NCBI GenBank assembly: GCA_013298845.1
Contig: JAAFJN010000018.1
Coordinates: forward strand, 1-64,000
Direction: 5' to 3'
Length of the DNA: 64,000 bases
Source of the DNA: Chitinophagales bacterium
Lineage (GTDB): Bacteria; Bacteroidota; Bacteroidia; Chitinophagales; Saprospiraceae
The notes under the pieces are model-generated. The model was not told where the DNA came from, did not search any database, and saw nothing but the letters and a program-made list of their open reading frames with translations. Below, piece after piece: positions 1-64,000 of the stretch (position 1 is the stretch's first letter; every line of letters starts with the position of its first letter). The translations under genes and the position numbers were made by a program.

Positions 1-119
1 ATGGCAAAACCTATTACGACCTCACATTCCGCTTTTCGGTGAATATTTACTCCTTTGGCAACGTACTTTGGACCACTTTTGAAGACGGAGAATTTGGGTT
101 TACAGTAGAAATAGAATGA
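1..119 (+). CDS. 3' end of a lipoprotein paralogue, cut by window edge
   Basis: Only the last 38 codons and the stop are present. They read in frame from position 3 (GKTYYDLTF...) to TGA at 117-119 and match the C-terminus of the complete paralogues at 209-952 and 2889-3614. At the codon for the residue before FRF this fragment has ACA (Thr), as in the 2889 copy, while the 209 and 1042 copies have GCA (Ala). This shows that the tandem array continues beyond the left edge. The 5' part, including any signal peptide, lies outside. Function unknown. Confidence 0.8.
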   Translation, partial: GKTYYDLTFRFSVNIYSFGNVLWTTFEDGEFGFTVEIE

Positions 120-153
120 TGGTTTTGATCGTAAATATCAATTAAAACTCCCA

Positions 154-189
154 TTGGCTAGCCATTCCCGCTACGGTTTGGCTGGCCAA
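154..189 (+). repeat. Hairpin 19 nt upstream of lipoprotein copy 1
   Basis: Arms 154-164 and 179-189 pair over 11 positions (one G-U) around a 14-nt loop. The same structure sits at the same distance from the ATG of every complete copy of the array. The last base pair and a G-U pair change in a compensating way in the fourth copy, which supports a role as RNA. It could be a 5'-UTR control element or the terminator of the preceding copy; there is no T-run after it, which favours the former. Confidence 0.6.
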
Positions 190-208
190 TACCACAACTT
201 TTAACACA

Positions 209-952
209 ATGAACAAACTATATTTCTATTGTTTTTTAGCGGTAGTTGCCGCTTTTACCGCTTGTAAAAAAGACAACCCCGCCCCGCCACCCTCCGTTGA
301 AACGGAAAGTATTCTGATTCAATGCTACAAGGATATTGAATTTGCGGAAGCCCCCATTTCAAACAATTCTGCGTGGGTAAAGGCCCTTTTAGGGGAACGC
401 AATTGGGCCTTAGCCGAAGAACATGACGATTATAAATTTTTGGCGTCAACAGGCTCCAAGGACTTTTTTGACACCAAAACGCAGCAAAGTGGCACCTCAA
501 AACTTTTTAATTTCTCTTTGCGCCCACCCACTGTGGATCGAGGGACGATTTTATTCTCTCAATATGCCAAAGAAAAGTTCAGAATGTACATCACAACGCC
601 ATTTGAATACGAAATAGAGGATGTCATCAACGAATACATCAACATCGGCCCACTAAAACTTCAAGATATTGATAACCAATTGGAGCGTGGTACGGTTGGT
701 TTTACGTTTGAGTGCGGCTGCAACGAAAATCCTTCTGCCGGAGATTCTCCCGAAGGAATTTGGTATGAGTCGCGTCTCGGCCCCCAAGACAACCAATTTA
801 TCGAATGCACCAAAAAGGATAAACGGGTGGAAAATGGCAAAACCTATTACGACCTCGCATTCCGCTTTTCGGTGAATATTTACTCCTTTGGCAACGTACT
901 TTGGACCACTTTTGAAGACGGAGAATTTGGGTTTACAGTAGAAATAGAATGA
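209..952 (+). CDS. Putative surface lipoprotein, tandem paralogue 1
   Basis: A 247-residue protein with an SPII signal peptide: positive start, hydrophobic core to about residue 18 and lipobox FTAC, with the lipidated Cys at 19 followed by KKDN and a proline-rich linker (PAPPP). No known domain is recognised in the mature part, which contains paired Cys near the GCGCN motif around residue 170. The gene and its 5' flank are repeated with an 833-bp period at 1042. The CKKDN start resembles lipoprotein export signals of Bacteroidota, so surface exposure is plausible but inferred. Function unknown. Confidence 0.85.
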   Translation: MNKLYFYCFLAVVAAFTACKKDNPAPPPSVETESILIQCYKDIEFAEAPISNNSAWVKALLGERNWALAEEHDDYKFLASTGSKDFFDTKTQQSGTSKLFNFSLRPPTVDRGTILFSQYAKEKFRMYITTPFEYEIEDVINEYINIGPLKLQDIDNQLERGTVGFTFECGCNENPSAGDSPEGIWYESRLGPQDNQFIECTKKDKRVENGKTYYDLAFRFSVNIYSFGNVLWTTFEDGEFGFTVEIE

Positions 953-986
953 TGGTTTTGATCGTAAATATCAATTAAAACTCCCA

Positions 987-1022
987 TTGGCTAGCCATTC
1001 CCGCTACGGTTTGGCTGGCCAA
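987..1022 (+). repeat. Hairpin 19 nt upstream of lipoprotein copy 2
   Basis: Same sequence as the element at 154-189, with arms 987-997 and 1012-1022, ending 19 nt before the ATG at 1042. Confidence 0.6.
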
Positions 1023-1041
1023 TACCACAACTTTTAACACA

Positions 1042-1912
1042 ATGAACAAACTATATTTCTATTGTTTTTTAGCGGTAGTTGCCGCTTTTACCGCTTGTAA
1101 AAAAGACAACCCCGCCCCGCCACCCTCCGTTGAAACGGAAAGTATTCTGATTCAATGCTACAAGGATATTGAATTTGCGGAAGCCCCCATTTCAAACAAT
1201 TCTGCGTGGGTAAAGGCCCTTTTAGGGGAACGCAATTGGGCCTTAGCCGAAGAACATGACGATTATAAATTTTTGGCGTCAACAGGCTCCAAGGACTTTT
1301 TTGACACCAAAACGCAGCAAAGTGGCACCTCAAAACTTTTTAATTTCTCTTTGCGCCCACCCACTGTGGATCGAGGGACGATTTTATTCTCTCAATATGC
1401 CAAAGAAAAGTTCAGAATGTACATCACAACGCCATTTGAATACGAAATAGAGGATGTCATCAACGAATACATCAACATCGGCCCACTAAAACTTCAAGAT
1501 ATTGATAACCAATTGGAGCGTGGTACGGTTGGTTTTACGTTTGAGTGCGGCTGCAACGAAAATCCTTCTGCCGGAGATTCTCCCGAAGGAATTTGGTATG
1601 AGTCGCGTCTCGGCCCCCAAGACAACCAATTTATCGAATGCACCAAAAAGGATAAACGGGTGGAAAATGGCAAAACCTATTACGACCTCGCATTCCGCTT
1701 TTCGGTGAATATTTACTCCTTTGGCAACGTCGCGTCTCGGCCCCCAAGACAACCAATTTATCGAATGCACCAAAAAGGATAAACGGGTGGAAAATGGCAA
1801 AACCTATTACGACCTCGCATTCCGCTTTTCGGTGAATATTTACTCCTTTGGCAACGTGCTTTGGACCACTTTTGAAGACGGAGAGTTTGGCTTTACAGTA
1901 GAAATAGAATGA
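1042..1912 (+). pseudogene. Lipoprotein paralogue 2, frameshifted by internal duplication
   Basis: Starts exactly like paralogue 1 and stays identical through the sequence for FSVNIYSFGNV. There 127 bp (the segment starting at about 1602) are repeated from about 1729. Because 127 is not a multiple of three, the reading frame shifts and stops at 1780-1782, giving a 246-residue product with an altered tail (ASRPPRQPIY...). The normal C-terminal frame, ending LWTTFEDGEFGFTVEIE, is still intact downstream to TGA at 1910-1912 and could be read from a TTG at 1721. It may be a broken gene, a switchable C-terminus, or an assembly error. Confidence 0.75.
1602..1855 (+). repeat. 127-bp internal direct duplication
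   Basis: The segment 1602-1728 is repeated at 1729-1855, joined at the short shared sequence GTCGCG/GTC. This is what one expects of slipped-strand or short-homology recombination. It shifts the frame of the host gene. The second unit differs from paralogue 1 shortly after its end (GTGCTT for GTACTT, GAGTTTGGC for GAATTTGGG), so the tail came from a slightly different copy. Confidence 0.8.
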
Positions 1913-1946
1913 TGGTTTTGATCGTAAATATCAATTAAAACTCCCA

Positions 1947-1982
1947 TTGGCTAGCCATTCCCGCTACGGTTTGGCTGGCCAA
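1947..1982 (+). repeat. Hairpin 19 nt upstream of lipoprotein copy 3
   Basis: Same sequence as the element at 154-189, with arms 1947-1957 and 1972-1982, ending 19 nt before the ATG at 2002, although the gene behind it has a quite different body. Confidence 0.6.
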
Positions 1983-2001
1983 TACCACAACTTTTAACAC
2001 T

Positions 2002-2772
2002 ATGATCAAACTATATTTCTATTGTTTTTTAGCGGTAGTTGCCGCTTTTACCGCTTGTAAAAAGAAGCCCAATTGCCCAAACCAATATCCTGATAGCGTT
2101 TGTGAATTAATGCCCAGTGTTGAATATCCTAAATTAGATATCAGCAACGAGCCCGATGCCTGGTACGAAGCCGACATTGAAGGCTCAACATCCACAATGG
2201 GAACAGGATATGAAAATGACGGGTTTATTTATCGCGGCAAGATGAGTACTTATTTTCGGACAGATACTCCGGAATTGCCGTCTGGCACACCCAAAGTGTA
2301 TGATTTTTTCAATATGGGATTCTCATTATACAAGCCATCAGAAATGTTAGTAGGAAATGCCACTGCTTTTTTAGAATTTCAAGGTCCGGCATTTGATGCC
2401 GACACAATTACAAATTTAAATAATGTAGTCAATACTTTATTAAAACCGGGCATAAAAAAAATAGATGACGGAACTGACATCAAAGGAAGCGGCTGGACAA
2501 TAGGATTGCGAATTACAGACCCCATCAAATACGCAGGGCAAACAAATTATGGCGGGGTAGGATTGTTTACGGTTGGTGCACATAAAGAATCTCCTAATAA
2601 CTATTTTGAAATCACCCGCTCGGAAGCAAAAGACACGGGTAATTTTGTACGCTTTACCATTTGGTGTAATTTTAAAGCCGATTTATACAACGGACTTGGC
2701 GAGCAACCGGGGTGGTATTTTGGCCAAATTCGCAGCGGTAAAGCTAAACTATACGTAGACGTGAATAAGTGA
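2002..2772 (+). CDS. Putative surface lipoprotein, divergent paralogue 3
   Basis: A 256-residue protein whose signal peptide (MIKLYFYCF...FTAC, lipid Cys at 19) and 5' flank are almost identical to those of paralogues 1, 2 and 4, but whose mature part shares no obvious identity with them. The change is sharp, just after CKK. The mature protein has small Cys-containing motifs (PNCPNQYPDSVCEL) and an aromatic-rich C-terminus. The AT content of the body is higher than in the neighbours. It looks like a different passenger behind the same leader cassette. Function unknown. Confidence 0.85.
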   Translation: MIKLYFYCFLAVVAAFTACKKKPNCPNQYPDSVCELMPSVEYPKLDISNEPDAWYEADIEGSTSTMGTGYENDGFIYRGKMSTYFRTDTPELPSGTPKVYDFFNMGFSLYKPSEMLVGNATAFLEFQGPAFDADTITNLNNVVNTLLKPGIKKIDDGTDIKGSGWTIGLRITDPIKYAGQTNYGGVGLFTVGAHKESPNNYFEITRSEAKDTGNFVRFTIWCNFKADLYNGLGEQPGWYFGQIRSGKAKLYVDVNK

Positions 2773-2834
2773 AAAGCGAAAAGTGAAGAACGAAAAGTGA
2801 ATAGTTCGTATCAAAACCATTCAAATTACCGGGT

Positions 2835-2869
2835 TTGGCCAGCCTTTACGCCACAGTAAGGCTGGCCAA
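2835..2869 (+). repeat. Hairpin 19 nt upstream of lipoprotein copy 4 (covarying)
   Basis: Perfect 12-bp arms at 2835-2846 and 2858-2869 with an 11-nt loop. Compared with the copies at 154, 987 and 1947 the loop is different, but pairing is kept: the G-U pair becomes G-C, the A-T pair next to the loop becomes T-A, and a T-T mismatch becomes T-A. The distance to the ATG is again 19 nt. Confidence 0.65.
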
Positions 2870-2888
2870 TACCACAACTTTTAACACA

Positions 2889-3614
2889 ATGAACAAACTA
2901 TATTTCTATTGTTTTTTAGCGGTAGTTGCCGCTTTTACCGCTTGTAAAAAAGACAATCCCGCCCCGCCGCCCACCGTTGAAACGGATGCCGACATGATTG
3001 CCTGCTACCAAGACATTAAGTTTAATCAGGCACCTACCAAAAACGCAACGGCTTGGCTAAAGGCAAAAATTGGAGAGATAGATTGGTCGCTGGCCGAAGG
3101 GCACGAGGACTATCAATTTTTGGTAGGACAAGGAACGAAGGGCCTACATAGCACGGGTGATTCTTTGCTCGCTACAACTTGGGGAACACTTAGTTTTTCG
3201 TTGAGGCCCCCCTCTACTTTTACCGGGGTATATGGAAAAACCCCGCACGCAGCGGAGCGTTTCAGGATGTACGTCACCGCTCCATTTGATTACAGCGTTA
3301 AAGACATCGTGGAGCAATACATCAAAGTTGGCCCTTTAAAATGGCACGATCCCTCCAACGCATCGGAACCGGGGAACTTCGGTGTTACTTTCGACTGTCG
3401 CTGTGACCAAGGCGGCGGCCTTTGGTACGAATCACACTTCGGCCCCCAAGACAACCAGTTTATCGAATGCACCAAAAAGGATAAACGGGTGGAAAATGGC
3501 AAAACCTATTACGACCTCACATTCCGCTTTTCGGTGAATATTTACTCCTTTGGCAACGTACTTTGGACCACTTTTGAAGACGGAGAATTTGGGTTTACAG
3601 TAGAAATAGAATGA
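2889..3614 (+). CDS. Putative surface lipoprotein, mosaic paralogue 4
   Basis: A 241-residue protein. The ATG at 2889 is preferred over upstream in-frame codons because it matches the start and the 19-nt hairpin spacing of the other copies. The first 30 residues (signal peptide, lipobox FTAC, CKKDNPAPPP) and the last 60 or so (from FGPQDNQFIEC to TVEIE) match paralogue 1 almost base for base, while the middle 150 residues are only moderately similar. This mosaic suggests gene conversion at both ends or diversification of the middle. Function unknown; exposed location inferred from the lipoprotein signal. Confidence 0.85.
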   Translation: MNKLYFYCFLAVVAAFTACKKDNPAPPPTVETDADMIACYQDIKFNQAPTKNATAWLKAKIGEIDWSLAEGHEDYQFLVGQGTKGLHSTGDSLLATTWGTLSFSLRPPSTFTGVYGKTPHAAERFRMYVTAPFDYSVKDIVEQYIKVGPLKWHDPSNASEPGNFGVTFDCRCDQGGGLWYESHFGPQDNQFIECTKKDKRVENGKTYYDLTFRFSVNIYSFGNVLWTTFEDGEFGFTVEIE

Positions 3615-3872
3615 TGGTTTTTTGATTTAAGATCCCTAATGCAAGATTTTTATAAATTTATAAATTTTTATAAAATATAATTTACACACCAAAACAGCCT
3701 CAAGGCCACTTTGGATTGTTCGCTTTTGTTACTAATGGCAAGCCCGTAGATTCCTACTGAATGACAAAGCCACACAACGGCAGCAGTACATATTCAACAA
3801 GTCGTGACACCTTTGTCTGAAGTCTAATCTCACTCATCACTCATCACTCATCACTCATCACTCCTAAAAAAA
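3615..3872. other. AT-rich intergenic region with heptamer repeats
   Basis: No gene seen. The first part is very AT-rich (stretches of TTTATAAATTT). Near the end, 3831-3863 holds five tandem copies of the heptamer TCATCAC directly after the stop of prfA. It separates two converging genes. Confidence 0.6.
3831..3863. repeat. Heptamer microsatellite (TCATCAC)n
   Basis: About five tandem units of TCATCAC lie 9 nt beyond the prfA stop codon. It is non-coding; unit number probably varies between strains. Confidence 0.85.
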
Positions 3873-4955
3873 CTAATCCTCCTGTGCTTCGCCCTTCATG
3901 CGTTCGGCGTTATCGGCAATTAAAAGGGCTTCGATGACACCTTCCAGGTCACCTTCAATGACTTTATCGAGGTTAAAGTTTTTATTATCACCTTCCAAAC
4001 GGTGGTCGGTAACGCGGTTTTGCGGCCAGTTGTACGTCCGGATTTTTTCGGAACGGTCGCCGGAACCCACCAAACTGCGGCGCTGCGACGACAAGGCATT
4101 TTGGGTTTGTTGCGCCTGGGCATCGCGGATTTGCTGAATCAAACGGCCCATCGCAATGTCGCGGTTTTTGTGCTGCGAACGGCTCTCGGTACTTTCGGCC
4201 ACTACCCCGGTCGGTAAGTGGGTAAATCGCACCCCCGATTCGGTTTTGTTTACGTGCTGACCACCCGCACCGCTGGCGCGGAATACGTCGGTGCGAATAT
4301 CTTCTTTGCGAATGTCAATATCTTCGGGTTCAAACTTGGGCAACACGGCCACCGTAGCCGCCGAAGTATGGACGCGGCCTTTGGCTTCGGTGTCGGGAAC
4401 GCGTTGTACCCGGTGGGCACCCGATTCAAATTTGAGTTTGCCGTACACGTTTTCGCCGGTGACGTCCAACACAATTTTGGCGTAACCGCCCACGGTGCCG
4501 GGGCTTTCGTCCACCAATTCAACGTCCCAACCCTGCGTGGAAAAATAACGCTGGTACATGCGGTACAGGTCGCCCGCAAACAGGGCCGCCTCGTCGCCGC
4601 CCGTGCCGGAGCGAATTTCAAAAATCACGTCTTTTTCGTCTTCCGGGTCGCGGGGCGTGAGCAACACCTTCAGTTCTTCGGTGAGCACCGATTCCTGCGC
4701 CTGCAAAGTTTCGATTTCCTCTTTGGCCATGTCGCGCATTTCGGGGTCCGTTTCAGTTTGCAGTACCGCCCGGGCACTGGCAATTTCGTTCAAAACGCGC
4801 TCGTATTTGGCAAAAGCCTCCACAATGGGTTGGAGATTTTTGTATTCCTTGTTCAATTTACGCATTTTGTCCTGGTCGGACACGGTGGTGGGATCGGAGA
4901 GTTGCTCCTCCAAATAGATATATTTTTCGCGAAGTGCGCTGAGTTTATCTAACAT
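3873..4955 (-). CDS. prfA: Peptide chain release factor 1
   Basis: A 360-residue protein, the usual length of RF1. It recognises UAA and UAG stop codons in the ribosomal A site and triggers peptide release. The catalytic GGQ loop is at residues 231-233 (GAGGQHVNKT) and the stop-codon recognition tripeptide PxT is PDT at 187-189, which separates it from RF2 (SPF). The N-terminal coiled domain and the SGTGGDEA motif at about 116-123 are intact. It is transcribed alone; a TACCTTTG -7 box on the minus strand lies at 4985-4992 just upstream of the start. Confidence 0.97.
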   Translation of the reverse strand: MLDKLSALREKYIYLEEQLSDPTTVSDQDKMRKLNKEYKNLQPIVEAFAKYERVLNEIASARAVLQTETDPEMRDMAKEEIETLQAQESVLTEELKVLLTPRDPEDEKDVIFEIRSGTGGDEAALFAGDLYRMYQRYFSTQGWDVELVDESPGTVGGYAKIVLDVTGENVYGKLKFESGAHRVQRVPDTEAKGRVHTSAATVAVLPKFEPEDIDIRKEDIRTDVFRASGAGGQHVNKTESGVRFTHLPTGVVAESTESRSQHKNRDIAMGRLIQQIRDAQAQQTQNALSSQRRSLVGSGDRSEKIRTYNWPQNRVTDHRLEGDNKNFNLDKVIEGDLEGVIEALLIADNAERMKGEAQED

Positions 4956-5082
4956 GATATTACCGAATGTTCAAAATCGGGGCGCAAAGGTACAATTTTT
5001 TACGCAACTCCTGTATCATCAATAATCCGGGCAATTTTTGATGTTGACATGGGACACGGATGTTCACGGATGTTCGCACCAA

Positions 5083-5772
5083 CTATTGCCGCACCCAAGT
5101 TTCAGTATCAGTAGTAAAGGCTTCGATTCCGTTGGTTTTGGTGTAAAAAATGTACAAGGTATTGCTGCCTTCTTTGGGCGTAACGTACACATTGGTCATG
5201 GCTTTGCCCAATAAAACGGTATCCGCCACGACGCGGTATTTGTTATAGGTTTGGCGTTGGGTATCGGTGATTTTGGCAGCACTGCCGCGTTCGGACGACA
5301 AGACCGACATGGTGCCGGTGCGGGAAGGATTAGGAATTTTTTGGCCCCAAGTGACAAAACTTTCGATAAAAATGGTGTCCGCCGGGTTGCCATAGGCGCC
5401 CAAATTCTGCATTTCAGCCTGCACGTCGAGGGTGTAAGCGTTGCCCGGCGAGGCAAACGACCAGCGGCGGGTTTGAACAATGTATTTGGACACCTGGGAG
5501 GTTTGGTCAAGAAAATCGCCGCGTTGGCACAGGGTTTCGACCGGAATTTCGCTGTTGGTATTGGCGTTGTTGGTCAGGTAAAACACCAGCGTTTGTCCGC
5601 TCGAATCTTTGAACGTCATGCTATTCACATCCTGAGCAGCGGGCAGGAAACTTTTGGTGGAGGGGCTAAGGAAAAGGGTGCCCAACTCGATGTCTTTGGG
5701 GCAAGGGCGGGCACAATGGGCCGAAAACAGGCCGATTATGGTCAATACTGCGAATAATTGGTGGTATTTCAT
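5083..5772 (-). CDS. Hypothetical lipoprotein
   Basis: A 229-residue protein. The Met at 5772 is chosen because it begins a typical signal peptide (MKYHQLFAVLTIIGLFSAHC), with the probable lipidated Cys at 20 (FSAHC). A longer reading would overlap the divergent gene at 5794. The mature part is rich in beta-type sequence and Thr/Ser; no known domain is recognised. It is probably anchored in the outer membrane or periplasm. The gene stands back to back with the acpH-like gene, separated by 21 nt. Confidence 0.75.
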   Translation of the reverse strand: MKYHQLFAVLTIIGLFSAHCARPCPKDIELGTLFLSPSTKSFLPAAQDVNSMTFKDSSGQTLVFYLTNNANTNSEIPVETLCQRGDFLDQTSQVSKYIVQTRRWSFASPGNAYTLDVQAEMQNLGAYGNPADTIFIESFVTWGQKIPNPSRTGTMSVLSSERGSAAKITDTQRQTYNKYRVVADTVLLGKAMTNVYVTPKEGSNTLYIFYTKTNGIEAFTTDTETWVRQ

Positions 5773-5789
5773 ATCTAAAGTTAATTTTG
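5758..5789 (+). promoter_or_regulatory. Promoter for the acpH-like gene, nearly leaderless
   Basis: TTG at 5758-5760, a 21-nt spacer and TAATTTTG at 5782-5789 match the Bacteroidota housekeeping promoter. The -7 box ends only 4 nt before the ATG at 5794, so the transcript would have almost no leader. The -33 part lies inside the divergent lipoprotein gene. Confidence 0.6.
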
Positions 5790-5793
5790 CCCC

Positions 5794-6378
5794 ATGAATC
5801 ACCTCGCGCATTGTTTTTTGTCCTTTGGCAACGAGGATTGGCTATTGGGAAATTTTATTGGCGACTACGTCAAAGGCAACGATTGGGAAAAATATCCAAC
5901 TTCGGTGCAGCAAGGTATTTTGTTACACCGCACCATTGATGCCTTTACCGACGGCAGTCCGCACGTGCACCGTTGTTCGGCGCGGATCAGACCGTATAGT
6001 AAGCGTTTTTCGGGGCCGGTCATGGATATTTTATTCGATTACCTGTTGGCCAAGAACTGGCAAAAGTACAGCGAAAAACCCATTTCAACGTTTGCCGAAG
6101 AAACCTACGCGATGCTGCAACGGCGCGTGGGCGAAATGCCGCCCGCTTTACAAACCCGTTTGCCCAACATGGTCGCCGGGAATTTTTTACAAGGGTACGG
6201 GCACCGCGAAGGGTTGGAGTTTGTGTTTGGCAAATTCATGCACCGGGTATCCATTCCATTCGACACAAATGCCCTGCTGGACTTTTTTATCGAGGATATT
6301 AACGCGTTTGAAAGCGACTTTTATATTTTTTTCCCGGAATTATTAGAAAAAGCGCGAGATTTTGTACGCCATAAGTAG
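5794..6378 (+). CDS. acpH: Acyl carrier protein phosphodiesterase family protein (AcpH-like)
   Basis: A 194-residue protein of the DUF479/AcpH family. Motifs typical of the family are present: MNHLAHCFLS at the start, GNFIGDYVKG, GILLHRTIDAFTD with the conserved His and Asp, and MDILFDYLLAKNW. In E. coli the enzyme removes the phosphopantetheine arm from ACP; whether this homologue does so is inferred. It is followed 52 nt later by nusB in the same direction. Confidence 0.85.
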   Translation: MNHLAHCFLSFGNEDWLLGNFIGDYVKGNDWEKYPTSVQQGILLHRTIDAFTDGSPHVHRCSARIRPYSKRFSGPVMDILFDYLLAKNWQKYSEKPISTFAEETYAMLQRRVGEMPPALQTRLPNMVAGNFLQGYGHREGLEFVFGKFMHRVSIPFDTNALLDFFIEDINAFESDFYIFFPELLEKARDFVRHK

Positions 6379-6430
6379 AAATGTGTGTTTCTTTGCGGAA
6401 TAATTCATTATTAAAGTCCTTTGAAATTCT

Positions 6431-7366
6431 ATGCTTAGTCGTCGCAGTGTACGTGTTAAGGTTCTCCAACTCCTTTATATGCTCAATCGGGATGAAGATT
6501 TAAAGTTCACCGATATGGTAAAAGGGTACAATGATGGTATCTGGAAAGCCTATGAACTGTACATTTTCCAACTCTATCTCCTTTTAAAAGTTACCCAACA
6601 GGCAGAGAGTGATGCCCAAACCCGCGCTGCAAAACTGCTTCCCTCCGATGACGACCGCGCATTTAAGCCCGTGCTGTACTCCAACAACTGCACCAAAAGC
6701 CTCGCTACCCACGTTGGATTCCTGAATTTGGTAGAAAAATACAAACCCACGCTGGAGATTGATCCCGATCTCATCCGCCGGATGTATTATCTTTTTGCCG
6801 AAACGCCCGAATATAAAACCTATATCGCCGCCGAGAGCCTCAGCGACGCTGACCACGCCAAAATATTGCTCGAACTGTACAAGTTCCTCAGCGCCAACGA
6901 TATTTACCTTGAAATGTGCGAAGACCGCTACAACAACATGAGCGACGATGAATCGCTCGTAGCGGGTGCCATGAAAAAAACCCTCAAAGGCATGCCCGTG
7001 AGTGGTCCGTTTTACGAAGAACACGCCCCGGCCGACGAAACGGTGCGCGAATTTGGCGAAGAACTGCTGCGCAAAACCAACCTCGAAGATGCCGCGCTTT
7101 TTGCCGAAATTAATCCCATGCTCCAAAACTGGGATGCCGACCGCGTGGCCATTCTCGACATGATTATGCTCAAAATGGCGCTGTGCGAACTGCTGCATTT
7201 CCCCACCATTCCCACCAAGGTTACCCTCAACGAGTACGTTGAAATTTCTAAAAACTATTCCACCGAAAAAAGTAAAGATTTTATCAACGGTATTCTCGAC
7301 CGCCTGATGAAACAACTCCAGCAATCGGGTAAAATTGTTAAAGAAGGTCGCGGTTTGATTGAATAA
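6431..7366 (+). CDS. nusB: Transcription antitermination factor NusB (extended form)
   Basis: A 311-residue protein, about twice the length of E. coli NusB, as is usual in Bacteroidota. The N-terminal motif SRRSVRVKVLQLLYM and the C-terminal all-helical NusB segment (WDADRVAILDMIMLKMALCELLHFP...TEKSKDFINGILDRL) are clear. The long inserted middle is charged and helical. NusB binds BoxA RNA with S10 and supports rRNA antitermination. Its stop TAA shares one base with the ATG of the next gene, so the two are translationally coupled. Confidence 0.93.
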   Translation: MLSRRSVRVKVLQLLYMLNRDEDLKFTDMVKGYNDGIWKAYELYIFQLYLLLKVTQQAESDAQTRAAKLLPSDDDRAFKPVLYSNNCTKSLATHVGFLNLVEKYKPTLEIDPDLIRRMYYLFAETPEYKTYIAAESLSDADHAKILLELYKFLSANDIYLEMCEDRYNNMSDDESLVAGAMKKTLKGMPVSGPFYEEHAPADETVREFGEELLRKTNLEDAALFAEINPMLQNWDADRVAILDMIMLKMALCELLHFPTIPTKVTLNEYVEISKNYSTEKSKDFINGILDRLMKQLQQSGKIVKEGRGLIE

Positions 7367-7779
7367 TGCGCATCATGGCCATTGATTTCGGTTTAAAAAG
7401 AACGGGTATTGCCGTCACCGATCCGCTCAAAATTATCGCCAGCCCCCTCACCACGGTACCCACCGCGCAATTGCTTGATTTTATAAAAAACTACTGCGCC
7501 ACCGAACAAGTGGAGGCGTTTGTGGTGGGTTTGCCGCTGCACCTCGACGGTAACCCGGCCCAAATTTCGCAACACGTGGATGGTTTTGCCAAACGCCTCG
7601 GGGCATTGTTCCCCGATTGCCCAGTGCACCGCCAAGACGAGCGCCTGACCTCCGTGGAAGCCAAACGGATTATTCTCAACAGTGGCATTAAAAAACAAAA
7701 GCGGCAGGATAAGTCTTTGGTGGACAAAATTGCCGCCGCCGTAATTTTGGAGCAGTTTATGCTCGAAAATTACTGGTAA
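7366..7779 (+). CDS. ruvX: Holliday junction resolvase-like nuclease YqgF/RuvX
   Basis: A 137-residue RNase H-fold protein of the YqgF family. Visible motifs: N-terminal IDFGLKRTGIAVTD with the catalytic Asp, VVGLPLHLDG, the RQDERLTS motif with conserved Asp and Glu, and the C-terminal DKIAAAVILEQFM helix with Asp. Members act in 16S rRNA 5'-end maturation and have been proposed as Holliday junction resolvases. The ATG overlaps the nusB stop by one base. Confidence 0.95.
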   Translation: MRIMAIDFGLKRTGIAVTDPLKIIASPLTTVPTAQLLDFIKNYCATEQVEAFVVGLPLHLDGNPAQISQHVDGFAKRLGALFPDCPVHRQDERLTSVEAKRIILNSGIKKQKRQDKSLVDKIAAAVILEQFMLENYW

Positions 7780-7797
7780 GCGCTGTATTTTCGCCGC

Positions 7798-9291
7798 GTG
7801 AGTTCCCATCTCTATCCATCCGTTAAAGCCGTTGCCTTGCAAGGCACCACCCGTTCGGCGGCATTACCTCCACTGCCCGACTGGATGCCCCCTTTACCCC
7901 CGGAAACGGATACCACAACCACCCTGCTGCATACCATTGCGTTGGCGAATACGGCGCATTTGGCCGGTAAACGAACCGCGCCCCAAGCCGGGTTTCAGCC
8001 CGCTGTTCCACCCGAAGAATCCCGCCCCTTTTGCAGCCCGCAGGCCGTAAAACTCTGGAATGACATGGTGGAGTTGGAGAGCAAATACCCGATTTTTGAA
8101 CAAAAATGGCTCGAACTCTGCGCCGAACGCCAACAAATACTCGCCCCCGAAATTATTATTGGGGTATTTCAATTTGCAGCGCACAAAAAAAGCAACGCCA
8201 TGCGGCCTTTGGTCCGGCGGGTAGCCGGTAACCGGGGAGCCTGGATTGCGGCGCAATATCCACCCTGGAGTTTTGCCCTGCCCACCGATGCCGTGCAGAT
8301 CTGGCGCGAAGGTAAACCCGCCGAACGCCTCGATATCCTGCAAGATGCACGCCGCTACAATACCGCCCTGAGCCGACAACTGCTCACGACCACCTGGGAA
8401 AAAGAAACGGGTAGCGACCGGAAAAAATTCGTGGAACTCTGCCGCACCGGCCTCTCTCCCGCCGATGAACCCATGTTGCTGTATTTTTGGGAAACCTTGC
8501 AACAACCCGCCCTTTTGAACAAAGGTATTGCCCAGGAAACCCGGCAAATGATTTTGTCGCTGCTGCTGTCGTTGCCCGAAAGTGCGCTTTATCAGGAATG
8601 GACCACGTTGTTGGGTGCGTATTTTGCCACCGGTAAATGCCTTTTACCCACCACCGATGATGCCTTTTTTCACCCCGAGCGCATGACGCGACAAGCGGGT
8701 TTATCGGCCAATTTGCCCATTTCAGCCTGGTTTGAATTGTTGTTGGGCATTGTCCCCCCCGCCGTGTGGCAAGCGGCCACCGGGAAAACCGCCGCCCAAA
8801 CCTTTGACCTGTTGCGTACGGCCAAACTTAATCCGCCCGCGACGGGTGTAACGGAACGGCTGATTCAGGCAACCCTCGCCTCGGGTGACAGTGCTTGGGC
8901 GGAGGTGTTGTTGCAGACGGGGACCAACCAACAATTTTTGGAATTAATGGCCCTTTTGCCCGGAGAACTGCGCGAAAAAGCCATTCGAGACCCCAAATTG
9001 GCGAAATCCGTGCAACAATTGGTGTGGAATAGCCCGGCCATTCAGTTCAACTGGTCGCTGAATTTTAGCCAATGGATACTGGACGAACTGTACCAAAGTT
9101 GGATTGGTTATTTTTTTAGCAAAGTGCAACAAATCATGCCCCTCGACGTGTTTTTGCACCCGGATACCCGCCCCGATACGATTCCCGGCTTGTACGACGG
9201 TGCCGACAAACGGGAACGCTGGATGCACGGCATTGTGCCGGAACTGAACAAAACCCTGGCGGTAAAAAAAGTATTAAGCAAATATTCCTGA
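7798..9291 (+). CDS. DUF5691-type protein of unknown function
   Basis: A 497-residue protein, probably starting at GTG 7798, 18 nt after ruvX. The sequence resembles the DUF5691 family: FWETLQQPALL, MRPLVRRVAGNRGAWIAAQYPPW and the C-terminal LAVKKVLSKYS region. Relatives often lie near SWIM, MoxR-type AAA+ and VWA genes; here only a VWA gene is nearby, and it faces this gene convergently with a 2-nt gap. No signal peptide or membrane segment is seen. Function unknown. Confidence 0.75.
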   Translation: MSSHLYPSVKAVALQGTTRSAALPPLPDWMPPLPPETDTTTTLLHTIALANTAHLAGKRTAPQAGFQPAVPPEESRPFCSPQAVKLWNDMVELESKYPIFEQKWLELCAERQQILAPEIIIGVFQFAAHKKSNAMRPLVRRVAGNRGAWIAAQYPPWSFALPTDAVQIWREGKPAERLDILQDARRYNTALSRQLLTTTWEKETGSDRKKFVELCRTGLSPADEPMLLYFWETLQQPALLNKGIAQETRQMILSLLLSLPESALYQEWTTLLGAYFATGKCLLPTTDDAFFHPERMTRQAGLSANLPISAWFELLLGIVPPAVWQAATGKTAAQTFDLLRTAKLNPPATGVTERLIQATLASGDSAWAEVLLQTGTNQQFLELMALLPGELREKAIRDPKLAKSVQQLVWNSPAIQFNWSLNFSQWILDELYQSWIGYFFSKVQQIMPLDVFLHPDTRPDTIPGLYDGADKRERWMHGIVPELNKTLAVKKVLSKYS

Positions 9292-9293
9292 GG

Positions 9294-10292
9294 TTAACGA
9301 CTGCGGTTTTCCAACCACAAAAAAGCCAACAGCAGCAACACAGCGGGAAAAACCAACCATTGAAAACCCGATTCGCGCTGCATGGATGCCCGAACGGCCA
9401 CTTCCTTTTTTTTCAACTGATTAATTTCGTCGGCCAATTGACGAGCCGGTGTATTCAGGTCGGAAATCAGGTAGGGAGGTTTGCCACTGCCGCCCGCCTG
9501 GGCCATATTTTGCAAGGCTTCAGGGTCCATTTTGGTCACCACGACCTCGTTGTTGCCATCGCGGAGCAATCCGCGACCAAAATTTAGTGGAATATTCCCG
9601 CCCTGCGGCGTACCGGCGCCCACGATATAGGACACAATACCGTCTTCGCTCAGGGCCTCTTCCAGGGCCTCTTCGGGGCTGTCCTCGTGATCTTCGCCGT
9701 CGGTAATAATGACTAATGCACGGCCACCGCCTTCGGGGTCGAATGATTTTCGGGCGAGGTTCACCACCGGCCCGATGGCCGTTCCTTGGGCCGAATAGGT
9801 GTCGGGATCGGCTTCGGCCAAAAAGTTATTAATCGTCGCGTAATCGGTGGAAAGGGGCATGGACAAAAAAGCATCGCCGGCAAAAAAGAGCAATCCGACG
9901 CGATTGCCCGACAATTCGCGCAGCAGTTCCTGCGCAAACAGGCGCGCCCGCACGAGGCGACTGGGGCGCAGGTCGTTGGCCAGCATACTTTTAGAAATAT
10001 CAAAAGCCAGCAGTACATCGCAGGCTTCCTGTTTTTGGGGTTGGCTTTTTCCGGCCCATTGAGGATTGGCAAAAGCCGTAATCAGGAGCGCGACCGCACC
10101 GAGTAACAAGGCGTTTTTTTGCCAAAATTGGCGCGTCGAACTGGTTTTTATCCAACGGCCGGTGGCATTTTTACCCAAAGAATCCAACGCTTGGGCGCGC
10201 CATTTGAGGTAATTGACCCCAAAAAGGGCCAATACCGGCAACGCCATCAGCAGGTACAATGCTTTTTCGTACTCAAATTGAATGCCCCACAT
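9294..10292 (-). CDS. VWA domain membrane protein, BatA/BatB-like
   Basis: A 332-residue protein with two N-terminal membrane helices (about 10-28 and 59-77), a von Willebrand A domain from about 90 to 290 and a C-terminal helix (about 309-326). The metal site DISKS is at residues 98-102 and the second acidic site lies in ITDGEDHED. This layout is that of the Bat (aerotolerance) proteins, which sit in the inner membrane with a periplasmic or cytoplasmic VWA domain. The rest of a bat operon (MoxR, DUF58, TPR) is not adjacent. The next gene on the same strand begins 11 nt upstream. Confidence 0.85.
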   Translation of the reverse strand: MWGIQFEYEKALYLLMALPVLALFGVNYLKWRAQALDSLGKNATGRWIKTSSTRQFWQKNALLLGAVALLITAFANPQWAGKSQPQKQEACDVLLAFDISKSMLANDLRPSRLVRARLFAQELLRELSGNRVGLLFFAGDAFLSMPLSTDYATINNFLAEADPDTYSAQGTAIGPVVNLARKSFDPEGGGRALVIITDGEDHEDSPEEALEEALSEDGIVSYIVGAGTPQGGNIPLNFGRGLLRDGNNEVVVTKMDPEALQNMAQAGGSGKPPYLISDLNTPARQLADEINQLKKKEVAVRASMQRESGFQWLVFPAVLLLLAFLWLENRSR

Positions 10293-10303
10293 CCCGATGC
10301 TGG

Positions 10304-10984
10304 TTATTTATCCTTGTCTTTGCGTTTGAATTTTCCGTTTTTCCAATCGCTGAAAAACTGCGCCCAGGCAATGGGGCTAAAAATATTCATCGGGGGCACC
10401 TGTCCCATGTACGTGAACTCGCGGGTTTGCTGGCGGAGGTAATAATTGGCCCCTTCTTTGCCGGAAAACGCCACGATATCGTCGTTTTTGCGCGCATCGG
10501 CGAGGTAGTCGTTGGCGATATTTTCGGCGGCGCGTTTTTGTAATTCGGGGGTAACGTCCATTTTGAGGAATTCAATTTTGAAATGCTCGCGGGACGGCCA
10601 CGCAAAAATGACAATTTCGGGCAGGCTAAAGGTATCCTGCGGCAGGAATTGCACCACCGAGTAACGGTCTTGCGTCAGCGTATCGGGGATGGTAATGGTG
10701 CGCGATTCGAGGCCCAGGTAGGTAAATTTAATTTTATCCCCTTTTTCCACCACGAGGGTAAAAAAGCCTTTGTAATCGGAATAAGTACCCCGGCGTTTGT
10801 CGGGCAGAAAAACGGTAGCGTAGGGAACCGGAATCATACCTTTACCATCGTCGGTGACAAGTAAACCAGAGAATTGAATGAGTTTTTTCTCCGACTCTTC
10901 GGTTTTGTATTTATCTACCTCCTGCGCTTGGAGGGTAACCAGGCTGCCCAAGATGCAGCATATCGCTATAATAGATGATTTCAT
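10304..10984 (-). CDS. Secreted protein with CarboxypepD_reg-like domain
   Basis: A 226-residue protein starting at Met 10984 (MKSSIIAICCILGSLVTLQAQ), with a signal peptidase I site after LQAQ. Residues about 35-120 look like a carboxypeptidase regulatory-like beta-sandwich (VPYATVFLP...GTYSDYKGFFTLVVEKGDKIKFTYLGLE), common in Bacteroidota periplasmic proteins. The C-terminal half is helical with a basic end (KFKRKDKDK). It lies 11 nt before the VWA gene and may share its transcript. A TACCTTTG box at 11031-11038 on the minus strand could be its -7 element. Confidence 0.75.
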   Translation of the reverse strand: MKSSIIAICCILGSLVTLQAQEVDKYKTEESEKKLIQFSGLLVTDDGKGMIPVPYATVFLPDKRRGTYSDYKGFFTLVVEKGDKIKFTYLGLESRTITIPDTLTQDRYSVVQFLPQDTFSLPEIVIFAWPSREHFKIEFLKMDVTPELQKRAAENIANDYLADARKNDDIVAFSGKEGANYYLRQQTREFTYMGQVPPMNIFSPIAWAQFFSDWKNGKFKRKDKDK

Positions 10985-11081
10985 AGTACATAACAACGCA
11001 GCCTTCTGGTACTATGCTGCCTTGCGGAAACAAAGGTAAGGATTTTTAAAGAAATTTTATGGCGAATAAAATAATTTACCT

Positions 11082-11089
11082 TATCTTTG
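11082..11089 (+). promoter_or_regulatory. -7 box of the tRNA-Leu promoter
   Basis: TATCTTTG matches the Bacteroidota -7 consensus and ends 14 nt before the tRNA, placing the start point about 7 nt upstream of it. No clear TTG is seen at the expected distance. Confidence 0.6.
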
Positions 11090-11103
11090 CGCCCTCTATA
11101 TAA

Positions 11104-11187
11104 GCCCGGGTGGTGGAATGGTAGACACGAGGGACTTAAAATCCCTTGAGCATAACGCTCGTGCAGGTTCGAGTCCCGTCCCGGGTA
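11104..11187 (+). tRNA. tRNA-Leu, anticodon UAA
   Basis: 84 nt with a 7-bp acceptor stem (GCCCGGG with CCCGGGT), a D arm with the GG pair, anticodon loop ACTTAAAAT carrying TAA, a long class II variable arm (TGAGCATAACGCTCG) and a T arm with GGTTCGAGTCC. The discriminator is A and the CCA end is not encoded. Confidence 0.97.
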
Positions 11188-11198
11188 CAAATAGTAGC

Positions 11199-11236
11199 AG
11201 CGCCACTTTTCTTTCGAGGAAGTGGCGCTTTTTTAT
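11199..11236 (+). terminator. Rho-independent terminator of tRNA-Leu
   Basis: A 10-bp perfect stem (11199-11208 with 11220-11229) with an 11-nt loop, followed by a run of T, 12 nt after the tRNA. Confidence 0.85.
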
Positions 11237-11263
11237 TGTCCTAATTCCTTCAACTCCTTTCTG

Positions 11264-11716
11264 ATGATGCTCCACTTCGAACGCACCGATTCCGGTAATC
11301 CCGATTTTATTGCACTAGTCCGTTTGTTGGATGCCGATTTGGCCATCCGCGACGGCGACGATCACGCTTTTTACGCCCAATTCAACAAAGTAGACAGTAT
11401 TCGGCACGTTATTGTCGCCTACAACGATCAAAAACCGGTGGGTTGCGGCGCTTTTAAGCCTTTTGATGCGCATACCGTTGAAATTAAACGTATGTTTGTG
11501 CTGCCCGAATGGCGCGGCAAAGGGATTGCGGCGCACATTGTACAAAACCTCGAAACGTGGGCCGCCGAATTATCCGTTGCGCGTTGCGTATTGGAAACGG
11601 GCAAACAACAACCCGAAGCCATTGCGTTATACATCAAATGCGGGTACGTGGTTACGCCCAATTTTGGCCAATACATCGGCGTTGACAACAGCGTTTGTTT
11701 CGAAAAAACACTCTAA
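11264..11716 (+). CDS. GNAT family N-acetyltransferase
   Basis: About 150 residues from ATG 11264 (ATG 11267 is equally possible). A GNAT fold is indicated by IKRMFVLPEWRGKGIA, with the acetyl-CoA loop RGKGIA, and the C-terminal EAIALYIKCGYV motif. Substrate unknown. It lies 4 nt before the DUF1304 gene, in the same direction. A longer reading into the tRNA terminator is rejected. Confidence 0.88.
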   Translation: MMLHFERTDSGNPDFIALVRLLDADLAIRDGDDHAFYAQFNKVDSIRHVIVAYNDQKPVGCGAFKPFDAHTVEIKRMFVLPEWRGKGIAAHIVQNLETWAAELSVARCVLETGKQQPEAIALYIKCGYVVTPNFGQYIGVDNSVCFEKTL

Positions 11717-11720
11717 AAAC

Positions 11721-12089
11721 ATGGAATTATTACCTAAAATCCTCATTGCAGTGGTGGCGCTGGAGCACCTGTACATTCTTTGGCTCGAAATGTTTGCCTG
11801 GGAAACACGCGGCAAACAAGTGTTTAAAGGTTCGTTAAAAGACGAACTGTTTACACCCACCAAAACCCTGGCCGCCAACCAGGGGCTGTACAACGGTTTT
11901 TTGGCCGCCGGTCTGCTGTGGTCGCTGCTCATCAGTAACCCCGAATGGAGCCGCAACGTGGCCCTGTTTTTTCTGGGTTGCGTGAGTGTGGCCGGTATGT
12001 ACGGAGCCATTACCGCCAGCCGAAAAATATTTTTTGTGCAGGCTGTGCCGGCGTTACTTGGGTTAGCGGCGGTGTTGTTATTTCTTTAA
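11721..12089 (+). CDS. DUF1304 family small membrane protein
   Basis: A 122-residue protein with four predicted membrane helices. The family pattern is visible: VALEHLYILWLEMFAW, NQGLYNGFLAAGL and the GMYGAITA motif. The start ATG 11721 is 4 nt after the GNAT stop, so the two are probably cotranscribed. Function of the family unknown. Confidence 0.9.
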   Translation: MELLPKILIAVVALEHLYILWLEMFAWETRGKQVFKGSLKDELFTPTKTLAANQGLYNGFLAAGLLWSLLISNPEWSRNVALFFLGCVSVAGMYGAITASRKIFFVQAVPALLGLAAVLLFL

Positions 12090-12110
12090 AAGATCTATCT
12101 TTCCGGTTGT

Positions 12111-12368
12111 ATGAAGACAGTTGACGTACATTTTAAAGAAGAACTCACTCAATTGTATCCTGACGAGTGGTTACTATTGGCCAATATTGTAGAACAAAAA
12201 GGCCATATTGTTGGAGGCGAAGTCATTTTACACGAAAAAGATAAACGTATTTTTACAGTAAAAGCCAAAGATCTGATTCCTCAGTATCAACATACTGCGC
12301 ATTTTTATACCGGTGCCCCAGACAAACGAACTACCAGTGGTTTGCTTCGTTTAACTCAAAAACAATGA
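12111..12368 (+). CDS. Small protein with YPDEW motif, unknown function
   Basis: An 85-residue soluble protein containing ELTQLYPDEWLLLAN, GGEVILHEKDK and a basic C-terminal half. Small proteins with this YPDEW...GG pattern are often seen next to retropepsin-like proteases in cyanobacteria and Bacteroidota, from memory; none is present here. A decayed partial copy lies at 14807-14878, on the other side of the LRR gene. The composition is more AT-rich than the preceding genes. Confidence 0.65.
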   Translation: MKTVDVHFKEELTQLYPDEWLLLANIVEQKGHIVGGEVILHEKDKRIFTVKAKDLIPQYQHTAHFYTGAPDKRTTSGLLRLTQKQ

Positions 12369-12463
12369 ATAACTACCGATTTAACTTAGATTTTTAAGAG
12401 AGACTTTATCTTAGGCAGAATGCCAACAATAATCCGTGTAAAAGACAAAATTCGACACTAATA

Positions 12464-14680
12464 ATGATGAAATATCTGCTTTTTCCCCTGCTCCTGGTGG
12501 CCACCGCCGATCTGGTGGCCCAAAACCCAATCGCTCCCAATGAATCTGCACAATTTGATTGGCGTGGTTTTGCCAAAATAACAAAGAAAGAAAACGATCA
12601 GTCTTTCAATTATCTCTTAGATACGACGGGGCGCATTTACCGGGTCGCCTACGACATAAAAGACCTGAGCGCCGACATTACCGCTTTGGATCTTTCGGAA
12701 AAACAATTAGGCGCTATTCCGGCTGTTGTTTTTAAACACTCTCAATTAAAGGTGTTGTTGCTCAATAACAATCGACTCACCTCCCTGCCCGCTCAAATTG
12801 GGGATTTGAAAAATTTGACGATGCTGGATTTGAATGGTAATCGGTTAACCACCCTGCCTGCTCAAATCTGGGAATTGAAACAGTTAACAGCATTGGATTT
12901 AAGCCGCAATCAATTAAACTTCCTGCCCGCTACAATAGGCAAATTGAACAATTTGACAGCGTTGTATTTGTATGCCAATCAATTAACCACTTTGCCCGAC
13001 CAGATCGGCGAATTGAAAAGTTTGACGATGCTGGATTTGAATGGTAATCGATTAACCATCCTGCCCGTTCAAATCTGGGAGTTGAAACAGTTGACAGCGT
13101 TGCATTTGTTTTCCAATCAATTAACCACTTTGCCCGACCAGATCGGCGAATTAAAAAATTTGATGGTGTTGAATTTAGGCCGCAATCAATTAACCGCCCT
13201 GCCCAATCAAATCGAGAAATTGAGAAATTTGATAACGTTGCATTTAAGTCACAATCAATTAACCGCCTTGCCCGCTCAAATTGGGGCGTTAAAAAATTTG
13301 AATACCTTAAATTTAAGTCACAACAGATTCACTACACTGCCCAATCAAATCGAGAAATTGAGAAATTTGATAACGTTGCATTTAAGTCACAATCAATTAA
13401 CTGCCCTGCCCGCTCAGATTGGGGCGTTAAAAAATTTGAATACCTTAAATTTAAGTTACAACAGATTCACCACGCTGCCCACCCAAATTGGAGAATTGAA
13501 AAACTTAGTATTGTTGGATATTCAGGGAAACAAGACGATTGATCTGCAAAACATCAGCCGTATTTCCAAAGTAAATTCGAAGAAAATTCAATTCTCTTTG
13601 GAGCAATATGCCCAAGCAGAAGAGGATATTTTGCTAATAAGAATTTCTAAAGAAACTGTTTTTTTTGCGCAAAATGGAGAAAATATTAATTTGACTACCT
13701 TGGATTTAAGTAAAAATGAACTATCTGCCCTGCCCGCTCAAACGGTGAAACTGAAAAATTTGACATCGTTGGATTTATCCGGCAATCAATTAATGACCCT
13801 ACCCGCTGAAATTGGGGAATTAAAAAATTTAATAACCTTGGATCTGCATTACAACAAATTGATTTTCCTCCCCACTCAAATCGGGGAATTGAAAAATTTG
13901 ACAACCTTGGATCTGACGGCCAATCAATTAACTACCCTATCCGCTACCATCGGAGAATTGAAAAACTTGATAACGTTGGATTTATCTGTCAATCAACTAA
14001 CCACCCTACCCGCTACCATCGGGGAATTGAAAAATTTGACAAGGTTACACTTGAGTACCAATCAATTAACTGATCTACCAACCTGGATCGGAGAATTAAC
14101 AAACTTGACTACCTTGATCGTGAACCGTAATTCACTAACCTCTTTCCCCACTCAAATTGGAGAATTGAAAAATTTGACAGAGTTAGTTTTAAGTGACAAC
14201 CAATTAACTGCTCTGCCTGCTCAATTCTGGGAATTGAAAAATTTGACAAACCTGAATTTAAGTTACAACAAACTCACCGCGCTCCCCAATCAAATTGGAG
14301 CATTGAAAAACTTGCGATATTTAACCATGGATGGCAATCAATTCACCGCGCTGCCGGATCAAATCGGGGAGTTGCAAAATTTGACAAATTTATACTCAAG
14401 TAACAACCAGTTGAGTATTTTGTCTGCTCAAATCGGGGAGTTAAAAAATTTGGCAGAGTTGGATGTGAGTAAAAACCAATTAACTACTTTGCCTACTGAA
14501 ATTGTAGCATTAAAAAATTTGACAACGCTGATTTTGGGTGAAAATAAACTAACAGCCCTGCCCGACCAAATCAAAGAGTTGAAAAATTTGACATATTTGG
14601 ACTTAAAAGGCAATCCCATTCCCGAGTCCACCATAGAGACCCTACGCAGAGCGATGCCATGGTGTACAATACAGTTTTGA
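12464..14680 (+). CDS. Secreted leucine-rich repeat protein
   Basis: A 738-residue protein with a signal peptide (MMKYLLFPLLLVATADLVAQ). From about residue 70 it consists of 23-residue LRRs of the type LTxLxLxxNxLTxLPxQIGELKN. There are about 13 in a first block (to about 355), then a 55-residue non-LRR insert (ISRISKVNSKKIQFS...ENIN), then about 13 more and a short cap ending WCTIQF. Such LPxxI repeats form a curved solenoid used for protein binding; the ligand is unknown. No T9SS tail or membrane anchor is seen, so export beyond the periplasm is uncertain. Two adjacent repeats are duplicated as a 138-bp DNA repeat. Confidence 0.92.
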   Translation: MMKYLLFPLLLVATADLVAQNPIAPNESAQFDWRGFAKITKKENDQSFNYLLDTTGRIYRVAYDIKDLSADITALDLSEKQLGAIPAVVFKHSQLKVLLLNNNRLTSLPAQIGDLKNLTMLDLNGNRLTTLPAQIWELKQLTALDLSRNQLNFLPATIGKLNNLTALYLYANQLTTLPDQIGELKSLTMLDLNGNRLTILPVQIWELKQLTALHLFSNQLTTLPDQIGELKNLMVLNLGRNQLTALPNQIEKLRNLITLHLSHNQLTALPAQIGALKNLNTLNLSHNRFTTLPNQIEKLRNLITLHLSHNQLTALPAQIGALKNLNTLNLSYNRFTTLPTQIGELKNLVLLDIQGNKTIDLQNISRISKVNSKKIQFSLEQYAQAEEDILLIRISKETVFFAQNGENINLTTLDLSKNELSALPAQTVKLKNLTSLDLSGNQLMTLPAEIGELKNLITLDLHYNKLIFLPTQIGELKNLTTLDLTANQLTTLSATIGELKNLITLDLSVNQLTTLPATIGELKNLTRLHLSTNQLTDLPTWIGELTNLTTLIVNRNSLTSFPTQIGELKNLTELVLSDNQLTALPAQFWELKNLTNLNLSYNKLTALPNQIGALKNLRYLTMDGNQFTALPDQIGELQNLTNLYSSNNQLSILSAQIGELKNLAELDVSKNQLTTLPTEIVALKNLTTLILGENKLTALPDQIKELKNLTYLDLKGNPIPESTIETLRRAMPWCTIQF
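13202..13477 (+). repeat. 138-bp tandem duplication inside the LRR gene
   Basis: The segment starting at 13202 recurs at 13340 with only a few base changes. It encodes two LRRs (46 residues), so the frame is kept. This is recent growth of the solenoid by unequal exchange. Confidence 0.8.
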
Positions 14681-14806
14681 GACGAGCCTTTAACAAAACG
14701 GAATAGAATGAGCGAACATCCTAAAAACTCCTTCGACGTTCAACGCTTTTTACCAAAAATTACAAGTCATTCACTACACGTTGCACAAGAAAAAATCCAT
14801 AAATAT

Positions 14807-14878
14807 CCGTACAATCAAAGAAGAACTTACTCAATTGTATCCTGACGAGTAGGACTACCAGTGGCCTGCTTCGTGCTA
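14807..14878 (+). pseudogene. Remnant of the YPDEW-type gene
   Basis: Codons for KEELTQLYPDE match the start of the 12111-12368 gene almost exactly, then jump to the codons for TTSGLLR of its C-terminus. The intervening two thirds are deleted and a TAG follows at the junction. The remnant overlaps the 3' end of the GH130 gene by a few bases. It makes the LRR gene flanked by a complete and a decayed copy of the same small gene. Confidence 0.7.
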
Positions 14879-15985
14879 AAACCCACTAACCGCCACGCCC
14901 ACAAACGAATCGGCCGTACCGTAGTACAAATACCACGATTTTTTGTAAAAAACCAACCCCTCGGCGAAGGTCGTTCCGGCCTGGTATTGGCCCGTTTTTT
15001 CGTGGGCTAAAGTGGGTACCAAAAACGGTTGTTCGGAGCGGAACAACACCGTTTCCAGGTCTTTTTTATCCAGTAACACTTCACCCACCGAATAAGTCCC
15101 ACGCGGCAGGGCGGGATCGGCGGTGGCATCATTTTGATTTTTTCCGTTGTAAAAAAGCCGCACGCCTTTTTTGGTCAGCAATGCCGGTGGGCCACACTCG
15201 GTAAGGTGGCTGTCGAATTTGCCCACTCGTGGCTCAATTACGCCTTTTAACCCGCCTTTTTCGTCGAGGGTAGGGTGCCAATCGTACAAGTTATCGGACC
15301 AGGCCAGATTAACTTTGTGCTCGCCCCAATACATCCAATATTTGCCGTTGACTTTGGCAATCACCTGTTTCCCGCGTTTTATGGTGGTTAAAATAGACCC
15401 GGATTTGCTCCATTGGTTCAAAAATTTACCCTCGTGGGCTTTGGCAAAAGCAGGCCCTTTTTTCTCCCAATGCATCAAATCTTTTGAAAAAGCAATGCAT
15501 AACCGCGCCACCTGCTGGTTCCACGCGGTATACGCCATCACGTAAAGCCCTTCTTCGGTGACGGCCACGCGGGGATCTTCGCAACCGCCGGGGTAATCGT
15601 ATTGCTGAAAAGCATCGTTATCGGGGTACAATACCGGTTCCGGGTGACGGGTAAAGTGAATCCCGTCGGTGCTTTCGGCCAGTCCAATGCGCGAAGTACG
15701 TCCGCCCAATGCCGCCGCCGGATTGTCCTCACAGCGGTACAACAGGCATATTTTGCCGTCTTTGACAATGGCGGCCGGGTTAAAAACATCGGCTTTTTGC
15801 CAACGAACGGTCGTTTTTTTGATGGGGCAGGTAAATACCAGCGTGGAATCCGCTTTTAAAATGGGATTGGTGGCCGGTTTTACAAAATTACCCGTAACGA
15901 GGGGCTTGGGACCGGAGCACGCCACTACCAAAACCATTACCAGCCCGGCGGCGGACCATTTGGAATAACTAAACGTTTGCATCAT
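14876..15985 (-). CDS. Glycoside hydrolase family 130-type lipoprotein
   Basis: A 369-residue protein (the second Met at 15982 may be the start) with an SPII signal and probable lipid Cys at 23 (VVACSG). The body is a five-bladed propeller of the GH130 type: FNPAAIVKDGKICLLYRCED, SRIGLAESTDGIHF, GGCEDPRV with the proposed catalytic Asp at 137, and GVIEPRVGKFDSHLTECGPPAL. GH130 enzymes are beta-mannoside phosphorylases or hydrolases; the exact substrate cannot be read here. It is probably anchored in the outer membrane or periplasm and acts on mannose-containing glycans. Divergent from the acylase gene at 16076. Confidence 0.88.
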   Translation of the reverse strand: MMQTFSYSKWSAAGLVMVLVVACSGPKPLVTGNFVKPATNPILKADSTLVFTCPIKKTTVRWQKADVFNPAAIVKDGKICLLYRCEDNPAAALGGRTSRIGLAESTDGIHFTRHPEPVLYPDNDAFQQYDYPGGCEDPRVAVTEEGLYVMAYTAWNQQVARLCIAFSKDLMHWEKKGPAFAKAHEGKFLNQWSKSGSILTTIKRGKQVIAKVNGKYWMYWGEHKVNLAWSDNLYDWHPTLDEKGGLKGVIEPRVGKFDSHLTECGPPALLTKKGVRLFYNGKNQNDATADPALPRGTYSVGEVLLDKKDLETVLFRSEQPFLVPTLAHEKTGQYQAGTTFAEGLVFYKKSWYLYYGTADSFVGVAVSGF

Positions 15986-16019
15986 TGCTTTTTTTTAAAC
16001 GCGTAAATATAGCCCGACT

Positions 16020-16052
16020 TTGGCAGGAAGCCACGTTGTAAACCTATATTTG
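16020..16052 (+). promoter_or_regulatory. Promoter for the penicillin acylase family gene
   Basis: TTG at 16020-16022, a 22-nt spacer and TATATTTG at 16045-16052; predicted start near 16059, 17 nt before the ATG. Confidence 0.6.
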
Positions 16053-16075
16053 CCTCATCACTAACGCAACTTACC

Positions 16076-18283
16076 ATGATTTTACGTTTTACATGCGCAC
16101 TGCTGTTGCTGCCCATGCTGCTCCAGGCCCAGCCTTTTACCACCAAAGAAATCGCCCGTTGGGAAAAACAAGCCCAAAAAATTACCATTACCCGCGACCA
16201 TTGGGGAATTCCGCACATTTACGGTGAAAAAGATGCCGATGCCGTTTTTGGCCTGTTGTACGCCCAATGCGAAGACGATTTTAAACGGGTGGAAATGAAT
16301 TACATCGAAAAATTGGGGCGAATGGCCGAGGTAAAAGGTACTTCCGCCTTGTACGAAGACTTGTTGATCCGAATGGTTATTGATTCCGCCGAAGCCATTG
16401 CCGATTACAAAAAAGCCCCCAAATGGCTCAAAAAACTCCTCGTTGCTCAAGCCGACGGCATCAACTACTACCTCCACAAACACCCGGACGTGCAACCCGC
16501 GCTGCTCCGCCGGTTCCAGCCCTGGTACCCGTTGCTCTGGACCGATGGCAGCATTGGGGCCATTAATACCGCCGATATTACCACCGACGAACTGCGGGCT
16601 TTTTACACCGGCGAACGCGCTGCGACGGGTGCCGTGGATAGGCCCGACCCCGAAGGCGAAAACCTGACGGGTTCCAATGGTTTTGCTTTTGCTCCGTCCA
16701 TCACCGAATCGGGGAAGGCGATATTGTACATTAACCCACACGTTACGTTTTATTTTCGGCCCGAAGTGCACGTCAGCAGCGGAGAAGGGCTAAATACTTA
16801 CGGAGCGGTTACCTGGGGGCAGTTTTTTGTGTATCAGGGTTTTAACGAAGCCGGTGGCTGGATGCATACCTCCAACTACACGGATATTGCCGATTTGTAC
16901 CAGGAAAAAATCACGAAACACAACGGGCAACTTTTTTACCAATACGAAGGCAAAGAACGCCCCGTGCGCGTCAAAAAAATGTCGTTGAAATACCGCGAAA
17001 ACGGCGTTTTAAAGGAAAAAACCGTAGATGCCCTGTTTACCCACCACGGCCCGATTATGGCTGAACGCGACGGAAAATGGTTGAGTATGAAGGCCAATAA
17101 CCGCTCTATGACGGGCCTTGTGCAAAGTTGGCAACGCACCAAAACCCGCAATTTTGCCGAATTTAAACAAGTGATGGCCTTGCGCGCCAACACTTCCAAC
17201 AACACCGTTTACGCCGACCGGGAAGGCAATATCGCCTATTGGCACGGCAATTTTATGCCCGTACGCGATACTCAATTCGACTGGAGCCAACCCATAGATG
17301 GCTCCACCGCTGCGACGGAATGGAAAGGATTACACCGCCCGGAGGAAACCGTTCAGATTATCAACCCGCCCAACGGCTGGGTACAAAATTGCAACTCCTC
17401 GGCATTTACCGCCGCCGGTGCATTTAGCCCTAAAAAAAGCGATTATCCGCCCTATATGGCCCCCGATGGCGAAAATTTTCGGGGGTTAAACGCCGTGCGG
17501 GTGCTAAAAGACCGTACCGCCTGGAACCTCGATAAGGTGATTGCGGCGGGATACGACACCTATATGGTTTCGTTTGAACTGCTGATCCCCGCGCTGCTGC
17601 AAGCCTGGGACCAACGCGGTGCCCTGCCCGATTCGGTGTTTCAACGCCTCAAAGGCCCCGTGCGCACCCTGCGCGCATGGGACTACCGCAGCAGTACGGC
17701 ATCGGTGGGGACAACGCTGGCCATTGAGTGGGGGCGACAGGTGATGCCCATTATTCAAAAAACCATCGTTTTTGATGATTTTGGGGCCGATCAAATCGAA
17801 AAAACCAAATTTTTTATCAAAACCGTGTTGCAAGAATCGCCCGATTCCCTGTTGCGGCCTTTGTACCTGGCGGTTCGGAATCTGGAAAAAAACTTTGGCA
17901 CCTGGGAAGTAGCCTGGGGAGAAATCAATCGGTTTCAGCGCATTTCGCCGGATATGGAACAATCGTTCAGCGACGCAGCCCCCAGTTTTCCGGTACCGTT
18001 TACGTCATCGCTTTGGGGCACCTTGCCTTCTTATTCGGCCAAATATTATCCAGGCACCAAAAAACGGTACGGTTACAACGGCAATAGTTTTATTTGTGCG
18101 GTGGAATTTGGGGAAAAAATAAAAGCCAAATCGCTGCTGGCGGGTGGCCAAAGCGGGCATCCGGAATCCAAACATTTTAGCGACCAGGCGGAAATGTACG
18201 CCAAAGGCCAATTTAAAGAAGTGTTGTTTTATCAGGAAGACATTCAAAAACACGCCGAACGGACTTACCACCCGGGCCAATAA
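16076..18283 (+). CDS. Penicillin acylase family protein (Ntn hydrolase, S45)
   Basis: A 735-residue precursor with a signal peptide (to about residue 19). The family hallmark is the segment LTGSNGFAFAPS, where Ser200 after Gly would become the N-terminal nucleophile after self-cleavage into alpha and beta chains. NPH after it (YINPHVTFYF) and HGPIMAERDG further on also fit. Members hydrolyse amide bonds of beta-lactams, acyl-homoserine lactones or related N-acyl compounds in the periplasm; the substrate cannot be told. Close relatives in Bacteroidota are annotated as acylases of unknown role. Confidence 0.9.
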   Translation: MILRFTCALLLLPMLLQAQPFTTKEIARWEKQAQKITITRDHWGIPHIYGEKDADAVFGLLYAQCEDDFKRVEMNYIEKLGRMAEVKGTSALYEDLLIRMVIDSAEAIADYKKAPKWLKKLLVAQADGINYYLHKHPDVQPALLRRFQPWYPLLWTDGSIGAINTADITTDELRAFYTGERAATGAVDRPDPEGENLTGSNGFAFAPSITESGKAILYINPHVTFYFRPEVHVSSGEGLNTYGAVTWGQFFVYQGFNEAGGWMHTSNYTDIADLYQEKITKHNGQLFYQYEGKERPVRVKKMSLKYRENGVLKEKTVDALFTHHGPIMAERDGKWLSMKANNRSMTGLVQSWQRTKTRNFAEFKQVMALRANTSNNTVYADREGNIAYWHGNFMPVRDTQFDWSQPIDGSTAATEWKGLHRPEETVQIINPPNGWVQNCNSSAFTAAGAFSPKKSDYPPYMAPDGENFRGLNAVRVLKDRTAWNLDKVIAAGYDTYMVSFELLIPALLQAWDQRGALPDSVFQRLKGPVRTLRAWDYRSSTASVGTTLAIEWGRQVMPIIQKTIVFDDFGADQIEKTKFFIKTVLQESPDSLLRPLYLAVRNLEKNFGTWEVAWGEINRFQRISPDMEQSFSDAAPSFPVPFTSSLWGTLPSYSAKYYPGTKKRYGYNGNSFICAVEFGEKIKAKSLLAGGQSGHPESKHFSDQAEMYAKGQFKEVLFYQEDIQKHAERTYHPGQ

Positions 18284-18331
18284 TTTTACCATAAAAAATT
18301 CAATAAACGATATACATTCAGCAAATTTAAG

Positions 18332-18339
18332 TAATTTTG
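18332..18339 (+). promoter_or_regulatory. Possible -7 box for hppA
   Basis: TAATTTTG lies 56 nt before the hppA start codon and fits the -7 consensus. A TTG at the proper distance is not seen. Confidence 0.4.
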
Positions 18340-18395
18340 CGCGCTTTTTTAATAAGATTAATTAATTTCACTAACAAAAATCAACGACACAAAGG

Positions 18396-20645
18396 ATGGA
18401 AGGTTCTTTAATTTACATACTCCCCTTGTTTGGTATTGTCGGTTTGCTGTACATGGCTATTCTACAGAATTGGGTAGTAAAACAGGATGCCGGTAACGAG
18501 AAAATGCGCTTTATTGCGGATAATATTGCCGACGGAGCAATGGCTTTTTTGAAGGCTGAATACCGTGTTCTTACAATTTTTGTCATCATTACCAGCATTT
18601 TGCTTGGTATTCTTGGCACACAGGTTACAACCAGTCACCCACTTATTGCAGGTGCGTTTATAATTGGTGCTTTGTTTTCTGTAATGGCAGGTTTCTTTGG
18701 TATGCGCATTGCCACCAAAGCGAATGTTCGTACAACGCAGGCTGCTCGTACCAGCCTTGCTCAGGCACTCAAAGTTTCTTTTAACGGAGGTTCGGTGATG
18801 GGGCTTGGCGTTGCGGGCCTCGCTGTTTTGGGTCTTAGTACCCTTTTTATCTTCTTTTTCCACTACTTCATGCCTAATGGTTACGGTGTTAACGGCCACG
18901 CCGAAATGTCCCGCGTACTCGAAGTATTGGCGGGCTTTTCACTCGGTGCCGAGTCTATCGCGTTGTTTGCGCGCGTAGGTGGTGGTATTTACACCAAAGC
19001 CGCCGACGTAGGTGCGGACCTTGTGGGTAAAGTAGAAGCGGGTATCCCCGAAGATGATCCTCGTAACCCGGCGACTATTGCCGATAACGTAGGTGATAAC
19101 GTAGGTGACGTGGCCGGTATGGGTGCCGATTTGTTCGGTTCTTACGTGGCAACGGTATTGGCTACAATGGTATTGGGTAACTCCCTGATTCGCGACACTG
19201 GTGCAGAGAAATTCGGTTTTGGTGGCATTGCGCCCATTTTGTTGCCCGTTCTGATCGCCGGTTTGGGTATTATTTTGTCTATCATTGGTATGTTGCTCGT
19301 TCGCGTAAGCGACAAAGCCGAAGCCAATACCGATACTGTTCAGGCTGCGTTAAACCGTGGTAACTGGGCCAGCATTATCCTGACGGGTGTGGCTTGCTAC
19401 CCCATGATCACCATGATGTTGCCCGAAACCATGACCATGTCTTTCTTTGGTCAGGGTATTTTGACGGTAACCAACCTCAACGTATTCTTTGCGGTGTTGG
19501 TCGGTTTGGGTGTAGGTGCCCTCATTTCGATGATCACCGAATACTACACCGGTTTGGGTAAACCTCCAATTATGGCCATTGTTCGCCAGTCAGCAACGGG
19601 TCACGCGACCAACGTTATCGCTGGTTTGGCCACGGGTATGATGTCCACTTGGATGCCGATCGTATTGTTTGCCGGTGCCATTTGGTCGGCTTACACTTTG
19701 GCTGGTTTCTACGGCGTTGCGATTGCGGCTTCGGCAATGATGGCGACTACTGCCATGCAGTTGGCGATTGATGCCTTTGGCCCAATTGCCGATAACGCAG
19801 GTGGTATTGCTGAAATGAGCGAATTACCCAAAGAAGTACGCGAAAACACCGACGTATTGGACTCCGTGGGTAACACCACAGCGGCCATTGGTAAAGGTTT
19901 TGCCATTGCTTCGGCGGCCTTAACGGCGTTGGCTTTGTTTGCGGCTTACGTGGACTTTACGGGTATCGAAGGTATCAATATCTTTAAAGCCGACGTATTA
20001 GCAGCGCTCTTCATCGGTGGTATGATTCCGGTGGTATTCTCGGCGCTCGCCATGCAAAGCGTAGGTAGTGCCGCGATGGATATGGTGGAAGAAGTACGTC
20101 GCCAGTTCCGCGAAATTCCGGGTTTGCTGGAAGGTACCGGTACCGCTGAATACGGCAAATGCGTTGAAATTTCGACCAAAGCCGCCATTCGCGAAATGAT
20201 GCCTCCTGGCTTGATTACCATTATCACCCCAATCGTTATTGGTTTCGTTATGGGTCCCGAAGCGTTAGGTGGCTACATGGCTGGCGTTACCGTAAGTGGT
20301 GTTATGTGGGCGATTTTCCAGTCAAACGCCGGTGGTGCGTGGGATAACGCGAAAAAATCGTTTGAAAAAGGCGTGGAAATCAACGGTAAAATGTACTATA
20401 AAGGTTCTGAGCCGCACAAGGCTGCCGTTACCGGTGATACAGTAGGTGACCCGTTCAAAGACACTTCTGGTCCATCTATGAATATCCTGATTAAATTATC
20501 GTGCCTTGTAGGTTTGACAATTGCGCCAATCCTCGGTGGCCACACCGGCGATCATGGTACAACAACCACTCCTTCCGACAAAACGCACGAAATCAGCGTA
20601 AAACAACCGGATGCTCAACAAGCACCTGTTGCACCAATAAAATAA
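18396..20645 (+). CDS. hppA: Membrane-bound cation-translocating pyrophosphatase, K+-dependent type
   Basis: A 749-residue protein with about 15-16 membrane helices. The PPi-binding motif [35 protein letters not shown] is present in full (near residues 205-240). The sequence [10 protein letters not shown] near residue 496 has Ala where K+-independent enzymes have Lys, which predicts dependence on potassium. It pumps H+ or Na+ out using PPi; the ion cannot be settled by eye. A divergent C-terminal tail rich in Gln and Pro follows the last helix. The gene stands alone and is followed by an AT-rich hairpin. Confidence 0.95.
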
Positions 20646-20663
20646 GGTTTAAGTAGCCGTTAA

Positions 20664-20694
20664 TTGAGAAAAATTTTTTCAAAAAATTTCTCAA
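20664..20694 (+). terminator. Possible hppA terminator hairpin
   Basis: AT-rich inverted repeat (TTGAGAAA...TTTCTCAA with A/T inner stem and a 2-nt bulge), 19 nt after the hppA stop. No T-run follows the stem, so efficiency is uncertain. Confidence 0.45.
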
Positions 20695-20698
20695 AAGC

Positions 20699-20729
20699 TT
20701 GCACAGCATTAGAAGTCACCTTATCTTTG
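20699..20729 (+). promoter_or_regulatory. Orphan promoter upstream of the hairpin repeats
   Basis: TTG at 20699-20701, exactly 20 nt spacer, TATCTTTG at 20722-20729: one of the best promoter matches in the window, but no protein gene follows on this strand. The predicted transcript starts near 20736 and runs into the 74-bp repeats. Confidence 0.6.
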
Positions 20730-20858
20730 CAGTACAATAATTGATACATCACTCTATTTTTAGAGTCTCGATAAAGAAGTTTTCATTTGGTTTTTTGGGG
20801 TTTAGCCGTCGGTCGCGCAAGTGTACCGGCGGCATTTTTTTTGTACCCGTACCCGTAT

Positions 20859-20877
20859 CGCCGATCCCTGATCGGCG
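20859..20877. repeat. Degenerate hairpin related to the 74-bp repeats
   Basis: Stem CGCCGATC/GATCGGCG with loop CCT. It has the same stem as the repeats that follow, but the loop is the reverse complement type, so this unit is partly inverted or independently derived. Confidence 0.6.
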
Positions 20878-20920
20878 TCCTGCTACACTTTACCCACTAT
20901 TGTTATTTTTACAGAAATTT

Positions 20921-21110
20921 GAGGTACAGGCACGTGCATTCGCCGATCGGGGATCGGCGGTACTTTCTCACCATTGTTATCTTTACGGAAATTTGAGGTA
21001 CAGGCACGTGCATTCGCCGATCGGGGATCGGCGGTACTTTCCCACCATTGTTATCTTTACGGAAATTTGAGGTACAGGCACGTGCATTCGCCGATCGGGG
21101 ATCGGCGGTA
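20921..21110. repeat. Tandem 74-bp repeats, each with a hairpin
   Basis: Units start at 20921, 20995 and 21069 (spacing 74 and 74); the last is cut short by the MOSC gene end. Each holds the perfect stem CGCCGATC-GGG-GATCGGCG (20941-20959, 21015-21033, 21089-21107) and the sequence TTGTTATCTTTACGG. They lie between two converging genes. The unspaced, direct, near-identical units argue for a REP/BIME-type element rather than a CRISPR. Confidence 0.85.
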
Positions 21111-21113
21111 CAG

Positions 21114-21914
21114 TCAGCGGGACACCACATCTCCCACTTTGATTACTCCCTCTGTACCCATCCAAAGCACATTTTGCCCAAAAAGCACTTTATTACCGTC
21201 GCGGCGATAGCCCGACAGGGTCTTGAGCGGCTCTGACCCGGCGCGGGCCGTATCTTGGTGAATGGTCGTCATAATGCAGCGGGCACAGGGTTTTACGCCC
21301 TGAAACGGTAACCCACCAATGGTAAAATCGCGCCAGGTTTCTTCTTCGTAGGGCTGCCCACCGGAAAACACCAGATTGGGTCGAAAACGGTTCATCGGGA
21401 CGGGTTGCGTAAGCCGCTGATTCAGGTCGTCCAGCGAGGCCGTACCGACCAATAAAAACGGATAACCATCGGCAAAACTAACGTATTGCCCGTCGGGGGC
21501 GTAGCGGCTATCCACGGCGCGGGTGCTGTGCTCGGGCATGGCCACCAATTGCACTTCGGTGGAGAGTTTTTCGCTCAACCACGCATCGGCATCGGGGCTG
21601 ACCAAGGCTCCCGTAAGGCGGTCGTCCCAGACGGACACGTCTTTCCAGGCATCTTCGTCATCGGCCGGGCGCAGGGGAACGGCCACGCGGTCGTGCGTAT
21701 TGAAGCGATCAAATAAAATGAGGTAAGGCGGCTCGATGGCCGTGCCCAACAATGCCAGTTCGGGTACGTTCCGTTGGGTCAAAAAATCACCTTCTGGCGT
21801 AATAATCATCCAGCGGCGGTCGTATTGCAGGCCCCGGAGTTGCACATTGGCTTGTTCCAGCCGGATACCGGCCAACGATTTCACGGGGTAAATGTATATA
21901 TCGGTGAGTTGCAT
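21114..21914 (-). CDS. MOSC domain protein (YcbX/MOCOS-like)
   Basis: A 266-residue protein with an N-terminal beta-barrel MOSC_N domain (IYIYPVKSLAGIRLEQANV, QYDRRWMIITPEG) and a MOSC domain whose conserved Cys lies in KPCARCIMTTI (about residue 207). Such proteins handle molybdenum-cofactor-bound sulfur and can reduce N-hydroxylated compounds. The ATG at 21914 shares its A with the stop of nadA, so translation is coupled. Confidence 0.9.
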   Translation of the reverse strand: MQLTDIYIYPVKSLAGIRLEQANVQLRGLQYDRRWMIITPEGDFLTQRNVPELALLGTAIEPPYLILFDRFNTHDRVAVPLRPADDEDAWKDVSVWDDRLTGALVSPDADAWLSEKLSTEVQLVAMPEHSTRAVDSRYAPDGQYVSFADGYPFLLVGTASLDDLNQRLTQPVPMNRFRPNLVFSGGQPYEEETWRDFTIGGLPFQGVKPCARCIMTTIHQDTARAGSEPLKTLSGYRRDGNKVLFGQNVLWMGTEGVIKVGDVVSR

Positions 21915-22927
21915 CAACCAATGAGGCCAGCCTTCGCCGACACCTCCAACATGCGGTCAATGGAGGCTCTGCCCTGCTCAATTACCCAGTCTTCGAGGGT
22001 GATTTCGGGCAATTCGTACTCCATACACAACCACAGTTTTTCCATGGTATTCCGTTTCATGTGGGGGCAATCATTACAGGCACAATGGTTATTGGGCGGG
22101 GCCGGGATAAACGTTTTGTGCGGGCTGGATTTTTGCATTTGGTGTAAAATACCGGCTTCGGTGGCCACAATGTATTCGGTGGCGCTATCGCTGATGGTGT
22201 ACTTGAGCAAGCCGGTGGTGGAGCCAATATAATCGGCAATATCCAGGATATGGGCTTCGCATTCGGGGTGGGCAATAAACTTAGCGTTGGGGTGGCGTTG
22301 GCGCAGTTTGGTAATTTTTTCGATGCTAAAAATCTCGTGCACCATACACGCGCCGTTCCAAATGACCATTTCGCGGCCCGTTTTCTTTTGCAAATAAGCG
22401 CCTAAGTTTTTGTCGGGCGCAAAAATAATGGGTTGGTCTTTGGGGATACTTTCAATAATCTGCACGGCATTGGTCGAAGTACAACAAATATCCGTGAGGG
22501 TTTTTAGTTCGGCGGTGCAGTTGATATAACTCACTACCAAATGGTCGGGGTATTTTTCCTTAAACTTCCGAAACAGGTGGGGCGGGCACGAGTCGGCCAA
22601 TGAACAACCGGCTTTGAGATCGGGTAACAGCACTTTTTTGTGGGGCGACAACATTTTGGCGGTTTCGGCCATAAAATGCACCCCGGCAAACACAATAATA
22701 TCGGCATCGGTGGAGGCCGCTTTTTGCGACAAACCCAACGAATCACCAATGTAATCGGCCACATCCTGAATTTCGGATTCCTGGTAATAATGCGCCAAAA
22801 TGACGGCGTTTTTTTCCTTTTTCAGTTTGTTAATCGCCGCGACGAGGTCCATCGTAGGATCTACTTCGAGGTCAAGAAAGCCATTTTGAAATAAATGACT
22901 GGCGGCGTTTTCGTACAGTGCTGACAT
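21914..22927 (-). CDS. nadA: Quinolinate synthase NadA
   Basis: A 337-residue [4Fe-4S] enzyme condensing iminoaspartate with dihydroxyacetone phosphate to quinolinate in NAD synthesis. The three cluster Cys motifs are visible: [18 protein letters not shown] and [34 protein letters not shown] is the substrate-binding start. nadB and nadC are not adjacent; the next gene on the strand codes for the MOSC protein. Confidence 0.97.
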
Positions 22928-23014
22928 AGTGTTTAGGGAATTATATCTCCCCGCCCGAACCTTACTTTGTTGGTTAAAAAAGGTTTGAGCGAGGAGGTAT
23001 GCGTATAAAGAATA

Positions 23015-23404
23015 TTAAGAAATATGCTTTTGGTAAGCCGCCGCGTCCAGAAGATCGGCTACTTTAGAAATATCTTCCAGTTCGGCTTTAATGATCCAGC
23101 CTTCGCCGTAAGGGTCCGAATTGATAATAGCCGGGTCACCCGATTTTTTATCGTCGAGGGCAGCGTTAAACTCAATTACTTTGCCGGTGAGGGGCATGTA
23201 CAAATCGGAAGTGGTTTTTACGGCTTCTACCGTACCAAAAACATCACCTTCCTTAAGGGTTTCCCCCACGGTTTCTACCTCAATGTACACCAATTCGCCC
23301 AATTCGCCCTGCGCAAAATCGGTGATACCAATGTAGGCAATATTGCCTTCAATACGAATCCATTCGTGGTCTTTGGTGTACCTGCAATTATCTGGAATAT
23401 TCAT
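23015..23404 (-). CDS. gcvH: Glycine cleavage system H protein
   Basis: A 129-residue lipoyl carrier protein of the glycine cleavage complex. The lipoylated Lys is residue 63 in VEAVKTTSDLYMP. It shuttles the aminomethyl group between the P, T and L proteins, whose genes are not in this window. A TACATTTG -7 type box on the minus strand lies at 23433-23440. Confidence 0.97.
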   Translation of the reverse strand: MNIPDNCRYTKDHEWIRIEGNIAYIGITDFAQGELGELVYIEVETVGETLKEGDVFGTVEAVKTTSDLYMPLTGKVIEFNAALDDKKSGDPAIINSDPYGEGWIIKAELEDISKVADLLDAAAYQKHIS

Positions 23405-23466
23405 GTCAATGACGTTGTTTAAAAGTAAGGTGCAAATGTAGTTTTTTTCTGAGTATTGGCGAACGA

Positions 23467-24708
23467 TTAGGTATCAAACTCAGAAGACAAAATGTTGAGT
23501 ACATCCTGAACGGTTTCCTCTTCCAAATCCGAACGGCGAACGATTTCCTCGGCGCTGAGTTCGAGTACCTGACGGGCCGTATCGCAACCGATATTTTTCA
23601 GTGCTTCGATAACCCAAGGCTCGATAGCGTCGGAGAATTCTTCCAACTCTACGTCGTCAATTTCGTAACCGGCTTCCTGGTTGCGGTACACGTCAATTTC
23701 GTATCCGGTCAATTTGGTGGCCAATTTAATGTTGCTACCGCCTTTACCAATGGCCAGACTCACCTGATCGGGTTCGAGGAACACACTTACGCGCATTTTT
23801 TCCTGGTGTACGTCGATATTGGTGATTTTAGCGGGCGTGAGCGAACGCTGGATATAAAGTTGGAGGTTGTTGGTGTAGTTGATAATGTCAATGTTTTCGT
23901 TGCGCAATTCGCGAACGATACCGTGGATACGGCTACCTTTCATACCCACGCAGGCACCAACGGGGTCAATGCGCTCGTCGTGGCTTTCCACGGCCACTTT
24001 GGCGCGTTCACCCGGAAGGCGAACGATATTTTTGATTTCGATAATGCCGTCTTCAATTTCGGGCACTTCGGCTTCGAGGAGTTTTTGCAAAAAGCCCGGA
24101 TCGGTACGGCTGATCATGACGAAGGGCGTATTGTTGCGCATTTCTACCTTTTTAATGATACCACGCACCACGTCACCTTTGCGGTAATAGTCGCCTTTGA
24201 TCATTTCGAGGCGCGGCAACACCATTTCGTTACCGGTCGCATCGTCGAGGATGAGCAGGTCTTTTTTCATGATTTGGCTCACTTCACCCATGACCACATC
24301 GCCCACTTTTTCGGAATAACGGCGGAAAATATCGTCTTTTTCCAATTCCATAATCCGCGAAACGAGGGTTTGGCGCGCGGCCATAATGGCACGGCGACCA
24401 AAGTCTTCGATGGAGAGTTGCTCGTAGCATTCTTCGCCAACGCTTACGCTTTCGTCAATGGTGAGGGCTTCGCTTTCGCTGACCTGTGAACGTTCGTCGG
24501 TAACCTCACCGTCGAACACGACCTCGCGCACGCGCCAGATTTCAAGGTCACCGTTGTCGGTGTTTACAATGACGTCGAAGTTTTCGTCGGAGCCGTATTT
24601 TTTCTTAATCAACGTGCGGAATACGTCTTCCAACACGCGCACCATGGTAGGGCGGTCAATATCTTTTCCCGATTTAAACTCGGAGAATACATCAACTAAT
24701 TTAAGCAT
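23467..24708 (-). CDS. nusA: Transcription termination/antitermination factor NusA
   Basis: A 413-residue protein with the NusA N-terminal RNAP-binding domain, an S1 domain (GDVVMGEVSQIMKKDLLI), KH1 and KH2 domains (GACVGMKGSRIHGIVREL; SLAIGKGGSNIKLATKLTGYEIDV) and a short helix-hairpin-helix C-terminus. It binds RNA polymerase and controls pausing and termination. It follows rimP by 24 nt. Unlike the common order rimP-nusA-infB, infB does not follow. Confidence 0.97.
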   Translation of the reverse strand: MLKLVDVFSEFKSGKDIDRPTMVRVLEDVFRTLIKKKYGSDENFDVIVNTDNGDLEIWRVREVVFDGEVTDERSQVSESEALTIDESVSVGEECYEQLSIEDFGRRAIMAARQTLVSRIMELEKDDIFRRYSEKVGDVVMGEVSQIMKKDLLILDDATGNEMVLPRLEMIKGDYYRKGDVVRGIIKKVEMRNNTPFVMISRTDPGFLQKLLEAEVPEIEDGIIEIKNIVRLPGERAKVAVESHDERIDPVGACVGMKGSRIHGIVRELRNENIDIINYTNNLQLYIQRSLTPAKITNIDVHQEKMRVSVFLEPDQVSLAIGKGGSNIKLATKLTGYEIDVYRNQEAGYEIDDVELEEFSDAIEPWVIEALKNIGCDTARQVLELSAEEIVRRSDLEEETVQDVLNILSSEFDT

Positions 24709-24732
24709 TTTATAGTAAAATTTTTGTCGTTA

Positions 24733-25215
24733 TTAGAAAGCCAATTTGACAATGGCTTTGTGGATATTGGTATAAGGAATCTCGGTGATTACCTCTTTTT
24801 TTACTTTTTTCTTGCCTTCTTTTTCCACCACTTCGCTGGTCAACACAATTTTGGTATCGTCGCAGGCGGTTAAAGTACCCTCGGTTTTGGTTTTGTCGGG
24901 GTACGTCACTTCCAATTTACGACCAATATTTTTGGGGTATTGGCGCGGAAATTTAAAGGGGCGGCTAATGCCGGGGCTGCTCACTTCGAGCACGTATTTT
25001 TCGCCGAGCCAACCGTTGGTATCCACGTGGTGTTCGATAAAACGGCTGAGTTTCTGACATTTTTCAAACGTCATTCCGGAGTCGCTATCGGCAAAAATAT
25101 ACAAGCGGTTGCTGGTGGCGCGATACTCCAGTTCGACGGTGAAACAGTCGGTAAACATCTCGTCCGTGGCGTATTTTTCTTCTAAAAGTTGCGCTATTTT
25201 TTCGGTTAATTCCAT
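24733..25215 (-). CDS. rimP: Ribosome maturation factor RimP
   Basis: A 160-residue protein, start at Met 25215 (MELTEKIAQLLEEKY). The family motif YVLEVSSPGISRPFKFPRQY is clear, followed by the C-terminal SH3-like domain. It is needed for 30S subunit assembly. It is the first gene of an operon with nusA. Confidence 0.93.
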   Translation of the reverse strand: MELTEKIAQLLEEKYATDEMFTDCFTVELEYRATSNRLYIFADSDSGMTFEKCQKLSRFIEHHVDTNGWLGEKYVLEVSSPGISRPFKFPRQYPKNIGRKLEVTYPDKTKTEGTLTACDDTKIVLTSEVVEKEGKKKVKKEVITEIPYTNIHKAIVKLAF

Positions 25216-25279
25216 TTTTGAGCAAAAGAAAAGGGAACCGTTTTGGCTCCCTTGTGTAGTATGGTCATCTAAACTGCCG

Positions 25280-25311
25280 CAAAGGTACGGCAATTAGAGT
25301 GAAATTTGCAA
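25280..25311 (-). promoter_or_regulatory. Promoter for rimP-nusA
   Basis: On the minus strand: TTG at 25311-25309, a 21-nt spacer and TACCTTTG at 25287-25280; predicted start about 60 nt upstream of the rimP ATG. Confidence 0.65.
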
Positions 25312-25343
25312 GTGATTACGCTATTTTATGGTGCGCAATGGGA

Positions 25344-26261
25344 TCAAATACCACAACGCTGTTGTACAACGCGGGCAACATCTACGTCATTGACGAGGCG
25401 GAGATAGGCTTTTTTGCTTTTTTTATCGTCATTTTGGTGCATAATATGGGTAAGTGCCGTCCAATGCCGTTGTTCTTTTACCGCCTCCACGAGGCAGTAG
25501 TTGTACGGTTCGCTGTGTTCGGGGTGCGATAATTTTTGTACCTGTTTGGCTTGTTCAATGTATTTGGCCAGGGTTTCGGCGTTGGGTTCGTAAAAATTAA
25601 TGCGGTGCACCGAGGGCGCGTTGGGGACGTATTGGGCTTTAAACACGTGCCGGTCGCCAATCGCAAAACCCGTGGGCAGGTACAATTGCCCGCCATCGGT
25701 GGAGGTCACTTTGCCGCTTACCATTTGGCTGTCGAGGGTATAAAAAGTGTACCGCGCCACGGGGATACCCTGTTCTTCCATTACGTAAAAAGTAGCGGTG
25801 GTTCCCTTCCCGTTAATTTGCAAATCGGTGACCTGATCGGGCGTTAATACCCCGATAATACTGCGCTCCGACATGGATTCGTACTCTTTTTTTTGTTTTT
25901 GGTACCGATTATAATACAATAAACCCACGATAAACAAGGCCATAACCCCGATCCCGGCAGCAATTTGTTTCCGTTCAAAACGAAGGAGTTTTTTGCGCTC
26001 CTGGTTAAGTGGCGTATCAATTTCCTTATTAATTTTAAACTCGTACCCAAACTGCCCGTTTTTTTCTTTCACCAAATGCACTTCGCACAATTCATCCTGA
26101 ATAAAAAAGGAATAAAAGGTGGATTCTTTTACCGAAAAATCAACCTGCATGATTTTGTGGTCGCAATAAATCAGCAGATGCCCGGTTTTGTCACCGTGGT
26201 AAAAACCCACGTTGTGCCTTTGACCGGTGTTATCCACGTAAATCCAATTCATTTGTGCCAT
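25344..26261 (-). CDS. Membrane protein of unknown function
   Basis: A 305-residue protein with one membrane helix at about residues 98-117 (AAGIGVMALFIVGLLYYN). The N-terminal part (about 95 residues) is beta-rich and likely cytoplasmic. The C-terminal part contains a GKGTTATFYVMEEQGIPVARYTFYTLDSQ region. I do not recognise a known domain. It follows the RND transporter gene by 41 nt on the same strand and may share its transcript, but there is no sequence reason to call it an efflux component. Confidence 0.75.
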   Translation of the reverse strand: MAQMNWIYVDNTGQRHNVGFYHGDKTGHLLIYCDHKIMQVDFSVKESTFYSFFIQDELCEVHLVKEKNGQFGYEFKINKEIDTPLNQERKKLLRFERKQIAAGIGVMALFIVGLLYYNRYQKQKKEYESMSERSIIGVLTPDQVTDLQINGKGTTATFYVMEEQGIPVARYTFYTLDSQMVSGKVTSTDGGQLYLPTGFAIGDRHVFKAQYVPNAPSVHRINFYEPNAETLAKYIEQAKQVQKLSHPEHSEPYNYCLVEAVKEQRHWTALTHIMHQNDDKKSKKAYLRLVNDVDVARVVQQRCGI

Positions 26262-26302
26262 AGGAAAGTGATACTTGTATTAACGGAAAGCAAAAATAAC
26301 GA

Positions 26303-29300
26303 TTAGACGTCCAAATCAATTTTCTTTTTTTGATTGTAGCCCATTTTGGTCAACGCCGCGTCGAACAAACCGTACACCACGGGTACAATAATTAACGACA
26401 AAAACATGGAAGAGTTCAGGCCGCCAATAATGGCCCAAGCCAAACCATTTTTCCACGCCGAACCGGCACCACCGGTCATGGCAATGGGCAATAACCCGAT
26501 GACCATCGCGATATTGGTCATCAAAACGGGCCGAAAACGCAATTTGGTGGCCGTTAGCAGGGCTTCATTCAGCGACGCCCCTTCGTTGCGCAGTTGATTG
26601 GCAAAATCCACGACCAATATGGCGTTTTTCCCCACCAGCCCGATCAGCATCAACAAACCCAAACCGGTGAATACCGTGAGGTTTTCGCTGGCCAACGCCA
26701 AGGCCAAAAATGCCCCGATAATGCACAACGGAATGGTAATGAGTACCACAAACGGATACACCCAGTTATCGTACAGCGCCACCATAATCAGGTACACCAG
26801 CAACAACGAGGTCCACAACGCAAAACTCATGCTGCCAATGGCCTGCTGCTGCCGCTTGAGGTCGCCCCCGTATTTGATATAAGTGCCCTGCGGTAACTGC
26901 AATTGGTCCATTTTGGCTTTAATATCGCGGCTCACCGAACCATTGGGGCGCCCAATCACCTGTGCTGTAAACACCATCGAAGGGAGCCGGTCGCGGCGCT
27001 CCAAGCGCGTGGGCGCGGTGCTTTCTTTAATGTCGGCAAATTGCTTGAGGTACACCGTGCTGCCCAACGGATTGACCAACGATAAATTGGCGATATTTTC
27101 GGCGCTGCGGCGGTCAAAAGCATCCAGTGCGACGCGAATGGGGTATTCGTAATCGCCGTCGCGGTAACGGGCATCGGTGTTGCCGCTGAACGCCGTTTGC
27201 AGCGTAAGACCCACTTGCGCCATCATCAAACCGTAGTCCGACATGCGTTGGCGGTTCACATCCACCCGCACTTCGGGGTTGCCTTTTTCCACCGATGCAC
27301 TCACATCCACGCAACCCGGAACACTCCGCATAATTTGCTGAATGGTATCCGACATGGTGAATAACTTGTCGAGATTATCGCCGTTGAAATAAATTTCGAT
27401 GGGCATAAACGACAAACCCATAATGTCAATGGGCGAGGTTCGAATATCCACTCCGGTGATGATTTCTTCTAATTTTCGTTTGGTTTGCAAGGCATAGACC
27501 GGGGTCAGCACCGACCGTTCTTTGCCGTAAGGTTTCAAAAAAACGTGAATTTCGCCAGTGTAGGGCGCATTCAGGCCAAATGCCTTGTTGTTGGTGCCCA
27601 CGGTGGTAAATGTGCGCACCACGTCGGGTTGTTGGCGCAAAAACTGTTCTACCTGCTGAATTTTGGCGTTGGTTTGGGCCAGCGATGCGTCTTTGGGCAA
27701 ATCCACGCTGATCAAAAATTCGCCGCGTTCGCCGGAATCAAAAAACGAGTTCCCGATAAAACCTTTGGTCACCAAAAACACCGATGACACCAATAACACC
27801 ACCGCACCCACGATGGTAATGGCCTTGTTCCAGCCGCTTTTTAAAGCCCAGCGCAGGGCCGTTACAAAGCCCTCGGTAATCCAGTCGAGGAAACGTTCGA
27901 AGTTGAGCACAATTAACCCGCCGAGGTTTTTGCCTTCAAAACGGTGCAATTTACCCACCCGCGACGTCAGCCAGGGCACCAGCGTAAACGATACCAGCAG
28001 CGACATGAGGGTAGAGGTGAGAACCGTCATACAAAACTGCCGCAGGAGGTTGGGCACCAAACCCACCGTAAATACAATGGGCAAAAACACCACCACGTCC
28101 ACGAGGGTAATACTAATGGCCGTAAAACCAATTTCGGTACGGCCGTCGTAACTGGCCTGCACCCGGTTTTTGCCCATTTCGAGGTGCCGGTAAATATTTT
28201 CAATGACCACAATCGCGTCGTCCACCAAAATACCGATGGACAACGAGAGGCCCAATAAACTCAACATATTGAGCGAATACCCGCACAATTTCATCATCAC
28301 AAACGTGCTGACGATGGAGGTGGGAATACTCACCAACACAATCATGGCGTTGCGGATGCTGTGCAAAAACAACAACATCACGAGGCTCACCAAAATAACG
28401 GCAATAATCAGGTCTTCGATCACGGCGTCGGTGGCGCGTTTGGTAAAAATACTGCTGTTGGCCACCACCTGGAATTGCAAACCTTCGCGCTCGTAGGTTT
28501 TTTCCAATACCTTGAGTTTTTCCAGCACCAATTCCGACATTTCAACGGCGTTGGCATCGCCTTGTTTGCGAATACTCAGGCCCACGGCGGGCGTTTCGTT
28601 GGTGCGGCACAAGACTTCGGCATCGCGGACACCATCCTGCACATCGGCAATATCGCGGAGATAAACCGTGCCGTTGAACCGGCTTTTGCCAATGACCAAG
28701 GCGCGAATCTCGTCCAACGAGGTAAATTTACCCGCGAGTCGAATCCGTACCTGATTGTCTTCCCCGCTGACTTTGCCCGTTGGAAAATCGAGGTTGGCCG
28801 CCTGCACGGCCTGCGCCACCTGCAACAGCGAAATACCGTATTGTTCTAATTTGTAGGAGTTGATATTGATTTTGATTTCGCGTTGTTCGCCGCCCAAAAT
28901 GGTCACCTGCGCCGCGCCTTTTACCTGCGCCAATTCGGAAACGACGCGGTTTTTGATCAAATCATAAAACGCCGTTCCTGACAAATTACTACTCACCGCC
29001 AAACGCACAACCGGCAATTCGTCGAGGGCAAACTTGTTAATTACCGGAGCGCGGACTTCTTTGGGAAAAGCCGAAACCACCTGGCCCATTTTCCGCTGAA
29101 TTTCCTGCACGGATTTGTCCAAATCGGCCTGTTGTTCAAATTCAACGGCGATAAAACTCACATTTTCGTTAGACACCACCTGCACCTGATCAATGCCTTC
29201 CAGCGACGAAATCGCGTCTTCGATGGGTTTGGCCACGGTATTTTCCACCTCACTCGGCGAAGCACCGGGATAAGCGGTGATAATGGTAATTACGGGCGGA

Positions 29301-29422
29301 CTGAATTTGGGGGTCAGTTCGATGGGCAGGGAAAAATAGGAGGCAATACCCATAAAGGTCAATACCGCAAACAAAACGATAATGAGCGAGGGGCGCCGTA
29401 TAGCAATTTCGGTTAAATTCAC
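26303..29422 (-). CDS. RND-family efflux transporter, inner membrane subunit
   Basis: A 1039-residue protein of the AcrB/MexB/CusA superfamily with a GTG start (MNLTEIAIRRPSLIIVLFAVLT). Twelve membrane helices with two large periplasmic loops are visible. Segments such as RLAVSSNLSG, GISLLQVAQAVQAANLDFPTGKV and GLLMLIGLVGKNAILVVDFANQLR are typical of the HAE-1 type, as are the LSLSIGILVDDAIVVIENI motif and its Asp pair in helix 4. It exports lipophilic or drug-like compounds using the proton gradient. Normally it works with a periplasmic adaptor and an OMF channel; neither is adjacent. Confidence 0.95.
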   Translation of the reverse strand: MNLTEIAIRRPSLIIVLFAVLTFMGIASYFSLPIELTPKFSPPVITIITAYPGASPSEVENTVAKPIEDAISSLEGIDQVQVVSNENVSFIAVEFEQQADLDKSVQEIQRKMGQVVSAFPKEVRAPVINKFALDELPVVRLAVSSNLSGTAFYDLIKNRVVSELAQVKGAAQVTILGGEQREIKININSYKLEQYGISLLQVAQAVQAANLDFPTGKVSGEDNQVRIRLAGKFTSLDEIRALVIGKSRFNGTVYLRDIADVQDGVRDAEVLCRTNETPAVGLSIRKQGDANAVEMSELVLEKLKVLEKTYEREGLQFQVVANSSIFTKRATDAVIEDLIIAVILVSLVMLLFLHSIRNAMIVLVSIPTSIVSTFVMMKLCGYSLNMLSLLGLSLSIGILVDDAIVVIENIYRHLEMGKNRVQASYDGRTEIGFTAISITLVDVVVFLPIVFTVGLVPNLLRQFCMTVLTSTLMSLLVSFTLVPWLTSRVGKLHRFEGKNLGGLIVLNFERFLDWITEGFVTALRWALKSGWNKAITIVGAVVLLVSSVFLVTKGFIGNSFFDSGERGEFLISVDLPKDASLAQTNAKIQQVEQFLRQQPDVVRTFTTVGTNNKAFGLNAPYTGEIHVFLKPYGKERSVLTPVYALQTKRKLEEIITGVDIRTSPIDIMGLSFMPIEIYFNGDNLDKLFTMSDTIQQIMRSVPGCVDVSASVEKGNPEVRVDVNRQRMSDYGLMMAQVGLTLQTAFSGNTDARYRDGDYEYPIRVALDAFDRRSAENIANLSLVNPLGSTVYLKQFADIKESTAPTRLERRDRLPSMVFTAQVIGRPNGSVSRDIKAKMDQLQLPQGTYIKYGGDLKRQQQAIGSMSFALWTSLLLVYLIMVALYDNWVYPFVVLITIPLCIIGAFLALALASENLTVFTGLGLLMLIGLVGKNAILVVDFANQLRNEGASLNEALLTATKLRFRPVLMTNIAMVIGLLPIAMTGGAGSAWKNGLAWAIIGGLNSSMFLSLIIVPVVYGLFDAALTKMGYNQKKKIDLDV

Positions 29423-29445
29423 TGTTGTTCCTGTATTTTAGGGCG

Positions 29446-29479
29446 CAAAGGTAGGTTGAAAATCGAAAGCAGGGATCAA
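29446..29479 (-). promoter_or_regulatory. Promoter for the RND transporter gene
   Basis: On the minus strand: TTG at 29479-29477, a 23-nt spacer and TACCTTTG at 29453-29446. Predicted start about 18 nt before the GTG start codon. Confidence 0.6.
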
Positions 29480-29536
29480 ATTGTGGATTTTCGTCCGAAT
29501 GGGATGATGGGTAAAAATCCAAATCCGCGGGACCGG

Positions 29537-29565
29537 TTGCGAAAATAAAATTGACTGTATATTTG
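29537..29565 (+). promoter_or_regulatory. Promoter for the lipoprotein at 29645
   Basis: TTG at 29537-29539, an 18-nt spacer and TATATTTG at 29558-29565; the leader would be about 70 nt. Confidence 0.5.
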
Positions 29566-29644
29566 TGCGTTAAAACAATTGGTTGTTGACAATGCCGGTG
29601 CCTACGGGTTTTCTTATTCCGCAGTCACAAAATTAAAACATAAA

Positions 29645-30199
29645 ATGAAAAATACAATATCAATATTAGCGAGCATAATTATAATTGCATCTTGTGAGAG
29701 CGAAAACAAATTGGATCCCAATAATTTAAACGGAAAAATATTTTACCACGACGGCTTCAATAAATCTATAATACAATTCAAAAGCGATTCTATTTTTATT
29801 GTTAATTTTCCGCCTGAGCCACTTGATGGAATTGGTACTATTTCTGTTTCTTGCGGAACTTTTAAACTATACACTCAAACGAAAGAAATTAAGTGTAAAA
29901 TACAGAAAACTGTTGCCATTTCCTTGAATACAGGGGACGTAAGGGGATATTCCAAGGATTGCAATCGAATACTTGACCTTCAACTTTCTGAAAATGGTAG
30001 TATTTTAAAAAAAGATTGTACACTGCAATCAAACAAAAATGGCCAATGGGAATCAACTGAAGCGGGATTAATAACGTACAATGAAAAAATACCTACTGTA
30101 AATTTGCTGCATAACTATATGTGGGCGATGAGTTTATTGCCCTATGAAAATGACCGGCAACGTATCAAATGTGAAGAATTAAAGAAATACGGTCATTAG
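29645..30199 (+). CDS. Hypothetical lipoprotein
   Basis: A 184-residue protein starting at Met 29645 (MKNTISILASIIIIASC), with lipid Cys at 17 and an acidic follow-up (CESENKLD). No domain is recognised. The gene is clearly more AT-rich than both neighbours, and its codon use (many AAA, ATA, TTA) is different, which suggests recent gain. It stands alone between the RND promoter and a T9SS protein gene. Confidence 0.7.
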   Translation: MKNTISILASIIIIASCESENKLDPNNLNGKIFYHDGFNKSIIQFKSDSIFIVNFPPEPLDGIGTISVSCGTFKLYTQTKEIKCKIQKTVAISLNTGDVRGYSKDCNRILDLQLSENGSILKKDCTLQSNKNGQWESTEAGLITYNEKIPTVNLLHNYMWAMSLLPYENDRQRIKCEELKKYGH

Positions 30200-30333
30200 T
30201 GGTGCGTCCGTTAAATGTTCTTCGATTTAGGTTCCGTATCCAATAGAATTTGCATTCTTGGATTAAGAGCCAACGTATTCGATAGATACAACCCATTTCA
30301 AGAAACGTGCATCATTCCAAAAACTTGATGCAC

Positions 30334-32232
30334 ATGAAATTTAAAACAATAATCTACTTCTTACTCCTGCTTTGTGATAATCTTTTTTCGCAAACCTTTC
30401 CCATTGAGTGCCTTAATACACCGATGGTGATTTATTCAAATCTTCAAGATGTCAGCACCTTGAACTATCTGCGGATTGACAGCATTGCCGGGACGGCCTA
30501 TTTTGATGCCTTTTCGGAGCCAAGCGGCTTCAAGGTCAATGGAATCGGTTATCGGTTGCAAGACAAAATGGTTTATGGCTGCCAAGGCGACCGGCTTATC
30601 AGGATTGATGCAAGGGGGCGGCCAGAAGAACTGACACAGATGTCCTTCGGTTCATTCGCAGGCGACGTTACTCCTGATGGAAAGTACTTAGTTTTATTGG
30701 GATTGGACAAATCCTTGTTGTTCGTTGATCTGGCTTCGGGCAATTATGAAGAAAAAACCTTGGCACTTTCGGCCCCCTTTTTCCCCTTGGATATCGCGTT
30801 TAATCCCGTTACTGGCGTTTTATATGGGTTTGATGCTGGCCTGAAACGTTTGGCAACCATTGATCTGCAAACTGGCTTTGTTGATTTAAATAATTATCCG
30901 GTCGTTGACATTGAAACAGGGCTTGCTGCCCTGTTTTTCGATGGGTTTGGCAACCTTTGGGGCCTTAGTGGGCCGTCATTATATCAAATCAGCACCCGTA
31001 CCGGTTTGATCATGAACAAAATCCCGGTCGAAATCGAATCCGGTGGCCGTTTAGACGGCTGCAGTTGCCCAGGCTCCTTCAATTTTCAACTCAGCACCTG
31101 GCCCGATACCGTTTCGCATTGCGGCATTGTAGATTTGATCTATATTATTTCGAACCGAACGGGGGCAGCACAAACGGATTTGACCCTCGAAAATTGGCTC
31201 CCGACCGGTGTACTTATTGACAAAATCATGAAAAATCCCTTTGGCGGGCAGGTGGACATCGGTGCAAATTCAGGTCATTTGAAAGTTTCACAAATGAAGG
31301 TAAATGAGGGTGTTGACTCCTTGGTTGTTCGGGTAGTGCTCGACAATTTACCCAGTGGCATCGTGCGCACACAAGCGCAGTTGTTCAATATTCGAATCTC
31401 GTCAGACAGCCTTTTGAACCTCCTTTCCGATGACCCAGCGACCCACCAAAAACTCGATTCCACCAGTTTTGTCGTTACTGATTTAGAGAAAATTGCCCAT
31501 AACGAACGCATTTTTATCTGCGAGGGACAGAGTGTGGAGTTGAAAAATCCCAAAACGATGGCCGAATATTATACTTGGAGTACTGGCCAAACTACGCCCT
31601 CCATCCAGGTTGATGAACCGGGTGTCTATGTCTTGACTATGGAAGACCGCTGCACTGCCTTTGTAGAAGACTCGTTTTTTGTCTTCGATGGACAGGTCTA
31701 TTTAGATTTGGGGCCTGACATTGAACTCATTGCAGGGGACACAATTCGCCCCAACCCGACCGTAAACGGCCTTGGCAACCTTGTGTTGAGCAAATGGTCG
31801 AACCAGCCCGGTATCCCAAATATGGACTGCAACAGTTGCCTCAATCCACTGATTTTTCCGCTTGAAAAGTCTATTTTCACCTTGAATATTAAAAATGAAC
31901 ACGGGTGTTTCGCCAACGACGACCTGGGCATTTCGATAAAATACCCAGTGTATGTGCCCAACGTGTTCAACCCGAATGCCGATGACGATAATGCCTGGTT
32001 TTTTATTCAATCCAAAAATCCTTATCGCGTTCGGTTTTTACAAATCTTCAACCGTTGGGGCGAACTGGTTTTTGAAGAAAAAAACTTCCTGACCAATGAT
32101 CTTAGCAAAGCGTGGAACGGTAGTTTCAGGAACAAAAAATTGCCGTCCGGAGTATTTGTGTGGCAGGCTGAAATGGAATTCGAAAATGGAAGGGTGGTAA
32201 AATTTTCCGGGGATGTTTCAATTGTAAGGTAA
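30334..32232 (+). CDS. Large secreted protein with T9SS type B sorting domain
   Basis: About 632 residues from Met 30334, signal peptide to about SQTF. Residues about 20-260 look like a propeller-type repeat region (DVTPDGKYLVLLGLDKSLLFVDLASG). A middle part with SD-repeat-like beta domains follows. The C-terminal 95 residues are the gliding-motility-associated/type B T9SS domain: VYVPNVFNPNADDDNAWFFI, LQIFNRWGELVFEEKNF, LPSGVFVWQAEMEF. It is thus exported across the outer membrane by the type IX system and probably attached to the surface or released. Confidence 0.88.
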   Translation: MKFKTIIYFLLLLCDNLFSQTFPIECLNTPMVIYSNLQDVSTLNYLRIDSIAGTAYFDAFSEPSGFKVNGIGYRLQDKMVYGCQGDRLIRIDARGRPEELTQMSFGSFAGDVTPDGKYLVLLGLDKSLLFVDLASGNYEEKTLALSAPFFPLDIAFNPVTGVLYGFDAGLKRLATIDLQTGFVDLNNYPVVDIETGLAALFFDGFGNLWGLSGPSLYQISTRTGLIMNKIPVEIESGGRLDGCSCPGSFNFQLSTWPDTVSHCGIVDLIYIISNRTGAAQTDLTLENWLPTGVLIDKIMKNPFGGQVDIGANSGHLKVSQMKVNEGVDSLVVRVVLDNLPSGIVRTQAQLFNIRISSDSLLNLLSDDPATHQKLDSTSFVVTDLEKIAHNERIFICEGQSVELKNPKTMAEYYTWSTGQTTPSIQVDEPGVYVLTMEDRCTAFVEDSFFVFDGQVYLDLGPDIELIAGDTIRPNPTVNGLGNLVLSKWSNQPGIPNMDCNSCLNPLIFPLEKSIFTLNIKNEHGCFANDDLGISIKYPVYVPNVFNPNADDDNAWFFIQSKNPYRVRFLQIFNRWGELVFEEKNFLTNDLSKAWNGSFRNKKLPSGVFVWQAEMEFENGRVVKFSGDVSIVR

Positions 32233-32420
32233 ATCGTAGAGACGCACGGCCGTGCTTCTGCACAGATTCGGGTGAAATGCAACAATTCGATGCCCGACGT
32301 TTTTTTCCAAAATCGTAGAGACGCACGGCCGTACTTCTGCACAGATTCGGGTGAAATGCAACAATTCGATGCCCGACGTTTTTTCCAAAATCGTGCAGAC
32401 GCACGGCCGTGCGTCTGCAC
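32233..32420. repeat. Interspersed palindromic repeats, 78-79 bp units
   Basis: Units start at 32233, 32312 and 32390 (spacing 79 and 78). Each carries the palindromic core ACGCACGGCCGTGC. The two complete units share about 50 bp of further sequence (TTCGGGTGAAATGCAACAATTC). The third keeps only the core. The repeats lie between converging genes and may act as bidirectional terminators. Confidence 0.85.
32393..32420. repeat. 28-bp perfect palindrome
   Basis: The third repeat core is a perfect palindrome 28 bp long without a loop, 15 nt beyond the stop of the DUF4465 gene. In the first two units the arms have decayed by a few bases. Confidence 0.8.
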
Positions 32421-32434
32421 GCGGGGTACGGGGG

Positions 32435-33400
32435 TTAACGGACCAATACCGTCCGCGCCGTTTCCCGAAACCGGATGGTGTACATGCCCCGGCCCCACGT
32501 ACCGCAGGAAATGGGGTTGGTGCCCGGCTGAACCAATACTTCGGCTACGGTGCGGCCCAAAACATCGGTAATGGCTGCCGTGCCTGCTTCTTCGGTGCGC
32601 AACACTACCACGTCGGTCGCCGGATTGGGCGCTACTTCAAAAGCGGGTGCGGCCACGGCTTCGGCCACCGAAACGGGCATATCGGCCGTAATCACGTTGT
32701 CCGCGCAGAAATAAGCGGGGGTATTCATGCCAAACGTACCATTATCGCTGGACGAAAGATAAAACACCAACGAATCGGCATTGCCCAAACTGGTCAAATC
32801 CACAAACCGCCAATCATTGACAATGTAGTCGTTGGCGTTGTTGGCCGACCGGTAATCGGCGAGGAAAAAATCCACGCTATCGGCGCCAATTTGGCCGTTG
32901 CGGTATTTTTTGACGGTTAATTTGAAAAAATCGGGGTCGTTACCGGTAATTCCACCGAATTTTTTGGCAAAAGCATCGCCTTCCAACATGCTAAAATAAG
33001 CGTAGGTGCTATTGGTCACGTACAGGCCGTTCACCACCCCGCCTTTGGCCGGTCCGGTGAGGCGCATGGTGGTACCGGCGTAGGTGTAACACAGGGCGTA
33101 TTTGGCCGAATTATCAACGCCTTTGCCCGTAATGGCGCTGTATTGGTTGTTAAATCCGGGGGTCGTGTTGTCGGTTTCTTTGGAGATGGCCCATCCTTCC
33201 CAATATTGGAATTGGGTATTGTAGTCGTTGGGCAAAGCCACGTTGCCACTGGCAAAAACGCCGTTGGAGGAAGCGGCATCGTTGCGGAAATTAAGCGCCA
33301 CCGGAAACGGGATATTTTCAAAAGTGGCGGTGGTTTGGGCTTGTGCTACGGTGTAGCATAAAAGCAGCAATACGGGCAAAAAAGTAATTTTAATGCGCAT
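32435..33400 (-). CDS. DUF4465 protein with T9SS type A tail, probable cobalamin-binding surface protein
   Basis: A 321-residue protein with a signal peptide (to AQA at about 22). A DUF4465 domain occupies about residues 25-240 (FENIPFPVALNF, YWEGWAISKETDN, YAGTTMRLTGPAKGG, DFFLADYR, DWRFVDLTSLG). The C-terminal 75 residues are a T9SS type A sorting tail (FEVAPNPATDVVVL...GMYTIRF). DUF4465 proteins of gut Bacteroides (BtuH, from memory) bind vitamin B12 on the surface. The cobalamin riboswitch and TonB receptor upstream fit that role. The gene overlaps the receptor gene by 11 bp. Confidence 0.88.
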   Translation of the reverse strand: MRIKITFLPVLLLLCYTVAQAQTTATFENIPFPVALNFRNDAASSNGVFASGNVALPNDYNTQFQYWEGWAISKETDNTTPGFNNQYSAITGKGVDNSAKYALCYTYAGTTMRLTGPAKGGVVNGLYVTNSTYAYFSMLEGDAFAKKFGGITGNDPDFFKLTVKKYRNGQIGADSVDFFLADYRSANNANDYIVNDWRFVDLTSLGNADSLVFYLSSSDNGTFGMNTPAYFCADNVITADMPVSVAEAVAAPAFEVAPNPATDVVVLRTEEAGTAAITDVLGRTVAEVLVQPGTNPISCGTWGRGMYTIRFRETARTVLVR

Positions 33401-35282
33401 TTTTAATAAAAAATTGGGTGGTTAACCCGATCATATAATGGCGTCCCGGCATGGGACGACGCTCTATGACCTGGTATGCATGGTTAAAAATATTGTTCGT
33501 CTGGAAAAAAAACTGCCCTTGCGCCCAGCGCCAATGCACCGTGTATTCCACGCGGGCCTGGTGCACCCAAAAGGCCGGTACATCTTCGTTAAACCCACCA
33601 ACGGCCCCGGTAAATTGCGACTGCCACTGCACCCCCGCGCCGCGCCAATGCGCGTACACGTGCCCAAAAGCCCGGTGAACGGGCGTATAGGCCAGTTGTT
33701 CACCGGCGGGAAGGGCGGGCTTTTGCACGGCGATTTGGTTCACCGAACGCACATAATCGTAGCCCGCTCCAAGGTCCAAGGTCCAGTTTCGCCCGTGGTG
33801 CTGCCACCCCAGCCGGTGTTCCGTACCCCGACTTTGCACAGCGGTAATATTGTTGGCGGAGAAAAAAAACTGTCCTTCCTGCAAAGCCCAAATTACCCAA
33901 TTATGGATGTAGCGGTGGTAGGCGTTGGCGGCGGCGTACAGGCCGTTGCCCGTGCGGATTTCCAGGCCCGTTTCGGCACTCCAGCCGCGCTCCGGCAAAA
34001 TATCGGGGTTGCCACCCGGCTGCCAATAGCGTTCGTTGAGCGTGGGTAAGCGGTAGTGTCGGCTAAGTTTGCCTTTCCAGGTGGCCCAGGTGCGCGGGCG
34101 ATACGCCCAACCGAGCGCGGGCATGAGCGGCACGGGGCGGCCATCCTGCCATTCTTGTCGGGTCGAAACCTGCACCTGCCACCGGCCCCGTTGCCAGCGC
34201 ACATTGGTAAAAAGGGCCGTTCGTTGTTCCCGTACCGTATCGGCGTAGGCGTTGGCAAAAGCCGAATACGCCGACCACTGCCCGCCGGTTTGAACGGAAA
34301 AGTAGCGGTTCCATTGCCATTTGTGCTCGAGTTCGGAGGTCCAGGTGCGAAAACCCGTGGGCGCAACGAGTAAAATTTGGGGATCCTGATAATTTATTTT
34401 TTCGTCAAAAAAAGCCATTTTCGCCAAAAAAATGTGCTTTTTTAACCAAAAACGACCTTGCACCACGGCCCGCCAAACGCTGTCATTTTGAAAAGCCAGG
34501 CTTCGGGTTTGGGTGGTGAGCGGCGGAATTTGCCGTTGGTTGGTTTGCCGCCACAGGTGCGCGCTCCATTGCGTGGGCGCGCGCGGCGACCAATATATTT
34601 CTTGCAAAAAACCTTGTTGGGCAAAGTTGGCGTTGGTTTGTTGGCGGCGAATTTGGGGGGTCAACGGATAAAAAAAGTCGTTGGTCGCCCGGCCGTTGAA
34701 CCATTTGGTAGCCGTACCGAAGCGGCCATTGCTCCAGTTGAGTTTGGCTTGGTGGTTTTGGGTGCCAAAACTGCCGGTTGCGCCGTTGTACATCAATTGG
34801 GTACCGGGCCGGGGGGCGCTACTGCCGAGGGCGAGGGTGCCACCCACGGCGCCGCTGCCCCATTGTGCGCCGCTGCTGCCGTAGTGAAGCGTTACCGCGT
34901 CGGCGGCAAAAGCGGGCAAAAGGGCAATATCGGTGAGGCCCAACATGGGGCTTTGAATGGGAATACCGTTCCAGGTAATGGCCACCTGATTGGAACTGCT
35001 GCCGCGCAGCGAGAGCGTGGCCAGGCTGCCTAATCCGTAAGATTTTACGTAAATGCCCGTTTGGGCGGAGAGCACATCGGCCAAGGACTGGTGCGTCGCG
35101 GTGTGTAAGCGGGCACTGTCGAACGGCTGAACGGATTCGCCGGGCAGCGTTTGGCGCAATGAAAAAGCCTGAATGGTAACAACAGGCAGGGCCGTAGCGG
35201 TATCCTGCATTTGGGCCTTCAGGGGTGAATAGCCCAATAGCAGCACAACCACCGGCCATAAATGCAAGCGTTGGTGCAACAT
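33390..35282 (-). CDS. TonB-dependent receptor, BtuB-like
   Basis: A 630-residue outer membrane barrel with signal peptide (MLHQRLHLWPVVVLLLGYSPLKAQ), a possible TonB box near VVTIQAF, a plug domain (SLADVLSAQTGIYVKSYG, LSLRGSSSNQVAITWNGIPIQSP, GSGAVGGTLALGSS) and a beta-barrel ending in Phe-x-x-x-aromatic type strands. A cobalamin riboswitch in the leader identifies the ligand as cobalamin or a related corrinoid. It transports the ligand across the outer membrane with TonB-ExbBD energy. Co-transcribed with the DUF4465 gene. Confidence 0.92.
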   Translation of the reverse strand: MLHQRLHLWPVVVLLLGYSPLKAQMQDTATALPVVTIQAFSLRQTLPGESVQPFDSARLHTATHQSLADVLSAQTGIYVKSYGLGSLATLSLRGSSSNQVAITWNGIPIQSPMLGLTDIALLPAFAADAVTLHYGSSGAQWGSGAVGGTLALGSSAPRPGTQLMYNGATGSFGTQNHQAKLNWSNGRFGTATKWFNGRATNDFFYPLTPQIRRQQTNANFAQQGFLQEIYWSPRAPTQWSAHLWRQTNQRQIPPLTTQTRSLAFQNDSVWRAVVQGRFWLKKHIFLAKMAFFDEKINYQDPQILLVAPTGFRTWTSELEHKWQWNRYFSVQTGGQWSAYSAFANAYADTVREQRTALFTNVRWQRGRWQVQVSTRQEWQDGRPVPLMPALGWAYRPRTWATWKGKLSRHYRLPTLNERYWQPGGNPDILPERGWSAETGLEIRTGNGLYAAANAYHRYIHNWVIWALQEGQFFFSANNITAVQSRGTEHRLGWQHHGRNWTLDLGAGYDYVRSVNQIAVQKPALPAGEQLAYTPVHRAFGHVYAHWRGAGVQWQSQFTGAVGGFNEDVPAFWVHQARVEYTVHWRWAQGQFFFQTNNIFNHAYQVIERRPMPGRHYMIGLTTQFFIKNAH

Positions 35283-35374
35283 AGTTTCCTGACCTTTCCT
35301 CCGAAAGTCGTTAGAGTTGGTTCAAATTTGTGGAATACAAACCCAAATTACCTCTTTTGTGAACAAAATCAATG

Positions 35375-35535
35375 TAGCAGGTCTCCTGACTTGTTTTGTA
35401 CCACGCTGCGCCTTCCCATAGATTACAGTGGCATTTTGCAGCGGGCGTTGGGCCGAATATGGTGGTATGAGGCCCAACAAAAACTTACAGTAGCGGGGAC
35501 TGTCCCGGATTTTCACCGGAGTTCCCTTTTAAGAT
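35375..35535 (-). promoter_or_regulatory. Cobalamin riboswitch
   Basis: Read on the minus strand, the leader shows the full order of AdoCbl-class elements: AAAAGGGAACTCCGGTGAA, ATCCGGGACAGTCCCCGCTACTGT, the B12 box GCCACTGT (near 35432), then TGGGAAGGCG and AGTCAGGAGACCTGC. It ends about 90 nt before the BtuB-like start. Binding of cobalamin should reduce expression of the receptor and the DUF4465 protein. Boundaries are approximate. Confidence 0.95.
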
Positions 35536-35586
35536 CTCAACCTGACAACAATGTTAAATTGAGACCACTACAAAGCGATAATGGGT

Positions 35587-35594
35587 CAAAGGTA
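35587..35594 (-). promoter_or_regulatory. -7 box upstream of the cobalamin riboswitch
   Basis: TACCTTTG on the minus strand, about 50 nt upstream of the riboswitch. No TTG at the right distance was found. Confidence 0.5.
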
Positions 35595-35617
35595 TAACGA
35601 GTTCGTTGGAAACGTGG

Positions 35618-35625
35618 TATTTTTG
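35618..35625 (+). promoter_or_regulatory. -7 box for the M23 peptidase gene
   Basis: TATTTTTG lies 9 nt before the chosen ATG 35635, so the transcript would be nearly leaderless. It is back to back with the riboswitch promoter. Confidence 0.45.
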
Positions 35626-35634
35626 CCATTGATT

Positions 35635-37395
35635 ATGAAATATTTGAGAATTGCATTGGTATTTTTGGCGCTGCTCCCCTGCTTGTCATTTTACGGACCG
35701 GGTACGCCACCAACGGCCTATGACCCGGTTGCAGCATTGGCATCTTATCCAAAAGACTATTTTATGGCGCCCATTAACGACCCGCTGCTGGTAACGGGCA
35801 CCTTTGGGGAATTACGACCCAATCACTTTCATGCGGGCCTCGATTTAAAAAGTAAAAACGGCGCGGTGGGCCAACCCGTATTCGCCGCCGCCGAAGGTTA
35901 TATTGACCAAATAAAGGTACAAGCCAGCGGATACGGCAATGTTTTGTACATCAAACACCCCAACGGTTACACCACCGTTTACGCGCATTTGGATCGTTTT
36001 AGCCCGGCCATTGCGGCTTTGGTAAAAGAAACCCAATACAAACGCGAACGTTTTGAAGTGACCATTGACTGCCCCGCCGACAAATACCGGGTGCAAAAAG
36101 GCGAGGAAATTGGCAAAATGGGCAATACCGGCGGCAGTACCGGGCCACACCTGCACTTCGAGGTGCGGCAAAATGGCCACCCGCTCAACCCACTGTTGTT
36201 TGGTTTACCCATTCCCGACAGCCGTCCGCCCGATATTCGCGACATGAAACTCTACCACCTGTCGGAACAACGCGAAGTGCTGCGTTCGGTGGCTTTTCCG
36301 GTCGAAAAACGCAAAGACGGCACTTACGGCATGAAAGGTGGCGCGGATATTTACGTGGCGGGTGCCTGGCGCGTGGGGCTGGGTATAAAGTCTTACGACC
36401 AAACCGATGCCCTGCGCAATGACAACGGGGTATATGCCATTTCGGTCTATGCCGACGGGGAATTGGTGTACGGTTGGTCGGCCAATTCGTTTCATTTTGA
36501 CGAAACGCGGTACATGAATTCCCTGTGCGATTATGCCGCCAACAAACGCTACGGTGCCTGGTTTTACGAGTTATTTGTGGCACCCGGCGACAAATTATCC
36601 ATGTACGAAACCACCCCGACGATGGGAGCCATTCCGCTCAGCGCGTCCAAAACGACCGCCGTGGAAATTAAAGTCGCCGACGCGGCGGGTAACGTTACCG
36701 TGGCCAAATTTCAACTCCAGCGCAGCGAAAACATGGAACCATTGGCCGATGAACCGTTTCAGTACCAGTTTTTGTGGAACGAGGTCAATAGTTTTACGAA
36801 CGGCAATTTTTCGTTAAATATGCCCAAAGGTTGCCTTTACGAAGACCTCAAACTCAAATACCACACCACCCCCGACGAAAGCGATAACACGTACTCGGAG
36901 GTACACCACGTACACAACAGCCTCACACCGGTGCACAAGTTTTTTGAAATCGGGATTATACCCGTTAACCTACCCGATAACCTGCGCTCCAAAGCCGTAA
37001 TTGCCCGGTGCAGCGGTAAAAAATCGGATAATTGCGGGGCCAAATGGGTGGGTAACCGACTCACTACGCAGGTGCGCACACTGGGCGATTATTGCGTGAT
37101 GGTGGACCAAACCCCGCCCACGATTGTTCCGGTGGCCTTTGACGATGATATGCGCCGAAAAACGTCCATGTCATTCCGAATTAACGATAATTTTGACGTT
37201 ACTGATCGCGCTGACGATCTCTACTGGCGCGGTACCATTGATGGTACGTGGGTCTTATTTGAGTTAAATTCCAAAAACAACCGCTTGACCCACGTTTTTG
37301 ACGATAAAACCGGCCCAGGTACGCATAAATTGCGGTTGGTAGTGCGCGATGACCGGGGCAATGAAACGGTATGGGAAAAGGAGTTTAAACGGTAG
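35635..37395 (+). CDS. M23 family metallopeptidase
   Basis: 586 residues from Met 35635 (MKYLRIALVFLALLPCLSF), a signal peptide. The LytM-type catalytic domain lies at about 50-190: zinc motif HFHAGLD (His66, Asp70) and GPHLHFEV near 171-176, with YGNVLYIKHPNGYTTVYAHL between. The C-terminal 400 residues are beta-rich and unrecognised. It probably cleaves peptidoglycan cross-links in the periplasm or at the outer membrane. An earlier in-frame ATG at 35581 was not chosen because it would put the promoter inside the gene. Confidence 0.9.
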   Translation: MKYLRIALVFLALLPCLSFYGPGTPPTAYDPVAALASYPKDYFMAPINDPLLVTGTFGELRPNHFHAGLDLKSKNGAVGQPVFAAAEGYIDQIKVQASGYGNVLYIKHPNGYTTVYAHLDRFSPAIAALVKETQYKRERFEVTIDCPADKYRVQKGEEIGKMGNTGGSTGPHLHFEVRQNGHPLNPLLFGLPIPDSRPPDIRDMKLYHLSEQREVLRSVAFPVEKRKDGTYGMKGGADIYVAGAWRVGLGIKSYDQTDALRNDNGVYAISVYADGELVYGWSANSFHFDETRYMNSLCDYAANKRYGAWFYELFVAPGDKLSMYETTPTMGAIPLSASKTTAVEIKVADAAGNVTVAKFQLQRSENMEPLADEPFQYQFLWNEVNSFTNGNFSLNMPKGCLYEDLKLKYHTTPDESDNTYSEVHHVHNSLTPVHKFFEIGIIPVNLPDNLRSKAVIARCSGKKSDNCGAKWVGNRLTTQVRTLGDYCVMVDQTPPTIVPVAFDDDMRRKTSMSFRINDNFDVTDRADDLYWRGTIDGTWVLFELNSKNNRLTHVFDDKTGPGTHKLRLVVRDDRGNETVWEKEFKR

Positions 37396-37403
37396 GGGGG
37401 GAA

Positions 37404-38270
37404 TCATTTCTTAAAAAACGGATGCCCAAACACCGCCGCCAATATCATCGCCGCGCCGAGGTAAAAATTGGGCGGCAACTCCCGGTCTTCGCGAAAGATA
37501 AGAATGGCCAATGCAATGCCGTAAATAGGCTCCAAATTGGTCACTAAATTGACCGTAAAGGCCGAAACCTCCCGCATGACCCCCAACACCAGATAATTGG
37601 TCAGCAGGGTGCACAGCAGCACCAGCACGCCCAGCCACAGCCAATCGGTGGGCGAAGGAATCATGGCTTTCAGGTCGTAGCCCCATACCAGTACCCCCAC
37701 CGAGGCAATGAGCACCGCGCCGGTCATTTCGTACAGGGTCATGGTAAACGGCGCGTGTTGGTGCGCATCCACTTCTTTTTTGTTGAGGGCCGTGAACAAT
37801 GCCCCCAAAAACGCGCTGAAAACGCCCACCGCCAGCCCCAGCCGCATTTGTAAATCGAGGTCGCCGGCAATGAGCAAAATGCCGGGAATAATGAGCACGC
37901 CCACCAGCAAATCGTACCAGACAAAGCGTTTTTTAAACACAAATGGCTCAATCAACGCCGAAAAAAACGTCACCGTACCAAATGCCGCTACCCCAATTGA
38001 GGCATTCGACAGTTTGACCGCACCGTAAAAACTGGCCCAGTGCAGCCCAATAATGACGCCAATGCCCAGCAAGCGCAATATACCCGCCCGCCCGGGACGC
38101 GCACGGGCTTCGGGAGAAACAAACAACAGCAAAATGCCGCTGCACAAAGCCACCCGCCACCAAACCAGCGGCAAGGCTTCGAGGGTGATTAATTTGCCTA
38201 AAACTGCCGTAAAACCCCATAAAAATACGCAAAAATGCAAAATGAGGTAGGCGCGAAGTGTTGGTGTCAT
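37404..38270 (-). CDS. EamA/DMT family transporter
   Basis: A 288-residue protein with ten predicted membrane helices in two five-helix EamA repeats (LILHFCVFLWGFTAVLGKL, and ALFTALNKKEVDAHQHAPFT with the second repeat). The end of the first repeat shows FVWYDLLVGVLIIPGILLIAG. Members export amino acids, nucleosides or similar metabolites; the substrate is unknown. Convergent with the M23 gene, with an 8-nt gap. Confidence 0.9.
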   Translation of the reverse strand: MTPTLRAYLILHFCVFLWGFTAVLGKLITLEALPLVWWRVALCSGILLLFVSPEARARPGRAGILRLLGIGVIIGLHWASFYGAVKLSNASIGVAAFGTVTFFSALIEPFVFKKRFVWYDLLVGVLIIPGILLIAGDLDLQMRLGLAVGVFSAFLGALFTALNKKEVDAHQHAPFTMTLYEMTGAVLIASVGVLVWGYDLKAMIPSPTDWLWLGVLVLLCTLLTNYLVLGVMREVSAFTVNLVTNLEPIYGIALAILIFREDRELPPNFYLGAAMILAAVFGHPFFKK

Positions 38271-38355
38271 AGTGTGCTTATCTGGACTGTTTCCAAATTA
38301 GTGTCCGCTCCGGGGGTGTGACAAACGGGTGACAAAGGTAACCTAACGAATTTCA

Positions 38356-38363
38356 TAATTTTG
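38356..38363 (+). promoter_or_regulatory. -7 box for hemA
   Basis: TAATTTTG lies 23 nt before the hemA ATG; no proper TTG seen. Confidence 0.4.
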
Positions 38364-38386
38364 CGTCTTGTTAGAAAAATCAAAAC

Positions 38387-39643
38387 ATGCTTCAAGGTTA
38401 CCACCTTATTACACTTACACACCGCAACGCTCCCTTAGAGGCAATTGGACAACTGATACCTTCAACTGATGCGCTACCCGGACTGCTCCGCAGCCTGAAA
38501 CAACATTTTAATTGGGAAGAATTGTACGCGCTGACAACCTGTAACCGTGCGCTTTTTGCTTTTTATACCCCCGATCCGGTCAATGACCAGGAATTGAAGG
38601 AAACGTTGATGGCCATGCTCAATCCCGCTCTTTCACCCGAAAAAACGGCGGAATTAAGCAAATTATTCCATATTTTTCACGGAGGCGACGCGGTACGCCA
38701 CGTTTTTGAAGTGGCTTCGGCAATGGATAGCCTGGTGGTGGGTGAACGCGAAATTGTGCGCCAATTGCGCGCCGCTTACGAAAATTGCGTGGCCTGGGGT
38801 ATCACCGGCGACCACTTCCGCTTGCTGATTACGCAGGCCATTGAAGTATCCAAACAAGTATTCAACCAGACCGGCATCGGGGAGAAAGCCCTTTCGGTGG
38901 TGGCACTGGCGTTCCATAGTATGAGAGATAAAGGCTTGCGCAACTCCGACCATATCGTATTGGTGGGCGCGGGCGAAACCAACGCTTTGTTGGCCAAATT
39001 TTTGCAAAAAGAAGGCTTTAGCCGCGTCACGGTGTTTAACCGAACGTTTGAAAAGGCCACCCAAATTGCCCAAACCTTCGAACAAGGGGCCGCTTATTCC
39101 CTCGATGCGCTGCACACCTACACCCAACCCTTCGACGCTATGGTGGTGTGCACGGGTGCTACTACGCCCATTATTACTCCCGAACTGTACGGTCACCTGA
39201 TTCAGAACGACCGCTCGGTAAAAACCATCGTTGATTTGTCGGTGCCCAATAACGTCGCCCGGGCGGTAACAACCGCGTTCCCGGTGCATTACGTGGAAAT
39301 TGAAGGGTTGCGCGAATTGGCCGCCGAACACATGGCTTTCCGGGAAAATGAGCGCCAAAATGCCGAAAAAATCATTTCTCAACGCATGGCGGCCTACCGC
39401 GACATTTGGCACGAACGCCAGGTCGAACGCTCGCTGCGTCCCATGATTGATCAAATTAAAACCGTAAAATCACGCGCCGTGGAAGAAGTATTTGCCGACC
39501 GTTTCGCCCAACTCGACGATACCTCACAGGCGCTCATGTTGGAAATGCTGGAATACATGGAAAAAAAGTGCATCGCTATTCCGGTAAAAACCATGAAAGA
39601 AGTAGCCGCCAAACGGATACCGGGCGGCAGAGTAACGGCTTAG
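38387..39643 (+). CDS. hemA: Glutamyl-tRNA reductase
   Basis: A 418-residue enzyme of the C5 pathway reducing Glu-tRNA to glutamate-1-semialdehyde for heme and corrinoid synthesis. Catalytic Cys52 is in ALTTCNR. GEREIVRQLRAAYENC, the Rossmann motif VLVGAGETNALLAKFL and the C-terminal dimerisation helices are visible. In many Bacteroidota it starts a hem cluster; here the next gene is an ABC exporter, so it is probably monocistronic. Confidence 0.96.
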   Translation: MLQGYHLITLTHRNAPLEAIGQLIPSTDALPGLLRSLKQHFNWEELYALTTCNRALFAFYTPDPVNDQELKETLMAMLNPALSPEKTAELSKLFHIFHGGDAVRHVFEVASAMDSLVVGEREIVRQLRAAYENCVAWGITGDHFRLLITQAIEVSKQVFNQTGIGEKALSVVALAFHSMRDKGLRNSDHIVLVGAGETNALLAKFLQKEGFSRVTVFNRTFEKATQIAQTFEQGAAYSLDALHTYTQPFDAMVVCTGATTPIITPELYGHLIQNDRSVKTIVDLSVPNNVARAVTTAFPVHYVEIEGLRELAAEHMAFRENERQNAEKIISQRMAAYRDIWHERQVERSLRPMIDQIKTVKSRAVEEVFADRFAQLDDTSQALMLEMLEYMEKKCIAIPVKTMKEVAAKRIPGGRVTA

Positions 39644-39655
39644 CCGGATGACAAA

Positions 39656-39688
39656 TTGAAAATTACTGGGGAATTTATTGTATTTTTG
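39656..39688 (+). promoter_or_regulatory. Promoter for the ABC exporter gene
   Basis: TTG at 39656-39658, a 22-nt spacer and TATTTTTG at 39681-39688; leader about 55 nt. Confidence 0.6.
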
Positions 39689-39749
39689 TACCGAAAAGTG
39701 GCATTTTTTTGCCCAAAAAATCAAGCGAACAAGCACTATCATATAATTT

Positions 39750-41552
39750 ATGGAGAATAAAGAAGAACAAAAACCGAGGCTGAACATGGCCAGCCTCCGG
39801 GATTCGCTGGGTATTTTTGAATTTGTGCGCCCCTATCGGTGGTCTTTTATCATTGGTTTGGTATTGCTGTTTTTGTCGAGTACCGTATTTATGATTTTCC
39901 CCTACATCGTGGGCATTATGCTCGATGTGGCCCAGGGTAAAGAAGTGCCCGTTCAACTGGATTTGTGGCAAATTGCGCTGTTATTAGTGGTAGTATTGGC
40001 ATTTCAGGGCGTGGTATCCTATTTCCGGGTCATGTTATTTGCCCGCGTCAGCGAAGGTTCTTCGGCCGATATCCGCAAAGCCGTTTACCAAAAACTCATT
40101 AGTCTGCCCGTTGTTTTTTTTGAAAAAAGCCGCGTGGGTGAATTGGTCAGCCGCATGACCAACGACATTGAAAAAATATACAACACCTTCTATTTTGTGC
40201 TCGCCGAGTTTATCCGCCAAATCATTATCCTGATTGGTGGGGTGGCTTTTTTGGCCTGGCAAACGCCCAAATTGGCGGGTGTCATGTTGCTCACTTTCCC
40301 GGTGATTGTGGTGGGTGCCATGATTTTTGGCCGCCGCATTCGCAAATTATCCAAAGAACGCCAGGAAATTTTGGGCGATTCCAATACCATTTTGGACGAA
40401 ACCCTGCAAAGTATTTACGCCGTAAAAGCCTTTACCAACGAAGCCTTTGAAGCCAACCGGTACGGTGGCTCCAACGACAGCGTCATCAAATTATCCATGA
40501 AATACGCCTCCGGGCGGGCCTTGTTTGCCACTTTTATCATCACTGTTTTGTTTGGCGCCTTGTTTTTTGTCATCTGGACGGGGATGCGCATGGTGCAATC
40601 GGGCGAAATAACGGCGGGCCAACTTATCTCATTTGTCACGTTTACGGCGGTGATTGGGGCGGCGATTGCCGGATTGGGTAATTTTTACACCGAATTGGTG
40701 GGGGCAGTGGGTGCTACCGAACGCGTGCGTGAAATTCTCAAGACACCTTCGGAAGTGGAGGAGCGCTCGCAGGTGAACCGCCCGGCAGTGGATATACAGG
40801 GCAATATTGAGTTTGAAAATGTGCAATTTGCCTACCCTACCCGCAACGATGTGCCGGTGTTGAAAGGCGTTGATTTGTCCATCCGCGCCGGACAAAAAGT
40901 GGCGTTGGTGGGGCAATCGGGTGCCGGCAAATCTACCATTATGCAATTGTTGTTGCAGTTTCACCGGCCCGAAGGCGGCACCATTCGTTTGGAAGGCATT
41001 GATATTCAGGACTTTGACCTGTATTCGTACCGCAGCCATTTTGCCATTGTACCGCAGGAGGTTATTTTGTTCGGTGGTACCATCAAAGAAAACGTGTTGT
41101 ACGGTAAACCCGACGCTTCCGAGGCCGAAATTACCGAAGCCCTGCGCAAAGCCAACGCCTTTGATTTTGTGTCGGCTTTCCCCGAAGGTTGGGATACGAT
41201 TGTGGGCGAGCGAGGCATCAAATTATCGGGTGGACAACGGCAACGCATTGCCATTGCGCGTGCGATCCTGCGCGATCCCGCCATTTTATTGCTCGACGAA
41301 GCCACATCGAGCCTCGACGCAGAAAGCGAAAAACTGGTGCAAGAGGCCCTCAATCGCCTGATGGAAGGCCGGACGAGTATTATCATCGCGCACCGTTTGG
41401 CGACCATCCGCGAGGTGGATTGCATTTACGTGCTGGAAGGTGGTTATATTGTGGAACAAGGCACCCACGAAACGTTGTCGGCCATTCCCGACGGCGCGTA
41501 CAGCAGTTTGGCCAAATTGCAGTTTTCCAACGCGGCTCCGGCGGCGGTGTAA
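39750..41552 (+). CDS. ABC transporter, fused permease and ATPase (MsbA-like)
   Basis: A 600-residue half-transporter. Six membrane helices lie within residues 30-330, followed by the nucleotide-binding domain with Walker A GQSGAGKST (388-396), signature LSGGQRQR and Walker B ILLLDEATSSLD. This is the exporter type of MsbA and LmrA, acting as a homodimer or heterodimer. The substrate (lipid A core, lipid or drug) cannot be inferred. Confidence 0.93.
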   Translation: MENKEEQKPRLNMASLRDSLGIFEFVRPYRWSFIIGLVLLFLSSTVFMIFPYIVGIMLDVAQGKEVPVQLDLWQIALLLVVVLAFQGVVSYFRVMLFARVSEGSSADIRKAVYQKLISLPVVFFEKSRVGELVSRMTNDIEKIYNTFYFVLAEFIRQIIILIGGVAFLAWQTPKLAGVMLLTFPVIVVGAMIFGRRIRKLSKERQEILGDSNTILDETLQSIYAVKAFTNEAFEANRYGGSNDSVIKLSMKYASGRALFATFIITVLFGALFFVIWTGMRMVQSGEITAGQLISFVTFTAVIGAAIAGLGNFYTELVGAVGATERVREILKTPSEVEERSQVNRPAVDIQGNIEFENVQFAYPTRNDVPVLKGVDLSIRAGQKVALVGQSGAGKSTIMQLLLQFHRPEGGTIRLEGIDIQDFDLYSYRSHFAIVPQEVILFGGTIKENVLYGKPDASEAEITEALRKANAFDFVSAFPEGWDTIVGERGIKLSGGQRQRIAIARAILRDPAILLLDEATSSLDAESEKLVQEALNRLMEGRTSIIIAHRLATIREVDCIYVLEGGYIVEQGTHETLSAIPDGAYSSLAKLQFSNAAPAAV

Positions 41553-41560
41553 AGTCGGCG

Positions 41561-43201
41561 TTACAATTCAGTTATTTCCTTTACTTTTTGGAGCAACCAT
41601 GCCTTTTCGGCAACGGGTTTGCTGTTTATTTCGGTTTGCCATTTGGCAATTTTACTGTCCAGCCCGTCTTGGGAGCGGCGCATTTTTAATTTTACCGCGA
41701 CAAGGCATAGTTGTTTTAGCAGTCGCAGAAAAAACAAGGTCATGTCGCGTTGTTGTTGATCAATACCGCCCAATCGGAGGATGCGCTTTTCGGCGTTATC
41801 GAGGGTACGCATGGTATAATCATCTTCGTATTTGCCCATTTCGTACTGAATTTTCAAATCAATTCGAATAGCCAGAAGTAGTATTTGTGGTTCATCAATA
41901 CGGCCGTACCATTCGTACCCAATCAATTCGTTAGATGCTTCCCGGTACGCCTGTTGACTCAGGAGGAGGTTGGCACGGTTCGTTTTATACACTTCGCGTG
42001 GTGTTTCGGTGCCGAAAAGGTTTTTTCCATTTTGGAAACGTTGTAAAAATCGGGTTACCCATTCATGATTTTCCTGCCCAATTCGGAGTGCATTGGAAAT
42101 GGCGGCACTAAAACTCAAAGCACTGATGGTGCCGCCCTGTTGTTTAATTTCGGATTCGAGATGTTGGGTAAAAAAAGCAAAGTTGCGTTGCAGGTAAATG
42201 GTTTTACCGGTTCGGTTGTACATGACCGAGCAATATATCCTTTGAATGGTTTGAAAAGTGGTAATAATCTCCTCGGGCAAATCCAGGGCATAACTACCGA
42301 TGTGTTTTTCGAGTTCCAGGTAGTGTGCTTCGCTGTTTTCGGCTTGGGTAAGCATGGCGTAGGCGGCATTGTACAGTTGGATGGAGGAGGAATGAATCAA
42401 ATGTTGAGGAAGGTTTTCCAATAATTTTTGGGCGTGTACAACCTGATCCTGAACGATAGCATATTCAAAGGTTTCCTGAATGGGCCGCATCATCTGATTG
42501 GTTTGAAGATGCACCACCAAACTCATTTTTAGTTGGTAATAAAACTGATCCAAAGCGCCCAGGGCCTGAATCATGTGGCGCTCTTGTTCGATGGGCAGCC
42601 TTTGAAGGCCGTAATAATCAAACATTTCGTATTCGGTCCAAAAGCCCGCCAATAACCATTCGCTGTAGTTACGTTGGTTGAACCCCGGTCCTTCTTCGGT
42701 AGGCAAGACACCCGTATATTGGTGAAGTATCTGGTATTGATGCTCTACCAACAATTGGTTTTTACGGGTTGAATGGTCCACAATAAAGGATGATTTCGCG
42801 GTGGGGATGGTGTTGGCGGTGCGTGATTTGAGCCATTGTAATAAACTTAAATCAACCTGAATATCGCGCAAAAAACCAGAGACGGACGTTGTTTGGGGCA
42901 GTAAAACCTGTTGTACCCGTACAAATTTTTTTAAGATACCCGCCAGGTTCGACATGGCTTTTCTCAATTCGGTATCGGGGTTGGCGCGGTGCCCAAACAG
43001 GTGGCGAGCAATACTTTTTTTATCTAATTCATTTTCTCCGTAGGACTGGTGAAGTATAGGTTTTAAATGCCGGAAAAGCCGCACCGAATCGGTGTGTCGG
43101 TTGGGCAATTTAAACAAAGCGGTATCAATCAGTTGGTCCAAAAGGTCCATTTCTTCGCTTTTAAACAAGCGTAATAGCGAAAAGAGGTTGCTTTTTAGCA
43201 T
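41561..43201 (-). CDS. Large helical protein of unknown function
   Basis: A 546-residue protein predicted to be almost wholly alpha-helical, without signal peptide or membrane helix. It starts MLKSNLFSLLRLFKSEEMDLLDQL. The spacing of aromatic and Leu residues in the middle resembles a helical repeat (TPR/HEAT-like) solenoid, but no repeat consensus can be defined by eye. I believe similar proteins are common and multi-copy in Saprospiria, from memory. Convergent with the ABC exporter, with an 8-nt gap. Confidence 0.75.
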   Translation of the reverse strand: MLKSNLFSLLRLFKSEEMDLLDQLIDTALFKLPNRHTDSVRLFRHLKPILHQSYGENELDKKSIARHLFGHRANPDTELRKAMSNLAGILKKFVRVQQVLLPQTTSVSGFLRDIQVDLSLLQWLKSRTANTIPTAKSSFIVDHSTRKNQLLVEHQYQILHQYTGVLPTEEGPGFNQRNYSEWLLAGFWTEYEMFDYYGLQRLPIEQERHMIQALGALDQFYYQLKMSLVVHLQTNQMMRPIQETFEYAIVQDQVVHAQKLLENLPQHLIHSSSIQLYNAAYAMLTQAENSEAHYLELEKHIGSYALDLPEEIITTFQTIQRIYCSVMYNRTGKTIYLQRNFAFFTQHLESEIKQQGGTISALSFSAAISNALRIGQENHEWVTRFLQRFQNGKNLFGTETPREVYKTNRANLLLSQQAYREASNELIGYEWYGRIDEPQILLLAIRIDLKIQYEMGKYEDDYTMRTLDNAEKRILRLGGIDQQQRDMTLFFLRLLKQLCLVAVKLKMRRSQDGLDSKIAKWQTEINSKPVAEKAWLLQKVKEITEL

Positions 43202-43408
43202 AAAAATTATGGGACATTATTTTTTTAATTTTTTCGCAAAAATAGGTCAAATTAGTATTTTTATACGTTTTTTAGGCAAATATTTTTGAAAAACAGGTTT
43301 GGATCTATGGGACAAACTAGCGCATTTGTCTTTGTAATATCCTGGAATATGATGCCACCTTTGCAGCAACAAATATTTATTCACATTTTTTCAAAACACG
43401 CTGTACGT

Positions 43409-44167
43409 ATGAAAAAGTTATTTTCAATCTTAACCGTAATAGCAACGGCATACCTGCTATTATTGGCCATGTTCACCGGATCAGGTTGCGACCTTTCCCC
43501 GGCGGAACCATTACCTTGCGAAGCACCAACCAATGTGCAAGTCACCGCGATTACGCCCAACTCTGCGACGCTCACCTGGTCGGCCCCGGCCGATGCCACG
43601 GTTGAGATTTCGATAGCGCCGCAATCCAACCCACCGGGGCCTTTTACCACAACCGCCAATACGTTTACCCTTAACGGTTTATTACCGGGGACCAATTACG
43701 TGGCGAGTTTGCGCACCTTGTGTAGCGATGGCTCTACCAGCACCGTAACAAGTGTGCCTTTTCGCACTTCTACCATTATCATTGGCGATGTGATTATTCA
43801 GCGGGAAATATCCGACGACGTTAAAGCACTTTGCGGAGGCAACAATGATGTCCCCGCCCAAAACACGCCAATTAATTGGGATCCTTCACTTTCGCTCGAA
43901 CTCCTCAAGATAGAGCATACCGGCACCGGAAGCGTAGTTTTTCTGGTAAAAGATAACTCTGGCAGTCGTGTTGTTTATAAAACGGCCAAGGATCAAGAAG
44001 CGTTATGTGGAGCATTGTCCAAAAATGCACCTGTCTCATCTGACGGTTCCAGTACCGGGTTTACTTTGAAAGGCCCAGGTAGCAGTTACACCATAGATAT
44101 CAATGCAACAAATGCCCAAATGACGCTCCCGATGGGCGGTACGGTGATTTATTCTATGTACCGTTAG
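43409..44167 (+). CDS. Lipoprotein with fibronectin type III domain
   Basis: 252 residues from Met 43409 (MKKLFSILTVIATAYLLLLAMFTGSGC), with lipid Cys at 27. Residues about 38-120 form a fibronectin III domain (PTNVQVTAITPNSATLTWSAP, TTANTFTLNGLLPGTNYVASLRTLC). The rest is beta-rich with no known domain. It begins a run of secreted or surface proteins. Upstream of it, 43202-43408 holds no gene I can support. Confidence 0.85.
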   Translation: MKKLFSILTVIATAYLLLLAMFTGSGCDLSPAEPLPCEAPTNVQVTAITPNSATLTWSAPADATVEISIAPQSNPPGPFTTTANTFTLNGLLPGTNYVASLRTLCSDGSTSTVTSVPFRTSTIIIGDVIIQREISDDVKALCGGNNDVPAQNTPINWDPSLSLELLKIEHTGTGSVVFLVKDNSGSRVVYKTAKDQEALCGALSKNAPVSSDGSSTGFTLKGPGSSYTIDINATNAQMTLPMGGTVIYSMYR

Positions 44168-44182
44168 TACTACAGCGTGTTT

Positions 44183-44226
44183 CGCAGCGGAGGCGGGTGT
44201 TTGAAAAAGCACCCCCTCCGGCTGCG
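44183..44226 (+). terminator. Possible terminator hairpin
   Basis: Imperfect GC-rich stem (CGCAGC-GGAGG-GGGTG with CACCC-CTCCGGCTGCG) and a 10-nt AT-rich loop, 15 nt after the fibronectin III gene. A T-run occurs about 18 nt later. It could also be an interspersed repeat. Confidence 0.5.
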
Positions 44227-44305
44227 ACCGTTGCCAAACAGTTTTTTAGAAAAGGCGTAACCCGAAAAGCCATTTAAAGAGTAGGGAAATCAAAAATTTT
44301 ATCAT

Positions 44306-46069
44306 ATGAAAATCAAACATTTTTTGCTGACCATGTCAATGGTCGTAACTTCAATTAATTGTGTTTTAGCACAAATTCATGGCCCGTCCATAACCCCCAA
44401 TGTGCCTGCTTCCAACCTGATAGGCATTGGCACCAATAATCCCAGCGGTGCTGCACTCCATATATTTACGGGTATTAACACGGGGCAACTTCCTCCTCTA
44501 TTTAAACTTGAAAGAAATGATGGCACTAACCAAGGTGGTCTTTTAAGTATAGGGATTTCCAGCAACGGTTTTTCCTCCCCATCCGGTATTTTAGGTGGTG
44601 GTAGTGCTTATTTTAAATTGGAAGACCCTTTTGGAAATTCGCCCAACAGAGATATGGGCTTTTCTACCAATGGATCTGCACCTCAATTGGTGATTAAAAA
44701 CAGCGGTTTTGTGGGTATCGGCACCGCCAATCCAACTGCTAAATTCCATTCCATTGGAACTGCCCGTTTTGAATCACTTCCATCATCCACCACCAATACC
44801 AGCATTATCACGGCTGATGCAAACGGAAATCTATCTACTCGATCTGCGGCTTCCTTCTTGACTGCTTCCTCAACTGCATGGGATTTGTCGGGCAATACCA
44901 TTACGGGAACCGAGTGGCTTGGTACTCAAAACAATTACCCTTTGGAGTTTAGAACCAATGGCGGTTTTGCGGCCCTGATTAATACCGCTGGCGATATGGG
45001 TATTGGTACCGCAAGTCCTACGGCAAGGCTGGAAGTAACGGCACTGCCTTTCGGTGCTACCGGGATTAAAGGGTTTGGTGTCAATAATGGCGTGTTTGGC
45101 GAAGCCTACCACATGAATGCCGCACTAACCGAGTATGGAATTAACGCCGGGTGGTCGGAAGCAATCGGTGTTTTTGGCAAAGGCACTTATAATTCAACCA
45201 CGGGGAATGGCAATATCTACGGGGTTGCCGGTTCGGCGGCAGGCCAAAATCCTTTGAATAATATTGGCGTATACGGCGAAGCCAAAAATGCAAATGGGTA
45301 CAACACTGGTGTAATTGGATATATCAATTCACCTTCAGGAATATTCAATAGTGGAACGGTCGGACAGGTAGAGTTGAATACTACTGCGCTTTGGAATAGA
45401 GCAGTTTATGGAATTTCACCGGTTGCCCCTAATCACTTTGCGGGTTATTTTGAAGGAAAAGTGGCTATTGTAGACGGTTCTGAGGCCAATAATTTTGTAT
45501 TAACTTGCGACGCAACTGGTTTAGCCACCTGGAAAGACCCTTGTATGTTATGCCCGGGAGGTTCGGGAACCGCGTGGAATACAACCGGAAATACAGCAAC
45601 GCCAACCGACTTTCTTGGAACGACCAATGCTGAGGATTTGAGAATTAGTACCAACGGCGTGACCAGAGCCACCGTAACGGCCGGAGGTGAGGTATTGATT
45701 GGAAATGTATTGCCAACCGCTATTCCACTTGGAGATTACAAACTGTTTGTAGAGCAGGGAATTGTAACCGAAGGACTCTTAATCACACCTTACACTTCCT
45801 TGCTTTGGCCAGATTATGTGTTTGAGGAAACGTATCCGTTGCGACCGCTTGAAGAACTTGAAGCGTATATTCAGGAAAATAAGCACCTGCCCAATATTCC
45901 ATCGGCCAAAGAAATTGCAACATCGGGCATTGATGTTGCCAAAATGCAAGCCCAACAATTGGAAAAAATTGAAGAATTGACCTTGTACATGCTCGCCATG
46001 AAAAAAGAAATTGACCTTTTGAAAAAAGAAAATGAGACATTAAAAAATAATAAGTCGCCCCAAAAATAA
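44306..46069 (+). CDS. Secreted tail-fibre-like protein with coiled-coil C-terminus
   Basis: A 587-residue protein with a signal peptide (to LAQ). The body has many GIGTxNPxAxL repeats ([44 protein letters not shown]) typical of trimeric beta-helical fibres. The C-terminal 90 residues carry the conserved segment [25 protein letters not shown] and a coiled coil ([22 protein letters not shown]). In Bacteroidota such proteins are very common outside phages and are thought to form surface fibres. It is not evidence for a prophage. The next gene starts 6 nt later. Confidence 0.85.
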
Positions 46070-46075
46070 AAAACC

Positions 46076-46630
46076 ATGAATAAAACAATATTAATTTCAT
46101 TGTTTATGCTTTTGATGAATCAGTTCATCAATGCGCAGGAATGTCCCGACAGTGTCCTCATTTCCGGTACCTATCAAGTTCCATATACCGGCTCGCACGG
46201 CTGGATTCAGAGTAGTGGAGAGACCAAGATTCCCTTCGGCGCAAACGTAGTGTTAGATGCCAATCCGGACAATAATGGTTATATCCGGTTGAATGAAGGA
46301 TTTCGGGCCGTGCCCGGGTCGGTATTTAAAGCAGTAGTGAATACCCCTTGCGCTTTAACGGGAACGGATCATCCGATTATAGCCAGCCAAATCCAGGTGT
46401 TTCCCAATCCAAACAATGGAAACTTCACGGTAAAATTGCCCAACGCAGCCGAGCAAGGCTTGCAAATCAGGATCATTGACTTAGCCGGAAGGCTTATGTT
46501 AGAACAATCCACCGAAATGGGTAGTACATTACAAACCATTGACGCTCAACACCTGCCGGAAGGTTTGTATTTTTTGCAAATGATGTCGGAGGGTAGGGTA
46601 TTGGCTGTTGAGAAATTTGTGAAACAATAG
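46076..46630 (+). CDS. Small T9SS type A cargo protein
   Basis: A 184-residue protein with a signal peptide (to about NAQ), an N-terminal 60-residue beta domain resembling the 3-coathanger stack (IPFGANVVLDANPDN...YIRLNEGFRAVPGSVFKA) and a T9SS type A sorting tail (IQVFPNPNNGNFTVKL...LPEGLYFLQM). It is exported across the outer membrane. Six nt separate it from the fibre gene, so the two are likely cotranscribed. Confidence 0.87.
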   Translation: MNKTILISLFMLLMNQFINAQECPDSVLISGTYQVPYTGSHGWIQSSGETKIPFGANVVLDANPDNNGYIRLNEGFRAVPGSVFKAVVNTPCALTGTDHPIIASQIQVFPNPNNGNFTVKLPNAAEQGLQIRIIDLAGRLMLEQSTEMGSTLQTIDAQHLPEGLYFLQMMSEGRVLAVEKFVKQ

Positions 46631-46669
46631 CAACCAGAATTGTACGTTACAAAAACAAAGTTAATCGCT

Positions 46670-46699
46670 CCAAGCCGCCCCTGTCAAGGGGTGGCTTGG
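46670..46699 (+). terminator. Probable terminator hairpin
   Basis: Stem CCAAGCC-CCCC/GGGG-GGCTTGG with one G-T mismatch and a 6-nt loop, 39 nt after the T9SS gene stop. GTGTTTTGG follows. Confidence 0.6.
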
Positions 46700-46892
46700 C
46701 GTGTTTTGGAGTATAGGGAGGCAAGGTTGTGTAGTTATCATGTTTAAATATACTTATTAATGCTTTAGCAGGGGTTACAAACAAGAACAGACACATCCTG
46801 ACCAGTATCTCTGCCAAATATTAGCCAATTTAACCATTTTTCCCCAGAGAACCGGAAGAGCGCACTATTTTTGTTCCAAACAATAGATTTTT

Positions 46893-47861
46893 ATGCGACA
46901 CTCCTTCTTATTTACCATCGGGTTATTCCTTTTTCCCATTCTTTTATCGGCTCAACCCGTCAATTTTGCCCCCGTGGGGGCCATTTGGCGGTACAATATG
47001 TACATTCCCACGCTTGATCCATACGGCAGTAAACAATACCGTTACGTGGTCACCGGCGACACCCTGATTAACGGCTGGAACGCTCGCCGGTTGCAGGGTG
47101 AAGTATGGGGCGCAACCGGTTTCCAACCCGCAGCCTCGATGACCCGTTTTGTTGCTTCCGTTGACGACCGGGTGTACCATTGGGTGGACACCAGTTTTGT
47201 CCTGCTCTACGACTTTGGGGCCAGTCCGGGTGATACTATTCATTCCCGGATTGGAGGTGGTAGTTTCCCGTTTGACAACCATTGCGCCAGCCCCCCACCC
47301 CTGGGTTTCACTTTGGATTTTAGTTACGTGGTAGATTCGGTGGCCATTCGTACGGTGGGCGGATTAGCACAACGCGTTTTATTCACCCATCCGGCTAGTC
47401 TTGGTGAAATGTGGCATTTTCCTCAATACTCCCCAATCTGGACAGTAACGGAACGTATAGGTTCGGTGAGTGGCACTTGGTTTGGGGAATTTCAGTTTTG
47501 TGTTACCAAGGGATACTGGCCCAGTTTAAGGTGTTATTCGGATGCCGACATGTTTATTGAAGGTGTTCTTACCGGTACAGCGTGCGATTCGGTGGTATCA
47601 ACAGCCGGCCCGGTGCCCGCACTTCGGGTGGATATTGGTCCCAATCCGTTTCAATCGGCCGTGCTCGTCACCATTCCCGACGATGCGCCCGTGCCCTTGT
47701 GGATGACTATTAGTGGCGTTTCGGGAGTAATTACCGACCGTATTCCCTTGTCCCGTGGCCCGCAACGCATTGAGTTGCCCGCCCGTGCCGCCGGGTTTTA
47801 TTTTTGGCAAATTGAACACCATAACCATGTTGTGGCGCGGGGAAAATTGGTCAAAATGTGA
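46893..47861 (+). CDS. Secreted T9SS type A protein of unknown function
   Basis: A 322-residue protein with a signal peptide (to LSA), a beta-rich body (GAIWRYNMYI, YRYVVTGDTLINGWNARRL) as seen in many Bacteroidota secreted proteins, and a T9SS type A tail (VDIGPNPFQSAVLVTIP...GFYFWQIEHHNHVVARGKLVKM). A possible -7 box TATTTTTG lies at 46866-46873. Body function unknown. Confidence 0.85.
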   Translation: MRHSFLFTIGLFLFPILLSAQPVNFAPVGAIWRYNMYIPTLDPYGSKQYRYVVTGDTLINGWNARRLQGEVWGATGFQPAASMTRFVASVDDRVYHWVDTSFVLLYDFGASPGDTIHSRIGGGSFPFDNHCASPPPLGFTLDFSYVVDSVAIRTVGGLAQRVLFTHPASLGEMWHFPQYSPIWTVTERIGSVSGTWFGEFQFCVTKGYWPSLRCYSDADMFIEGVLTGTACDSVVSTAGPVPALRVDIGPNPFQSAVLVTIPDDAPVPLWMTISGVSGVITDRIPLSRGPQRIELPARAAGFYFWQIEHHNHVVARGKLVKM

Positions 47862-47899
47862 TAAATTCGTGTCCCATTACATTCATTACCCTAAAAAAC

Positions 47900-48754
47900 A
47901 TGCTCAACCTCCATTTTTCATTGCTCGCCGCCCCTTTTGCCCTCGCCCTGCTTTTTTGCACCTCGCCCAATTCCAGCCCAGCGCCAATAACAACGGAAAT
48001 GGCGGCAGATACCACCACGCTTTTGCAAACCCGGTTCCCGGCCCCCGATGGTTTTACGCGAGTACCGGCAGTGGCGGGTTCGTACGGCCATTGGTTGCGG
48101 AATTTGCCCCTGAAACCGCCGGGCACCCCGGTAAAATTATTCGACGGGGCCTTAAAAAGCAACCAAAAAGCCCACGCGGCGGTGGTGGATATGGACACCG
48201 GTAAACGCGATTTGCAACAATGCGCCGACGCAAGTATGCGCCTTTGGGCCGAATATTGCTACCACCAAAAAGCCTACAACAAGATTCATTTTAACCTCAC
48301 CAATGGCTTTCGCGTAGATTTTAGCAAATGGATCGAAGGCTACCGCGTGCAGGTAAAAGGCAACAAAACAACCTGGGTAAAATCACAAAAAAAGTCGGAT
48401 TCATACGCCACCTTACGCGCTTACTTAGATTTTGTGTTCGCCTACGCCGGTTCACTTTCCTTGTCGAAAGAACTTCCGGAAGTGCCCCTCAACAACCTGC
48501 AACCCGGCGATATTGTTATTCAGGGTGGCAGTCCGGGCCACGTGGTCGTGGTGCTGGATCTCGTAAAACACCCCAAAACCGGTGAAAAACGTTTCCTGCT
48601 CGGTCAAAGTTACATGCCCGCCCAGGATTTTCACGTGCTGGTGAATAAAAACAACCCGACCCTCAGTCCGTGGTACAAACTGGAGGAAATGACGGAACTG
48701 CGCACCCCCGAATGGACGTTTAGCCCGGTGGTGGTGCGGCGGTTCGCCAATTAA
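47900..48754 (+). CDS. DUF4846 domain lipoprotein
   Basis: 284 residues from Met 47900 (MLNLHFSLLAAPFALALLFC), probable lipid Cys at 20. The body fits DUF4846: GFTRVPAVAGSYGHWLRNLPLKPPGTPVKLFDG, CADASMRLWAEYCY, LQPGDIVIQGGSPGHVVVVLDL. The Cys-containing CADA segment and the GHVVVV segment resemble papain-like NlpC/P60 folds, so a peptidoglycan-related activity is possible but unproven. Confidence 0.85.
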   Translation: MLNLHFSLLAAPFALALLFCTSPNSSPAPITTEMAADTTTLLQTRFPAPDGFTRVPAVAGSYGHWLRNLPLKPPGTPVKLFDGALKSNQKAHAAVVDMDTGKRDLQQCADASMRLWAEYCYHQKAYNKIHFNLTNGFRVDFSKWIEGYRVQVKGNKTTWVKSQKKSDSYATLRAYLDFVFAYAGSLSLSKELPEVPLNNLQPGDIVIQGGSPGHVVVVLDLVKHPKTGEKRFLLGQSYMPAQDFHVLVNKNNPTLSPWYKLEEMTELRTPEWTFSPVVVRRFAN

Positions 48755-48778
48755 AAAAATGCATTCATTGTATTGCAA

Positions 48779-49138
48779 TTATCCAACAAAGTGATCTTCA
48801 AGGTTGGGACCTTCGGGATCATAGGGATCCGGCCCGTATTCATTAGGTCCTTGATTGCCTTCGGAAAAAAGTAAAAACAAGTTGTAAAAAGGCACTAATA
48901 AATACCAGCCACTGTTTCCAGTATCGTGCATTCGGCGTGCACCAACTGCCAAGCCGGGAATCAAGGTTGCCAAACCAAAAATACCAGAAAAAATAGCAAA
49001 TGATTCAGCCCCAAGAGTCAAAACTTCAAAAACCAATGAGATGACAAAGTTAACCAGTGTAAAAGTCCAATATTCGGCCCGAGTAGCACGACCAGAAAAA
49101 TCGGCGTATTTCTTCCATGGTTGTAGATAGTTTTCCAT
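48779..49138 (-). CDS. DUF805 family membrane protein
   Basis: A 119-residue protein with the family signature WKKYADFSGRATRAEYWTF and ARRMHDTGNSGW, and three membrane helices. The C-terminus is long and acidic (NEYGPDPYDPEGPNLEDHFVG). Function unknown. Expressed as a single gene, by its position between two others. Confidence 0.92.
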   Translation of the reverse strand: MENYLQPWKKYADFSGRATRAEYWTFTLVNFVISLVFEVLTLGAESFAIFSGIFGLATLIPGLAVGARRMHDTGNSGWYLLVPFYNLFLLFSEGNQGPNEYGPDPYDPEGPNLEDHFVG

Positions 49139-49243
49139 TAGAAAATTAGTTTTAGTTAGTTGATAAAATGTTTTGCACGGTAAAGGTAGACACTTTTTTA
49201 TATTCTTTACCGCAATAGGTGTTTTTTTTATTAGAATTACTAT

Positions 49244-50878
49244 TTAGAGACGTGATGCAGCCTTGGCAAACCCCGCCACCAATTCCCGGTAAGCCGCAAT
49301 GTGTGCCTGCGTGGCTTTGCCATCCCAGCCCAATTCTTGTCCCAACCAATTTCCGGCCATTTCGGCGGCGGCCTGCGTGGCCTGCCAATCCATAATTTCC
49401 AAGCGAATGCGGCGCGCAAAAAAATCGCGCAGGGTGCAGCACATTTCGTGGCGGGCAGTGTACACCACTTCGGCCCCGATAAAGGGATAATTGGGGGCCA
49501 ATCGCGCCGCCGTTTCGGCGTTTTCGCGGATAATGGCCACCAGATCGGGCCATTTGGTGCCGTAATTCAACAACAAATGGCGGCAAATATCTTCGGCGAG
49601 GCCCGTTTCCTGCTGGATATTTTTCCAGTCATCGGGGTGAAAACCCTGTCCGCCCACCAGCACGTACGATTCGGTGGCGCAGGTGTTGGAATTACCCAGG
49701 GCGGCGCAAATTTCGTCCACGGCATCTTTGGCCATGAGGCGGTAAGTGGTCCATTTGCCGCCCAATAAACTGTACAAATTTGACGCCGGATCGTGTTCTA
49801 CCTCGTGGTCGCGCACCAGTCCTTTGGTCGAACGGCCCACGGCGGTAATCAGCGGGCGCAAGCCGCCAAAACCGGCGGTTACCTGATCGGGCGTTACTTT
49901 TTGGCGAACGTACGGCGCGAGGGTTTCGAGCAGATAATCCACTTCGCGGCCTTCGAGCACGGGTTCGGCATCGCCCCCATTATAATCTTCGTCGGTGGTA
50001 CCCAGCAGCAATTTGTCAAAAAAAGGAATGGCAAATACCACGCGGCCGTCGGGGGTTTTGGGAATGAGCAGCGCCTCTTTGCCGCCCAAAATATCGAGGG
50101 GCAGCACGGCATGTACCCCCTTGGAGGGTCGGATGCGGGCGGGTATTTGCGGGTTGGCCGCGAGGCGGATATGATCGGCGTAAGGACCGGTGCAGTTGAG
50201 GAACACCTTGGCGCGAATGTGGTGTTGGTCGCCGGTGAGTTGGTCGGTGACCAATGCCGTTTGGAGGTGTCCGTTGGTGCTTTTTTCAAAACCCGTTACG
50301 GCAAGATGGTTAAGCGTGACCACGCCTTCTTCGCGGGCGCTGAGCGCGAGCGCGAGGGCGTAGCGGGCATCGTCCAATTGCCCGTCGTAGTAGAGTACGG
50401 CGCTGTGCAATTGGGGATTGAGGCCCGGAATGCGTTGTAACACCGTTTTTTTATTCAACCATTCGCTTTTGGGCAAGGTGTCTTTGGCCGAAGCAAACCA
50501 GGCGTAAATTTTTAGGCCAATGGTAAAATACAAACCTTCGATCCAGGAAAAAACCGGCGTTACCAGCGCCAATGGCCGCGAGAGGTGGGGCGCATTGGCC
50601 AATACCGCGTGGCGTTCTTCCAGGCCGTGGCGGACCTGTTTGAGTTGGGCGAAATCAAAATTTTTAAACGCCTGTTCGAGGTAGCGCACCCCGCCGTGGA
50701 TGAGTTTGGTGCTACGCGACGAGGTACCGGCCGAAAAATCGGAACTGTCTACCAGCACCACTTTGAGGCCCCGCAAGGCAGCGTCGAGGGCACAACCCGC
50801 CCCGGAAGCCCCGGCGCCGATGATACAAAGGTCAAACTCTTCGCGGTGGAGTTGATCAATAAGTTCTGCTCGGTTCAT
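49244..50878 (-). CDS. glpD: Glycerol-3-phosphate dehydrogenase (FAD-dependent)
   Basis: A 544-residue flavoenzyme. The Rossmann FAD motif LCIIGAGASGAGCALDAALRGLKVVLVD is at residues 16-44; RSTKLIHGGVRYLE and the C-terminal domain with YTARHEMCCTLRDFFARRIRLE follow. It oxidises glycerol-3-phosphate to DHAP at the membrane and feeds electrons to quinone. glpK and glpF are not adjacent. Confidence 0.95.
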   Translation of the reverse strand: MNRAELIDQLHREEFDLCIIGAGASGAGCALDAALRGLKVVLVDSSDFSAGTSSRSTKLIHGGVRYLEQAFKNFDFAQLKQVRHGLEERHAVLANAPHLSRPLALVTPVFSWIEGLYFTIGLKIYAWFASAKDTLPKSEWLNKKTVLQRIPGLNPQLHSAVLYYDGQLDDARYALALALSAREEGVVTLNHLAVTGFEKSTNGHLQTALVTDQLTGDQHHIRAKVFLNCTGPYADHIRLAANPQIPARIRPSKGVHAVLPLDILGGKEALLIPKTPDGRVVFAIPFFDKLLLGTTDEDYNGGDAEPVLEGREVDYLLETLAPYVRQKVTPDQVTAGFGGLRPLITAVGRSTKGLVRDHEVEHDPASNLYSLLGGKWTTYRLMAKDAVDEICAALGNSNTCATESYVLVGGQGFHPDDWKNIQQETGLAEDICRHLLLNYGTKWPDLVAIIRENAETAARLAPNYPFIGAEVVYTARHEMCCTLRDFFARRIRLEIMDWQATQAAAEMAGNWLGQELGWDGKATQAHIAAYRELVAGFAKAASRL

Positions 50879-50936
50879 AGATGTTTAAAATTTTGGCTGC
50901 TGTTAATCTACCCCAACGACACACCCCGGCGCGACA

Positions 50937-51992
50937 CTATAATTCCTCTTCGTCGAAATACACCTTGTAGTATTTTTTTCCTTTATCGTCGTCGAAGCCC
51001 CGTTCAATCAGGTCGCGGCGACCGTGGACGTAAATATGGAAGTTTTTATCGAGTTTAATCACACTTTTAAGCACTTTAAACTCTTTTTTTACGGCCTGGC
51101 CGCTAATATCGAATTTTTCTTCCAAAGGCACGGCGTACGCTTTGGAATAGGTATCGCGAAACTCTTTGAGGGCCTCCTGCTGTTCCGGTTCATCGGGGAA
51201 CAGGGTTTGGGCGTAATCTTCGAGTTCGAAGGATTCATTTTCTTTAAAATACAAACCGGAGCGGTAGAGCAGGTCTAATTGATCGGCGCGGTCCAAACTA
51301 AATTGGCTGGGCAATTTGTCGTTAATAAACTCCCCCGACATACTGATGTGGTGGCGGGTGTTGAAGTAATTATCTTCGATGGGGCGCACGCGCAGGTATT
51401 CATCTTTCCAAAACGAGCGCTCATCTTTTTTAGAAACGGTATCAATGGCGCACACCCGGTAACCTTCGGCTTCGTCGAGGTTAAAAATAAGGGCGGCTAC
51501 TTCGAGTTTTTGGGTCGAAATACCTTCAATAACGCTAATGGCAAAAGCATCACCGGCGCGTTCCACTTTGAGGTAGGGTTCTTTGGTTTGTACTTTTACC
51601 AAAGCAAGCGCCTGCACGGGTTCGCCTTGCAGCAAAATATCGTCGAAATAAGCGGCAAAAAACTCCCCGCCGCGAATTTTGGGCAACTCGGCGTGTTCGT
51701 ACAACCGTTGGGCGAGTTGAATCATTTCGGTGGGCAATTGTTCGGGATCGGTAAAAATCGTCATACACGATTGATAAACCGGGTGGTTGCTCACGTCTTC
51801 CTCGTGGTGGAAATAAAAAAACTCTTCGGTTTTTTCGAATGGTTTGAGAAAAGTGGTGAGAATAAGTTCCTCGGCTACCTGATGGAGCGAGGTAAGGGTT
51901 TGTTGGGGAATACTCACCCCTTCGTACCGGTTTTTGTTGCCCACCCAGGCCGTTGCCAGCCTTTTCAATTGAGCAGATGAAATATCAAGCAT
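50937..51992 (-). CDS. Nucleoid-associated protein, NdpA/NA37 family
   Basis: 351 residues from Met 51992 (MLDISSAQLKRLATAWVGNKN). The family pattern is visible: FFAAYFDDILLQGEPVQALALVKVQTKEPYLKV and the C-terminal SVIKLDKNFHIYVHGRRDLIERGFDDDKGKKYYKVYF. Members bind the nucleoid (YejK) or lie in phage and mobile contexts, but here the gene sits among chromosomal genes. It is cytoplasmic. Role in this organism unknown. Confidence 0.85.
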   Translation of the reverse strand: MLDISSAQLKRLATAWVGNKNRYEGVSIPQQTLTSLHQVAEELILTTFLKPFEKTEEFFYFHHEEDVSNHPVYQSCMTIFTDPEQLPTEMIQLAQRLYEHAELPKIRGGEFFAAYFDDILLQGEPVQALALVKVQTKEPYLKVERAGDAFAISVIEGISTQKLEVAALIFNLDEAEGYRVCAIDTVSKKDERSFWKDEYLRVRPIEDNYFNTRHHISMSGEFINDKLPSQFSLDRADQLDLLYRSGLYFKENESFELEDYAQTLFPDEPEQQEALKEFRDTYSKAYAVPLEEKFDISGQAVKKEFKVLKSVIKLDKNFHIYVHGRRDLIERGFDDDKGKKYYKVYFDEEEL

Positions 51993-52070
51993 AATTTCTG
52001 AATTTTGCAGCGGCAAAAGTAATCCGAAAGGAGGTGTTTTTGAAATTAAAAGATCGAAACTTATCCACAA

Positions 52071-53192
52071 TTGAGAATAGCAGTTAATACCCGATTTTTA
52101 TTACCGGGCCGCCTCGAGGGGCTGGGCTGGTACACCCACGAAATGTTGTGGCGTTTGGTGCAGCGACATCCCGAACACGAATATTTATTTTTGTTCGACC
52201 GGCCTTTCGACCCCGCTTTTGTGTATTCGGAGCGCGTTACGCCCAAAGTGGTGTTTCCGCCCGCCCGGCATCCGCTGCTGTTTTATCTGTGGTTCGAACA
52301 CGCCGTTCCGCGCGTACTGCGCCAATGGAAACCCGACGTGTTTTTTTCGCCCGATAATTTTTTGAGCCTTTCTTCGCCCGTTCCCACGTTGCTCACCATC
52401 CACGACGTGATTCCGCTGCAAATGCCGGAGCAAATTAAATGGGTGCACCGCCAATATTACAACCGGTATTTGCGGCGGTTTATCGCCCGCGCCGACCATA
52501 TTTTAACCATTTCGGACTACGTAAAACGCAGCATTACGGAAGAATGCGGCACTTCGGCGGACAAAATCACCGTGGCCTGGAACGGCTGCCGCACGCAGTT
52601 TGTGCCCGTTGCGGAACCCGAACAAGCGGCCGTTCGGCGGGCGTTTAGCGACGGAAAACCGTACTTTTTTTACACCGGGGCCATTCATCCCCGCAAAAAC
52701 ATTCCGCGTTTGATTCGGGCTTACACCCGCTTCCGCGCCCGCACGGGAGCCGAGGTGTTGCTCCTGCTGGGCGGTCGGTTTATGGGCCACGATACCGCCG
52801 TGACGGAAGCCTTGGACGCATCGCCCTACAAAAATGACGTGCGGATTTTGGGTTACGTCAAAGACACCGACCTGGCCCGGCTCATGGGTTCGGCGCTGGC
52901 GTTGGTGTACCCGTCGCTGAGCGAAGGGTTTGGCCTCCCGGTACTGGAAGCCATGTCGGCCGATGTGCCCGTACTCACGTCTAACACCACGGCCCTGCCC
53001 GAAGTAGCGGGCGACGCCGCCATTTTGGTCAACCCACTCGACGAGGCGGCCATTGCCCACGGGCTGGAGCAATTGCTCGACGCGGCCTTCCGGCAAACAT
53101 TGGTGGAAAAAGGCCGGGCGCAGCGGACGTTGTTCAGTTGGGATACGGCGGCGGAGCAGTTGCATGGGTGTTTGGCGGGGTTGGGGGGGTAG
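52071..53192 (+). CDS. Glycosyltransferase family 4 protein, TTG start
   Basis: A 373-residue GT-B enzyme: N-terminal IAVNTRFLLPGRLEGLGWYTHEML, hinge LTIHDVIPLQMPEQ, YFFYTGAIHPRKNIPRL and the sugar-nucleotide site ALVYPSLSEGFGLPVLEAM. The first codon is TTG at 52071; an in-frame stop at 52047 and no ATG between leave no other start that keeps the conserved N-terminus. It probably adds a sugar to a cell-surface glycan. No other glycan genes are nearby. Confidence 0.92.
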   Translation: MRIAVNTRFLLPGRLEGLGWYTHEMLWRLVQRHPEHEYLFLFDRPFDPAFVYSERVTPKVVFPPARHPLLFYLWFEHAVPRVLRQWKPDVFFSPDNFLSLSSPVPTLLTIHDVIPLQMPEQIKWVHRQYYNRYLRRFIARADHILTISDYVKRSITEECGTSADKITVAWNGCRTQFVPVAEPEQAAVRRAFSDGKPYFFYTGAIHPRKNIPRLIRAYTRFRARTGAEVLLLLGGRFMGHDTAVTEALDASPYKNDVRILGYVKDTDLARLMGSALALVYPSLSEGFGLPVLEAMSADVPVLTSNTTALPEVAGDAAILVNPLDEAAIAHGLEQLLDAAFRQTLVEKGRAQRTLFSWDTAAEQLHGCLAGLGG

Positions 53193-53305
53193 GATTTTTT
53201 TGGGTTGTTCAAACAAAAAACTTCTGCTATCTGCTATCGTACATCATCAATCATATATCAAAAAACACACTGGCGCAACCCACAAAATAACCGTTTTGGT
53301 TTAAA

Positions 53306-53375
53306 AAGAAACCAACGCCAGATGCACCTTATGACGAAGTCCCCGCTCAAACGTCCAAAAACGTTTTGGTTTCTT
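53306..53375. repeat. 70-bp inverted-repeat element in repeat A
   Basis: Ends AAGAAACCAA and TTGGTTTCTT are perfect reverse complements. A second small hairpin (CCAAAA-ACG-TTTTGG) nests at the right end. It may be a MITE-like element or a folded RNA. The second copy is at 54205-54275, with one extra C. Confidence 0.6.
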
Positions 53376-53439
53376 GGGATGAAGAGGTGTAAAATTGACC
53401 ATTGGGCTTGGAAAAATAAATAATCACTGGCCTGCCCAG

Positions 53440-53470
53440 TTGTTAGATTTGTCTAATTACCTTACCTTTG
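53440..53470 (+). promoter_or_regulatory. Promoter of the toxin-antitoxin pair, in repeat A
   Basis: TTG at 53440-53442, a 20-nt spacer and TACCTTTG at 53463-53470; predicted start about 36 nt before the antitoxin ATG. Confidence 0.7.
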
Positions 53471-53512
53471 TTTACGTTTTTGTTTTATCTACACGAAATA
53501 AAATGATCAAAT

Positions 53513-53734
53513 ATGGTTTTTGAAGCACCACCTCCACCGCTTTCCAACATTCAAATGGAATTATTAAAACTCTATTCCGTTGGTGTCTCCGATGATATTT
53601 TGCTTGAACTCAAAAAGGTAATGTCCAAATTTCTCATGCAGAAACTGCGTGAAGAAGCCGATATGGTATGGCTCGAAAAAGGCTATACGGAAAAGGACAT
53701 TGCGGCGTGGTTAGGTAAAAATGAAGTTCCGTGA
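53513..53734 (+). CDS. Putative antitoxin of a PIN toxin-antitoxin pair
   Basis: A 73-residue protein. N-terminal linker, then SNIQMELLKLYSVGVSDDILLELKKVMSKFLMQKL, helical, and a C-terminal part ending WLGKNEVP that would cover the toxin. The pattern fits small antitoxins partnered with COG1569 PIN toxins, but no firm DNA-binding motif is visible. Its stop overlaps the toxin ATG by one base (TGATG), typical of such pairs. Confidence 0.78.
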   Translation: MVFEAPPPPLSNIQMELLKLYSVGVSDDILLELKKVMSKFLMQKLREEADMVWLEKGYTEKDIAAWLGKNEVP

Positions 53735-54147
53735 TGCTGAAAATAGTCTTGGACACAAACGTTATTCTTAGTTCGGTTTCCACAAAGTCTCCCTATCGGA
53801 TAGTTTTTGACAAATTGAATGATTTTGCGTACGAACTTGCCGTTTCAACCGAAATCTTATTAGAATATGAAGAAAAATTAAGTGAAATATTCAGTCCCCG
53901 CGTTGCCCAGTTAAATCTAGAGATGATGATGATAAACCCAAATATCATTCGTATCTCTCCATCCTTTCAAACTCGACTGATTTACCCGGACGTAGATGAC
54001 AACAAATTTGTTGATTGTGCATTTGCAGCCAACGCTCATTACATTGTAACGAATGACAGAGACTATAATATCCTAAAACAAACAGGTTTTCCAAAAATAA
54101 ATTTATTGAACATAGAAGAGTTTACTGAAGTTTTGAAAAACTTGTAG
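53734..54147 (+). CDS. PIN domain toxin (COG1569-type)
   Basis: A 137-residue PIN domain protein: VLDTNVILSS with the first acidic residue, VSTEILLEYEEKL with conserved Glu, DDNKFVDCAFAANAHYIVTNDRDY with the remaining acidic residues. PIN toxins are Mg-dependent RNases that cleave tRNA, rRNA or mRNA and are held by the antitoxin. All four acidic positions appear intact, so it is likely active. The ATG 53734 is preferred over GTG 53731. Confidence 0.9.
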   Translation: MLKIVLDTNVILSSVSTKSPYRIVFDKLNDFAYELAVSTEILLEYEEKLSEIFSPRVAQLNLEMMMINPNIIRISPSFQTRLIYPDVDDNKFVDCAFAANAHYIVTNDRDYNILKQTGFPKINLLNIEEFTEVLKNL

Positions 54148-54199
54148 TCATCGGCGGCGTATTGTGAAACTGCAATATGTACAGACAGATGATGCGCTT

Positions 54200-54373
54200 T
54201 TAAAAAGAAACCAACGCCAGATGCACCTTATGACGAAGTCCCCCGCTCAAACGTCCAAAAACGTTTTGGTTTCTTGGGGTGAAGAGGTGTAAAATTGACC
54301 ATTGGGCTTGGAAAAATAAATGACTACCAACCAGCCAAGTTGTTAGATTTGTCTAAATACCGTATGTTTGTTT
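54200..54373 (+). repeat. 173-bp direct repeat, copy B (downstream of the toxin-antitoxin pair)
   Basis: Repeats copy A after 899-900 bp with one extra C and changes in the last 40 bp. Like copy A it ends with a promoter, which here points at the gene at 54407. The toxin-antitoxin pair sits exactly between the two copies. Confidence 0.85.
54340..54370 (+). promoter_or_regulatory. Promoter in repeat B
   Basis: TTG at 54340-54342, a 20-nt spacer and TATGTTTG at 54363-54370. It differs from the promoter of copy A in the -7 box but keeps the consensus. Confidence 0.65.
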
Positions 54374-54406
54374 GCATTTTTAAAATATGTAAAAAAACAA
54401 AAGCAC

Positions 54407-55486
54407 ATGAACATTTCTTTCACTTTTAAATGTTTATTTCTTTTTTTTGTTTGTCCAGTTGTAGGGATAAGTCAGCAAAATAAACCGCAGCGGGAAAACG
54501 CAAACCAACTGGCGGTTGAACAGTCTCCGGTGGCCTCCAGCCAGCGTCGTACGGAATTGCCCGGCGACTTAGATAGCCTTTTTGAAATCACCGAAATACC
54601 CTTTAATTTCTTCAACACAAAAGACCTTTCAATCAACGCAGGGGAAGGCCGATTGGATTCTATTGAAGTATTAAAAGCGCTTTTTCCCGGTCCTTTTTTT
54701 CAGGATTACTACGATTGGGAAGACGAAAACGTAGTCGTTTGGGGGTGTTCATCCTGTCCAAAATTGCGCTTTGAAGCCAGCAGTATAGAAGACCCTGATC
54801 GTCCGTGGTTCGATACGTTACCGTACCCTTTTTTAAACTTTACAAAGTGTATACGGGCATTTCCGTACACAGAATCCGGGAAAGAGAAACATGCATTTTT
54901 CTTTAATACCAGCGATGATATTCCCGGATCAGGACGATTTCATTTCGGGGCACTTGGAGCGGCTATTTTTGAGAAAAATAATTCAGAGTGGATACTCCAA
55001 AGTTTTACTCCGGTGGTGTGTGGCGAGGGACGATTTAATAGAGCAGACCCACCCGGTCATATCCTGCAATTTGGGGAGTACACATTTTTTGAATTGCAAG
55101 GCGGATACGCGGAAGGGGCTGGTGCTGGCTATTTATACGGCGGAGAACATTTGTTTGCTTTGCACGATGGACGAGTACAACGTTTGTTCTTTGACGTGGA
55201 TGCACACTGCAAATCGTACGATACACGCTTGATGCACTGGAAATCCAAAGTGCTGTTTCAATCATCGGAGCCTGGAAATCTGCCAGATATTGAACTGATT
55301 ACAACTGGCCATTTTGAATTAAACGACGATGAGCACGAAATTGACCTCTGGAAGGAAATTTCGTGGTGGCCGGGGTTACAGACCTATCTTGGGGAAAATA
55401 CTCCCGCTGATTTTGAGATGAGACGGTTGTTCCATTTTGATGGTGCAACTTATAAAGCAGTGAATTGCACTTATGCAAAATTGTAA
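54407..55486 (+). CDS. Secreted protein of unknown function
   Basis: 359 residues from Met 54407 (MNISFTFKCLFLFFVCPVVGISQQ), a signal peptide ending near ISQ. The body is rich in aromatic residues and has a CSSCPKL motif and the segment GGYAEGAGAGYLYGGEHLF. No known domain is recognised. Its promoter lies in direct repeat B, so it may have been recruited to the same regulatory cassette as the toxin-antitoxin pair. Confidence 0.75.
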   Translation: MNISFTFKCLFLFFVCPVVGISQQNKPQRENANQLAVEQSPVASSQRRTELPGDLDSLFEITEIPFNFFNTKDLSINAGEGRLDSIEVLKALFPGPFFQDYYDWEDENVVVWGCSSCPKLRFEASSIEDPDRPWFDTLPYPFLNFTKCIRAFPYTESGKEKHAFFFNTSDDIPGSGRFHFGALGAAIFEKNNSEWILQSFTPVVCGEGRFNRADPPGHILQFGEYTFFELQGGYAEGAGAGYLYGGEHLFALHDGRVQRLFFDVDAHCKSYDTRLMHWKSKVLFQSSEPGNLPDIELITTGHFELNDDEHEIDLWKEISWWPGLQTYLGENTPADFEMRRLFHFDGATYKAVNCTYAKL

Positions 55487-55569
55487 GCGGGTTCACTGTT
55501 TCAAAAATTAGCCGCTTATGCCCATTTTCGTAGATTCGGGCATAGGCACCGTAATCACCCACCAGCAAC

Positions 55570-57294
55570 TCAATCCCCACCCGCCCGGTTCAACGCCACC
55601 GTAAACGTACTTCCTGCCCCCAATTCACTGTCCACGTGAATCGTGCCGCCCTGGGCTTCAATAAATTCTTTACTGATGGATAACCCCAAACCTGTACCGT
55701 CTTTTTGGGAGCCGGGAACCCGGAAATACCGGTCAAATATCTTGTCTTTGTACTGCGGCGCAATGCCCTGCCCGGCGTCTTTTACCACAAATAATACGTG
55801 TTGCCCCGAGTGCCGTACCTCAATCTCAATCGGGGTGTTTTCGTGCGAATAATGGATGGCGTTGGCCATCAGGTTGGTGAGTACCCAGGCCGTTTTTTCC
55901 GCGTCGGCCTGCGCCGGGGGCAGGTTATCGTCGTAATGCACCCGCAACCGGATATTTTTTTGCTCGGCCTGCATTTTGGTCGCGTTCAGGGCGTATTGTA
56001 CCAGTTCCTGCGGCGCGGTAGGCACCAAATTCAGTTGGATATTGCCCGTTTCCAGTTGCGTCATATCCAGCAGTTCGCCGGTGATTTTTAGCAGGCGGTT
56101 GGCATCCTCTTTAATGCTGTCGAGCAGGTTGATTTGTTCGGGGTTGAGTGTCCCGATTTGTTTGTTTTCGAGCAGTTGCACGCTCATTTTTATGGAAGAA
56201 ATGGGCGTTTTAAATTCGTGGGAAACGGTGGCAATAAAATTGGTTTTGGCAAAATCCAGTTCTTTGTACGCCGTGATGTTTTTTAACAAAATAACGTGCC
56301 CAATCAGGCGCGACTCCCGTTCGCCAGTGGGTACAATGGACAAATGCAAAATTTCTTTTTCAAAATACCCCTCGCGGTTGTCGGCGTAAATTTTAAGGGG
56401 CGTTTGAACGGCATCGGGTGCATCGGCGATGTCGTGGACCAAGGCCCGGATCAGGTCGTTTTTGAGGGCCAGGGTGGTGGCGGGTTGACCAATGAGTTGG
56501 TCGTGCGCCAAACCGCTGATTTTGGTGGATTCTTCGTTGGCAAAAATAATGCGCAGGTTTTCGTCCAACCCGATCACCGGGTCGCGCATGTTGTTAATCA
56601 GTACTTCGATGCGCTTTTTTTCCATCATCAGCCGGGCGAGACTGCTGTTGTTGTATTCCTCTAATTTTTGGGCCATGCTGTTAAACGACCGGGCCAATTG
56701 CCCAAATTCGTTGTGTTGCTCAAAATGCACCCGTTCGGAATAGTTCTTTTCGGCAATTTGCCGGATGCTGTTGGTCAGTTCCTCGATGGGACCGGCGACG
56801 TTGGCGGGCAAGTTCACCAGCAACGTAAAGGCAATGAGAAAACAAAACGTAGCGGCCACCGCAATCCAAAAAACGGCGCTTTCGGACGTAGATTTGGAAA
56901 TTTCACTTTTGCGCTGAATGGCCTGCATATTGATGTCGGTGACGGTAAAAATGGCCTTGCGCAGGGCCGAACCAACGGCGCTGTCGGTGGGCTGCAATTT
57001 GAACTGCTCAAAATACGTGCGCACCTCCTGGGTGGCTTCCTTTTCCCCAATTTCGGTGATATTTTGCTCCTGATCGGCCAGGTTTTTTTCAAAAAAAGCC
57101 GTGGAGTTCTGGTCGGGTTCTTCCAACGCTTTCAGCATGTGGCCGGTGTACAGCAAGGTATTGTAGTTATCGGCGAGAACATTCTCCGAATCGGCTTTCA
57201 GGGCGTTGATATAGCCAACGCCAACGGTCCCCTGCACAATAATGAGCAAAAAAAGCAGGCCAACGCCGAGGGTGAGTTTAGTTTTTATATTCAT
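55570..57294 (-). CDS. Sensor histidine kinase of the kdp cluster
   Basis: A 574-residue kinase: TM1 about 8-28, a periplasmic helical sensor (to about 140), TM2 about 141-162, HAMP, PAS domain (about 228-340) and the HisKA helix FIATVSHEFKTP with His359. The ATPase domain holds LMANAIHYSHENTP, GQGIAPQYKDKIFDRYFR and GTGLGLSISKEF. It overlaps the KdpD N-terminal gene by TGATG. It should phosphorylate a response regulator that is not adjacent. Presumably it supplies the kinase half missing from the split KdpD. Confidence 0.92.
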   Translation of the reverse strand: MNIKTKLTLGVGLLFLLIIVQGTVGVGYINALKADSENVLADNYNTLLYTGHMLKALEEPDQNSTAFFEKNLADQEQNITEIGEKEATQEVRTYFEQFKLQPTDSAVGSALRKAIFTVTDINMQAIQRKSEISKSTSESAVFWIAVAATFCFLIAFTLLVNLPANVAGPIEELTNSIRQIAEKNYSERVHFEQHNEFGQLARSFNSMAQKLEEYNNSSLARLMMEKKRIEVLINNMRDPVIGLDENLRIIFANEESTKISGLAHDQLIGQPATTLALKNDLIRALVHDIADAPDAVQTPLKIYADNREGYFEKEILHLSIVPTGERESRLIGHVILLKNITAYKELDFAKTNFIATVSHEFKTPISSIKMSVQLLENKQIGTLNPEQINLLDSIKEDANRLLKITGELLDMTQLETGNIQLNLVPTAPQELVQYALNATKMQAEQKNIRLRVHYDDNLPPAQADAEKTAWVLTNLMANAIHYSHENTPIEIEVRHSGQHVLFVVKDAGQGIAPQYKDKIFDRYFRVPGSQKDGTGLGLSISKEFIEAQGGTIHVDSELGAGSTFTVALNRAGGD

Positions 57295-58388
57295 CAGGAA
57301 AGGATAATCAGATCAATGTCGTTGGTGGATAATTTTTGCAATAATTCATTAAAAACGTTGGTGGCGAGAATAATATGAAACAAACTCAGGTGCGGTTTGC
57401 CAATGCAAATATTGGTAATGGCGCGCGCTTCGGCTTGTTCCATAATGGTTTTTGCCACGCTGTTGCTTTTAATTTTGATAATTTCGGCCCCAAGTTCGGT
57501 CGCTAATTTAAAATTGTTGATCAAAAAACGCTGTTTGTCCAACGCAATTTTGTCGGGGTTTTCCTGCGGGGTTTGCACGTACAACACGTACCATTTGCTG
57601 TTGTAATAATTAGCGAGCCGGGCGGTTTTGCGAATGACCGTTTTGGCGGTTTTTTCGTTGCTGCTGATGCAGGCCAAAAAACGTTCGGCGCGGGCGTTGT
57701 GCGGCAAACTGATTTCGGTTTCAATTTTGCGTTCCACCTGGGCGGCCACTTCTTTTAGCGCCAGTTCGCGGAGTTGCAAAATGTGTTCATTTTTGAAAAA
57801 ATTCCGCAACGCGGTGTCAATTTTTTCGGCGGTATAAATTTTCCCTTCTTTCAGTCGGGTAATGAGTTCATCGGCGGTGAGGTCAATGTTTACCACCTCG
57901 TCGGCCTGGGCCAAGATGCGGTCGGGCACCCGTTCTTTTACCTCAATTCCGGTGATGTTTTTTATGTCTTCGTTGAGGCTTTCGAGGTGCTGAATATTCA
58001 CGGCCGAAATCACATTAATGCCCCGATCGAGAATATCCAGCACGTCTTGCCAGCGTTTTTCGTTTTTACTGCCTTCGATATTGGTATGGGCCAGTTCATC
58101 CACAATCACCACCTCGGGGCGTTGGTTTAAAATAGCCGGTACGTCCATTTCTTCCAATGCTTTGCCTTTGTAAAACAGCGTCAAGGCGTGGGTTTCGGGG
58201 CGCTGGTGGGTTTCGATAAAACCAATTTTTACGTCAATCCCCGATTTGAGTAAGGCGTGGGCTTCCTGCAACATGCGGTAGGTTTTGCCCACGCCGGCAC
58301 TCATTCCGATGTAGATTTTGAGTTTGCCCCGCTTCGATTTTTGGATCAAATCGAGGAAATACTGCGCTGATCTGTCTTTATCCGGCAT
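57294..58388 (-). CDS. kdpD: KdpD N-terminal domain protein (KdpD + universal stress domain), split
   Basis: 364 residues from Met 58388. It consists of the KdpD sensor domain with Walker A GMSAGVGKTY (about 28-37) and Walker B VVIVDELAHTN, followed by a universal-stress-protein domain (from about residue 235). The four-helix membrane part and the histidine kinase of classic KdpD are absent; a separate kinase follows. It likely senses K+ or ATP state and controls that kinase. The start overlaps the porin remnant stop by one base. Confidence 0.92.
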   Translation of the reverse strand: MPDKDRSAQYFLDLIQKSKRGKLKIYIGMSAGVGKTYRMLQEAHALLKSGIDVKIGFIETHQRPETHALTLFYKGKALEEMDVPAILNQRPEVVIVDELAHTNIEGSKNEKRWQDVLDILDRGINVISAVNIQHLESLNEDIKNITGIEVKERVPDRILAQADEVVNIDLTADELITRLKEGKIYTAEKIDTALRNFFKNEHILQLRELALKEVAAQVERKIETEISLPHNARAERFLACISSNEKTAKTVIRKTARLANYYNSKWYVLYVQTPQENPDKIALDKQRFLINNFKLATELGAEIIKIKSNSVAKTIMEQAEARAITNICIGKPHLSLFHIILATNVFNELLQKLSTNDIDLIILS

Positions 58389-58612
58389 TAAAAAGAAAGG
58401 GCTAAAGCGGTGGTAAAAAAGGTATTGTTGCCGTCCACGCGTTGAATGCGTTGCCAGCCGTTCAGCACCAATCCGCTCAGGAACCATTTGCCATCGTCGG
58501 TGGTGTAAGAAATTTTTACCCCACTTTCGTAATACGGCGAATTATCGGCGAGTATGCCCCGCGTAAGGTTCCAGCAATCTTTCCCAATGGCGATGTTAAA
58601 AATGGATTTCAT
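58388..58612 (-). pseudogene. Collapsed remnant of a kdp-linked outer membrane porin
   Basis: A 74-residue open frame in the position where Bacteroidota kdp operons carry a porin of about 350-400 residues. IGKDCWNLTRGILADNSPYY and GKWFLSGLVLNGWQRIQRVDGN match the middle of that porin (from memory). They are followed directly by TFFTTALALSF, the typical C-terminal strand of an outer membrane protein. The signal peptide, N-terminal half and most of the barrel are gone, apparently by two deletions that kept the frame. Probably not functional as a porin. Confidence 0.7.
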
Positions 58613-58618
58613 ATTGAA

Positions 58619-59182
58619 TTAACGCGTGCGTTGGTCTAATGTTAAATTAAGTTCAAGAACGTGGACTTTGGCCGGTCCAAACAAGCCCCACAACGGGGTT
58701 TCGGTGTGTTGGCGAATCAAATCGCGAACGGTATTTTCGGCCAGTTGCCGTTGTTGGGCAATCCGTTTGACCTGTACCAACGCCGCCGGAACGGAAATGT
58801 GCGGGTCCAAACCGGCACCGCTGGCCGTGACCAGATCCGACGGAATATCGGCGCGTTGTACGCCGGGGTTATGCGCCAAAAACGTATCCACCCGCGCCGC
58901 AACTTCGGCCAGATAATCGGGGTTCGACGGGCCTTTGTTGCTGCCCCCGGCCCCAGCCGCGTTATAACCTACCGCCGACGGGCGTGATGAAAAATAGCGA
59001 TCTTCGGTGAAATTTTGGGCAATATTGCGGTAATAAACGCCACCGTTGGCCACAATGACCTCTCCTTTGCCGCCGTTGGGTGTCGCTTGCGCAATCCCCC
59101 AAATGGCCGCCGTATACAGGCCCGAAAATACCACGAGGCAAACTAACGTCAGCCGAATGGCCGGAAAAATATGTTGTTGCAT
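58619..59182 (-). CDS. kdpC: Potassium-transporting ATPase KdpC subunit
   Basis: A 187-residue protein with one N-terminal membrane helix (LTLVCLVVFSGLYTAAIWGIAQ) and the family motifs YFSSRPSA.GYNA, GSNKGPSNP, PSDLVTASGAGLDPHISV, and LNLTLD at the C-terminus. It stabilises the KdpFABC complex and takes part in ATP binding. 17 nt after kdpB. Confidence 0.97.
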   Translation of the reverse strand: MQQHIFPAIRLTLVCLVVFSGLYTAAIWGIAQATPNGGKGEVIVANGGVYYRNIAQNFTEDRYFSSRPSAVGYNAAGAGGSNKGPSNPDYLAEVAARVDTFLAHNPGVQRADIPSDLVTASGAGLDPHISVPAALVQVKRIAQQRQLAENTVRDLIRQHTETPLWGLFGPAKVHVLELNLTLDQRTR

Positions 59183-59199
59183 GTTGTTGTTAGTTCGTG

Positions 59200-61212
59200 T
59201 TAAACAAAAAAGGAAACCAGTATATCAATGGCTTTTATGCCCAAAAAAGGCACCACAATACCGCCCAAACCGTAAATGAACACGTTGCGGCGCAGCAAAG
59301 CACTGGCCCCGATGGGTTTGTACGACACGCCTTTGAGCGCCAGCGGAATGAGGAACGGAATGATAATGGCGTTAAAAATAACCGCCGATAAAATGGCGCT
59401 TTCGGGGCTGTGCAACTGCATAATATTCAGTCGTTGCAGCACCGGAATGCCCCCAATGAACAAGGCCGGAATTATGGCAAAATATTTGGCCACGTCGTTG
59501 GCAATGCTAAACGTGGTGAGCGTTCCGCGGGTCATGAGCAGTTGTTTGCCAATTTCCACCACTTCAATCAACTTGGTGGGGTCATTGTCCAAATCCACCA
59601 TATTCCCGGCTTCTTTGGCGGCTTGCGTACCACTGTTCATGGCCACGCCCACATCGGCCTGCGCGAGGGCGGGCGCGTCGTTGGTACCGTCGCCCATCAT
59701 GGCCACCAAACGGCCTTCCGCCTGTTCTTTTTTGATGTAATTCATTTTGTCTTCGGGTTTCGCTTCGGCGATAAAGTCGTCCACCCCGGCTTTTTCGGCG
59801 ATAAAACGGGCCGTTAAAGGGTTGTCGCCCGTTACCATCACCGTTTTGATGCCCATCCGGCGCAACCGCTCGAAGCGTTCCTGAATTCCTGGTTTAATAA
59901 TGTCCTGCAATTCAATTACCCCGATGATGCGCTCGTTTTCGGCCACCACGAGGGGTGTTCCGCCGTTGCCGGAAATTTGGGTCACCCAGTCGCGCACTTC
60001 GGCAGGGTACGGGTTTCCGGCCGATTGGCACAATTGCCGAATGGCATCGGAGGCCCCTTTGCGGATGCGGGTTTCGCCAAAATCAACGCCCGAACTGCGG
60101 GTTTCGGCGGTAAATTTGACAAACCGCGCATTGGGCATTTGCATAGAAGCGGGATTTACGCCCGCCAATTCGACAATGGATTTGCCCTCCGGGGTTTCGT
60201 CGCTGAGCGAACTGAGCACCACGCAGCGCACAAAATGTTGTTCATTCACGCCATTGGCCGGGTAAAAACGGGTGGCTTTGCGGTTGCCGATGGTAATGGT
60301 GCCGGTTTTGTCGAGCAACAACACGTCCACGTCACCGGCCGTTTCTACGGCTTTACCACTTTTGGTGATGACGTTGGCGCGCAAAGCCCGATCCATACCC
60401 GCAATCCCGATGGCCGATAACAAGCCGCCGATAGTGGTGGGAATAAGGCACACAAACAGCGAAATGAGGGCCGAAATGGTAATGGGCGTTTGGGCGTAAC
60501 TGGCAAATGGTTGCAGCGTAACGGTGACAATAATAAATACCAGCGTAAAACCCGCCAACAGAATGGTCAGCGCAATTTCGTTGGGCGTTTTTTGGCGACT
60601 GGCCCCTTCCACGAGGGCAATCATTTTATCCAAAAAACTTTCGCCGGGCTCGGTGCTCACGCGTACTTTAATGTGGTCGGATAATACTTTGGTGCCGCCC
60701 GTGACCGAACTTTTGTCGCCCCCGGCCTCGCGAATCACGGGCGCACTTTCGCCCGTAATGGCGCTTTCGTCAATGGTTGCCAAACCTTCGATAATTTCGC
60801 CGTCGGCGGGAATGGTATCTCCGGCGGCGCACACAAAAACGTCGCCTTTGCGCAAACTGGCCGATGATACGACCTGGCCGTTGAGCAAGGTAGCGGGGGT
60901 TTCTTCGCGGGTTTTCCGCAGGCTGTCGGCCTGGGCTTTACCGCGCGCTTCGGCGATGGCTTCGGCGAAATTGGCAAATAATAAAGTGAGGAATAACACC
61001 CCAAAAATGACCAGATTATAGGCCAAACTGCCCTGTTCTTGTGCTCCCGCGGCCACCCAAATACACACGCCCAGCATCACAAAAGTGCCAATTTCGACGG
61101 TGAACATCACCGGATTGCGAAACAGCAACGCGGGGTTGAGTTTGATGAATGATTGCCGCAAAGCCTCCTGTACCAAATCTTTTTGGAACAGCGATGTATG
61201 TTGTGTTTGCAT
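59200..61212 (-). CDS. kdpB: Potassium-transporting ATPase KdpB subunit (P-type ATPase)
   Basis: A 670-residue P-type ATPase with seven membrane helices. Motifs: TGES in AITGESAPV, phosphorylation site [28 protein letters not shown] hinge. It hydrolyses ATP to drive K+ uptake through KdpA. 12 nt after kdpA. The KDPPK-type loop of E. coli cannot be seen in the same form. Confidence 0.97.
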
Positions 61213-61224
61213 GGTGAATTCGAT

Positions 61225-62925
61225 TTAATAAATGGAAAAATATTCAGCAATCGGGCCTAATGTTAAGGCCGGAAAAAAGGCCAAAGCCGCTACGAGCGCA
61301 ATTACGGCAAATACCATAAAACCAAAGGTGCTCGTGTCCGTTTTGAGGGTGCCGCTGCTTTCGGGAATAAATTTTTTATTCGCCAAAATGCCCGCAATGG
61401 CCACCGGACCAATAATGGGCAGGTACCGCGCCAACAGCATCACAATGCCGCAGCCAATGTTCCAAAAGGGTGTATTGTCGCCCAATCCTTCAAATCCGCT
61501 GCCGTTATTGGCGCTCGACGAGGTAAATTCGTACAACATTTGGCTAAATCCGTGGAAACCCGGGTTGCTCAGCCAGCCCCCGCAACTGTCGGGGTAGTGC
61601 GTGTACAAATAACCCGCCAAAGCCGTGCCTGCCAAAATCAGGAAAGGATGCAATAGGGCAATAATCATGGCAATTTTCATTTCTTTGGCCTCCACTTTTT
61701 TGCCCAAAAACTCCGGCGTTCGGCCCACCATTAACCCACTGATAAATACCGCAAGGATGATAAACACGTAAAAATTGAGAAAACCCACGCCAATTCCGCC
61801 GTAAAATGCATTAATCATCATGCCCAAAAGTGTTAATAAACCAGTGAGCGGGGTCATGCTGTCGTGCATGGCATTGACCGATCCGTTGCTCGTGCAAGTG
61901 GTATAAATGGCCCAATTCGCCGATGCCGCCGAACCAAACCGCACTTCCTTGCCTTCCATGCTGCCCATTGGTTGCCCGATGCCCAGTTGTTCAATGGCGG
62001 GGTTACCACCCATTTCAAACCCGATGGCCGGTATCAGCAGGAGTACAAAGCCCAGGGTCATTACGCCGTACACCATCCAGGCCAGCCGACGGCGGCGCAA
62101 CAGGTGGCCCAGCGCAAAAATCATGGCAACGGGAATCAGGAAAATGGCCACGTTTTCGACCATATTGGTCAAATAACTGGGGTTTTCCAACGGGTGCGCC
62201 GAGTTAGGGCCGTAAAAACCGCCGCCGTTGGTACCCAATTGTTTAATGGCCACAAAAGCCGCCACCGGCCCGCGACTTACCTGCACGGTATCCCCTTGCA
62301 AGGTAATCATGGTATCTTTGCCTTCCAGAGTCATGGGCGTGCCGTTAAAGGCCAAAAAAACCGCCATTACCACCGTCAACGGCAACAAAACCCGCGTGGC
62401 CGACAATACAAAATGCCGGTAAAAACTCCCCAAACGCACTTCGTTTTGCGCCCGCATGGCTTTAAATACTGTTACGCAAATGGCCATTCCCGTGGCCGCA
62501 CTGATGAACTGCCACAACATGAGAGTAAGTTGCCCCAGGTATGAGAGGGCAGTTTCGCCCGAATAGTGTTGAAGGTTGGTATTGGTAATAAAACTAACGG
62601 CCGTGTTGAAGGCCAAATCGCCGCTCATGGACGGGTTGCCGTCGGGATTCAGGGGTAACCAAGCCATATTGGTGAGTACCAGCATGGCGATGATCAACCA
62701 AAACATATTGATCACCAGCAACGCCGTGAGGTGTTCTTGCCAGCGCATGTCGCGGTGCGGATCAATGCCGCTGAGGCGGTAAAATAATCCGTCCAATGGA
62801 GCCAACAGCCGGTCGGGCCAAGTGGATTCGTGGTTAAACACTTTGCCCATGTATCGCCCCAACGGAATGGCCAGGAGCATTACCAAAGCGTACATAACCA
62901 ATACGCCGAGTATTTCTGTGTGCAT
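61225..62925 (-). CDS. kdpA: Potassium-transporting ATPase KdpA subunit
   Basis: 566 residues from ATG 62925 (MHTEILGVLVMYALVMLLAIPLGRYM), the usual length; an earlier in-frame start would overlap kdpF and is rejected. Four selectivity-filter segments are present: TNTNLQHYSGE, LGTNGGGFYGPNSAHP, TSNGSVNAMHDSMTPL and SSANNGSGFEGL. It forms the K+-selective channel part of KdpFABC. Confidence 0.97.
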   Translation of the reverse strand: MHTEILGVLVMYALVMLLAIPLGRYMGKVFNHESTWPDRLLAPLDGLFYRLSGIDPHRDMRWQEHLTALLVINMFWLIIAMLVLTNMAWLPLNPDGNPSMSGDLAFNTAVSFITNTNLQHYSGETALSYLGQLTLMLWQFISAATGMAICVTVFKAMRAQNEVRLGSFYRHFVLSATRVLLPLTVVMAVFLAFNGTPMTLEGKDTMITLQGDTVQVSRGPVAAFVAIKQLGTNGGGFYGPNSAHPLENPSYLTNMVENVAIFLIPVAMIFALGHLLRRRRLAWMVYGVMTLGFVLLLIPAIGFEMGGNPAIEQLGIGQPMGSMEGKEVRFGSAASANWAIYTTCTSNGSVNAMHDSMTPLTGLLTLLGMMINAFYGGIGVGFLNFYVFIILAVFISGLMVGRTPEFLGKKVEAKEMKIAMIIALLHPFLILAGTALAGYLYTHYPDSCGGWLSNPGFHGFSQMLYEFTSSSANNGSGFEGLGDNTPFWNIGCGIVMLLARYLPIIGPVAIAGILANKKFIPESSGTLKTDTSTFGFMVFAVIALVAALAFFPALTLGPIAEYFSIY

Positions 62926-62930
62926 GTTAC

Positions 62931-63008
62931 TTAAAATTTTTCGGGTTGAAGCAGTACGTAAGCCATGTAGCCAAATACCGCCAATGCGATGATGAATAAA
63001 AAGGTCAT
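62931..63008 (-). CDS. kdpF: KdpF small membrane subunit
   Basis: A 25-residue single-helix protein (MTFLFIIALAVFGYMAYVLL followed by QPEKF), ending TAA 5 nt before the kdpA ATG. A start 4 codons earlier (63020, MFLK) is also possible. Length, one membrane helix and position before kdpA match KdpF, which stabilises the complex. It is far too short for usual gene calls. Confidence 0.85.
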   Translation of the reverse strand: MTFLFIIALAVFGYMAYVLLQPEKF

Positions 63009-63132
63009 TTTTAAAAACATTAGTTCGGGAAAGGGTACGGCAAAAGGCGTTCCACGGCGCGTACCAGAAACATAAAAAATTGATTATGAAACAATTGTGT
63101 AAAACATCCCGGCAGAGATCAATTCCCAAACC

Positions 63133-63174
63133 CTATCGTTTTGAAAGGGTAACACTATCGTTTCGACAGGGTAA
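63133..63174 (-). promoter_or_regulatory. Two 20-bp direct repeats upstream of kdpF
   Basis: CTATCGTTTTGAAAGGGTAA at 63133-63152 and CTATCGTTTCGACAGGGTAA at 63155-63174, a 22-bp (two-turn) spacing about 120 bp upstream of kdpF. This is what a tandem operator for a response regulator would look like, but it could be a chance duplication. Confidence 0.45.
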
Positions 63175-63212
63175 AAGAAACGGGGTATTGATGATTGTTG
63201 ATTAGGATTGGA

Positions 63213-63277
63213 CACGGATTGGACACGGATTTTTTTAAAACGATAAAAAATCCATGAAAATCCGTGTCCAATCCGTG
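63213..63277. repeat. 21-bp perfect inverted repeat
   Basis: Arms 63213-63233 and 63257-63277 are perfect reverse complements (CACGGATTGGACACGGATTTT) with a 23-nt AT-rich loop. The motif ACACGGAT occurs several times around it, and also at about 5050. Probably a genome-wide repeat or a bidirectional terminator-like structure. Confidence 0.8.
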
Positions 63278-63556
63278 GAAATCCGTGTCCCATTGATGAG
63301 AAGCAAGAACACGCTACAACGGTCAAAGCAGTTCATCACTCATCTCTCCAAATATTTCTATAAAATATTTTTTGTCGAAAGCCCTTGATAATCATGCGTT
63401 TAGGGGTAAAAATATTTCTTCCATCGAAAAACAACCTTGTTTTGGGTATTTTGCCGTAAAATTGGCCTCGAATTTGATAGGGACTTTTCGCCCTACCATT
63501 ATTACTGCTTTTAATCCAGTCAATTTAATCAAAATAACCTCCCAAATTGTTTCGCT

Positions 63557-64000
63557 ATGGCGCTGTTCGGACCCAAACAAACGCTTTCCCAAAAACTACA
63601 GCAGAAACTGTCTCCCCAGCAGATTCAACTGATGAAACTCCTCCAGATACCAACCGCGTCTCTGGAGCAGCGCATACAGGAAGAACTGGAAATTAATCCC
63701 GCCCTCGAAACGGGCGACGAAACCGCCGATTTGCTCGCCGGTTTATCAGAAAGTGATTTGAGCGATAATGATGCCGATTATTACGCCCGCGAACAACAAG
63801 CCGAAAATGGCACGCCCAGCGACGACTTGGAATCTGCTGATATGTCATCGCCCGATGATATCAGCGATAACGTATTGGATGATGTGGAACGCGAAACCAA
63901 CTTCGACGACGACTACGCCGAAGACAGTGGCGGGGCTTACGATGATGGTGTGGAACTGGACGACTACATGCGCGAACTCATTGACGATGACCCTTCCATT
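63557..64000 (+). CDS. rpoN: RNA polymerase sigma-54 factor, 5' part
   Basis: 148 codons from ATG 63557, continuing beyond the window. Region I is present: MALFGPKQTLSQKLQQKLSP, then QQIQLMKLLQIPTASLEQRI, QEELEINPALE, the Gln/Leu-rich activator-interaction part. It is followed by a long acidic region II. Sigma-54 directs RNA polymerase to -24/-12 promoters and needs AAA+ activators. Confidence 0.93.
   Translation, partial: MALFGPKQTLSQKLQQKLSPQQIQLMKLLQIPTASLEQRIQEELEINPALETGDETADLLAGLSESDLSDNDADYYAREQQAENGTPSDDLESADMSSPDDISDNVLDDVERETNFDDDYAEDSGGAYDDGVELDDYMRELIDDDPSI

What the first reader, a model, noticed from the sequence alone, without database searches (positions are those of the whole stretch)
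1..3614. Mosaic tandem lipoprotein array with shared ends and swapped middles
Four complete copies plus a cut one share a near-identical leader (hairpin, signal peptide, first 30 residues). Copies 1, 2 and 4, and the visible end of copy 0, also share the last 60 residues at DNA level. The middle of copy 4 differs from copy 1, and copy 3 shares only the leader. Constant ends with variable middles are the pattern expected from recombination-driven diversification of a surface protein. Seen: the sequence blocks. Inferred: surface exposure and variation.
Basis: partly seen in the sequence, partly recalled or inferred. Interest (0 to 1): 0.7.

Follow-up and report, generated by a model that had tools for sequence, protein, structure and literature searches.

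The report
Tandem lipoprotein genes reshuffled by recombination
A row of related lipoprotein genes in a Saprospiraceae bacterium keeps nearly identical ends but old, different middles, most likely because neighbouring copies recombine at their junctions; one apparently broken copy is most likely an assembly error.

Summary
The sequence blocks are real; the copy list needs correcting. The window starts at a contig edge, and the array continues on contig C27, which adds one full copy-3-type gene and the first 136 codons of "copy 0". Copy 2's frameshift comes from an exact 127-base duplication at a branch of a k=127 assembly graph, almost certainly an artefact; the number of identical 833-base units is unresolved (two or more). 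In four of eight paralogue pairs the 3' end is far more alike than the middle (0 of 2000 shuffles); for copies 1/4 the ends have no synonymous differences and the middles are near saturation. That indicates recombination, not constraint. Independent support: G007 has two family genes in tandem; G009 has, at the same place, one chimera joined in a 36-base repeat at the lipobox. Copy 3 is a similar leader/body chimera. Active variation, selection for diversity and surface exposure are not shown. The family has no Pfam match above cut-off, occurs in 20 of 393 genomes sampled from its order, and often follows a second lipoprotein gene. It works like S. aureus csa1/lpl "gene accordions", without detected sequence relation.

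The parts
1..119 (+). 3' end of copy 0 (its first 136 codons most likely at C27:410-3, minus strand); bases 1-126 are the assembly-graph overlap at the contig start
153..190 (+). intergenic hairpin upstream of copy 1 (-24.1 kcal/mol, z -5.65)
209..952 (+). copy 1, A-type lipoprotein, 247 aa; lipobox Cys19
986..1023 (+). same hairpin upstream of copy 2 (identical sequence, +833)
1042..1782 (+). copy 2 as assembled, identical to copy 1 until 1730, then frameshifted by the duplication
1602..1857 (.). exact 127-nt tandem duplication (1602-1730 = 1729-1857), most likely an assembly artefact at a k=127 branch node
1727..1912 (+). 3' end inferred to belong to copy 2 (differs from copy 1 from base 1858)
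1946..1983 (+). same hairpin upstream of copy 3 (within the 109-nt exact repeat)
2002..2772 (+). copy 3, B-type lipoprotein, 256 aa: A-type leader joined near the lipobox to a B-type body
2761..2805 (.). short dispersed intergenic repeat (72 further short matches in this genome)
2834..2871 (+). second hairpin type upstream of copy 4 (-29.3 kcal/mol, z -6.49)
2889..3614 (+). copy 4, A-type lipoprotein, 241 aa; 5' half near-identical to copy 0 on C27
3299..3495 (+). part of copy 4 between the two graph overlaps; inferred collapsed repeat shared with copy 0

Best explanation
This is a head-to-tail array of at least six lipoprotein genes (C27 gene A, copy 0, copy 1, copy 2, copy 3, copy 4; copy number unresolved) of a Saprospiraceae family without a Pfam model, cut by a contig break. 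Each gene junction (last ~60 codons, intergenic hairpin, next leader) is nearly identical to other junctions, so ordinary homologous recombination works there: unequal crossover adds or removes whole genes, gene conversion keeps ends alike, and crossovers near the lipobox swap leaders. The middles are old paralogous segments mostly too different to recombine. Shown: block structure, synonymous pattern, change points, a natural chimera in a related genome, the k-length duplication at a graph branch. Inferred: RecA-type mechanism, adjacency of C27 and C10, outer-membrane location, and that the middle carries the variable ligand- or partner-facing surface.
For: Copy 1 vs 4: no synonymous difference in the first 20 and last 48 alignment codons; pS 0.61-0.98 in the seven windows of codons 41-180 and 0.59 in 181-200. 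C27 gene A/copy 3 and the G007 pair show the same contrast with a few synonymous differences in the last block (2 and 4). Change points lie 58, 60 and 66 codons before the stop in three pairs and 38 in a fourth. 0 of 2000 shuffles in 4 of 8 pairs. G007 has two tandem genes with a 36-nt exact repeat at the lipobox and a 228-nt, 98% 3' repeat; G009 has one gene colinear with the first copy up to that repeat and with the second after it. 710 nt at 95.8% run from the end of C27 gene A into copy 0 against copies 3/4. C27 and C10 starts overlap copy 4 by exactly 126 nt.
Against: No reads or second strain of the same species could be examined. Four of 8 pairs lack a shared 3' block: two C13 pairs, the C1 pair, and the non-tandem G009 pair (4 of 2000 on one of two measures, but not at the 3' end). 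Copy 3 and gene A also share a 160-nt, 91% stretch outside the ends, so 'ends only' is not exact, and their leaders differ. No test separated gene conversion from crossover; the direction of the G007/G009 change is inferred. Adjacency of C27 and C10 rests on graph overlaps.
Confidence: 0.75

Rival explanations
1. The whole mosaic is an assembly artefact: short-read paths through repeats were stitched wrongly.
For: Contig edge in the array, exact k-overlaps, an 833-nt graph loop and a 127-nt duplication at a branch node.
Against: Copy 3 and C27 gene A, and copies 1 and 4, differ across their middles, which graph errors do not create. The same architecture occurs in G007 (listed with 9 contigs) in distant relatives of these genes.
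Confidence: 0.07
2. No recombination: the ends are alike because selection holds them constant while middles drift or diversify.
For: By eye the 3' block is among the best-aligned parts of the family, and both low-confidence models place three beta strands there.
Against: Protein-level constraint does not hold synonymous sites at zero difference while neighbouring codons are near saturation; intergenic DNA is equally conserved; between the non-tandem G009 paralogues the 3' end is no more alike than the middle (0.61 vs 0.64).
Confidence: 0.05
3. A dedicated antigenic or phase variation system (vls/pilS-like), with donor cassettes feeding one expressed gene.
For: Constant ends and variable middles; a strong hairpin before each gene; lipobox present; one short near-identical tract inside the otherwise diverged copy 3/gene A pair (window 2073-2232, 91%) could be a donor tract.
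Against: Copies 1, 3 and 4 and C27 gene A each have their own leader, start and complete frame, so no expressed/silent distinction is visible; copies 1/4 show no short donor tracts in 20-codon windows of the middle.
Confidence: 0.08
4. A tandem immunity (polyimmunity-like) array: the upstream helical/hydrophobic-hairpin lipoprotein is a membrane-active effector and the tandem lipoproteins protect against it and its variants.
For: A partner lipoprotein with a central hydrophobic, Gly-rich stretch and a C-terminal part rich in predicted-beta-like sequence (by eye) lies directly upstream on the same strand in 11 of 25 evaluable loci, plus 2 of similar architecture only. Polyimmunity loci are tandem paralogues (PMC3482391, passages).
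Against: 12 of 25 loci lack the partner in the flank held; no toxin or immunity domain was found above cut-off; the partner itself has a lipobox; one partner paralogue (C23) has no such lipoprotein beside it.
Confidence: 0.12

Closest known systems
Staphylococcus aureus csa1 / lpl tandem lipoprotein clusters ('gene accordions'; PMC7360770, abstract and passages; PMC4470592, passages)
   Same: Tandem paralogous lipoprotein genes of ~770 bp with lipoboxes; recombination between shared stretches changes copy number and has been proposed to make chimeras.
   Different: No sequence relation was detected (Pfam scans without a match above cut-off). In lpl the core is conserved and the flanks vary; here the ends are conserved and the middle varies. 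Copy-number change was measured in S. aureus, only inferred here.
Borrelia vls and lp54 PFam54 arrays (PMC11389397, passages; vls mechanism recalled)
   Same: Lipoprotein gene arrays; PFam54 arrays vary in gene number between strains, vls recombines.
   Different: No silent cassettes or single expression site visible here; no Pfam match above cut-off.
Polyimmunity loci of polymorphic toxin systems (PMC3482391, passages)
   Same: Tandem diverged paralogues; such loci vary between strains.
   Different: No known immunity or toxin domain found here in Pfam or NCBIfam.

Membership tests
S. aureus tandem lipoproteins (Csa1/Lpl) | Sequence homology to that family (Pfam model of these proteins; the name DUF576 is recalled) | tested here: not met
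   Pfam scan of 3 window proteins: 0 families; 11 family members: only LPAM_1 in 1 of 11, E 0.083
S. aureus tandem lipoproteins (Csa1/Lpl) | Tandem paralogous genes with lipobox signal peptides | tested here: met
   Cys19 followed by KK in copies 1, 3 and 4; judged by eye, no SPII predictor was run
S. aureus tandem lipoproteins (Csa1/Lpl) | Conserved core with variable flanks | tested here: not met
   opposite arrangement
S. aureus tandem lipoproteins (Csa1/Lpl) | Copy number changes by recombination in a clonal population | not testable with these tools
   no reads; only a difference between two genomes of the genus seen
vls-type cassette antigenic variation | One expression site plus silent cassettes lacking their own start (recalled) | tested here: not met
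   complete frames with leaders for copies 1, 3, 4 and C27 gene A
Polyimmunity locus | Members match a known immunity family | tested here: not met
   Searches (Pfam; NCBIfam): no relevant match; PADLOC was not scanned
Polyimmunity locus | Cognate toxin gene adjacent | tested here: inconclusive
   hydrophobic-hairpin partner lipoprotein upstream in 11 of 25 loci, no toxin domain recognised in the partners scanned
Surface-exported lipoproteins with the C. canimorsus export signal (LES) | C-X-K-(D/E)2-X after the lipidated Cys | tested here: not met
   window copies CKKDNP and CKKKPN; met in G007/G009 CKKEEP; consensus from PMC5080379 passages, other Bacteroidota use variants

The most novel reading that the evidence does not exclude
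The array is the variable half of an unnamed Saprospiraceae surface system: a helical, hydrophobic-hairpin lipoprotein plus tandem lipoproteins whose middles form a standing repertoire (immunity to, or recognition of, variants of the partner), kept recombination-ready by identical junction blocks that let genes be gained, lost and given new leaders.
Probability: 0.12. Interest if true: 0.75.

Novelty: new variant of a known kind. Interest (0 to 1): 0.42.

Why it matters
It gives a clean example, read from synonymous sites, of tandem lipoprotein genes in Bacteroidota that keep old variable segments while their junctions are recently homogenised, with a two-gene/one-chimera pair in two related genomes. 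It also points to a lipoprotein family without a Pfam model and with a recurring partner gene, and it warns that a k-length duplication in a short-read assembly can look like a pseudogene.

Tried and rejected
Structure of copy 1 and of the G009 gene: mean pLDDT 40.5 and 32.6, so no fold search was run; both show three C-terminal strands over the constant block, weakly. PDB sequence search: best E 0.18, profile positions 1-35 only. NCBIfam: Riean_0653 in 6 of 11 members (best E 0.0019; the member shown scores 13.2 bits against a cut-off of 57, residues 1-28), three other families once each at E 0.041 or weaker. Relatives in named genomes with copy 1: none, though the tool may leave out the own genome; with the G007/G009 genes: one, JAHBTU010000001.1 Saprospiraceae ACE_BAC3. 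Viral contigs with the same query: none. Hairpin as a dispersed genome element: its exact arms as at copy 4 occur at 3 places, all in this array; the variant arms at copies 1-3 were not searched genome-wide. Hairpin as an intrinsic terminator: no T run follows it, role left open. Positive selection on middles: not supported, but synonymous sites are near saturation, so no formal ratio is given. Literature: in the rows shown by the searches I saw no paper on this Saprospiraceae family; most hits of those searches were not listed.
Full report
OBSERVATION. The window is bases 1-64000 of contig C10 of a 6.37 Mb, 89-contig genome. Open frames of 247, 246, 256 and 241 aa (the last counted from its ATG at 2889) lie at 209-952, 1042-1782, 2002-2772 and 2889-3614.

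ASSEMBLY. Of 62 contig ends examined (42 starts, 20 ends), 5 overlap other held sequence by exactly 126 or 127 bases and three more by 42-46 bases. The first 126 bases of C10 equal 3496-3621, and the first 126 of C27 equal 3173-3298 on the other strand. SPAdes allows k up to 127 and leaves overlaps at contig ends (PMC5481147, passages); the assembler used here is not known. Listing every 126-mer with more than one continuation in the window and in the first 20 kb of C27 gives three right-hand branch points: the C10 start, the C27 end, and one at 772-897 = 1605-1730 = 1732-1857 with exits A, C and G. The C exit creates the 127-base duplication that shifts the frame of copy 2. No other exact tandem duplication with a period of 71 to 300 was found in the 1,262,802 bases scanned, about a fifth of the genome; shorter periods (42-70) do occur. 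I conclude that copy 2 is most likely not naturally truncated. A loop of 833 bases (25-150 = 858-983) means that the number of identical units is two or more.

THE FULL ARRAY. C27, read inwards, carries a 496-aa lipoprotein gene, gene A (C27:531-1295, copy-3 type) and the first 136 codons of a copy-4-type gene before the contig ends. Gene A/copy 0 and copy 3/copy 4 are two versions of one two-gene unit: 710 nt run at 95.8% identity from the last 60 codons of the first gene into the second, while the first gene's middle is only 48-64% identical per 50-nt window over 2240-2589; nearer its start a 160-nt stretch (2073-2232) is 91% identical. The likely order is 496-aa gene, gene A, copy 0, copy 1, copy 2, copy 3, copy 4, then prfA on the opposite strand (named from its sequence, recalled).

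ENDS AND MIDDLES. Codon alignments in 20-codon windows show for copy 1 vs 4 no synonymous difference in the first 20 and the last 48 codons, pS 0.61-0.98 in codons 41-180 and 0.59 in the window 181-200, which holds the joint; pN between 41 and 200 is 0.19-0.60. Copy 3/gene A and the G007 pair have 2 and 4 synonymous differences in the last block and pS mostly above 0.6 in the middle (0.47-0.93 in G007); copy 3/gene A are also identical over codons 41-60, and their leaders differ. Maximum-likelihood change points fall at residue 190 (58 codons from the end) for copies 1/4, 197 (60) for copy 3/gene A, 197 (66) for the G007 pair, and 207 (38) for the G005 pair; on the family alignment these are columns 242, 245, 235 and 261. 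Of eight pairs tested, these four exceed all 2000 codon shuffles; the two C13 pairs (one 94% alike throughout, one 43%), the C1 pair and the non-tandem G009 pair show no 3' block, though the last reached 4 of 2000 on one of two measures. Nothing here shows positive selection, and near-saturated synonymous sites make a formal ratio unsafe.

A NATURAL CHIMERA. In G007 two family members lie in tandem after a TonB-receptor-like gene and before a small gene and an amidohydrolase-like gene (names from sequence, recalled). They share an exact 36-nt repeat at the lipobox and a 228-nt 3' repeat at 98%. In G009 the same locus (aligned blocks 94.6-97.6% identical) holds one gene: it follows the first G007 gene up to the 36-nt repeat and the second from there on. 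A deletion by crossover in the repeat explains this in one step; because the two G007 middles share only 68 of 156 aligned residues (windows 41-200), a recent duplication in G007 does not. Copy 3 of the window is a similar joint: an A-type leader, identical to copy 1 over 57 nt up to the lipobox, on a B-type body, where gene A has a different leader.

FAMILY AND NEIGHBOURS. No Pfam family (0 of 3 window proteins; in 11 members only LPAM_1 once). Single-protein searches of 149 relatives matched copy 1 in 3 and copy 3 in 1, all in the genus. A profile of 11 members matches 17 of 42 genomes of the genus, 10 of these only within the first 91 profile positions; a profile of 18 members matches 20 of 393 genomes sampled from the order at E 1e-5, with at most seven candidates scored per genome. 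No profile search was made outside the order. G009 is named Saprospiraceae bacterium ACE_BAC3; the own genome is in the same genus. From I took 26 loci with E at most 1e-5 over at least 100 profile positions, counting the shared G007/G009 locus once and dropping G265 and G428 (64-68 positions) and the weaker or shorter matches; one (G247) starts at a contig edge, leaving 25. A second lipoprotein of about 400-500 aa, with helical N-terminal part, central hydrophobic stretch and C-terminal part, lies directly upstream in 11 of 25 by sequence similarity (in G003 only a 127-aa piece) and in 2 more by architecture only; 12 lack it in the flank held, mostly 1.5 kb. The C27 member is tied to the others by E 5.7e-7 to one partner and by its 44% paralogue on C23, but was not hit by the partner profile. 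One partner (L136) also scored against the lipoprotein profile. In G009 the partner gene is split in two pieces by a transposase-like frame (recognised by eye). A family of six regulator-like genes in the own genome has three members at the heads of the three own lipoprotein loci, C27, C13 and C1; the other three have no family lipoprotein in the 15-16 kb examined, one of them facing an unrelated 440-aa lipoprotein; the regulator was not found at the G005, G039 or G009 loci.

HAIRPINS. Four junctions folded all have a strong hairpin ending about 17-20 nt before the start codon (-23 to -29 kcal/mol, z -5.0 to -6.5); those before copies 2 and 3 are identical in sequence to that before copy 1. 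No T run follows; function unknown.

MECHANISM AND VERDICT. In tandem, 'shared ends' are one continuous block of roughly 340 bases at an A-A junction (about 177 + 89 + 70, my arithmetic). Ordinary homologous recombination at such blocks changes gene number, homogenises ends and exchanges leaders, leaving diverged middles alone. This works like the csa1/lpl accordions of S. aureus (PMC7360770, PMC4470592; passages seen) but I found no sequence relation, and there the conserved part is the core. Surface display is plausible for a Bacteroidota lipoprotein but the strict C. canimorsus export motif is not met in the window copies. Whether the array varies within a population is untested.

Noticed in passing
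window 2761-2805: A ~45-nt AAAAGTGAA-type intergenic repeat has 72 further short matches across the genome, often in small clusters.
   Followed up: no
window 3830-3863: Short CACTCAT-type 7-nt tandem repeat downstream of the array; a similar run was seen at L083 10355.
   Followed up: no
window 12464-14680: 738-aa leucine-rich-repeat protein with internal repeats (65 nt exact, 138 nt apart).
   Followed up: no
window 20969-21111: 69-nt exact direct repeat at 74-nt spacing beside a MOSC-like gene (name recalled).
   Followed up: no
L009 1360-2850 (C27, minus strand): 496-aa lipoprotein with Gly-rich stretch directly upstream of the array; related genes precede family members in several genomes of the order.
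   Followed up: partly
L009 3126-4133; L118 4662-5657; L119 14047-15021: Regulator-like proteins of one family without a Pfam match above cut-off at the heads of all three own-genome lipoprotein loci.
   Followed up: partly
L122 15288-17897: Partner gene of the second G009 locus is split by a transposase-like frame.
   Followed up: no
L119 7113-7613, L123 8333-8971, L134 2310-2777, L139 2291-2785: A small membrane-protein-like gene with similar ending follows the lipoprotein in several loci (judged by eye).
   Followed up: no
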